Shown: positions 1-35,165 of the stretch, piece after piece
How positions within the stretch are numbered: position 1 is the stretch's first letter
Layout of the letters: every line of letters begins with the position of its first letter
Assembly: GCA_022447665.1 (NCBI GenBank)
Contig: JAKVAQ010000008.1
Span: 45,046-80,210, forward strand
From: Crocinitomicaceae bacterium
GTDB taxonomy: Bacteria; Bacteroidota; Bacteroidia; Flavobacteriales_D; Crocinitomicaceae
DNA length: 35,165 nucleotides
Direction: 5' to 3'
Notes under the pieces: generated by a model
Told to the model about the DNA's origin: nothing
The model's input: the letters and a program-made list of their open reading frames with translations, nothing else
The model's database searches: none
Translations under genes and position numbers: made by a program

Positions 1-807
1 GTATTAACAGAGGCTGGGTATGTAGGAGAGGATGTCGAAAGTATTCTTTCAAGATTGCTTCAGGCTGCTGACTTCAATGTAGAATCAGCCGAGCGCGGAA
101 TCGTTTTCATTGATGAGGTGGACAAAATCGCGCGTAAATCGGATAACCCTTCTATAACCAGAGATGTGTCTGGTGAAGGTGTACAGCAGGCTATGCTAAA
201 ACTTTTGGAAGGTACGGAAGTGAACGTTCCACCGCAAGGAGGAAGAAAACATCCTGAGCAAAAAATGATTAAGGTGAATACTAAAAACATCTTATTCATT
301 GCAGGAGGAGCCTTTGATGGTATTGAAAAAATCATCGGAAGAAGAATTAACACTAACTCGATTGGTTTTGCTTCGAAAGATGAATACAGACCTGACGCCG
401 ATAACATGTTACAATACGTTTCACCGTCAGACATAAAGGACTTTGGTTTAATTCCAGAACTAATAGGACGTATGCCGGTATTGACTTACTTGCAACCACT
501 AGATGAGAAGGCATTGAGAAGGATCTTAACTGAGCCAAAAAATGCGCTGATTAAGCAATACATTCACTTGTTTTCTTTGGATGGTGTGAAGCTCAAATTT
601 GATGCAGATGTCTTAGATTTTATTGTCGATAAGGCAGTTGAATATACATTAGGAGCAAGAGGTTTAAGATCGATTTGTGAGGCAATATTGAATGATGCTA
701 TGTTTGATATTCCTTCGGACAAATCAATTAAAGAATTCAGGGTCACATTAGATTATGCGCAAAGTAAATTTGCAAAATCTAAAATGGCTAAGCTTAAAAT
801 TGCATAA
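1..807 (+). CDS. clpX: ClpX, ATP-dependent Clp protease ATP-binding subunit (5' truncated)
   Basis: AAA+ unfoldase that recognises substrates and feeds them into the ClpP protease in the cytoplasm. The reading frame is open from base 1, so the window starts inside the gene; about 268 of the usual ~410 residues are present, and the zinc-binding domain and Walker A lie outside. Visible hallmarks are [12 protein letters not shown] at the very start, Walker B (IVFIDEVDK, about 100-123), the RKH pore loop (GGRKHP, about 238-255), the IGF loop that docks on ClpP (361-369) and the sensor-2 motif GARGLRSI (about 652-675). The run [14 protein letters not shown] is highly typical of the family. The IGF loop implies a ClpP partner, not seen here. 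A 2OG oxygenase gene follows after two bases, so the two are probably co-transcribed. Identification is secure. Confidence 0.97.
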
Positions 808-809
808 AT

Positions 810-1775
810 ATGGATAAGAACAAAATTGCAGTAGTAGATTACCATGACTATAGTCAAGGCGATGCTCAAACCCGTGAAAGATTTATTCAAGAATTTGGTG
901 ATTCATTCGCCAATATGGGATTTGCAATTGTTCGTAACCATGGTGTAACACCTGAACTAAGAAAAAAGCTTTTTGAAGTTTCAAAGGCCTTCTTTAATTT
1001 ACCGGAAGACGTGAAGAGATCTTACGAGGATCTTGCTTTGGCAGGGCAAAGAGGGTATATTTCAAAAAACCGTGAGAGCGCTAAAGGGAAAGATGTTCCT
1101 GATTTGAAGGAATTCTATCATATTGGACAAACGGTTACAGATGGTGATCCAATCAAAGAGGAGTACCCTGATAATATTTGGCCAAAAGAAGTAACTGAAT
1201 TTAGAGAAGTTGGCTTAGAAGTGTATAATACATTCGAGCAAACTGGGAGGAATCTATTAAGAGCTACAGCGCTCTATTTAGGTTTGGACGAAGACTATTT
1301 TGATAACAAAGTGCACAATGGAAACTCAATTCTAAGACTGCTTCATTATTATCCGGTGCAGGATGTTTCGCAAATACCAGAGGGAGCTGTAAGAGCTGCT
1401 GCTCACGGTGATATTAACTTAATTACCTTGCTAATGGGTGGATCTGCCGCAGGTCTTCAGGCTCAGGCCTTAGATGGTAATTGGATTGAAGTTACACCGA
1501 AAGAGGATGAGATTGTTATTAATATTGGTGACATGTTAGAACGCTTAACGAATGGAAAACTTCGTTCTACCCAACACCAAGTAATATGTCCTGATGAAGA
1601 ATTATGGACTAAGCCAAGATTCTCTACGCCTTTCTTTATGCATCCGCGTGCAGATATGGATTTAACTTGTTTAGATTCATGTGTTTCTGCTGAGAATCCT
1701 AAAAAATTCCCTGATGCTACGGCAGGTGAATTCTTAACGGAAAGATTGATTGAATTAGGGTTAAAGAAAGCTTAA
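810..1775 (+). CDS. Isopenicillin N synthase-like 2-oxoglutarate/Fe(II) oxygenase
   Basis: Predicted cytoplasmic non-haem iron oxygenase of 321 residues. The N-terminal DIOX_N-type region (about 7-110) contains FANMGFAIVRNHGV, and the C-terminal jelly-roll has the full metal and co-substrate set: H199-x-D201, H256 as third iron ligand, and R270-x-S272 (RFS), which binds the 2-oxoglutarate carboxylate. Length and domain order match the bacterial IPNS-like family. The substrate cannot be told from sequence; actual penicillin synthesis is very unlikely without an ACV synthetase gene nearby. The ATG lies two bases after the clpX stop, implying translational coupling. Plain homologues next to housekeeping genes are common in Flavobacteriia, so the role is probably metabolic rather than antibiotic biosynthesis. 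Confidence 0.9.
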   Translation: MDKNKIAVVDYHDYSQGDAQTRERFIQEFGDSFANMGFAIVRNHGVTPELRKKLFEVSKAFFNLPEDVKRSYEDLALAGQRGYISKNRESAKGKDVPDLKEFYHIGQTVTDGDPIKEEYPDNIWPKEVTEFREVGLEVYNTFEQTGRNLLRATALYLGLDEDYFDNKVHNGNSILRLLHYYPVQDVSQIPEGAVRAAAHGDINLITLLMGGSAAGLQAQALDGNWIEVTPKEDEIVINIGDMLERLTNGKLRSTQHQVICPDEELWTKPRFSTPFFMHPRADMDLTCLDSCVSAENPKKFPDATAGEFLTERLIELGLKKA

Positions 1776-1796
1776 ATTTAGTCCTCAAAAATACTT

Positions 1797-1828
1797 AATC
1801 CCGATTTTTCGAAAGCAGGATTTTTTTT
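1797..1828 (+). terminator. Putative Rho-independent terminator after the clpX-oxygenase pair
   Basis: AATCC (1797-1801) pairs with GGATT (1818-1822) and is followed by a T run ending at 1828. The stem is only five base pairs with a 16-base loop, so it is weak. It sits between the convergent oxygenase gene and the gene on the other strand, where a terminator would be expected. Confidence 0.4.
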
Positions 1829-1829
1829 G

Positions 1830-2420
1830 CTAAAATCTTACCCCAAGAGATAATTGAGGGAGTAAATAACCACCCGTCAATTGCTCCGGTCTACTAGCGT
1901 CACTCGATTTGTCACCAAAATAGAATACGCCTCTAAGTTGTGGGTTAAGAAATAACATTTGTTTATAGAAGTAAAACTCGTAACCTACGTATGGAGTGGC
2001 AATGAAGGTTGTTATCCTGAGCGTTTCCGGATTATAGGGTTGATCAATGTCAAAATACTCCCAACCAAAAATTAGTCCCACATATGGATTACTCTCCATA
2101 TTCTTAAATATATTGATGTTGTATCGCGCCATCAAGGCTGCCTGAAATCCTAAACGAACAGAACTCGTGTCTTCACCGACGTTATCGAACATGTTTCTTC
2201 TTGTGAACACAGGGACATTTACAGAAGCAGCGTACAATCCCAATGAAAATGAATTGTCAGGTGTTAACGCATAAAGTAAACTACCGGAAAAACCTCTAAA
2301 GGCAAAACTAGCAGGTTCAATTTCTAGTCTAAATTTTTTATCGCTAGCTTCAGCATCCTGCGCTTTTGAAGAGAGTGCGGAGAGCGTTAAGACTAAAGTG
2401 AGAAAAATTATTCGTTTCAT
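1830..2420 (-). CDS. Secreted outer-membrane beta-barrel-type protein, function unknown
   Basis: A 196-residue protein with a clear Sec signal peptide (MKRIIFLTLVLTLSALSSKA, cut before QDAEA). The mature part is rich in alternating aromatic and polar residues and Gly/Tyr/Phe strands (for example FRGFSGSLLYALTP, YNINIFKN, YVGYEFYFYKQMLFLNP) and ends in SLGVRF, a terminal Phe preceded by alternating hydrophobics as in outer-membrane beta-barrels. I recognise no specific family. It is a single gene convergent with the upstream oxygenase. An inverted repeat (2424-2439) lies just ahead of its start codon. It most likely resides in the outer membrane; any role beyond that would be a guess. Confidence 0.75.
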   Translation of the reverse strand: MKRIIFLTLVLTLSALSSKAQDAEASDKKFRLEIEPASFAFRGFSGSLLYALTPDNSFSLGLYAASVNVPVFTRRNMFDNVGEDTSSVRLGFQAALMARYNINIFKNMESNPYVGLIFGWEYFDIDQPYNPETLRITTFIATPYVGYEFYFYKQMLFLNPQLRGVFYFGDKSSDASRPEQLTGGYLLPQLSLGVRF

Positions 2421-2423
2421 GAT

Positions 2424-2439
2424 GTAGGATTTATCCTAC
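2424..2439 (-). promoter_or_regulatory. Perfect 6-bp inverted repeat in the 5' leader of the 2420 gene
   Basis: GTAGGA (2424-2429) and TCCTAC (2434-2439) are separated by TTTA, ending four bases upstream of the start codon on the minus strand. In the transcript the AGGA that could act as a ribosome binding site would be in the stem. It could be an operator or an initiation-modulating hairpin, or chance. Confidence 0.3.
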
Positions 2440-2564
2440 TAATGTACATGGAATAAATGATTAAGCGGCTGATTCGGATCAGTTAAAAGCCTAAAATCAT
2501 TCTGCTCTAATAATTCAAAAGGTGTGAACAAAACGATTACTTTTATAGAAACTGAGGAATTGAG

Positions 2565-3578
2565 ATGAAAGCATTTTGCTTTACGGGATATGGAAAAAAT
2601 TTGAAAGAACTTCTCAGTTTTGAAGATCTTCCTGAGCCGAGTGTTGGGAGAAATGATGTATTGATTTCTGTTCGTGCAGCGGCCCTGAATCCAGCGGATT
2701 ATAAAATTATTTATGGTCAGGCTAAACTCTATAAAAAGTTCGAATTTCCATCACCAATTGGGTTTGATGTTTCAGGAAAAGTTATAGCGGTAGGTAACTC
2801 TGTTCAATATTTTAAGGTAGGCGATGAGGTGTTCTCAAAAGTACCTTGGGATCAGAAAGGAACGGTTGCTCCGTTAATAGCAGTATCGGAAGGAAATGTT
2901 GGGATTAAACCAAGGAATATTTCTTTTGAAGAAGCCGCAGGTTTACCACTTGTGGGGTGCACTGTGCTAGAAGCATTTAAATATGCCAAAGTAGGCCTAG
3001 GGACGCGTGCTCTAATTCATGCTGGCTCTGGTGGAATAGGAACTTTTGCTATCCAATATGCAAAGCACTTAGGAGCTCAGGTATATACTACTACAAGCAC
3101 CAAAAATATTGAATTGGTGAAGTCTTTAGGGGCCGAAAAAATAATTGATTACACTAAAACTGATTATAGGGAGATTGCCAATGATGTTGATGTGATTCTA
3201 GAGTCATTGGGTGGGAAATACACGAAGGAGGCTATTAAAACCGTTAAAAAAGGGGGCAAAGTGATCGCCATTATTGGATATCGTGATAATGAAACACTAA
3301 AATCTATTGGAATTTCAGGTTTCTTACGTTTTTTGAATGGAATTCGAGGGTTTAGTTTAATATGGTTAGCTAAGAAAAGAGAGGTTGAATATAAACACAT
3401 ATGGACCTTCCCAAATCGAAAACTACTTGATGAAATAAGGATTTTGGTGGAAAGTGAAGCCGTTAAGCCTATAATTGATAAGGTATATCCTTTTGAAGAA
3501 GCTGACAAGGCAATGCTTTACTTAGAAACAAATAGAGCAAGAGGTAAAGTGATCATTCGAATAGAAAACGAGGTATAA
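2565..3578 (+). CDS. NAD(P)-dependent alcohol dehydrogenase / quinone oxidoreductase-like (MDR superfamily)
   Basis: A 337-residue medium-chain dehydrogenase/reductase. It has the GroES-like N-terminal domain (about 1-125, with ALNPADYK and GFDVSGKV at 66-73) and a Rossmann domain with the dinucleotide motif AGSGGIG (153-159). The structural and catalytic zinc cysteines of classical alcohol dehydrogenases are missing, which places it with the zinc-independent quinone oxidoreductase/zeta-crystallin-like enzymes that reduce quinones or activated alkenes with NADPH. No signal peptide, so cytoplasmic. The ATG at 2565 is preceded by GAGG (2554-2557), a plausible ribosome binding site. It is a stand-alone gene, closed by a strong terminator. 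The exact substrate is unknown. Confidence 0.88.
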   Translation: MKAFCFTGYGKNLKELLSFEDLPEPSVGRNDVLISVRAAALNPADYKIIYGQAKLYKKFEFPSPIGFDVSGKVIAVGNSVQYFKVGDEVFSKVPWDQKGTVAPLIAVSEGNVGIKPRNISFEEAAGLPLVGCTVLEAFKYAKVGLGTRALIHAGSGGIGTFAIQYAKHLGAQVYTTTSTKNIELVKSLGAEKIIDYTKTDYREIANDVDVILESLGGKYTKEAIKTVKKGGKVIAIIGYRDNETLKSIGISGFLRFLNGIRGFSLIWLAKKREVEYKHIWTFPNRKLLDEIRILVESEAVKPIIDKVYPFEEADKAMLYLETNRARGKVIIRIENEV

Positions 3579-3581
3579 AAA

Positions 3582-3619
3582 AAGCCGCTACAATTGTAAC
3601 GGCTTCAGTTTAATTTTTT
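3582..3619. terminator. Bidirectional Rho-independent terminator
   Basis: AAGCCG (3582-3587) pairs perfectly with CGGCTT (3600-3605), and the enclosed TACAATTGTA is itself self-complementary, giving a long hairpin. A T-rich tract (3609-3619) follows on the plus strand and an A run (3577-3583) precedes it, reading as a T run on the minus strand. It lies between convergent genes ending at 3578 and 3625 and can serve both. This is the best terminator in the window. Confidence 0.85.
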
Positions 3620-3624
3620 GAGAT

Positions 3625-4317
3625 CTACTCCTTAGTTTTGATACTACATCCAATCGCAACAGTTTCAGTTACTGCAATTTCTTCTCCTGCAATTAATGCA
3701 TCTACGGCATTCTCAAGGTACTTTTCAGTAACGTTCTCTGGTTCATTAGTGTTATCGTCGATCGCACCAATGTAAGCAACTCTATTTCCTTCTTCAGTTT
3801 TCTCTAATAAGTAAACATGAGGGGTTTTAGTTGCACCATACTGAGGATAAATCTCTTGCCCTTCATCTATTAGATAAGGGAAAGTAAAACCTTTTTCTTC
3901 AGCTCTTACTTTCATGTTTTCAAAGCTATCTTCCTCATTTACTTCCGGGTCATTCGGGTTGATAGCAATAACCGGATATCCCTGATCCTTGTACTTCGCA
4001 TCAAGGGCAATGATTCTATCTTCGTTGGCTACGGCATACGGACAGTGGTTACAAGTAAAAACTACGATAAAACCATTTGCCTCTGGGAAATCCGCCAAAG
4101 AAACCATATTATCATCAATGTTCTTAAGACTAAAATCAGTAGCATAGTCACCAACTGAATATCCCGTCATTTTTTCTACTTCTTCCTCAACCTCTTCAAC
4201 CACTGTTGTGGTATCAACACTATCTTCAGTATTATTTTCTTCATTTTCTGTGCTCTCTCCGCCACATGATATTAAAAACGCAGCGGCTAAAATTGGGGTG
4301 TACTTTAAAAGTTTCAT
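3625..4317 (-). CDS. Thioredoxin-fold lipoprotein, PRX_like/AhpC-TSA type
   Basis: A 230-residue lipoprotein with signal and lipobox LISC (Cys18), then an unusually acidic linker (about 20-50, rich in Glu/Asp/Thr), then a thioredoxin/peroxiredoxin-like domain from about residue 52. The redox motif is C89-N-H-C92 within FTCNHCPYAVANEDRI, the signature of the PRX_like1 branch rather than classical TlpA or 2-Cys peroxiredoxins. A later Cys lies in the C-terminal tail (IGCSI). It probably works in the periplasm or at the outer membrane as a thiol oxidoreductase; the direction of electron flow is not visible. It follows the TlpA-like gene with a single-base gap, so both are one operon. An alternative would be a thiol peroxidase. 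Confidence 0.85.
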   Translation of the reverse strand: MKLLKYTPILAAAFLISCGGESTENEENNTEDSVDTTTVVEEVEEEVEKMTGYSVGDYATDFSLKNIDDNMVSLADFPEANGFIVVFTCNHCPYAVANEDRIIALDAKYKDQGYPVIAINPNDPEVNEEDSFENMKVRAEEKGFTFPYLIDEGQEIYPQYGATKTPHVYLLEKTEEGNRVAYIGAIDDNTNEPENVTEKYLENAVDALIAGEEIAVTETVAIGCSIKTKE

Positions 4318-4318
4318 G

Positions 4319-4873
4319 TTATTTGGTTTTAAATTTATTTACTTCTTTTTCAAGTTCTTCGAATGTAAAAGACTGTTCATAGAACGTGCTTTCTTCCTGG
4401 TTATAGATGATAGTAGCAGGTATAGCGCCGCTCCAGTCAGGATCTATTTTAGGAATCCATTCATTTCCATTAGGATCGTCTAAAACAATGACTTCAGATT
4501 TAAGTTCATTTTCTTTAATAAATGGAATTACCTGTTCATCAATCATTTTGGGGAAGTCTAGACTAATTAGTGTGATTTCCACATCAGGATCTTTTTCACC
4601 TAAATCCTCAAAATAAGGTAATTCGGCTACGCAAGGTTTGCACCAGGTTGCCCAAAAGTTGATCACATTGACTTTGTCATTTTTCTTGTTTAGAAAAGGT
4701 TGGATCGTTTCAAAGTCGTAAACTTCAACGCTTATATCATCACCCTCAACTACATTTATCGGATTTCGGACAATTTCCTCAATTTCTTCTTCAATTACCG
4801 GGTTATTTTCTTTTGTGGATTCACCACATCCAACAATGAAAAGTGAGATAAGTACTACAATTGAATTTCTCAT
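4319..4873 (-). CDS. TlpA/ResA-like thiol-disulfide oxidoreductase lipoprotein
   Basis: A 184-residue lipoprotein (lipobox IVGC, Cys16) with a Glu/Asn-rich spacer (about 17-40) and a thioredoxin domain carrying W-C78-K-P-C81 in INFWATWCKPCVAELP, typical of TlpA/ResA. Such proteins keep periplasmic thiols reduced, often for cytochrome c maturation. The conserved cis-proline region is visible near WSGAIPATIIY. It sits immediately upstream of a second, differently built thioredoxin-fold lipoprotein, so the pair probably handles related substrates or passes electrons between them. No cytochrome c biogenesis or CcdA/DsbD gene is in the window. Confidence 0.88.
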   Translation of the reverse strand: MRNSIVVLISLFIVGCGESTKENNPVIEEEIEEIVRNPINVVEGDDISVEVYDFETIQPFLNKKNDKVNVINFWATWCKPCVAELPYFEDLGEKDPDVEITLISLDFPKMIDEQVIPFIKENELKSEVIVLDDPNGNEWIPKIDPDWSGAIPATIIYNQEESTFYEQSFTFEELEKEVNKFKTK

Positions 4874-4978
4874 TTAAATCGACTTCTTGTTATATGCTTA
4901 TCAAACCAACGCTAATTGATTAAGTTCAATGAACATATTTTATAACAAGCCGAATATACTTAAAATGAGATTCGGATT

Positions 4979-7231
4979 TTATTTTAATACAGTAACGGTT
5001 CCACGATCAACGATTCTCTCATCAGAACTTGATAAGCCAAAATCAATTTGCCATACATACACCCCGTCAGCCACTAAGCCCTGGTTGCCATACGTACCAT
5101 TCCATCCCGCGATGCTATTATAAGATTCAAATATAAGCTCGCCCCACCGATTAAAAATGGTAAGGTGAAAATCGTAAGGTTCATAACCTGTGGTAAAGAC
5201 AGGTTGAAAGGTTTCGTTGAATTCATCTCCGTCAGGTGTGAAAACATTAGGTACATAGTAAATAACGGGTGCTTCTATGCTAACTGCAGATTCATAAGTG
5301 TCAGAGCAACCTATACTATTTGTTGCGGTGAGGGAAACGGTGTATGTCCCTGCTAAACCTTCCGTGTAAGTATGTGATGGATCGATAGCATTTGAAGATC
5401 CGCCGTCACCAAAAAACCATTCGTAAGTGTCCGCTCCTGATGACTCATTATAGAAAACAATTTCGTTATCGGCACCTGTAATTGAACTAGAGTAGAATGA
5501 TGCAACAGGTGACTCCACAACTTCTATGTAGTCAGGGTAGATGAGTGTAGTTGTGCAACCATTTGAAGTGGTAACCGTCAATGTTACGTCGAATAAACCG
5601 GTTGAAGTATAGGTGTGTGATACCGGAGAACAAATACTAGATGTAGCGCCATCACCAAAATCCCAAAAACAATCCACAGAGCCACTTGGCGCAATACTCT
5701 CGAACAATACGGTATGGTCTGGGCAACCTATTAAAGTGTCTGCACTGAAGTTGGGTGATGGATTTTCATCGATTGTGACTATCACATCATCCGTTATTAC
5801 ACATGCAGTGGCGCAGACTGATCCCGTCAGTGTGTAAGTAGATGAGCCAATAGGTGAGGTAAACCCAACACCATCTAAAACGGGAGCCGACCAAGTAATA
5901 GTTGCCCCATCAGGATTATCAGCGGTCAGAATAATTATTTCATCTTCACATCCATTTATATCCGGGCCTGCACTAATATTTGGGTAAGTAGCCATGATCA
6001 TTATATCTTGTGTTATCGTTGATGAATTCCCGCAGTCGTCCGTTAATTCGTAGGTTCTTGTAATTGTTTCGAAATTGCATACTTCACCGTCCGAAACGTC
6101 ACTTAAATGCACAATTGTTACTGTTCCGCAATTGTCGGTGGCATCTGTGATTACTGTAATGTCTGGAACGGGTACATCTTCTGTACAAGGTACATTTATC
6201 ATGGGAGGGGTTGAAGCTGTTGGAGCGGTAATATCTTGAACTGTTATAATTTGATTTACTTCAATAAAGTTGCTGCAATCGTCTTCAACGCGATACGTTC
6301 GAGTTATGATTTCAGGACAGGCACCACCATCAGATACGTCAGAAACATGAGAAATTGTTGGTACGCTGCAATTGTCTAAAGCGTCTGTAACAACAGAAAC
6401 GTCTGGTAATGGAATGTCTCCAATGCATTCTACATTTAATGGTGCAGGATTTGATGCTGTAGGAGGAGTCAAATCTTCAAGAGTTATGATTTGATCCACG
6501 AGAGTAGCATTGCCACATTCATCAGTTACTTCATATGTACGCGTTACAATTACAGGACATGTTCCTGCTTCTACATCTCCAACATGCGTAACAGTGGTAG
6601 TTGGGGAACAATTGTCTGTAATTCCTGTAACAGCGGTTATATCTGGCGGAAAATCACCGAGACATTCGCCAAATAGGTCAGGCATAGGGTCGGCGACTAC
6701 TGGAGGGGTAATGTCATTTGATGTGATACTTAAGTTTTCGGCACATATATCAATACCTCCTCCACCAACAGTATTACAGTGGATAACAAAGTTGATGTTG
6801 GGGTCAGTTCCCAGCACAAAGTTTAATGTGTATTCAGTGTAAGTAGATGTAAGGTTAATGTTCTCCGAATCCATTAATGCCCCGGTGCCATCATAGGCAA
6901 ATAAGTCAATATTGGTCCCTCCAAATGACTCTCTTAAAAATATTGATATTTCAATTTCTGAAGTAGGACAAGCTATTACATCAATTGAATATACGTCCAC
7001 GTCACCAACACCGTTCACTATGTTCCACCAACCAAAAGAGGTTCCGTCTAGCATGTAAGTAGGATTGTCCCAGGTGCCACCTGCCGCTGAAGTGTATAGA
7101 AAGTCAGGAATTAATCCTGGATAACCAGGAGTATTGAAATCTTCACTGTAAATCTCTTCTGGACATTGGGCGAATGAACTCTTTCCAATAAATGAAAAGA
7201 AAAAAGTGGTGAGTAGAATTAAGCGTGACAT
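4979..7231 (-). CDS. T9SS-exported adhesin-like protein with HYR-like Cys-rich repeats, PKD domains and CHU_C sorting domain
   Basis: A 750-residue secreted protein. Order: signal peptide (1-21); jelly-roll-like N-terminal module (22-172); three ~80-residue HYR-like repeats (173-252, 253-332, 333-412), each with the pattern C...TDNCS...C...DECGN; an Ig-like segment (413-490); two PKD domains (about 491-572 and 573-653, with FWDFGDG and EWFFGDG); and the gliding-motility-associated C-terminal domain (655-750, with VPNVFTPDGDEFNE, IFNRWGELI and ADGVYVWQI). The C-terminal domain is the type B sorting signal of type IX secretion, so the protein should reach the cell surface or be released. The architecture suggests adhesion or surface-matrix structure, with disulfide-stabilised repeats. 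It has its own promoter (7254-7284) and is divergent from a membrane-bound HTH regulator. Confidence 0.92.
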   Translation of the reverse strand: MSRLILLTTFFFSFIGKSSFAQCPEEIYSEDFNTPGYPGLIPDFLYTSAAGGTWDNPTYMLDGTSFGWWNIVNGVGDVDVYSIDVIACPTSEIEISIFLRESFGGTNIDLFAYDGTGALMDSENINLTSTYTEYTLNFVLGTDPNINFVIHCNTVGGGGIDICAENLSITSNDITPPVVADPMPDLFGECLGDFPPDITAVTGITDNCSPTTTVTHVGDVEAGTCPVIVTRTYEVTDECGNATLVDQIITLEDLTPPTASNPAPLNVECIGDIPLPDVSVVTDALDNCSVPTISHVSDVSDGGACPEIITRTYRVEDDCSNFIEVNQIITVQDITAPTASTPPMINVPCTEDVPVPDITVITDATDNCGTVTIVHLSDVSDGEVCNFETITRTYELTDDCGNSSTITQDIMIMATYPNISAGPDINGCEDEIIILTADNPDGATITWSAPVLDGVGFTSPIGSSTYTLTGSVCATACVITDDVIVTIDENPSPNFSADTLIGCPDHTVLFESIAPSGSVDCFWDFGDGATSSICSPVSHTYTSTGLFDVTLTVTTSNGCTTTLIYPDYIEVVESPVASFYSSSITGADNEIVFYNESSGADTYEWFFGDGGSSNAIDPSHTYTEGLAGTYTVSLTATNSIGCSDTYESAVSIEAPVIYYVPNVFTPDGDEFNETFQPVFTTGYEPYDFHLTIFNRWGELIFESYNSIAGWNGTYGNQGLVADGVYVWQIDFGLSSSDERIVDRGTVTVLK
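5996..6715 (-). repeat. Three tandem ~240-bp HYR-like protein repeats
   Basis: Three consecutive coding repeats of 80 codons with conserved positions: a TxPxA/V start, Cys in NVEC/NVPC/GEC, TDNC in the middle, ITRTY or VTRTYEV, a D(E/D)C(G/S)N segment and an IxxxD end. Protein similarity between units is high while the DNA has diverged, indicating old duplication. Confidence 0.8.
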
Positions 7232-7253
7232 AGTTGTGTATTAGAGGTCTTAG

Positions 7254-7284
7254 CAAATTTATTCCCTAACCTTAAGATAGCCAA
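7254..7284 (-). promoter_or_regulatory. Bacteroidota-type promoter of the T9SS adhesin gene
   Basis: On the minus strand TTG (7284-7282) is followed after 20 bases by TAAATTTG (7261-7254), an exact TAnnTTTG -7 element. Expected transcription start is about 7247, about 16 bases before the start codon at 7231. Confidence 0.6.
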
Positions 7285-7309
7285 CGTTTTAGGGTTAGCA
7301 TAAGGTTAG
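7266..7309. promoter_or_regulatory. Inverted repeat between divergent adhesin and regulator genes (candidate operator)
   Basis: CTAACCTTA (7266-7274) and TAAGGTTAG (7301-7309) are perfect 9-bp inverted arms 26 bases apart. A second GGTTAGC-type copy at 7292-7299 gives direct repeats as well. The left arm lies inside the spacer of the minus-strand promoter, so a bound protein could affect transcription of the adhesin. Confidence 0.4.
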
Positions 7310-7381
7310 CTGTCTTGTTAAGTGTTAGAAAATCAAACCGTTAATAAAAATCATCAAGTGTTATATTTGACAAAAAAGAGA

Positions 7382-7389
7382 TACTTTTG
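7382..7389 (+). promoter_or_regulatory. TAnnTTTG -7 element upstream of the TPR-HTH regulator
   Basis: TACTTTTG matches the Bacteroidota -7 consensus exactly, 33 bases upstream of the GTG start at 7423. No TTTG or TTG is found at the right distance upstream; TTTG at 7366-7369 is only 12 bases away. Confidence 0.5.
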
Positions 7390-7422
7390 TTAAGTTTTAA
7401 GTGGATTTAGAAGGTTGATATA

Positions 7423-9204
7423 GTGCAGATTTATAAACAGATATGGATTTTCTTTCTTTTTTGTTCTGCTGTTATTTGCGCTCAAGAATCGAACGATACA
7501 CCAATAATTTGGGATTCCTTAGAAGTGAAATGGCGTCAAAGTTATGGTAGTGGAATGTCCTATGCTGATCAAATTCTATTGTGTAATGAACTGTATTCAA
7601 TTGCTCAGGAAAACCAAAATATTGACCAAGTGCTGCGTTCAGAGCAAATATTTTGTCAAACATTTAATCGGAATGGACGCTCGCATTTATCTTTTTCGAA
7701 AGCATTAAAACTAGAGGCTAGATATTCAAAGTTACAGAAGACTCATTACCCTAATTATCACCAATACTTTTTAAAAATACTTGGAGATGGGTATAGGAGT
7801 ATAGACAGCTTGGAAAAAGCGGTTCAGTATTATCAAGACATTGAATCTATAGATACCAATATAAATACCTCCAGGAAATATAATCTTGCTTTGATGCTTA
7901 TTGATATAGGTAAACCTGACTCAGGTATTCGTATTATTTCGGAACCGATTATCAAATCGAAAAATAATGGAGACTTGATTGGCCTGCACAATATGCGGGG
8001 TCTCTGCCATAGAAAGGCTGGGAATTATGAAAAGGCCATAGAAGACTTTATGATTAGCATTAAGTATATCGATAGTTCAGGTTCACGAAAAGCACTAAAA
8101 CCCGTTATTTATGGAAATATAGGTTCTTGTTATAGATCATTAGGAGACTATGAAAGGGCTTATGAATTTCTAACTTATGATTTGGAAGAGAATTTAAGGA
8201 TTGGAAATTATGTTTCGGCCACTTCAGCGGAAATGCTCTTAGCAGAAATAGATACGATAAACGGGAATTATAACAAGGCAATAAAAAGATACGAAGACAT
8301 TCTTCAGAGAAACTCTTTTGGTCCAATTCCGCAGGCTAAGGGGAGTTCGCACTTGAGTCTTTCAATACTTTATGGTCTAATAGGAAACGAGAAAAAAAGC
8401 CAAGAACAGCGATTGTTATATGAGGAATTCATGAAGAATTTTGACTTGGAAAAAGTGGCACAGCAGAAAAATTTAGAGAATGAAATAAACGCCGCAAATT
8501 TTGAATCTGCTTTAAAGAATTCTGAACTGGAAAAGGAAAATATTGAAAACAAACTTTTGGTTGAGACTAATTTAAGGGCTTATGAATCTTCACGATCTAA
8601 CTATTATCTTTTAATAGGAGCGTTAATTTTAGTTATTTCTTTCCTGATTTTCTCGAGATCTAGAGCAAGAACAAAACGTTCGCTGGAATTAACAGAAGCA
8701 CGAGAGCAAATTGCAGCAAGTAAGGCTGAACTAGCTGAAAAGAATAATGAACTATTGAAACTTCAAATATCAGAGTCTGAGGTTCTCGTTAATCAGGTAA
8801 GGTATGAACTAGACTTGAAAAATAGTTTCTCCAGTCGCCTAGTGGAATACATCAAAAAGAATGAATTCAATATTTCTCCTCAAGACTTGAATGCCCTCAA
8901 TCTATTCATTAATAACGAGCTAGGACATAAGTCAATTTTGTCCGATTATTCTGAAGATGTAAATCTGGCTTTTGTAAGTAAATTGGTTTCTACCTATCCT
9001 AACCTAACAGAGACGGAGTTGAGTTTAATTGCATTAATTGTGCAGAATTACTCTAACAAAGAAATTGCTGTTTCGCGCAGTATGACGATTGGTTCCGTAA
9101 AAGTGGCGAAGAATCGAATTAAGAAGAAAATGGAGTTGAGTGGCGAAGAGCGTTTGAAAGATGTTCTTCAAAAAATGATAGTTGAAGAAAGCGGCTTAAA
9201 GTGA
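7423..9204 (+). CDS. TPR-repeat sensor with transmembrane segment, coiled coil and LuxR-type HTH
   Basis: A 593-residue protein with signal peptide (1-20), a periplasmic TPR-type helical domain (about 45-335; for example NYEKAIEDFMISIKYI and GDYERAYEFLTYDLEENL), a coiled coil (about 340-390), one transmembrane helix (393-411), a second coiled coil (about 415-465) and a C-terminal LuxR/GerE-like helix-turn-helix (about 525-587: LTETELSLIALIVQNYSNKE, then IAVSRSMTIGSVKVAKNRIK). This layout, periplasmic TPR plus cytoplasmic HTH without a kinase, is a Bacteroidota type of one-component regulator. The start must be GTG, because a TAG lies just upstream in frame and no early in-frame ATG exists. 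It is divergent from the T9SS adhesin, a likely target. The signal sensed is unknown. Confidence 0.85.
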   Translation: MQIYKQIWIFFLFCSAVICAQESNDTPIIWDSLEVKWRQSYGSGMSYADQILLCNELYSIAQENQNIDQVLRSEQIFCQTFNRNGRSHLSFSKALKLEARYSKLQKTHYPNYHQYFLKILGDGYRSIDSLEKAVQYYQDIESIDTNINTSRKYNLALMLIDIGKPDSGIRIISEPIIKSKNNGDLIGLHNMRGLCHRKAGNYEKAIEDFMISIKYIDSSGSRKALKPVIYGNIGSCYRSLGDYERAYEFLTYDLEENLRIGNYVSATSAEMLLAEIDTINGNYNKAIKRYEDILQRNSFGPIPQAKGSSHLSLSILYGLIGNEKKSQEQRLLYEEFMKNFDLEKVAQQKNLENEINAANFESALKNSELEKENIENKLLVETNLRAYESSRSNYYLLIGALILVISFLIFSRSRARTKRSLELTEAREQIAASKAELAEKNNELLKLQISESEVLVNQVRYELDLKNSFSSRLVEYIKKNEFNISPQDLNALNLFINNELGHKSILSDYSEDVNLAFVSKLVSTYPNLTETELSLIALIVQNYSNKEIAVSRSMTIGSVKVAKNRIKKKMELSGEERLKDVLQKMIVEESGLK

Positions 9205-9259
9205 TCACGTTACTTAAGTTACTTTCGAAATCCTGAAAATTAACGAACTTTGTATCCTA

Positions 9260-9466
9260 ATGAAAAGAAGAGTTCTATCCAATTGGTCGTTCCTTAGATT
9301 ATTGTACGCAGTTATGGGAGCTGGTTTATTGTATTACTCAGTCACCGAAAGACAATGGCTAGGTATTATCATAGCATTGTATTTCTTAGCCATGTGTGTA
9401 TTTGCCATTGGCTGCGCCACAGGAAATTGTGTTGGGGATGAATGTGAAGTAGAAGGAAATTCTTAG
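9260..9466 (+). CDS. Small membrane protein, function unknown
   Basis: A 68-residue protein with two predicted hydrophobic helices (about 10-25 and 31-52) and a Cys-bearing tail (GCATGNCVGDECEVE) that could bind a metal or form disulfides. N-terminal KRR is positively charged. Such short two-helix proteins with DUF2892/YgaP-like appearance occur in many Bacteroidota, but I cannot name a family with confidence. It stands 55 bases after the regulator and its stop codon overlaps the stop of the convergent dioxygenase gene by four bases. The ATG at 9260 follows an imperfect -7 element (GAACTTTG, 9244-9251). Confidence 0.7.
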   Translation: MKRRVLSNWSFLRLLYAVMGAGLLYYSVTERQWLGIIIALYFLAMCVFAIGCATGNCVGDECEVEGNS

Positions 9467-9996
9467 TCCACAAATCGCTCATCAACTTCCATCACGGTAC
9501 CGCAGTTCTTGCACGTTCTTAAATCTAAAGAAGAGTAGAAATGCTTAAATCTTGGTTGAAAGTCTTTCTCGACATTTGTCAATTCAAATCGTGTGTCATG
9601 CAATTTTGTATTGCAATTATCACAAAACCACATTAAACCGTCTTTACAGTCTGCTCCTTTTCGAACGCGCTCAACAACCAATCCTACTGAATTAGCCGGA
9701 CGAACTGGATTGTGGGGGATATTAGCAGGAAGTAAGAACATATCACCTTCTTTGATTTCCACTTTTTTTGCCTTACCATCTTCCTGAATAGTCACAACAA
9801 TATCACCTTCAAGTTGGTAAAATAACTCTTCAGTTTCATTGTAATGGTAATCTTTTCTAGCATTAGGACCACCTACAATCATTACAATATAATCACCTGA
9901 TTCCGTGTAAAGATTCTTATTACTTACTGGTGGTTTTAGAAGATCACGGTTCTCATCTATCCACTTCTTAAGATTAAAAGGTCCTGCAATTGCCAT
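9463..9996 (-). CDS. nbaC: 3-hydroxyanthranilate 3,4-dioxygenase
   Basis: Cytoplasmic cupin dioxygenase of 177 residues that opens the ring of 3-hydroxyanthranilate to give the precursor of quinolinate, in tryptophan degradation by the kynurenine route. All family landmarks are seen at the expected positions: iron ligands H51, E57 and H95, substrate residues R47, R99 and E109, and a second rubredoxin-like iron site made of C125-x2-C128 and C162-x2-C165, typical of the bacterial enzyme. The length matches. No other kynurenine-pathway gene is within the window, so partners such as kynureninase must be elsewhere. It overlaps the convergent small membrane gene by four bases. Confidence 0.96.
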   Translation of the reverse strand: MAIAGPFNLKKWIDENRDLLKPPVSNKNLYTESGDYIVMIVGGPNARKDYHYNETEELFYQLEGDIVVTIQEDGKAKKVEIKEGDMFLLPANIPHNPVRPANSVGLVVERVRKGADCKDGLMWFCDNCNTKLHDTRFELTNVEKDFQPRFKHFYSSLDLRTCKNCGTVMEVDERFVD

Positions 9997-10046
9997 AATT
10001 AAATTTTGACATTGAAGATAAGAAAAAATGAGTGCTCAATAAAGTA

Positions 10047-10724
10047 TTAGAATATCTTCTTTGGGGTGCCAGCAACGAAATCTTTTAAATAGTATGGTTC
10101 GAAATAGGCTAGGTCAGCGAAATCTTGATTTGAGAACTTCTTGTAACTCAATGAAATCATTCCTTTTGCTGAAGCTTCACGGTCTAGGATCAAGTTTGCA
10201 TTATTATGAATGATTGTTTCACTGCACTTTCTAACACCATCACCAATAAAAGTAACTTTACCTTTTTCAAGATAATCGGCTCTAAAATCTTTGTCTACTT
10301 CAATAGCTTCTGTTTCTTCTAGAAGATTTAAATTATTATCGAAAATAGCAGAGTATACTTCCATCCTTCTCGCATCCAACATGGGGCAGATAAAATCGGT
10401 ACTCACATCAACAAGGTTGGCTAGACTTTCTAAGGTGCTTACCGCAATAAGTGGAATGTTTAATCCATGGCAAATACCCTTCGCTGTCGAGGTGCCAATT
10501 CTTAGGCCTGTATAAGAACCGGGCCCTTCAGAAATAGCAACAGCATTAAGATCCTTCATTTTAATCTTGGCCTCGTCAAGTGCCTCATTGATAAAAGAAT
10601 ATAAGAACTCATTGTGCTGGTATTTTTCACCAGACACTTCTTTTAAGGAAATCAACTCGCCCTCTTTCGATGCGGCAACTGAACATGATTTAGTTGAAGT
10701 TTCTATGTTTAAGATTAAACTCAA
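10047..10724 (-). CDS. tsaB: TsaB, tRNA threonylcarbamoyladenosine biosynthesis protein
   Basis: A 225-residue cytoplasmic ASKHA-fold protein that partners TsaD (with TsaE) to make t6A at position 37 of ANN-decoding tRNAs. Seen motifs are the N-terminal LNIETSTKSCSVA and the highly conserved SEGPGSYTGLRIGTSTAKG (about 65-83), diagnostic of TsaB. The start is TTG at 10724: the first codons give the normal TsaB N-terminus, there is no in-frame ATG nearby, and the TTG overlaps the stop of the upstream OmpA-like gene as TTGA. The overlap implies translational coupling to the OmpA gene, an odd partner. Essential in most bacteria. Confidence 0.95.
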   Translation of the reverse strand: MSLILNIETSTKSCSVAASKEGELISLKEVSGEKYQHNEFLYSFINEALDEAKIKMKDLNAVAISEGPGSYTGLRIGTSTAKGICHGLNIPLIAVSTLESLANLVDVSTDFICPMLDARRMEVYSAIFDNNLNLLEETEAIEVDKDFRADYLEKGKVTFIGDGVRKCSETIIHNNANLILDREASAKGMISLSYKKFSNQDFADLAYFEPYYLKDFVAGTPKKIF

Positions 10725-11902
10725 TTTGCTAGAATTAAGATTTCTACACGACGATTGGCTTCTGCCTCCTCTTCGTTCTTAGGATCTTCATATATCATTC
10801 GTGTATTACCAAACCCTTTTATCTGCATTCTATCACCATCAATTCCATTTTTTTTGAGGAATTTATAAACGGCTTTGCATCGCATTTTTGAGAGTCGTTT
10901 AGTAGCAAAGGTGTTCTTGCTGTCTGGAGAGTTAACATGCCCTTGCAATTCTATTCGAACGCTTTCATTTAAAGCCATAAAATCGAGAAGTCGCTTGAGC
11001 GCTGGTAAAGCAATAGGAAGAAAAGCATCTGAGGCAACTTCAAATTTAATGTCCTGTAATTCTAATTTTATTCCAGGTGCAAGCTTCACAAGCTCAACAA
11101 GTATTAGATCTTCTTCGAGTTCATCCTCTTGATATGTTTGTGAAAAAACGAAATATCCTTTAGTATTACTCTCAACATAAATCTCACCTGTTTTTGTTTT
11201 GTCGAAAAAGAAATCGGTCCCAAGGTATGCGGCATACTCGTTATTGATCCCATTTATCGCAAGGTTCGCCTCCACAGGTTCTCCTGTCGCTTTATCTCGG
11301 ATTTTTACATGTAAAAAAGGAGAGCTGTCGTCAGAACGGTAGTCTTGAATATTAGCTTTGGTTTCTTCAACCTGTCCATCAAGATTATATCTAAGGATAA
11401 CTGAAGAATTACCCTTTGTAGTTGTATGCACCAGCACATAGAGTACATCTTGAAAATCTACATTTATTTCTGGCTTATAGGAATCATCTGAGTCGCTACT
11501 TACCGTTCCAAATGAACTACCATGAGACAAGACATGCATTTCGGGCTTTATATAGTTCTCGTTAAATTCTTCGCAAAAATCATTTTCATTTGCCCTGAAA
11601 ATGAAATAACTCATGTCATTGGTTAACTCAGCTGAGATGATTTCTAGTTTAAACTTACCCTTTAATCGAGGTTCTAAACGAACCCAAATCGAATTTACTT
11701 CTCGGTTGTTAGGATTCAGATTTGTGAAATCTTCATGACCTCCAGAGTTCCCCGGGAATTGAATAGTGGAGGGATAGTCATAGTCATAAACCTCTATTGC
11801 TCCAGAACAATCGGCAATTGAATTTGAGTAATTCATTTTAAACCCCTGCCCAAAGAGGGGAAAAGTAATTACCGTAAAAAATAAGGCATATAATACGCGC
11901 AT
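10721..11902 (-). CDS. Secreted OmpA-domain protein
   Basis: A 393-residue protein with signal peptide (1-19), an N-terminal beta-rich region (20-180, with Cys32 and Cys110), a segment resembling a carboxypeptidase-regulatory-like fold (about 195-270, HVKIRDKATGEPVEANLAI), and a C-terminal OmpA-like peptidoglycan-binding domain (about 280-393: ELQGHVNSPDSKNTF, KRLSKMRCKAVYKFL, EANRRVEILIL). It probably anchors the outer membrane to the cell wall or the OmpA part acts in a T9SS/gliding-linked complex. The usual THD/TDN aspartate that contacts diaminopimelate is Asn324 here, while the partner Arg341 is kept. Its stop overlaps the TTG start of tsaB. Confidence 0.88.
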   Translation of the reverse strand: MRVLYALFFTVITFPLFGQGFKMNYSNSIADCSGAIEVYDYDYPSTIQFPGNSGGHEDFTNLNPNNREVNSIWVRLEPRLKGKFKLEIISAELTNDMSYFIFRANENDFCEEFNENYIKPEMHVLSHGSSFGTVSSDSDDSYKPEINVDFQDVLYVLVHTTTKGNSSVILRYNLDGQVEETKANIQDYRSDDSSPFLHVKIRDKATGEPVEANLAINGINNEYAAYLGTDFFFDKTKTGEIYVESNTKGYFVFSQTYQEDELEEDLILVELVKLAPGIKLELQDIKFEVASDAFLPIALPALKRLLDFMALNESVRIELQGHVNSPDSKNTFATKRLSKMRCKAVYKFLKKNGIDGDRMQIKGFGNTRMIYEDPKNEEEAEANRRVEILILAN

Positions 11903-11930
11903 TGACCTATAACTCTTATGCTAAGATACG

Positions 11931-11938
11931 TAAATTTG
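11931..11938 (+). promoter_or_regulatory. TAnnTTTG -7 element of the truncated-globin gene
   Basis: TAAATTTG is an exact match, 27 bases upstream of ATG 11965. A TTG at 11902-11904 is 26 bases away, longer than usual. The position argues that translation starts at 11965 rather than at the upstream TTG 11902. Confidence 0.5.
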
Positions 11939-11964
11939 GAGTGATTTGTTCACTGAGTAAAATT

Positions 11965-12330
11965 ATGGAAACGATTTATAAACGATTAGGAGAAGAGAAT
12001 TTGAAGTTAATGGTTGACTATTTCTATGAAGAAGTATTTGTAAGTCCAATTATTGGACCATTATTCGCCAATTCTGAAAAAGACACCGTAAAGGATAAAC
12101 AATTTAGATTTCTAACGCAATACCTCGGAGGTCCATTACTTTATTTAGAGAAGTATGGTGCTCCAAAAATGCGTATGCGTCATCTTCCTCATAAAATAGA
12201 TGAGCAAGCAAAAGACGAGTGGTTGCGCTTAATGAAAAACGCGATTTATAAATTGGAAATTGATGAGAATTTCAAAGAGGTTTTATACAGCTGTTTTCCA
12301 ACCTTAGCAGCTCACATGCAAAATCATTAA
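11965..12330 (+). CDS. Truncated haemoglobin (group II-like)
   Basis: A 121-residue 2-over-2 globin. Seen features: Y21 in the B-helix region (DYFYEEVF), the LGGP turn (YLGGPLLY, about 53-60), the proximal haem ligand H73 in KMRMRHLPHKI, and W86 (DEWL) at the G8 position that is typical of groups II and III. Such proteins bind O2 or NO and often serve in nitrosative or oxygen handling in the cytoplasm. I chose ATG 11965 because it gives METIYKRLGEENL, the normal globin start, and a -7 promoter element lies just upstream; an in-frame TTG at 11902 would add 21 unlike residues. The stop overlaps that of recJ by four bases. Confidence 0.88.
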   Translation: METIYKRLGEENLKLMVDYFYEEVFVSPIIGPLFANSEKDTVKDKQFRFLTQYLGGPLLYLEKYGAPKMRMRHLPHKIDEQAKDEWLRLMKNAIYKLEIDENFKEVLYSCFPTLAAHMQNH

Positions 12331-14057
12331 AGTACCGGTTTGCTTGGCTTAATGTCTTTTACCATCATTTGAAGCGATACATTTCCATTCCAATGATTCT
12401 CTTCGAGCGAATAGACAATGTCAAATTCACCATCTTGAATTATGTGGAATTTCTCAGCTAAAGAAAATCCGATTCCGTCAAGTACTATATCTTCATATTC
12501 TTCTTGAAATACTTGAAATTTAATATGTTCGTCTTTAAGAATGCGCGAACCTCTATCACGAACACGTTCTGTAAGGAAATTAGGGTTAAGGTTTTCTGGT
12601 CCGAAAGGGGCAATTTGCTTTAAGATTCTGAAGAATTTAGGAATTCCTCTTCTTTCGGATTCATAGATGTCGCGGAAATCAATTTTGGTAGCAACTTCAA
12701 TGGAGGGAACAAGTTGCTCTCTTGATATTTGCTCCTGAACAACTTCGTCAAATTTAGCACGAAATGCATCTACATTTTCAATGGGTAGTGTCATCCCAGC
12801 CGCAAAGTCGTGACCTCCAAATTGATGCAGTAAATCACTACAAGCGTCAATTGCATTATAAATATTGAAACCCTTCACGCTTCTTGCGGAACCAACGGCA
12901 AAACCATGCGATTCGGTGAGTACAATTGTTGGTCTGTAATAAGTTTCAGTGAGTCTTGAAGCAACAATTCCTACAACTCCTTTGTGCCAGTTTGAATTGT
13001 ATACTACTGTAGATTTAGCATTCTTTAACCATTGGTTGTTCTCAATAATATCTAGCGCTTCAGCAGTAATTTGACGATCCAACTCTTTTCTTTTTTCGTT
13101 GTGTTCATTTATGAGCACCGATATTTCATCGACTTGTTGTTCTGTTCTGGCTAACAATAACTCTACAGCCTGATTTCCTGATTCAATTCTTCCTGCCGCG
13201 TTAATTCTAGGAGCCAACGTAAAAACCACATCCTGTACACTTAAGTAATGCTTTTTATTGGCTAGTTCTAATAATTTTTTGAATCCTATTCTCGGATTTT
13301 CATTAAGCCTTTTTAAACCAAAATGTGCTAGAATTCGATTCTCACCAACTATTGGAACAATGTCTGCTCCAATGGCAACGAGAACCATATCCAGTGCCGG
13401 TAGTACTTCGTCATAAGGAAGCATTCTTGAATGATTAAGTGCCTGGATTAATTTAAATCCCACACCACATCCACATAATTCTTTGAATGGATATTCGCAT
13501 CCTTTTTGTTTTGGGTTAAGAATAATCGCTTCTGGTAATTGATCGCCTGGTTTATGATGATCGCATACGATTACGTCTATGCCTTCAGTTTTTGCGAACG
13601 CTATTTGTTCTATGGCCTTTATGCCACAATCGAGCGCTATAATGAGTGTAAAAGAATTGTCTGAAGCGAATTCAATTCCCGTTTTCGATAATCCATACCC
13701 TTCTTTGTACCGGTCAGGAATATAGTACCCTACCTGTTCATAGTCTTTTGTGAGGTATTCATAAACTAAAGCAACGGCCGTGGTTCCATCTACATCATAA
13801 TCCCCGTAAACTAAGATGTTTTCTCCATTCGCAACGGCTTTTTCAATCCTATCTACCGCAGCATTCATGTTCTTCATTTCAAAAGGATCATGAAGTTTTT
13901 CTAAATCTGGTCTAAAAAATGATTTTGCTTGCTCAAAATTTTCGATTTTTCGCTGTCCTAAAATCGTGGCTACAGGTCTAGAAACTCCTACTTTCTCAAT
14001 AAGCTCTTCAAGCACATCAAAATTTGGCTCTTTTTGAAGAACCCATCTTTTTTCCAT
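12327..14057 (-). CDS. recJ: RecJ single-stranded-DNA-specific exonuclease
   Basis: A 576-residue 5'-3' ssDNA exonuclease of the DHH superfamily, acting in recombination, mismatch and excision repair. Metal-binding motifs: VYGDYDVDGTTA (83-94), ALDCG (141-145), CDHHKPGDQLPEA (165-177), and the DHHA1-like motif with GSARSVKGFNIY and FGGHDFAAG. APRINAAGRIESG is another RecJ hallmark. Length fits the family. The protein is complete. Its start faces the start of a divergent secreted-protein gene with only 12 bases between, so their promoters must lie inside each other's coding region. Confidence 0.97.
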   Translation of the reverse strand: MEKRWVLQKEPNFDVLEELIEKVGVSRPVATILGQRKIENFEQAKSFFRPDLEKLHDPFEMKNMNAAVDRIEKAVANGENILVYGDYDVDGTTAVALVYEYLTKDYEQVGYYIPDRYKEGYGLSKTGIEFASDNSFTLIIALDCGIKAIEQIAFAKTEGIDVIVCDHHKPGDQLPEAIILNPKQKGCEYPFKELCGCGVGFKLIQALNHSRMLPYDEVLPALDMVLVAIGADIVPIVGENRILAHFGLKRLNENPRIGFKKLLELANKKHYLSVQDVVFTLAPRINAAGRIESGNQAVELLLARTEQQVDEISVLINEHNEKRKELDRQITAEALDIIENNQWLKNAKSTVVYNSNWHKGVVGIVASRLTETYYRPTIVLTESHGFAVGSARSVKGFNIYNAIDACSDLLHQFGGHDFAAGMTLPIENVDAFRAKFDEVVQEQISREQLVPSIEVATKIDFRDIYESERRGIPKFFRILKQIAPFGPENLNPNFLTERVRDRGSRILKDEHIKFQVFQEEYEDIVLDGIGFSLAEKFHIIQDGEFDIVYSLEENHWNGNVSLQMMVKDIKPSKPVL

Positions 14058-14069
14058 ATTTTTAAGGGT

Positions 14070-14744
14070 ATGATTAAAGTCTACTTAAATATAATTTTTC
14101 TTTTGGTTTCGGTTCATACTTTTTCTCAAAGTGATGAATTTTATTCTCTGTATTTTTCATCGGAGGATATTCCAGGATATGAGCAGGGTAAAATAGCGTC
14201 TTCATTTTATGGGGAATATACCCTTAAGGAGACTGACCAGAATGGGCTTCGAATCGCTGCAGGAGAATCGATCTTTGTTGATGAAACAGGTATTTATATT
14301 GAAAAGAATAAAGTGCTTAGTATTTCCCGTGAAGAAGTGAGAGAGAATTCTAAATACACTGTTCGTGATGGCTATTTACATGGTGTAATTGAGGGTGATT
14401 CTTTAATGGTAAGTTTGGATGGAGAGCTGTACTATTTTTTAGTGCCGAGTAAAGCTTATTTAGTAGAAAAGTCAACGAAGCTTTATGAGTTAGGCGCTAA
14501 TAAATACATGTACTTTTCCAAGGAGGATGATGGTTTATTGGTTCCTTCAATTGTTGAATTCGCTGGGCGCTCACTAAAGCTTCATGAACTTACATATCCT
14601 AATGAAGCTTTTGATTTCACAAAAGCGGAAGATTATTTTGTAATTGAGGGCGATTATCCAACTTATGTGGCAAAGCCAACAGCAGAGGAGTGGAAGAGCA
14701 TAATTCAGTGTTTTGAACTTTATGAATCATATGTGAAGAAATGA
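14070..14744 (+). CDS. Secreted protein of unknown function
   Basis: A 224-residue protein with signal peptide MIKVYLNIIFLLVSVHTFS, cut before QSDEF. The mature part is beta-rich and acidic (YSLYFSSEDIPGYEQG, LRIAAGESIFVDETG) without Cys or metal motifs other than one Cys near the end. No family recognised. I chose ATG 14070 because it starts a proper signal peptide; the earlier ATG at 14034 would add KNPSFFHIFKG-type residues and overlap recJ. It overlaps the following peptidase gene by four bases (ATGA), so they are one transcript and probably function together, for instance as peptidase and its substrate, inhibitor or surface partner. Confidence 0.7.
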   Translation: MIKVYLNIIFLLVSVHTFSQSDEFYSLYFSSEDIPGYEQGKIASSFYGEYTLKETDQNGLRIAAGESIFVDETGIYIEKNKVLSISREEVRENSKYTVRDGYLHGVIEGDSLMVSLDGELYYFLVPSKAYLVEKSTKLYELGANKYMYFSKEDDGLLVPSIVEFAGRSLKLHELTYPNEAFDFTKAEDYFVIEGDYPTYVAKPTAEEWKSIIQCFELYESYVKK

Positions 14745-15538
14745 GAATAGGTTTAATATTGCTATTGCTACTAACAGCTATTTCGGCATCTGCCTTGAAT
14801 TATAAGATAATTTGGGAAGAAGAGGTAGATCAAGAAACCGCCCAGAAGGCTCGTGTATGGTTAGATACTTTAGTCTCGGCGAGTTTTAGGATTAATGGCC
14901 AATATCCAGATACATTGAATTTTTACTTGCATCAGGTAAATACCTTGAAAGATGGTGTGGGTTGGGCTTATGTGAAGTATCCAAAGAAAAGTCGTGGGGT
15001 GTATATGGATGTAAATGCCCATGTTTCTTTAGATACGCTTCTTTCTAATTGGGAACCTCCCCATGAAATTAGTCATCTGGCAATGCCTTTTATGGGAAAG
15101 GAGAATAAGTGGATTTCTGAAGGTTTTGCTACTTATATGAGCAGACATGTGATGTTGGGTTTAGGGATTTATGACGATGAGACGATTATTGACTTTTATC
15201 ATCAATCCTTCAAAGAGGTAGCTGAGTATTACCAAACTGATGAAACTTTCGAAAGTGTTGTTTTAAATTTAGTTGCGACGGGTAGATATTCTGCTTTTTA
15301 CAGAGGGGGAGCCATGTATTTTTATGTGTGTGATTATTTCATTTTTGAAAGAAATGGTATTCGTTTAAGAGATGTGGTTCGCGAATATCAATCGACCCAT
15401 AAGAAAATGGACACTGGATTTGATATGATGATTGATAGTTTGGATGGATTGATAGGAGAACCAATCTTGAGAAAGACCTTATATTTCTTTAAAACTACAT
15501 CAGCACGAGCAATAATTAATTTTGTGCTTACGCATTAA
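14741..15538 (+). CDS. Secreted HExxH zinc peptidase-like protein (gluzincin-type)
   Basis: A 265-residue protein with signal peptide (about 1-18) and a gluzincin-like active site: H108-E109-I-S-H112 in PPHEISHLAMPF and a downstream glutamate E127 in KWISEGFATYMS, the order expected of MA-clan metallopeptidases. Such small peptidase-MA-like proteins are often poorly annotated. No transmembrane segment beyond the signal is obvious, so periplasmic or secreted. The gene overlaps the preceding unknown gene (ATGA) and its stop overlaps the polyprenyl synthase stop. I cannot tell a substrate; a partial C-terminal domain with YFYVCDYFIFERNG looks like the helical part of the fold. Confidence 0.8.
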   Translation: MRIGLILLLLLTAISASALNYKIIWEEEVDQETAQKARVWLDTLVSASFRINGQYPDTLNFYLHQVNTLKDGVGWAYVKYPKKSRGVYMDVNAHVSLDTLLSNWEPPHEISHLAMPFMGKENKWISEGFATYMSRHVMLGLGIYDDETIIDFYHQSFKEVAEYYQTDETFESVVLNLVATGRYSAFYRGGAMYFYVCDYFIFERNGIRLRDVVREYQSTHKKMDTGFDMMIDSLDGLIGEPILRKTLYFFKTTSARAIINFVLTH

Positions 15539-16506
15539 TGCTCTCTTCCAAACAGAAAATCAGCTAAGCTGTACAACGGTTTTTTTGTTGCTTGATCTAA
15601 TGAAATATTATCAAGATTAGAGATAGCCACATCGTGGTGTTCTTTCATTTTTCGACGTGTTTTTTCGGCTATATTAAGTTCGTTAAAGATGTCTAGAACA
15701 CGCTTTACTTTTTCTTCTTTGTTCTCAATAGATAGAGCGTCATTTAGTCGTTCAATTTGTTTTTTATTGCCGTCTTCATAAGCAGATAAGAGCAAGTAAG
15801 TCTTCTTTGCCGCAATAATGTCACCTCCAACTTGTTTGCCTATTTTTTCACCTTCACCAAAAGAGTCTAGGTAATCGTCTTGAATTTGAAAAGCAACACC
15901 AAGATTAACTCCAAACTCATAAATTTTATTTGCATTGTCTTCATCAGCGCCACCTACAATCGCCCCCATTTTAAGGCTACAACCCAAAAGTACTGCTGTT
16001 TTAAGACGAATCATTTCTATGTACTCTTCTATTGAAACGTCATCTCGTGTTTCGAAATCCATGTCATATTGCTGACCTTCACAAACCTCAATCGCGGTTT
16101 TGTTGAATAAAACGAGTAGCTTTTTAAATGTATCGCCGTCATATTCTTCAAGTTGCTTATAAGCCTCAATTAAAAGGCCATCACCACTTAATATTCCAAC
16201 ATTCAAGTTCCACTTCTCATGAACGGTTTCTTGCCCCCTTCTTAAAGGAGCATTGTCCATTATATCATCGTGAATTAGACTAAAGTTGTGAAATAGTTCT
16301 ACTGACATGGCCGCTCCTCTAGCTTTTTGGAAATCCCCAGAAAATAACTGCGATGAAATTAAGGCTAGAATGGGACGCATCCTTTTTCCCCCTATTTGAA
16401 GGAAATATCTCAGCGGGTGGTAAAGTTGATTAGGTTTTTCGGGTAATTCTAGCGAATTTAATTGAGATTCAATGTAGTTTTTATAAGCTAGTAACTCATT
16501 GTTCAT
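15535..16506 (-). CDS. Polyprenyl diphosphate synthase (probably geranylgeranyl type)
   Basis: A 323-residue all-helical trans-prenyltransferase that condenses isopentenyl diphosphate units onto an allylic primer. Seen: GGKRMRP (39-45), first Asp-rich motif DDIMD (80-84) without the two-residue insertion of bacterial FPP synthases, RR at 89-90, and second motif DDYLD (210-214) with FQIQ in front. The residue five before the first motif is Phe (F75), which in archaeal-type enzymes sets a C20 product; that is inference from family rules. I chose ATG 16506 (MNNELLAYKNY); an earlier ATG at 16524 is in frame. It overlaps the upstream RND exporter by 11 bases, so they are coupled. Confidence 0.93.
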   Translation of the reverse strand: MNNELLAYKNYIESQLNSLELPEKPNQLYHPLRYFLQIGGKRMRPILALISSQLFSGDFQKARGAAMSVELFHNFSLIHDDIMDNAPLRRGQETVHEKWNLNVGILSGDGLLIEAYKQLEEYDGDTFKKLLVLFNKTAIEVCEGQQYDMDFETRDDVSIEEYIEMIRLKTAVLLGCSLKMGAIVGGADEDNANKIYEFGVNLGVAFQIQDDYLDSFGEGEKIGKQVGGDIIAAKKTYLLLSAYEDGNKKQIERLNDALSIENKEEKVKRVLDIFNELNIAEKTRRKMKEHHDVAISNLDNISLDQATKKPLYSLADFLFGREH

Positions 16507-19144
16507 GGGTGTGGTTTTTGGCATCCTCCTCTTTATACTTTTCGAGGGTTTGTTCTATTTCTAAGTCCTCCAACTCAATATCTTCTTCCTCATCATACAA
16601 TTGGAATAACGGCTCAGCTATTGCTTTGTTCGAAATCTTTTTATCCATCCATAAAAGAAGGGTAGGTAAAATTAAAAGATTGGTAAACATTGCTACAGCC
16701 AAGGTTAACGAAACTAATATTCCTAAAGCTTTTGTACCTCCAAATTGCGAGAATGCGAATACCATAAACCCAAAGAATAGTACAATTGAAGTATAAATCA
16801 TACTCGTGCCAGTTTCGCGAAGAGCAACAAGAATACATCTTCTTAAATCATGTTCGTGTGACTTAAGTTCTTGACGGAATTTTGCCAAAAAGTGAATAGT
16901 ATCATCCACTGATATACCAAAAGCTATGCTAAACACAAGTAGTGTCGAAGGCTTAATCGGGATACCTAAGAATCCCATGGTACCAGCAGTAAAAAGAAGA
17001 GGGATAAAGTTTGGAATTAGGGAAACTAATACCATTCTCCATGATCGGAATAGGAATGACATTAAAATACCGATAACGATAATTGCTATCCCTAGCGAAA
17101 CAAATAGATTTGTAACTAAATATTGCGTACCGTTTGCAGCAACATAAGAAACCCCCGAATATTTAAGGTCCCATTTATTAAGTTCAATTGCTTTTTTCAA
17201 AGTATCGTTAAATCCTGCTTTGTCATGGTAGCTAAAGATGAGAGACTCTTCCATCATAAAATCGTCTGCGAGGCTTGTGTTATTGCCAGCCATCATTTTT
17301 TCGACTTCACTTTTTATTTCAGGTGAACCGGCGTAAAGAGATGTCAAAGCTTTTTTCTTGTCTCCTTTTTGTACCAAACTGTAGGCTGAATCCCATTCTG
17401 CAGCTTTTGGGTTGATAATATCATAAGCTATAGGGCGGATACTATCGACTAAATCTTGTATCTCATAGGATCCTATATCTCTAATCTGTAAAGAAACCCT
17501 TGTTAATGTTTGAGTGCTGTCCAAGAATCCATTAGTCCCTGTTGTATTGGCAGAGTTCTCAACATACGGGAAGATTCTCTGAAGCTTATTGATCGATGGA
17601 ATTTCAAACTTGTCTGGATTGTTATTACTATAAGACATGTTTAAGATCTTCACTGCATCAGCTACTGAAAGTGACTTAGAGAAAACCGAAAATTCAGCTA
17701 GTACTGTCTGTAAACTATCAATTTCGTCAAGTCGTGTATAGAAAGTGCCCTTCTTTTTAGTGTCGATCATTATGTCAAAAGGGATGGAGCCACCAAATTT
17801 ATCTTGTATATAATTTAAGTCTGTTGTAATAGGATCATTCTGAGGTAAGTCACCAGTGATATTCCCAGTGGCTACTACTTTAGATGTTCCCCAGATGGCA
17901 AACACTAAAACAATGAAAGTTCCGATGTAGATAGCCTTTCTTCTGTAAAGTGTTAAGTATTCTAATTTCTCTACGGCAATATGCAACCACTTCTTCTGTA
18001 AATGTTTTAGGTGTTTCGATTTTGGAACAGAACTATAACTCCAAATGATAGGAAGAATCGTAATAGAAAGTAAGAATACACAGAGTATATTGATGGAGGC
18101 AATAATACCAAACTCAGACAAACGCTCAGAATTGGTAAACATGAATGTAGAGAATCCAAGTGCTGTGGTCAGGTTGGTTAGAAAGGTAGCGTTACCTATT
18201 TTTTGAATTACCCTTGATAAGGCGAGAGCCATGTTCCCATGGTCAATAATCTCCTTGTGGAATCTATTGATTAAGAATATGCAATTGGGAATAGATATTA
18301 CGATAATCAGCGGTGGAATTAAGACCATTAATATCGAAAGCTGGAAATCAAAAGCACCTATAGAACCCAACGACCAAATTACACCAAAGAATACTACAAC
18401 ATTACAGATTAATACAATCTTCAACGATCTAAAGAAAATGAACAAGAGCAATGAAGTGACTCCAATGGAAAGTGCAATGAATAGCAGTAATTCAGCTTGG
18501 AGTTTTTGTCCAACCATTACACGAATATGTGGCATCCCAGAAACTCTTATTTCACCTAGTATTTCTTCGTATTTGCCTTTTGTCGCCTCTACATCAATAA
18601 GTACGTTGGCAGTTTTCATATCTGCCATTATTTCCTCAGAGATGAATGCCATCATCAATGAAGAATTGTCTTCTTTATTGTAAAGAATGCCCTTGTAGAA
18701 AGGGTTTTTTCGAATCTGAGCTCTCAAGGAATCAACTTCTTCTTGAGTGTTTGGCGAGTTTTGAGCTATTTTTTCAAATTCGAATATTTCTAGATCCGTA
18801 TTCTTTTGTATTTCATACATGTGAGCTTCAGAGAAAACAGAATCTACTGCATCAAAAGCGTCTACTTCTATTCCAAAGTCATACCAAGCTTTGAAGTTCT
18901 CTAAATTGTAGAGGTTCTCATTATCAATAGCAAATATTAGGAGTGATTCGTTCCCTCCAAAGGTTTTTTTCAATAGTTCGTAATCCTTCTTTGGTTCAGA
19001 GTCTTTCGGAAGCATTGTTCCGTAACGGTTGTCAACCTTTACATTTGTAACAGCAAAATACCCTAGAACTACCGTGATAGCCAGTAGCATAGACAAAATT
19101 AAGAGTCGTTGCCGAAGTATAAATTGTGAAAGTTTAAACCACAT
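16496..19144 (-). CDS. RND/MMPL-superfamily exporter
   Basis: An 882-residue inner-membrane transporter with the twelve-helix RND-half duplicate plan: TM1 about 13-32, a large periplasmic loop, a block of five helices around residues 215-390, TM7 near 405-425, a second loop, and a final block of five helices (about 685-850). The second half has GISVDDTIHFLAKF, the MMPL/patched-type motif with the Asp pair of the proton relay, while the first half has ISIPNCIFLINRF, with Pro-Asn replacing the Asp. Related proteins move lipids (MmpL, HpnN). I favour start 19144 (MWFKLSQF) because a -7 element (19166-19173) overlaps the alternative ATG at 19168. Clustered with a prenyl synthase, it may export an isoprenoid lipid. 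Confidence 0.88.
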   Translation of the reverse strand: MWFKLSQFILRQRLLILSMLLAITVVLGYFAVTNVKVDNRYGTMLPKDSEPKKDYELLKKTFGGNESLLIFAIDNENLYNLENFKAWYDFGIEVDAFDAVDSVFSEAHMYEIQKNTDLEIFEFEKIAQNSPNTQEEVDSLRAQIRKNPFYKGILYNKEDNSSLMMAFISEEIMADMKTANVLIDVEATKGKYEEILGEIRVSGMPHIRVMVGQKLQAELLLFIALSIGVTSLLLFIFFRSLKIVLICNVVVFFGVIWSLGSIGAFDFQLSILMVLIPPLIIVISIPNCIFLINRFHKEIIDHGNMALALSRVIQKIGNATFLTNLTTALGFSTFMFTNSERLSEFGIIASINILCVFLLSITILPIIWSYSSVPKSKHLKHLQKKWLHIAVEKLEYLTLYRRKAIYIGTFIVLVFAIWGTSKVVATGNITGDLPQNDPITTDLNYIQDKFGGSIPFDIMIDTKKKGTFYTRLDEIDSLQTVLAEFSVFSKSLSVADAVKILNMSYSNNNPDKFEIPSINKLQRIFPYVENSANTTGTNGFLDSTQTLTRVSLQIRDIGSYEIQDLVDSIRPIAYDIINPKAAEWDSAYSLVQKGDKKKALTSLYAGSPEIKSEVEKMMAGNNTSLADDFMMEESLIFSYHDKAGFNDTLKKAIELNKWDLKYSGVSYVAANGTQYLVTNLFVSLGIAIIVIGILMSFLFRSWRMVLVSLIPNFIPLLFTAGTMGFLGIPIKPSTLLVFSIAFGISVDDTIHFLAKFRQELKSHEHDLRRCILVALRETGTSMIYTSIVLFFGFMVFAFSQFGGTKALGILVSLTLAVAMFTNLLILPTLLLWMDKKISNKAIAEPLFQLYDEEEDIELEDLEIEQTLEKYKEEDAKNHTHEQ

Positions 19145-19165
19145 TCTTTGCGTCAGATAAAACCG

Positions 19166-19173
19166 CAAAGGTA
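19166..19173 (-). promoter_or_regulatory. TAnnTTTG -7 element of the RND exporter gene
   Basis: TACCTTTG on the minus strand matches the consensus exactly and would start transcription near 19159, between the two candidate start codons, so only ATG 19144 would be in the transcript. No TTG was found at normal distance upstream. Confidence 0.45.
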
Positions 19174-19224
19174 ATCAAACCCCAGAAAACTACGTGCTTT
19201 CAAAGCATCAATTAATGTTAAGAT

Positions 19225-20067
19225 TTATCGATTGAAAGAAATAAAATCTTCAGGGTTCAAGTACTGTCCTTTTTCCCACAGTTCAAAATGTAAATGAGGC
19301 CCAGAAGAGTGACTGCCCGTATTGCCTACCAATGCTATAGGATCACCGGTCTGTATTGATTGTCCTTGTTTCTTAAAAATCTTAGAGCAGTGCTTATAAA
19401 CGGAGAGGAATCCATAATTGTGCTGCACAATAATTACTTGACCAACTTCTGAATCCCATCCGGTATAAATTACAATTCCTTCAAGGCATGATTTTACTAC
19501 AGCGTCCTCCGGTGTTGAAATGTCTACGCCATAATGTTTGTTGTTGGGGTCAAAAGAACGTGAGACTACACCTTTTACTGGGGGGAAGAAAAAAGCAACA
19601 TTTAATAATTCTTGGTCCGGAATTTCATCATTTTCCATTTTGGCTCTCAAGATGGAGTCTTCTACTGATTTTTCAAAATCGGGTTGATAATTACTGGGAA
19701 AAGAATCAGGTTGTGCTGTTTCTAGAGAGTCGTAGAAAGGTTCATCATTCAAGATCTTTTTAAGGTCTCTAAGGTAGAGGTCTGTAGACGCTGTTGCCTC
19801 ATAAAGTGAGTCTATGGAACTTGCATTTTTATGCACCTGATCCATATTTGCTTGGTCAGAGGAGGTTTCAAAGATGTTTCCAATCCCAGTAAATTTCAGC
19901 AATAAGAAAAATAGAAATAGTGTGACTATTGTATAGAAGGCCAGGAGACTCAGAATGTTCAATGTAGAAACTTTCAAACTCCATTTCTCATCATAGTTTC
20001 CCTCATCGCTGTAGGAAAGCGTATGCTTTTCGCGTATGCGTTTCAAAAATGAAGAAAACTTACTCAT
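19225..20067 (-). CDS. Membrane-anchored M23/LytM-family peptidase
   Basis: A 280-residue protein with a cytoplasmic basic N-terminus, one transmembrane helix (about 34-58), a periplasmic Asp/Glu/Ser-rich and helical stretch (65-155), and a LytM domain. The zinc site is H178-x3-D182 (NKHYGVDIS) and H258-L-H260 (GPHLHFELW), with the catalytic-type H226 (YKH). All are present, so it may be an active peptidoglycan endopeptidase that splits stem-peptide crosslinks. Family members are also seen as inactive regulators, but no key residue is missing here. It has its own -7 element with a very short leader. It precedes the RND exporter gene by 80 bases on the same strand. Confidence 0.92.
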   Translation of the reverse strand: MSKFSSFLKRIREKHTLSYSDEGNYDEKWSLKVSTLNILSLLAFYTIVTLFLFFLLLKFTGIGNIFETSSDQANMDQVHKNASSIDSLYEATASTDLYLRDLKKILNDEPFYDSLETAQPDSFPSNYQPDFEKSVEDSILRAKMENDEIPDQELLNVAFFFPPVKGVVSRSFDPNNKHYGVDISTPEDAVVKSCLEGIVIYTGWDSEVGQVIIVQHNYGFLSVYKHCSKIFKKQGQSIQTGDPIALVGNTGSHSSGPHLHFELWEKGQYLNPEDFISFNR

Positions 20068-20076
20068 GAACTATGG

Positions 20077-20084
20077 CAAATTTA
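20077..20084 (-). promoter_or_regulatory. TAnnTTTG -7 element of the M23 peptidase gene
   Basis: TAAATTTG on the minus strand, ten bases before the start codon (20067), implying a leader of only a few bases or none. No clear -33 TTG. Confidence 0.45.
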
Positions 20085-20238
20085 TGGTTTCGAATTAAAT
20101 ATCACTGCTGCTGATAGGGTCTTTTTATTTCCTTACGATTACAGTTAAATAAATGATACGTATTTTGGAATAATTATTGTTCCGTTTATACACAACTATC
20201 GTAAGTTTTTTAACGTTATTAGAAGGGGAGGTTTTAGG

Positions 20239-20265
20239 TTGCAGTACTTACTTTCCTTAAATTTG
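20239..20265 (+). promoter_or_regulatory. Promoter of the choice-of-anchor L gene
   Basis: TTG (20239-20241) and TAAATTTG (20258-20265) are separated by 16 bases, one less than common Flavobacterium spacing. It lies about 20 bases upstream of the TTG start at 20286. Confidence 0.5.
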
Positions 20266-20285
20266 TTAGAAGAGAGTTTATTAAA

Positions 20286-22703
20286 TTGAAATTGAACAAT
20301 TTAGCATATGGTTTATTTTTGAGCTTGTTATCAGCTTCGGTTGGGCACGCTCAATTGGTCACGTCTACTGCATCAACACCAACAACTTTGGTTGAAGATG
20401 TTCTTGTTGGTAGTGGTGTAGCAGTCAGTGCTGTTTCTTACACAGGTGACCCAAATGCAATAGGTTCTTTTAACGGTTCTGCGACAAATCTTGGTCTGGA
20501 TAACGGGATTATTCTTACTACAGGGACTGTTCTGAACGAAACTGGGATTCTAGGTGAACAACAGGGTCCTTTTGGTCCGAATGATACAGGTAGTTCAGGA
20601 ACCGATAATGGTGCTGCTGGTTATGGTCCGTTGACCACGTTAGCAGGCGAAGAGACCGAAAATGCGGCTATTTTAGAATTTGATTTTGTGCCACAAAGTG
20701 ATACGGTGCGCTTTAAATATGTATTCGGATCAGATGAATATCCTGAGTTCGTGGGTAGTGAATATAACGACGTTTTTGCATTCTTTATTTCTGGTCCAGG
20801 CTTCGGTGGTGAGTACAATATGGCTCAGATACCTGGGGGTGGCGGGCCAGTAGCGATAAATAACATTAACAACGGTAGCTCAAACACAGGTCCTTGTCAA
20901 AATTGTGCCTATTATATAAATAACGGAACTGGGAGCACGGCTCCTTCATCTGGAAGTGACTTTTACATTCAGTATGATGGGTTTACAACTGTGATGGAGG
21001 CAGTTGCGGAGGTACAATGTGGTGAAACATATCACCTCAAAATAGCTATTGCCGATGCAGGTGATGGAGCTTATGATTCGGGAATTTTCTTAGAAGCAAA
21101 TAGTTTAGAGTCTTACTTGCCTTTAGAAATGACTGCATCTCTACTGAATAATCATTTTGGTGATTTCTCTATGTTGGCGGAAGGATGTGAAACGGCGACG
21201 GTAACAGTGAAAAGAGATGCAAGTTTAGCTGGTACGGCAGAGAGTATTCCTTTAGACGTTTTAGGAACGGCAACAGAAGGTGTAGACTTTGAAAACCTTC
21301 CAGCATCCATAAATTTTGCTGCAGGACAAACTGAAGTAACATTTGATTTCGATGTGTATTCTGATGGTGTTTTTGAAGGGGATGAAACTTTAATTTTAAG
21401 GCTTAACTACCCAAATCCATGTGGGGATGATAATTTCATACTATTGAATTTCGTGATTAAAGATATAGACCCGGTTGTAGTCACTGCTCCCGATGTAAAC
21501 GTATTATGCCCGCTAGAAGAAGCCACTCTTGTCGCCAATGTAACGGGCGGTTTGCCGGATTACACATACACATGGAGCACTGGAGGAACGGAAAGTACTG
21601 AGTTGGTCTCGCCACCAACAACTACAACTTACACTGTAACTGTGGTAGATGCTTGTACTGGAGATGCAGTCTCAGAAGATGTTACAGTTATTGTTCCTGT
21701 TTATCCGCCAATGATTATAAACACAACTCCTGATACTTCAGTTTTATGTCCAAATACACCTCTAACCTTGGTGTCAGAAGTTTCAGGTGGTGAAGGAACT
21801 TATGTTATTACTTGGTACGAAGGAACCATTCCTGTTGGTTCAGGACCTACCCTTGGAGTCTCTCCAATGGTAACAACTACTTATACCGTCACAATAATGG
21901 ATGGTTGTGGTGTGGAGATTTCTAGAGATATTACTGTAACAGTAATTGCAAGTGTGCTCGAATTGGAGATGAGTCCTGATCAGTTAATTTGTCCTGGTGA
22001 TTCAGCAGATATTTGGGTAATTGCTACAGAAGGTTTAGGCGACTACACTTATGAATGGTTGCATTCAGGAGAGACAACTTCAGATGTGCAGGTATGGCCT
22101 TTAAATACTACAACGTATACCGTTTCAGTAATGGATGCTTGTGCAACTTACAGTATTGAAGGATCTACAACAGTTAAAGTTGTTCGTCCTACAGCGAATT
22201 TCCAAATCCTCAGTACAGAAGCGATGGAGAATCTTTTGGTGAGCTTTAATAATTCAAGTGTTGGAGCACTTACCTATTGGTGGGATCTAGGTAATGGAGA
22301 GGAATCTGAACTTCATTCACCTTCTTCTGTTTACAACGCTTCCGGATGGTATGATGTTACTTTAGTTGCGATTAATGAAATCGGTTGTACTGATACTATA
22401 ATGAAACCAATTTACATTAAGCCAGAGTTTTATTTTTATGCACCAAATGCATTCACTCCAGATGGAAATAGAGTTAATAGTGCATATTCTGTTTCTGTAA
22501 TCGGAGCTACTACATTCGAATTTCAAATTTTTAATAGATGGGGTGAGTTAATTTATACAACAGAAGACCCTTTCTTCCAATGGGATGGTACTTATGACAA
22601 TAATGGTATTGTTCAGGATGGTGTTTATGTCTGGAAAGCGCATGTAAGAGATCGAGAGAATATTGATCATACTTACAACGGAACCATCACCGTTTTACGC
22701 TAA
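20286..22703 (+). CDS. Choice-of-anchor L / Calx-beta / Ig-like / PKD protein with T9SS CHU_C sorting domain
   Basis: An 805-residue surface or secreted protein. Order: signal peptide (1-23), choice-of-anchor L domain (about 30-280, with LDNGIILTTGTV, FKYVFGSDEYPEFV, YNDVFAFFISGPG), Calx-beta-like domain (280-395, TATEGVDFENL, GDETLILRL), three ~80-residue Ig-like repeats (396-632) each with a Cys pair and a TTTYTVTV/I motif, a PKD domain (635-712, TYWWDLGNGEE) and the gliding-motility-associated C-terminal domain (716-805, APNAFTPDGNRV, IFNRWGELI, QDGVYVWKA). The C-terminal domain is a type IX secretion signal. The start is TTG: an in-frame stop lies upstream and TTG gives a proper signal peptide. 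It probably works in adhesion or matrix formation and may bind Ca2+ via Calx-beta. Confidence 0.92.
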   Translation: MKLNNLAYGLFLSLLSASVGHAQLVTSTASTPTTLVEDVLVGSGVAVSAVSYTGDPNAIGSFNGSATNLGLDNGIILTTGTVLNETGILGEQQGPFGPNDTGSSGTDNGAAGYGPLTTLAGEETENAAILEFDFVPQSDTVRFKYVFGSDEYPEFVGSEYNDVFAFFISGPGFGGEYNMAQIPGGGGPVAINNINNGSSNTGPCQNCAYYINNGTGSTAPSSGSDFYIQYDGFTTVMEAVAEVQCGETYHLKIAIADAGDGAYDSGIFLEANSLESYLPLEMTASLLNNHFGDFSMLAEGCETATVTVKRDASLAGTAESIPLDVLGTATEGVDFENLPASINFAAGQTEVTFDFDVYSDGVFEGDETLILRLNYPNPCGDDNFILLNFVIKDIDPVVVTAPDVNVLCPLEEATLVANVTGGLPDYTYTWSTGGTESTELVSPPTTTTYTVTVVDACTGDAVSEDVTVIVPVYPPMIINTTPDTSVLCPNTPLTLVSEVSGGEGTYVITWYEGTIPVGSGPTLGVSPMVTTTYTVTIMDGCGVEISRDITVTVIASVLELEMSPDQLICPGDSADIWVIATEGLGDYTYEWLHSGETTSDVQVWPLNTTTYTVSVMDACATYSIEGSTTVKVVRPTANFQILSTEAMENLLVSFNNSSVGALTYWWDLGNGEESELHSPSSVYNASGWYDVTLVAINEIGCTDTIMKPIYIKPEFYFYAPNAFTPDGNRVNSAYSVSVIGATTFEFQIFNRWGELIYTTEDPFFQWDGTYDNNGIVQDGVYVWKAHVRDRENIDHTYNGTITVLR

Positions 22704-22707
22704 TTAT

Positions 22708-22715
22708 TACATTTG
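22708..22715 (+). promoter_or_regulatory. TAnnTTTG -7 element upstream of the GH3-like/beta-lactamase gene
   Basis: TACATTTG is an exact match and overlaps a possible upstream TTG start, favouring ATG 22734. It allows separate expression from the preceding T9SS gene, only 30 bases upstream. Confidence 0.45.
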
Positions 22716-22733
22716 TTGCAAAAAGCATTCTTA

Positions 22734-25382
22734 ATGCCCAAGCAACTGTATTACAAATCATTATTCCTTCTTCTTCTCGGTGCTTTTTATAGTTGTGGAT
22801 CAGAAGAGAAAGTCGAAGAACCAATCGTCACAGAGAATGTATTTTCTGAATCAACAGATTCTTTGTTTGGTAATCTCTCAGAGCAGCAATTGTATTGGCA
22901 GCACCTAGTTTTAACTGTTCCGCAGTCAATGCAAGGAAATATAGATAGTTTACAACGTTTCATTGCAGCGAATGAGCCAGGCGCTTTACGATTAGTCAAA
23001 TGGAATATAGACTCGATTGAAATCTTAAAATCCCAAATAGATACGCTTGATATTATTCAGCCTGTTTTTATGTGTGATTATTTTAAATTGATTGGAGCTG
23101 AGCCGTATCCTTTCTGGAAAACAAGCGATTCGTTGAAGAATTCGTTTTACACGGAGTTTTATATGAAGTCCAATATGAACTTTATAGACTTTGGTTCAGG
23201 GTCAAATTTTGAAAATACTAGCTTTTTTGACTCAATTGCCTCGCAAAAAAGTTTGGTACCAATTCTGTCCCATTATTCCGATAAGAATGTAAAAACGGAG
23301 TATGAAGATTTTATGAAATCAATTACCTCCAACTCAAATGGTGTGTTATTGGATATCGCCACTTATGATACATTGAATTTTGAGCAAATAAAAAAATCTC
23401 AAAATTTTAAGGGGTATTTATTTGTGCGGCCTGAAGATGTGAAAACAAACAACCTTTTAATGAATGGAGTTGATTTCGTTTTTGCTGATGAAACTTATCA
23501 ATCCGGATTAAATGATTGGAATCAGGAGAATAAAACAGAAGAATTTATTAATTCCACCAAAAGAATACTAGCCTTTAAAGAAAATTTGAAGGGAGAAGGA
23601 AGGGTTAATTTTCAATCTGAATTAGACTTTTTAAGACTTAACTATCAGTTAAAATCCACCGCACTAATTAGTGATAAGAGAGACTTGGTTCCTTTTAAGA
23701 ATAGGTTCACCATTTATTCAACCGAGAAGTTAAGAATAAGGCAAAAAATACGGGATGAATCCAATTGCCGAACGGAAGTGTATAAGCAAAAAAACTTGGC
23801 TAAGGTTATTGCGGCTGACGGAAATAAAGTGTTGATTCTTCCTGATTCTATTTCTAAAGAAGATGCAGGACTTTTGCAAAAAATAAAAAAGGAGAATCAT
23901 TTAATTGTCTGCTTTCGGAATGTATTTCAGTATAATGAGCTTAAGAATCTTCCTCATTTATTGTATCTCCCAAAAACAGAACTGTTAGATGCTGAAATAT
24001 TGGCTCAACAGATTAAGGGAAAACTAAGTATAGAGGCAAACTTCATTGCAGGCCAAGATATTATAAAAGGAAAAGTAAGGGAAAAATCTGGGCTTTCTAG
24101 GGCTAAGCCAGAATTGGTTGGTATGTCCTCGGATACTATTCGTCAAATCGACTATGCGATAAAAACGGCTATGAATGGTAGGTCATTTCCAGGTTGTCAA
24201 GTCCTTTTGGCTAAGAATGGCACCATTATTTATGATAAATGTTTTGGTCATCATTCCTATAAGCGCGAAAAACTGGTTACGCCCGAATCTATGTATGATC
24301 TGGCTTCTCTTACCAAGGTTGTAGCTACAACAATGATTGGGATGAAATTGTACGAAATGAATGCTTATAACCTAGAGGATAGTTTGGTTGATTATTTGCC
24401 AGATAGTTTAAAGCTTCATTTAAAATACCCTAGTACTATAAGAAACATTACTTTCCAAGAATTATTTATTCACAAGAGTGGATTACCTTCAGGGTTCCCA
24501 ATAATAAATTACATGCAGTATACAAGTTCTACGGTTGGAAGATACGATATGTATTATTGTGATTGGGAGGATAGCACATTTACCATTGAAGTAGCAGAGA
24601 ATTATTACATGGATAAAGCTTACGCTGATTCCATGTGGCTGAGGTTGAACAGTATCTTTCTAGATCCTGCTAAACCCTATAAATATAGTGATGTAAGCAT
24701 GAATACCTTGTATTACATGTTTAGTGGTTTACTCAGAAAAAACCCAAAAGAATTTGGTTTCAATCAAACCAAAGAACAGTTGGCAGAACTTAATCTTTTT
24801 GAAGAGTACTTGTACACGAATTTCTACACCCCTTTAGGAATGTCTAGAACACGTTACCGACCTAAACGACTTTTCAATAAAAATGAAATAGTACCTACGG
24901 AAGATGAGAAATATTGGCGAAAGCAATTACTTCAAGGGCATGTGCATGATCCAAATGCGGCACTAATGGGTGGTGTAGCTGGTAATGCTGGAATGTTCAG
25001 CACAACAAATGATTTAGTAAAGCTGATGCAGATGCTCTTAAATAAAGGGATTTTTGAAGGTAAACGCTATTTAAACGCCGAAACGGTTACAAAATTTACT
25101 TCGGCGCAAGTCGGCTCTCATCGTGGTCTTGGATGGAATAAACCAACGATTACCAGTAAAGGGTATGGTATTTCTGATTTTGCCACGCTTCAAACATTTG
25201 GTCATACTGGTTTCACAGGAACTTGTTTATGGGTTGATCCTGCGAGCGAAATCGTTTATATTTTTCTTTCAAATAGAGTACATCCTACCGTTAACAATAG
25301 AATTTATCAATACGGGATAAGAAAAACAGTTCATCAAATGGCATATCGTTCATTGATCCATGAGACGCACTCGCGTAACTAG
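22734..25382 (+). CDS. Lipoprotein: degenerate GH3-like N-terminal part fused to beta-lactamase-family serine hydrolase
   Basis: An 882-residue lipoprotein with lipobox LLLLGAFYSC. The middle part (about 50-450) follows the outline of a GH3 beta-N-acetylhexosaminidase (an opening SEQQLYWQHLV, a PGALRLV turn, FKGYLFVRP, GVDFVFAD, INSTKRILAFKENL), but the family's KHFPGHG-type and nucleophile (D in TDAL-like) motifs are not seen, so this part is likely catalytically dead; this is inference from alignment by eye. The C-terminal part (about 460-870) is a class C beta-lactamase/DD-peptidase/esterase fold with S525-L-T-K528, Y-S-D in KYSDVSMN, and HTG in FGHTGFTG, all present. Fusions of GH3 and beta-lactamase are known in Bacteroidota and are thought to recycle peptidoglycan. 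Start ATG 22734 chosen over TTG 22713. Confidence 0.85.
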   Translation: MPKQLYYKSLFLLLLGAFYSCGSEEKVEEPIVTENVFSESTDSLFGNLSEQQLYWQHLVLTVPQSMQGNIDSLQRFIAANEPGALRLVKWNIDSIEILKSQIDTLDIIQPVFMCDYFKLIGAEPYPFWKTSDSLKNSFYTEFYMKSNMNFIDFGSGSNFENTSFFDSIASQKSLVPILSHYSDKNVKTEYEDFMKSITSNSNGVLLDIATYDTLNFEQIKKSQNFKGYLFVRPEDVKTNNLLMNGVDFVFADETYQSGLNDWNQENKTEEFINSTKRILAFKENLKGEGRVNFQSELDFLRLNYQLKSTALISDKRDLVPFKNRFTIYSTEKLRIRQKIRDESNCRTEVYKQKNLAKVIAADGNKVLILPDSISKEDAGLLQKIKKENHLIVCFRNVFQYNELKNLPHLLYLPKTELLDAEILAQQIKGKLSIEANFIAGQDIIKGKVREKSGLSRAKPELVGMSSDTIRQIDYAIKTAMNGRSFPGCQVLLAKNGTIIYDKCFGHHSYKREKLVTPESMYDLASLTKVVATTMIGMKLYEMNAYNLEDSLVDYLPDSLKLHLKYPSTIRNITFQELFIHKSGLPSGFPIINYMQYTSSTVGRYDMYYCDWEDSTFTIEVAENYYMDKAYADSMWLRLNSIFLDPAKPYKYSDVSMNTLYYMFSGLLRKNPKEFGFNQTKEQLAELNLFEEYLYTNFYTPLGMSRTRYRPKRLFNKNEIVPTEDEKYWRKQLLQGHVHDPNAALMGGVAGNAGMFSTTNDLVKLMQMLLNKGIFEGKRYLNAETVTKFTSAQVGSHRGLGWNKPTITSKGYGISDFATLQTFGHTGFTGTCLWVDPASEIVYIFLSNRVHPTVNNRIYQYGIRKTVHQMAYRSLIHETHSRN

Positions 25383-25473
25383 TTCTTTAACATTGACTAT
25401 TCTTCCTGTGAAATAATCTAAAAAACGCGTGATTTTATAGGCTAAAGCGGGCTTATTTTTCTATTTTAGATTT

Positions 25474-28400
25474 ATGGTAAAGCAACTATCTTTTTTAACC
25501 TTCTTGTCTCTATTTTTAACGGGTTGTGGATCTGGTGGAGAAAATGGTAATTTGAATGATAAAGATTCTACCGAAAATCTTTCCAAAACTTCTATGGAGT
25601 TTCTTCAATTAACTCAGGATGAAACAGGAATTGACTTTACAAATACTATAACTGAAACCAAGGAATTTAACTATTACGCATATGAGTATGCGTATAACGG
25701 TGGTGGTGTTGCCTTGGGTGATATAAATAATGATGGTTTAATAGATATTTATTTTACCGGAAATCAAGTTTCAGATAAGCTTTACTTAAATAAAGGAGAT
25801 ATGAAATTTGAGGACATTACAGCTACTGCGATACCATCAGGAGCCGATGAAGGTTGGCATACCGGAGTCGTTATGGCGGATGTGAACGGTGATGGATATC
25901 AAGATATTTATGTTTGTAGGGCAGGGCCGTGGGAGGATAAAGAGCTATTAACAAATTTTCTTTACATCAATAACCAAGACAATACCTTTACAGAGAGTGC
26001 TGTCGAATACGGTTTAGCCATTGATCGTCCTTCTACGCATTCAGCGTTTTTTGACTTGGACAAAGATGGAGATTTAGATGTCTATGTAATGAATCATCCC
26101 GGAGTATATAAAGATGAAAGTTTTACAAGTGAGCAATTGCAGAAATCTATGAAGTATGGACCTAAGTCAGATCTCCTCCTTGAAAACGTAGATGGAAAGT
26201 TTATTGATATAACAGAAAAAGCAGGAATTGCTTCAAATACCTATGGACTGGGACTTGCAGTCGCTGATATTACTGGAAATGGATACTTAGACATATACAT
26301 TGGTAGTGATTTCCAAGATCCTGATTTTTTCTATGTCAATCAGGGTGATGGTACGTTCAAGAATGAGCTAAACGAAAGAACAAATCACGTTTCCACATTT
26401 TCAATGGGGAATGATGCCGTTGATATTAATAATGATGGAGATCTAGATATTATTTCATTAGATATGGCCAGTGAGGATCATATCAAATCAAAAAGAAATA
26501 TGGGAGCTATGAGTACTAGTGTATTCATGGATATAGTTAAAGTTGGTTTTCACTACCAATACATGTTCAACACATTGCAATTGAATAATGGAAATGGAAC
26601 TTTTGCTGATATAGGGCAAATGGCCGGCGTTTCGAAAACTGACTGGTCTTGGGCACCACTAGTAGCAGATTTTGATAACGATGGTCTTAAGGATATTATC
26701 ATTACAAATGGGTTTCGTAGGGAGTTAAGAGATAATGATTACTTGAAAGAACATAACGCTAAGGTGGAGAAGGGAATTGAGTTTGATCCACTTGAGGAAT
26801 TAGCTTTGGTAGCAACAACGAAAATCGAAAACTACGCCTATAAGAATAAAGGGGATCTGACCTTTGATAAAGTTACAGCAAACTGGGGACTAAATAAACC
26901 GATTAATTCAAATGGTGCAGCCTATGCTGATTTAGACAATGACGGAGATCTAGATGTCGTGTTGAATAACATGGAAGAGGTTTCTGCTATTCTTGAAAAT
27001 AAATTAGAAGGTAAAAACAATTACATACAAATAAAGCTAGAGGGGCATCAAAAGAATACAGCGGCCCTGGGTGCAAAAGTTTGGTTAGAAACAGATGAAG
27101 GTCTTCAGTTTCAAGAGATGCAAACTTCGAGAGGATACCTTTCTTCAGTTACACCAGTTTTACACTTTGGTCTTGGAAAAAGTAAGGTACAAGAGATCAC
27201 GGTTCAATTTGATGATGGTACAATCATAAAAAAAGAAGCACCAGCATTAAACCAATTACACTCTTTTAGTAGAAACGATGCTAAGGAAGGTGTTGTTGGT
27301 ATTTCGATGACAAAAAATCAATTTTTCAGAGATATAACGGATTCCCTTTTTAAGCATACGGATACAGAGGTCCCATTTAATGATTTTGAAACTGAAGTTT
27401 TGATTCCAAATAAAATGTCACAGTTAGGTCCTTTTATCTCTAAGGGTGATGTGAATGGCGATGGTTTGGAAGATGTCTATGTTTCAGGATCTCTTGAGGA
27501 AAGTGGAGCGCTATACTTGCAGACTTCAACAGGGTTTAAAAAGCAAAGTGGTCCTTGGAATAAAGAGAGTACACGAGAAGAGATGGAGTCTTTAATTTTT
27601 GACGCCGATAGTGATGGCGATAATGATTTATACGTAGTAAGTGGTAGTAATGAGTTTGCTGGAAATTCGATTTATTTGGGGCATCAGCTTTATATTAATG
27701 AAGGAGGAGGGAAGTTTATAGATGGATCTGATCAGCTGCCTCCAATACCAATTTCTGGACAATCAGTAGCCCCAGGAGATTATGATGGAGACGGTGATTT
27801 AGATTTATTTATTGGTGGTCGTCAGGCACCAGGATTTTATCCTTTTGCACCTCGTAGTTTCCTCTATTTAAATGATAACGGTACTTTCCTTGATGCTACA
27901 GAGAAGTCACCGGACTTAATGCAGCCAGGGTTAGTGACTGATGCTCTTTTCGATGACTTTGATGGAGATCAAGATCTAGACCTAATTATCGTTGGTGAAT
28001 GGATGGCTGTTAGCTTTTTTGAAAACAATGGAGGGGCATTTACAAACGTCACGGAGAAATACAACCCAGCAAAAGATATAGGTTGGTTCTATAGTATCGA
28101 AAAAGGTGATTTTAATGGCGATGGTAAAAACGACTACATTGTCGGAAACCTTGGAGAGAACAATAAATTTCATCCTTCATTTGATAAGCCTTTAGAGATT
28201 TATGTGAATGATTTCGATGGAAACGGAACTAACGATATTGTTTTGGCTAAATACCAAAATAATGTTTGTTTCCCAGTACGAGGTAGGCAATGCTCTTCCG
28301 AACAAATGCCTTTTATTAAAGAAAAGTTTCCAACCTTTAGTGATTTTGCAAGCGCTGATTTGAGCAAGATTTATGGTGAAGGAAATTTAGAGAGCGCATT

Positions 28401-28782
28401 ACATTATTCTGCTACAGATTTTGCGTCAACCGCATTTATTTCATCGGGAGGTTCATACAGTACTGCACACTTACCAAGTTTGGCGCAAATGTCCCCAATA
28501 AACAAGTTTATCGTAAAAGACTTTAATGGCGATGGTAATATGGATGCACTAGGAGTAGGGAATAACTTCGGTGTTGAGGTAGAAACCGTTCGTTACGATG
28601 GTGGTCGAGGTGTTCTACTTTTAGGAGATGGTAACGGTGGATTTAATGCATTAAGTCCAAAAGAGTCTGGTTTCCTTGAAAGAAACGACTGTAAAGACAT
28701 GGAAATAGTGAGTTTTGCCGGTCAGGAAATTATTATAACCGTTTCCAACTCAGCAAAAGCAAAAACATTTCTAATCAAATAA
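25474..28782 (+). CDS. VCBS/FG-GAP repeat and ASPIC/UnbV-domain lipoprotein (copy 1)
   Basis: An 1,102-residue lipoprotein (lipobox LTGC, Cys18). Repeated Asp-rich FG-GAP/VCBS blades such as GDINNDGLIDIY, ADVNGDGYQDIY, DLDKDGDLDVY and DFDNDGLKDI run over about 70-510 and again about 640-1070; such loops bind Ca2+ and usually form a beta-propeller. Between them is an ASPIC/UnbV domain (about 525-600: LGAKVWLETDEG, TSRGYLSSVTPVLHFGLG). The C-terminal part has two conserved Cys stretches (GRQCSSEQMPF and NDCKDMEI). Proteins of this type (CRTAC1-like) are common on Flavobacteria surfaces near polysaccharide or metal uptake systems, but no SusC/SusD pair is nearby. It is paralogous to the gene at 29613. 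Confidence 0.92.
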   Translation: MVKQLSFLTFLSLFLTGCGSGGENGNLNDKDSTENLSKTSMEFLQLTQDETGIDFTNTITETKEFNYYAYEYAYNGGGVALGDINNDGLIDIYFTGNQVSDKLYLNKGDMKFEDITATAIPSGADEGWHTGVVMADVNGDGYQDIYVCRAGPWEDKELLTNFLYINNQDNTFTESAVEYGLAIDRPSTHSAFFDLDKDGDLDVYVMNHPGVYKDESFTSEQLQKSMKYGPKSDLLLENVDGKFIDITEKAGIASNTYGLGLAVADITGNGYLDIYIGSDFQDPDFFYVNQGDGTFKNELNERTNHVSTFSMGNDAVDINNDGDLDIISLDMASEDHIKSKRNMGAMSTSVFMDIVKVGFHYQYMFNTLQLNNGNGTFADIGQMAGVSKTDWSWAPLVADFDNDGLKDIIITNGFRRELRDNDYLKEHNAKVEKGIEFDPLEELALVATTKIENYAYKNKGDLTFDKVTANWGLNKPINSNGAAYADLDNDGDLDVVLNNMEEVSAILENKLEGKNNYIQIKLEGHQKNTAALGAKVWLETDEGLQFQEMQTSRGYLSSVTPVLHFGLGKSKVQEITVQFDDGTIIKKEAPALNQLHSFSRNDAKEGVVGISMTKNQFFRDITDSLFKHTDTEVPFNDFETEVLIPNKMSQLGPFISKGDVNGDGLEDVYVSGSLEESGALYLQTSTGFKKQSGPWNKESTREEMESLIFDADSDGDNDLYVVSGSNEFAGNSIYLGHQLYINEGGGKFIDGSDQLPPIPISGQSVAPGDYDGDGDLDLFIGGRQAPGFYPFAPRSFLYLNDNGTFLDATEKSPDLMQPGLVTDALFDDFDGDQDLDLIIVGEWMAVSFFENNGGAFTNVTEKYNPAKDIGWFYSIEKGDFNGDGKNDYIVGNLGENNKFHPSFDKPLEIYVNDFDGNGTNDIVLAKYQNNVCFPVRGRQCSSEQMPFIKEKFPTFSDFASADLSKIYGEGNLESALHYSATDFASTAFISSGGSYSTAHLPSLAQMSPINKFIVKDFNGDGNMDALGVGNNFGVEVETVRYDGGRGVLLLGDGNGGFNALSPKESGFLERNDCKDMEIVSFAGQEIIITVSNSAKAKTFLIK

Positions 28783-28783
28783 T

Positions 28784-29569
28784 TTATAGTGACTTGGTTC
28801 TTCCTCCGTCGACTGGAACATTTATTCCATTAATATAGCTTGCCGCAGGCGAAGCTAGAAATGCAATTGCGTTAGCTACTTCTTCAGGTCTTGCAACTCT
28901 GCCCATTGGAGAAGCGGCAGCCATAGTAGCTCTAACTTCTTCTTTTGTTTGTCCCGTTTTCGATGCTTTATTTTCAATAATCGATGATAATCTAACAGTA
29001 TCAGTAGCTCCCGGAAGCACATTGTTTACGGTTATATTAAACTGTCCAAGTTCGTTAGCAAGTGTTTTGCTCCAGTTCGCTACAGCGCCACGAATAGTGT
29101 TCGAAACACCAAGGTTTGGTAAAGGCTGCTTTACCGAAGTAGAGATAACATTAATTATTCGTCCATATCCGCTTGTCTTCATCAATGGAATAACCGCTTG
29201 TGCTAAGATGTGATTACAGATTAGGTGCATATTAAATGCTGCCAAATACTCGCTAGTGTCTGCCGCATTCGCCGGTCCTCCAGCAGGCCCTCCAGTATTG
29301 TTGATGAGAATCTCGACTGATTTTCCGACTAGGAATGATTCTAATTTAAACTTTAATTCTTCCGGCTGAGTGAAATCAGCGACTAAGTATTGGTGATTTT
29401 GATTTTGCGATAAGTCAAGTTCTTTAATTGCATTCTTCAATTTCTCTTCATTTCGAGCAACCAATACACAATTAGCTCCCATTTCTGATAATTCCTTCGC
29501 ACTAGCCAGTCCAATTCCCTGAGTACTACCACAAACAATGGCGGTTTTATTTGTTAAGTCTAAATTCAC
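28784..29569 (-). CDS. SDR-family oxidoreductase with atypical active site
   Basis: A 261-residue short-chain dehydrogenase/reductase. The cofactor motif GSTQGIG (14-20) and an NNTGG segment (TGG after ILINN) match the family. The downstream NVLPGATDT and FLASPAASYINGINVPVDGG are canonical. At the usual Y-x3-K catalytic site the sequence reads SNTIRGAVANW, Ser in place of Tyr and Arg in place of Lys, which resembles the 'BKR-like SDR-like' subgroup known to have an imperfect catalytic tetrad. So it may have unusual or no oxidoreductase activity. It is antisense to, and lies between, the two large paralogous lipoprotein genes; its stop is one base from the stop of the first. Confidence 0.9.
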   Translation of the reverse strand: MNLDLTNKTAIVCGSTQGIGLASAKELSEMGANCVLVARNEEKLKNAIKELDLSQNQNHQYLVADFTQPEELKFKLESFLVGKSVEILINNTGGPAGGPANAADTSEYLAAFNMHLICNHILAQAVIPLMKTSGYGRIINVISTSVKQPLPNLGVSNTIRGAVANWSKTLANELGQFNITVNNVLPGATDTVRLSSIIENKASKTGQTKEEVRATMAAASPMGRVARPEEVANAIAFLASPAASYINGINVPVDGGRTKSL

Positions 29570-29582
29570 TTTTGTATTTTTG
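29550..29582 (+). promoter_or_regulatory. Promoter of the second VCBS/UnbV lipoprotein gene
   Basis: TTTG (29550-29553) and TATTTTTG (29575-29582) are both exact Bacteroidota elements with a 21-base spacer. It overlaps the beginning of the divergent SDR coding region, so the two transcripts share this DNA. The expected start, near 29589, fits ATG 29613 and excludes the earlier in-frame ATG at 29538. Confidence 0.65.
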
Positions 29583-29612
29583 TATAAAATTAAACCTCTT
29601 TATCAATCCTAC

Positions 29613-32600
29613 ATGTTTTTAAATAAAAAATTCCGCTTCATAATTTGTTTATTGTCCTTGACAGTGGTGATGATGAGCAGTTGTACAGGTGGATCTGAAA
29701 GTGTAAACGATGACTCTGATTCAACCGAGGTGACAGAGCAAATGTTTTTTGAAGAAGTAGATCCAAATTATTCTGGTGTCGACTTTAAAAACATAGTTAC
29801 TGAGACAGATTCCTTTAACTTTTACTTCTTCGATTATATGTACAATGGGGCTGGTGTGGCTGTAGGGGACATTAATAATGACGGCCTGGAGGATGTATAT
29901 TTTGTAGGGAATCAAGAGGAGGACAAGCTTTACTTGAATAAAGGAGATTTTAAATTCGAAGATATTACTGAATCTGCTATTGGGGAATTAGCCTTTGTTG
30001 GTTGGCATACCGGGGTCACGATGGCTGATATTAATGCAGATGGTTTTTTAGATATTTATGTTTCGAGATCGGGAAAACCATCGCGTCTAGAAGATTTGGA
30101 GAATCTATTGTTTATTAATAATGGTGATTTAACATTTAAAGAAGTTGGTGAAGAGTTTGGTGTGAATATACGTAAACCCACTACCCAAAGCACGTTTTTC
30201 GATGCTGACAATGATGGAGACCTAGATTTATTCGTTATGAACCATCCTTACAGTTTTAAAGAGTCAAGTGGTTCGGATACTCTTCAGAGAATGATTGCCA
30301 GAATGAAAAATGAGGGAGGGTTGTATACAGACGTTTTTCTGCGCAATGACGATGGGGTATTTGTTGATGCATCAAAAGAGGCGGGTTTAATGAATTATGG
30401 ATATGGGTTAGGCGTATCTGCCACTGACTTAAATGACGATGGTTGGGTGGACTTGTATATTTCCAATGATTTTTTCACTTCTGATATGTTTTTAATCAAT
30501 CAAAAAGACGGGACATTCAATGAAGAGGTGAAAGAAAGAACTAATCATATTTCATATTTTTCAATGGGCAATGACGTTGCAGACATTAACAACGATGGAT
30601 TTGTTGATTTTATTACTACCGATATGGCAAGCGCCGATCATGTGCGATCAAAAAAGAATATGGGTGGAATGGATACTGAAAAGTTTTGGAGAATGGTGAG
30701 AAAGGGAGAGCACTTTCAGTACATGTTTAACACACTCCAGTTGAACAATGGAGATGGAACATTTATTGACATAGGTCAAATGGCGGGAGTGTCAAAGACT
30801 GATTGGTCCTGGGCTCCTTTATTAGTTGATTTTGATAATGATGGCTTAAAAGATTTACTCATTACTAATGGATATAAGAGAGATTCAAGAGATAATGATT
30901 TTAACATAGCTTATAACGAAGGAACTTTAGGTACTGAGGATGTTATGGAGTCTCTTGAATTGATGCCTTCCACCAAAGTAAGCAATTATTTTTTTAAGAA
31001 CATCGATGGAGTTCACTTTGAGAATTATGGAGATAAATGGGGGGTTGATAAACCGGTAAACACAAATGGTGCGATTCATGTTGATTTGGATAACGATGGT
31101 GATTTAGATTTAATTCTAAATAATATGGATGAAACTGCTTCTATTCTTGAGAATAAGTTAAGTTCACAAAACAACTTCATCCAGCTAAGACTAAAAACGA
31201 CTCTCAAAAATCAATCGGGTATTGGTGCTCAAATCAAACTATATTCGAATGACAAAGTCTTTGCAACAGACATTCAAAACGCAAAGGGTTATGAGTCCTG
31301 TCCTAGTACCAAAGTCACTATTGGTCTTGGTGAAGTGAAACATATTGATTCTGCTATCATAAGTTTTAATGGCGAACGAAAAATTATAAGAACCTTAACC
31401 GTAAATTCTTTGAACATAGTGGATTATTCCTCACTTGAACTTTACAAGAAAAATAGTAATCAAAAGAAAATATTTGAAAGATTAGAGTCAATAGATTATG
31501 AGCATCAAGAAAATATAGTTAATGATTTTCAAAATGAGGTGTTACTACCTCACAAGATGTCTCAGTTAGGGCCGTTTATGTCTAAGGCAGACGTTAATAA
31601 TGACGGAATTGAGGATTTGTATATTTCGGGCTCTCGTGGCTTTTCAGGAGCTATGTATGTCCAGAATTCAGAGGGCGAATTTACAAAAATCAGAGGTCCA
31701 TGGGCCGCACAAAAAGAAATGGAGGAATTAGGCTCGTCATTTGTAGATGTGGACAATGACGGTGATATGGACTTATATGTTGTTTCTGGTTCAAATGAAT
31801 TTAAGTTTGATTCCCCATTGCTTCAAGACCAATTATATATCAATGATGGTTCGGGTAATTTCGAAAATGTGACAGATAAATGGTTACCAAGAATGCAGAC
31901 TTCTGGTCAGAATGTGACAGTTGGAGATTATGATAACGATGGAGATCAAGATATTTTTATAGGAGGTAAACAGACTCCGGGCTACTATCCTTTTGCTCCA
32001 AGAAGTTATTTGTTAGAAAACAACGGTGAAGAATTTATTGATGTAACTGAAAAGTCAGTTGATTTAATGGGACCCGGAATGATTACAGAATCCGTGTTCT
32101 CGGATTTTGACCAAGATGGCGACTTAGATTTAGTTTGTGTTGGTGAGTGGATGCCAGTGTCTTTCTTTGAAAATAATGATTCAAAATTTGAGAATGTCAC
32201 TGACACATATAATCCAAAAAAGTCAGTTGGCTGGTATATGTCCATTTCTACAGGCGATTTCAACCAGGATGGAAGAGATGATTACATTGTTGGGAATATT
32301 GGCGCAAACAACAAGTTTCATCCTTCTGAGCAATATCCATTGGAAATCTATTGTCATGATTTTGATGAGAATGGAACTTACGACATTGTGCTGGGTAAAT
32401 ATCAGAATGGTGTTTGTTATCCGGTAAGGGGTAGACAGTGTTCTACGGAGCAAATGCCATTCATTCAGGAAAAATTCCCTACTTATGGTGATTTTGCTGT
32501 ATCTGACTTAGAAAGAATTTATGGAGCTGAAGCATTGAGCAAAGCATTGCACTATTCTGCTAATAATTTTAAAAGTATTGTTCTATTGAGTGATGAGAAA

Positions 32601-32936
32601 AATGGCTATTCTCAACAAATTCTGCCGAACGAAGCTCAATTTGGCCCAATAAACTCAAGTGTGGTAATTGATGTTAATGATGATGGTGCGCTAGACATTG
32701 TTGCTGCGGGGAATAATTTCAGTGCAGAAGTGGAAACCATAAGGTATGATTCGGGCAGAGGATCAGTTCTCATTAATGATGGTTCTGGCAAATTTGCGGC
32801 TCTTTCTCCTTCCGAATCGGGTTTCTTGATACGCGATGATTGTAAGGACCTATTGGCGATTACAATTAAGGGGTCAATAAATATTCTTTCAGTGTCTAAT
32901 CTTTCTAGAGTGAAACAGTTTAAATTGATAGAATAA
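29613..32936 (+). CDS. VCBS/FG-GAP repeat and ASPIC/UnbV-domain lipoprotein (copy 2)
   Basis: A 1,107-residue lipoprotein paralogous to the 25474 gene (lipobox MMSSC, Cys24). The architecture is the same: FG-GAP/VCBS blades (GDINNDGLEDVY, ADINADGFLDIY, DADNDGDLDLF, DFDNDGLKDLL), an ASPIC/UnbV domain (about 530-600, IGAQIKLYSNDK, KGYESCPSTKVTIGLG), then another set of Asp-rich blades, and near-identical C-terminal motifs GRQCSTEQMPFIQEKFPTYG and IRDDCKDLL. In the best stretches the two proteins are about three quarters identical by eye. I chose ATG 29613, which gives a proper lipoprotein signal; an in-frame ATG at 29538 would lie inside the SDR gene and upstream of the promoter. The role is unknown, probably Ca2+-dependent surface binding. 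Confidence 0.92.
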   Translation: MFLNKKFRFIICLLSLTVVMMSSCTGGSESVNDDSDSTEVTEQMFFEEVDPNYSGVDFKNIVTETDSFNFYFFDYMYNGAGVAVGDINNDGLEDVYFVGNQEEDKLYLNKGDFKFEDITESAIGELAFVGWHTGVTMADINADGFLDIYVSRSGKPSRLEDLENLLFINNGDLTFKEVGEEFGVNIRKPTTQSTFFDADNDGDLDLFVMNHPYSFKESSGSDTLQRMIARMKNEGGLYTDVFLRNDDGVFVDASKEAGLMNYGYGLGVSATDLNDDGWVDLYISNDFFTSDMFLINQKDGTFNEEVKERTNHISYFSMGNDVADINNDGFVDFITTDMASADHVRSKKNMGGMDTEKFWRMVRKGEHFQYMFNTLQLNNGDGTFIDIGQMAGVSKTDWSWAPLLVDFDNDGLKDLLITNGYKRDSRDNDFNIAYNEGTLGTEDVMESLELMPSTKVSNYFFKNIDGVHFENYGDKWGVDKPVNTNGAIHVDLDNDGDLDLILNNMDETASILENKLSSQNNFIQLRLKTTLKNQSGIGAQIKLYSNDKVFATDIQNAKGYESCPSTKVTIGLGEVKHIDSAIISFNGERKIIRTLTVNSLNIVDYSSLELYKKNSNQKKIFERLESIDYEHQENIVNDFQNEVLLPHKMSQLGPFMSKADVNNDGIEDLYISGSRGFSGAMYVQNSEGEFTKIRGPWAAQKEMEELGSSFVDVDNDGDMDLYVVSGSNEFKFDSPLLQDQLYINDGSGNFENVTDKWLPRMQTSGQNVTVGDYDNDGDQDIFIGGKQTPGYYPFAPRSYLLENNGEEFIDVTEKSVDLMGPGMITESVFSDFDQDGDLDLVCVGEWMPVSFFENNDSKFENVTDTYNPKKSVGWYMSISTGDFNQDGRDDYIVGNIGANNKFHPSEQYPLEIYCHDFDENGTYDIVLGKYQNGVCYPVRGRQCSTEQMPFIQEKFPTYGDFAVSDLERIYGAEALSKALHYSANNFKSIVLLSDEKNGYSQQILPNEAQFGPINSSVVIDVNDDGALDIVAAGNNFSAEVETIRYDSGRGSVLINDGSGKFAALSPSESGFLIRDDCKDLLAITIKGSINILSVSNLSRVKQFKLIE

Positions 32937-33143
32937 ATTGTTTCTGCCATGATGATTGAATCACGAAGCGTGAAAAATCCCAAACAACTTCGCTTAATTT
33001 AACACTATTTCTAAAAAAATTAAACACCGGTTAAAAAGTAGTTAAGGTAATTAGCAAATCGATCCGGTTTTTCTCTGATTTAAGCGTTTGAGGTTTAAAT
33101 GTCAAATTTAAATAACATTGTTTTAAAATTTAGGAACGAATAA

Positions 33144-33175
33144 TTTGTTTAAAAATATTGACTGACGTAGTTTTG
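33144..33175 (+). promoter_or_regulatory. Strong Bacteroidota promoter of the terminal Fn3-repeat gene
   Basis: TTTG (33144-33147) and TAGTTTTG (33168-33175) match both elements exactly with a 20-base spacer. It lies about 43 bases upstream of ATG 33218. This is the best promoter match in the window; the rest of the 280-base gap (32937-33217) shows only weak AAGCG/CGCTT pairing (32965-32995) that might end the preceding transcript. Confidence 0.7.
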
Positions 33176-33217
33176 TACGTTAGACCAAATAATAAATTAA
33201 ACTATTAAATCTTTGTT

Positions 33218-35165
33218 ATGAGAAAAATTTACTTTTTGATGAGTGCTTTGCTTGTCACTGGGTTAAGTTCTTCGGTATTAGCTCAAGGAGATGATTGTGC
33301 CTCTGCGGTTCCAGTTACTCCAGGTGTTTATACCGCGGACGGACCCTTATCTGGTGGAGGAGGAGTCTTTAGTGCAAATGGTGATTGGTATTCTTTTACC
33401 GCTCCTTGTAATGGTACTATGGACGTTTCTGCTTGTATCTCAGGCACAGCTCCTGATACCTATTTACTTATTTATGAGGACGATTGTCCGAGCTCATCAG
33501 CTGAATCTATTGCTACTGATGATGACTTTTGTGCATTCTTTGGTCCTTCTGCAGTTAACGGTTTGTCCGTGACTGCTGGTACAACCTATTATATCGAGTG
33601 GTCTGATACATATGAAGGAACAGGATTTGATTGGGAATTTGATTATAACCCGGATGATGAGATAACTGGTATAGGAGACGTAACTACTTCAGTTTCCTCT
33701 GATTTGACGTGGACTCCCGCAGGAGATGAAACTTCTTGGAATGTAGAATATGGTCCTGATGGTTTCATACCAGGCACAGGAACGACTGTTTCTACACTAA
33801 CACCTTCGGTAACAATAACAGGATTGTCACCAGAAGTGGCGTATGATGTTTACATAACTCCAGTGGGTGGTACAGTTTGTATTGTTACAGCTGAACCATA
33901 TGATATTACAACTAACCCATTATGTGCCGTTCCTGTCGCAGCGATCACTTCCGGAATTACAGATACTGACGCGACATTAGAATGGGATCCAGGTGCTTCC
34001 GCCGAAACATTATGGGATGTTTCTTGGGGGACAATGGGAACCTTAATTGGAGCTGGTACTGATGTAGATGATACTCCATTTGATTCTGAAGTATTAGCCG
34101 GATTAACTCCAGATACTGATTATGAATGGTATGTTAGAGCTGTTTGTGATTTAAACTTATTAGATGGTGTTGACACGGTATCTTTATGGGTAGGTCCTAT
34201 TGAATTCACTACTGATCAAGTTTGTGCTGATCCTTCAGGCTTAGCTGCTACTCCAGCTGCTTTTGAAGCAGATCTTACTTGGACTCCTGGTGGAGCTGAA
34301 ACTGAATGGAATATAGAATATGGACCATCAGGTTATACATTTGGCACAGGTACATCTGTTGCAGGTGTTACCGCACCATTACCTTACACGCTTACTGGAT
34401 TGACTCCAGAAACTTCTTACGATTATTACGTACAATCAGTCTGTGGTTCAACTCCAGATTCTTTATCAAATTTTGTTGGACCATTTACCTTTACGACGAA
34501 TACTTATTGTGATGCACCGACGGGAATATTAACATATGGTATTACAACTGACTCTGCGATTATTGATTGGGCAGATGGTACAGGTACTGATTGGGAATTA
34601 GAATGGGGACTTGATGGATTTACTCCAGGAACTGGAACTTTAGTAGTTCTCACAGAATCTGCGGATACATTATCTGGACTAACTAATAATACAACTTACT
34701 GCTATTATTTAAGATCTGTATGCGGATCTACTGACGATTCTTCTTCTGTATGGATGGGACCGTTCTGCTTTACTACACAAGCAATTTGTAATGAGCCTAT
34801 TTCCTTAGATGCAATTAACATTACAACGACTGCGGCTTATTTATTATTTACAGATATTGCTGGTGCGACTTCTTGGAATATTGAGTGGGGAGTTCCTGGT
34901 TTTGACGTAGATGCTGGTGAAGAATCTGATTTCGTAGATGGAACAATGGATAATCCTCATTATGCAACTGGATTAATGGAGTCAACTCCTTATTGGTATT
35001 ATGTACAAGCAGTATGTGGATCTACACCTGATTCATTGTCTAATTGGGCAGGACCGTTCCAGTTTGGAACTGAAATCGTAAACGATAAGCCATGTGAAGC
35101 AATTGAGATTATCGTAGATGATCCACAAAGACAATTCCACAACTTCGAAGCAACGGTGGATATTG
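33218..35165 (+). CDS. Secreted protein with fibronectin-III-like repeats (3' end beyond window)
   Basis: An open frame of at least 649 codons runs from ATG 33218 off the end of the window. It starts with a signal peptide (MRKIYFLMSALLVTGLSSSV, ending LAQ), then a PPC-like beta domain (about 24-145: ANGDWYSFTAPCNGTMDVS, PDTYLLIYEDDC, AGTTYYIEW), then five fibronectin-III-like repeats of about 95 residues, marked by W-N/D/E-I/V/L-E/S-Y/W-G and most starting with Cys and Pro (CAVP, CADP, CDAP, CNEP). A further PPC-like segment begins near the end (PCEAIEII). By family pattern the missing C-terminus should carry a T9SS sorting domain, but that cannot be seen. Probably a large surface adhesin or secreted enzyme scaffold. 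Confidence 0.9.
   Translation, partial: MRKIYFLMSALLVTGLSSSVLAQGDDCASAVPVTPGVYTADGPLSGGGGVFSANGDWYSFTAPCNGTMDVSACISGTAPDTYLLIYEDDCPSSSAESIATDDDFCAFFGPSAVNGLSVTAGTTYYIEWSDTYEGTGFDWEFDYNPDDEITGIGDVTTSVSSDLTWTPAGDETSWNVEYGPDGFIPGTGTTVSTLTPSVTITGLSPEVAYDVYITPVGGTVCIVTAEPYDITTNPLCAVPVAAITSGITDTDATLEWDPGASAETLWDVSWGTMGTLIGAGTDVDDTPFDSEVLAGLTPDTDYEWYVRAVCDLNLLDGVDTVSLWVGPIEFTTDQVCADPSGLAATPAAFEADLTWTPGGAETEWNIEYGPSGYTFGTGTSVAGVTAPLPYTLTGLTPETSYDYYVQSVCGSTPDSLSNFVGPFTFTTNTYCDAPTGILTYGITTDSAIIDWADGTGTDWELEWGLDGFTPGTGTLVVLTESADTLSGLTNNTTYCYYLRSVCGSTDDSSSVWMGPFCFTTQAICNEPISLDAINITTTAAYLLFTDIAGATSWNIEWGVPGFDVDAGEESDFVDGTMDNPHYATGLMESTPYWYYVQAVCGSTPDSLSNWAGPFQFGTEIVNDKPCEAIEIIVDDPQRQFHNFEATVDI
33657..35076 (+). 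repeat. Five tandem fibronectin-III-like coding repeats (~285 bp each)
   Basis: The W-x-x-x-Y/W-G signatures lie near 33736, 34013, 34305, 34590 and 34875, at nearly even spacing. Units 2-5 begin with Cys-x-x-Pro, and most end in a PF/IxFTT-like strand. The DNA differs between units, so they are old repeats rather than recent expansions. Confidence 0.75.

Follow-up and report, generated by a model that had tools for sequence, protein, structure and literature searches.

Two lipoproteins of roughly 1,100 residues that are encoded close together in a Crocinitomicaceae genome are, on the reading we consider fairly probable, old paralogues that are rich in calcium-type loops, that would bind a ligand, and that belong to a family usually linked to SusC and SusD; they probably work here independently of SusCD, since no SusD was detected in the genome. 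The feature itself is real, old and conserved; its domain make-up is ordinary and its setting is informative. The window, by which we mean the whole stretch of 35,165 nucleotides that was analysed (G000:C78:45046-80210), ends where the contig ends. An earlier note on this DNA had described the two paralogues with an SDR gene lying antisense between them, and the open reading frames were confirmed in those places, with the following neighbours and promoter-like site:

20286-22703, plus strand: choice-of-anchor L protein with a CHU_C T9SS signal domain, a conserved neighbour
22713-25382, plus strand: beta-lactamase-family protein (Bla), the conserved upstream neighbour, with a lipobox recognised by eye
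25474-28782, plus strand: copy 1, a lipoprotein of 1102 aa with an FG-GAP propeller, UnbV/ASPIC and a second propeller (ORF and Pfam)
28784-29569, minus strand: SDR oxidoreductase of 261 aa with a GTG start, from a gene common across the order (Pfam adh_short/adh_short_C2)
29538-32936, plus strand: copy 2, the second double-propeller lipoprotein, 1132 aa as listed (ORF and Pfam)
29550-29582, plus strand: promoter-like site of the Bacteroidota type, TTTG-N21-TATTTTTG, before copy 2 (pattern scan)
33218-35164, plus strand: fibronectin-III protein, the downstream neighbour, its frame still open where the contig stops

Judging from its signal peptide, copy 2 is likely to start at 29613, which would give a protein of 1107 aa. 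The two propeller genes, as members of the family are called here, share one layout of lipobox, FG-GAP propeller, UnbV/ASPIC domain and second propeller. Pfam finds FG-GAP_3 in nine stretches of copy 1 and seven of copy 2 (E 1.4e-77 and 8e-71) and UnbV_ASPIC (PF07593) at 59.7 and 28.8 bits respectively, and with PF07593 above its cut-off of 23.4 alongside several FG-GAP repeats both are members of the ASPIC/UnbV FG-GAP (CRTAC1-like) family. Identity between the copies is 55-56% in each propeller and 22% in UnbV, and UnbV is also the least conserved part of the family, with a mean of 42% against 61-62% in the propellers for pairs among 22 Crocinitomicaceae rows of the alignment, and 34.5% against 46.6% and 39.6% for pairs among all 126 rows. 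The UnbV profile score of copy 2 is below that of six of the seven relatives scanned. Low conservation of UnbV/ASPIC could mark either a specificity region or relaxed constraint. Strict DxD/NxDG motifs number 11 in copy 1 and 13 in copy 2, against means of 0.18 and 0.16 in 1000 shuffles of each copy, in which the maximum was 2; with so many loops of this type both resemble calcium-binding FG-GAP propellers, and they may well bind Ca2+.

AlphaFold2 gave a mean pLDDT of 92.5 and a pTM of 0.92 for copy 1 (alignment of 82 family members) and of 90.1 and 0.89 for copy 2 (46 family members), the copy 2 model having much the same order of elements; the fold search was made with copy 1 only. The best match to the copy 1 model is murine CRTAC1, PDB 9etn (Foldseek E 1.7e-28), with a Z of 38.1 and an rmsd of 2.6 over 471 aligned residues in the range 39-1060, and copy 1 is accordingly predicted to have a CRTAC1-like fold. 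In sequence searches, too, the family profile has its best match in this CRTAC1 chain (E 7.1e-31), most strongly over 469-602 in the region of UnbV; integrin alpha chains follow at a weaker E of 1.6e-5. CRTAC1 has one propeller and, like both copies, carries UnbV/ASPIC after an FG-GAP propeller; because of this domain order it is taken as the counterpart of the first propeller plus UnbV, but it is a chain of 551 residues, and the copies have another propeller beyond this as well as a lipobox of the bacterial kind. The structural match reaches into the second half of copy 1 too, where residues 613-1102 give matches to many beta-propellers.

The usual company of the family is best seen among the 80 named loci, a set that comprises the 80 best among 108 matches to copy 1 and is not a random sample (loci L093, L095 and L096 repeat those of G011, G030 and G020). 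Of these loci, 69 are from outside the Crocinitomicaceae: in 54 a SusD gene with the orientation of the propeller gene lies at most four genes upstream of it, SusC only is found in one, and neither SusC nor SusD in 14, some of which are cut by contig ends or sit on short contigs; SusCD-free members are therefore not unique to Crocinitomicaceae. Neither SusD nor SusC stands beside the propeller gene in any of the 11 Crocinitomicaceae loci among the 80 (SusD, 54/69 against 0/11, Fisher p 7e-7, ignoring relatedness). The identity of SusC and SusD in the named loci was checked on samples. The SusCD-linked lipoproteins of Flavobacteriaceae, Cytophagales and Saprospiraceae are full-length homologues, with 36-47% identity in the named loci outside the Crocinitomicaceae and with the same domain order in the three that were scanned, but they are encoded downstream of SusC-SusD whereas the pair in the window, homologous as it is to proteins of SusCD loci, is next to neither. 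Other genes near the propeller gene in four sampled SusCD loci of other Bacteroidota are PAP2 genes (L147, L168), which we take to be haloperoxidase-like, an arylsulfotransferase-family gene (L145), a trehalase/GH63-like gene (L123) and a GyrI-like gene. A search of a library of open-access papers found none on the family in SusCD loci.

That the pair has no SusC/SusD partner had been claimed already from the window, and the claim can now be made more strongly: the whole genome has no match to any of four SusD families (PF14322, PF07980, PF12771 and PF12741), each model being positive in a Bacteroides control. For SusC, TIGR04056 gave 25 partial matches in this genome, all of which fail to pass the cut-off and lie on contigs other than C78 and C13. 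The survey of SusD across 240 Crocinitomicaceae genomes was made with PF07980, the other three SusD models being run on the window's own genome only; it found SusD in 112 of the 240 but in 3 of the 21 that have a propeller gene (Fisher p 0.002, ignoring relatedness and incomplete genomes). In those three (G088, G140 and G170) the propeller gene and SusD are on different contigs in the places shown, one of the two G140 matches not being shown.

The age of the pair is a matter for the trees, which were built from 61 rows (midpoint-rooted for drawing only) and from 30 rows, with topology tests under LG+G4. The copies are close together, have the same layout and are 52% identical overall, as might be expected if one gene had lately been duplicated in tandem within this genome; such an origin is nevertheless extremely unlikely, as a two-row clade of copy 1 and copy 2 is rejected (p-AU 0.0018, under LG+G4 and with a copy 2 branch of 0.72) and copy 1 falls with Crocinitomix proteins, in a clade with support of 97 in the 61-row tree and 100/98 in the 30-row tree. 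The long-standing divergence proposed in the earlier note is thus borne out, and the two do not cluster as recent tandem copies of their own genome. In the 30-row tree the clade of copy 1 consists of seven rows and includes the C. algicola copy from the same slot before the SDR gene. Copy 2 lies on its long branch outside the Crocinitomix copies and is poorly placed; a clade uniting it with every Crocinitomix copy of the tree could not be rejected (p-AU 0.44). That copy 2 is an orthologue of the Crocinitomix clade found after the SDR gene was also considered and is rejected (p-AU 0.0032, the group having been chosen after inspection of the tree). In G030 and FCJ.6 the copies that precede the SDR gene pair with each other (99/95) within the other Crocinitomix clade, and the same slot has therefore been filled more than once. 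The history of the locus is one in which genes arose and were replaced at a set position, and not that of one clean orthologue pair.

The gene order of the locus fits with such turnover. A propeller gene match at E <= 1e-150 is found in 21 of the 240 Crocinitomicaceae genomes and in 7 of 24 genera, the number of copies per genome in this count being a lower bound, with at most three candidates scored per genome. The order of the window, namely M23, choice-of-anchor L, Bla, propeller gene, antisense SDR, propeller gene, fibronectin-III (FN3), recurs in C. algicola (G011) and in an uncultured Crocinitomix (G030). Four other Crocinitomix loci (L090, L094, L097 and L098) have Bla followed by SDR, and only the propeller gene after the SDR gene is present. 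A propeller gene comes after an antisense SDR gene in the window, nine Crocinitomix loci, G020 and G139, G020 having the order Bla, SDR, propeller gene, FN3, propeller gene, propeller gene, FN3; in G140 a propeller gene precedes an FN3 gene. The genomes G004 and G025, from the genus of G139, and G008, from another genus, have choice-of-anchor L, Bla and SDR, with a 3-hydroxyanthranilate dioxygenase (3-HAO) gene three genes from SDR and no propeller gene there, and G004 and G008 carry tandem pairs of propeller genes at other places in the genome. On this comparison, the two slots beside an SDR gene that stays in place have either received propeller genes or lost them. Bla, whose best NCBIfam match is PBP4B, below the cut-off, remains part of the block in G011, G030, G020, G004, G025 and G008, and the C. 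algicola relative of the fibronectin-III neighbour, 37% identical, has a T9SS type A tail. Matches to copy 1 occur in 26 plasmid records, two of which cover at least 80% of its length, with a best identity of 38.4%.

The window's genome holds three full-length propeller genes in all, plus two other UnbV frames of 765 and 2138 aa. The third full-length paralogue (G000:C13:105650-108778, L044:8582-11848) is 41-42% identical to the copies but differs from them in having no lipobox Cys, another neighbourhood, a place in a separate clade and a UnbV score of 21.9 bits, weaker than that of copy 2 and under the cut-off in a whole-protein scan. Neither this protein nor the product of the first gene of the G004 pair has a Cys in its first 30 residues, and lipid anchoring is therefore not essential to the family. 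Next to the third paralogue are two genes for proteins of ~410-450 aa, which look TilS-like and chorismate-binding-like when their first residues are inspected by eye; both are met again alongside the relatives in G004, G025 and G020.

The recurrence of an antisense SDR gene beside or between propeller genes, in the window, the nine Crocinitomix loci, G020 and G139, could suggest that the copies and the SDR gene belong together functionally as a unit, such as a receptor with an enzyme that acts on its ligand. The conserved position does mean that the SDR gene is not the random neighbour that would have counted against the earlier note, but the unit finds no such support and we hold it to be very unlikely, the gene being widespread and mostly without a propeller gene. 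Of 59 genomes, 49, the window's own among them, carry one strong SDR match each (E <= 1e-60), and 37 of these 49 have no propeller gene at E <= 1e-100; 12 genomes have both, 6 have neither, and 4 of the 16 with a propeller gene have no SDR match at that threshold. The Bla-SDR block retained without a propeller gene in G004, G025 and G008 speaks against the unit as well, as do the 3-HAO, Rid-family or amidohydrolase (Amidohydro_2) genes lying at most three genes from SDR in 9 of 20 SDR loci (L199-L201, L204, L207-L210 and L217, several assigned through clustering with a scanned member), which hint at aromatic-compound catabolism, a role for the SDR that is a guess; the 3-HAO gene of the window, at 9463-9996, is 19 kb away. 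An FAD monooxygenase in L215 was considered as kynurenine 3-monooxygenase and this is unsupported, all NCBIfam matches shown being below the cut-off. The SDR gene is probably a resident of the locus and not a partner of the propeller genes.

Copy 2 had been credited with an excellent promoter of its own overlapping the SDR start. A site of the Bacteroidota-type promoter consensus, TTTG-N21-TATTTTTG, is indeed present at 29550-29582, where it covers the SDR start codon and ends 31 bases before 29613, but its support is moderate and not excellent, and statistically it is weak: the three occurrences of the pattern in the window compare with an expectation of 1.57, and a count of three is reached by 22 of 100 shuffles. 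A sigma-70-type scan gave no site at 29550-29582, upstream of copy 2. A further Bacteroidota-type promoter-like site was seen at 33144-33175, ahead of the fibronectin-III gene. The window has no tRNAs and no RNA families at gathering score, and no intrinsic-terminator-like sites were found between 25300 and 33300, against 4.6 expected from shuffles.

Two C-terminal cysteine motifs, RGRQCS[ST]EQMPF and DCKD, are present in both copies and had been thought to lack an explanation from the known domains. The first turns out not to be special to the pair: P.RG[RKL].C[ST][ST].Q occurs in 80 of 126 rows, 27 of 29 from Crocinitomicaceae and 53 of 97 others, the latter counted whether or not they are SusCD-linked. 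DCKD is confined to 12 of the 126 rows, every one from Crocinitomicaceae. On this distribution RGRxCSSxQ is a signature of a large part of the family and DCKD a local addition. In the copy 1 model RGRQCSSEQ (residues 936-944) begins a helix run, 938-974, between strands 931-934 and 976-980, so that in the model the signature lies within a helical insertion in the second propeller, and Cys1073 of DCKD is predicted at the start of strand 1073-1081. Cys940 is found in 85 family rows, Cys932 in 24 and Cys1073 in 12, the last only together with both others (12/12); 61 of the 85 rows with Cys940 are without Cys932 and 73 are without Cys1073, and Cys940 therefore has no general partner among these. 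Nor is it associated with Cys148 (47 rows with both, 29 and 38 with one only, 12 with none).

Where the proteins sit in the cell bears directly on what they might do. Both copies have a signal peptide with a lipobox Cys, residue 18 in copy 1, and are predicted to be lipidated; among the 122 rows with a letter in the corresponding alignment column, 117 have Cys. Neither copy matches the export-signal consensus of a polar or basic residue plus acidic residues just after the Cys, and some relatives are without the lipobox Cys, so the copies could instead be periplasm-facing, structural or accessory lipoproteins rich in calcium-type loops and not surface receptors. We regard this as possible if rather unlikely: outside the Crocinitomicaceae the family is mostly found in SusCD loci, and Sus-like systems are described in PMC5080379 as surface-exposed lipoprotein complexes, whilst the export signals after Cys that are published there differ between species, and the consensus used may not be that of this family.

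The most natural interpretation of a lipid-anchored, rigid double propeller with calcium-type loops is that it serves as a binding module. Where it is encoded with SusCD, it would probably be an accessory lipoprotein that helps to gather ligand for the importer. Here the copies, gained, lost or replaced in two slots flanking the resident SDR gene, would most likely act as calcium-stabilised receptors or adhesins at the outer membrane that bind an extracellular ligand, either glycan or glycoprotein, and they may do so alone or with secreted T9SS cargo from the adjoining genes, feeding no SusCD importer. More tentatively, this SusCD-independent branch may in Crocinitomicaceae have become a surface system in its own right, a receptor or adhesin that works with T9SS-secreted partners encoded alongside. 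If that is true, the label "auxiliary SusCD lipoprotein" would be wrong for this branch, and the family's own activity would be open to study free of the importer. In a genome that encodes these lipoproteins but in which no SusD can be detected, what they do themselves can be told apart from nutrient import, and the question of what the double propellers bind becomes directly testable.
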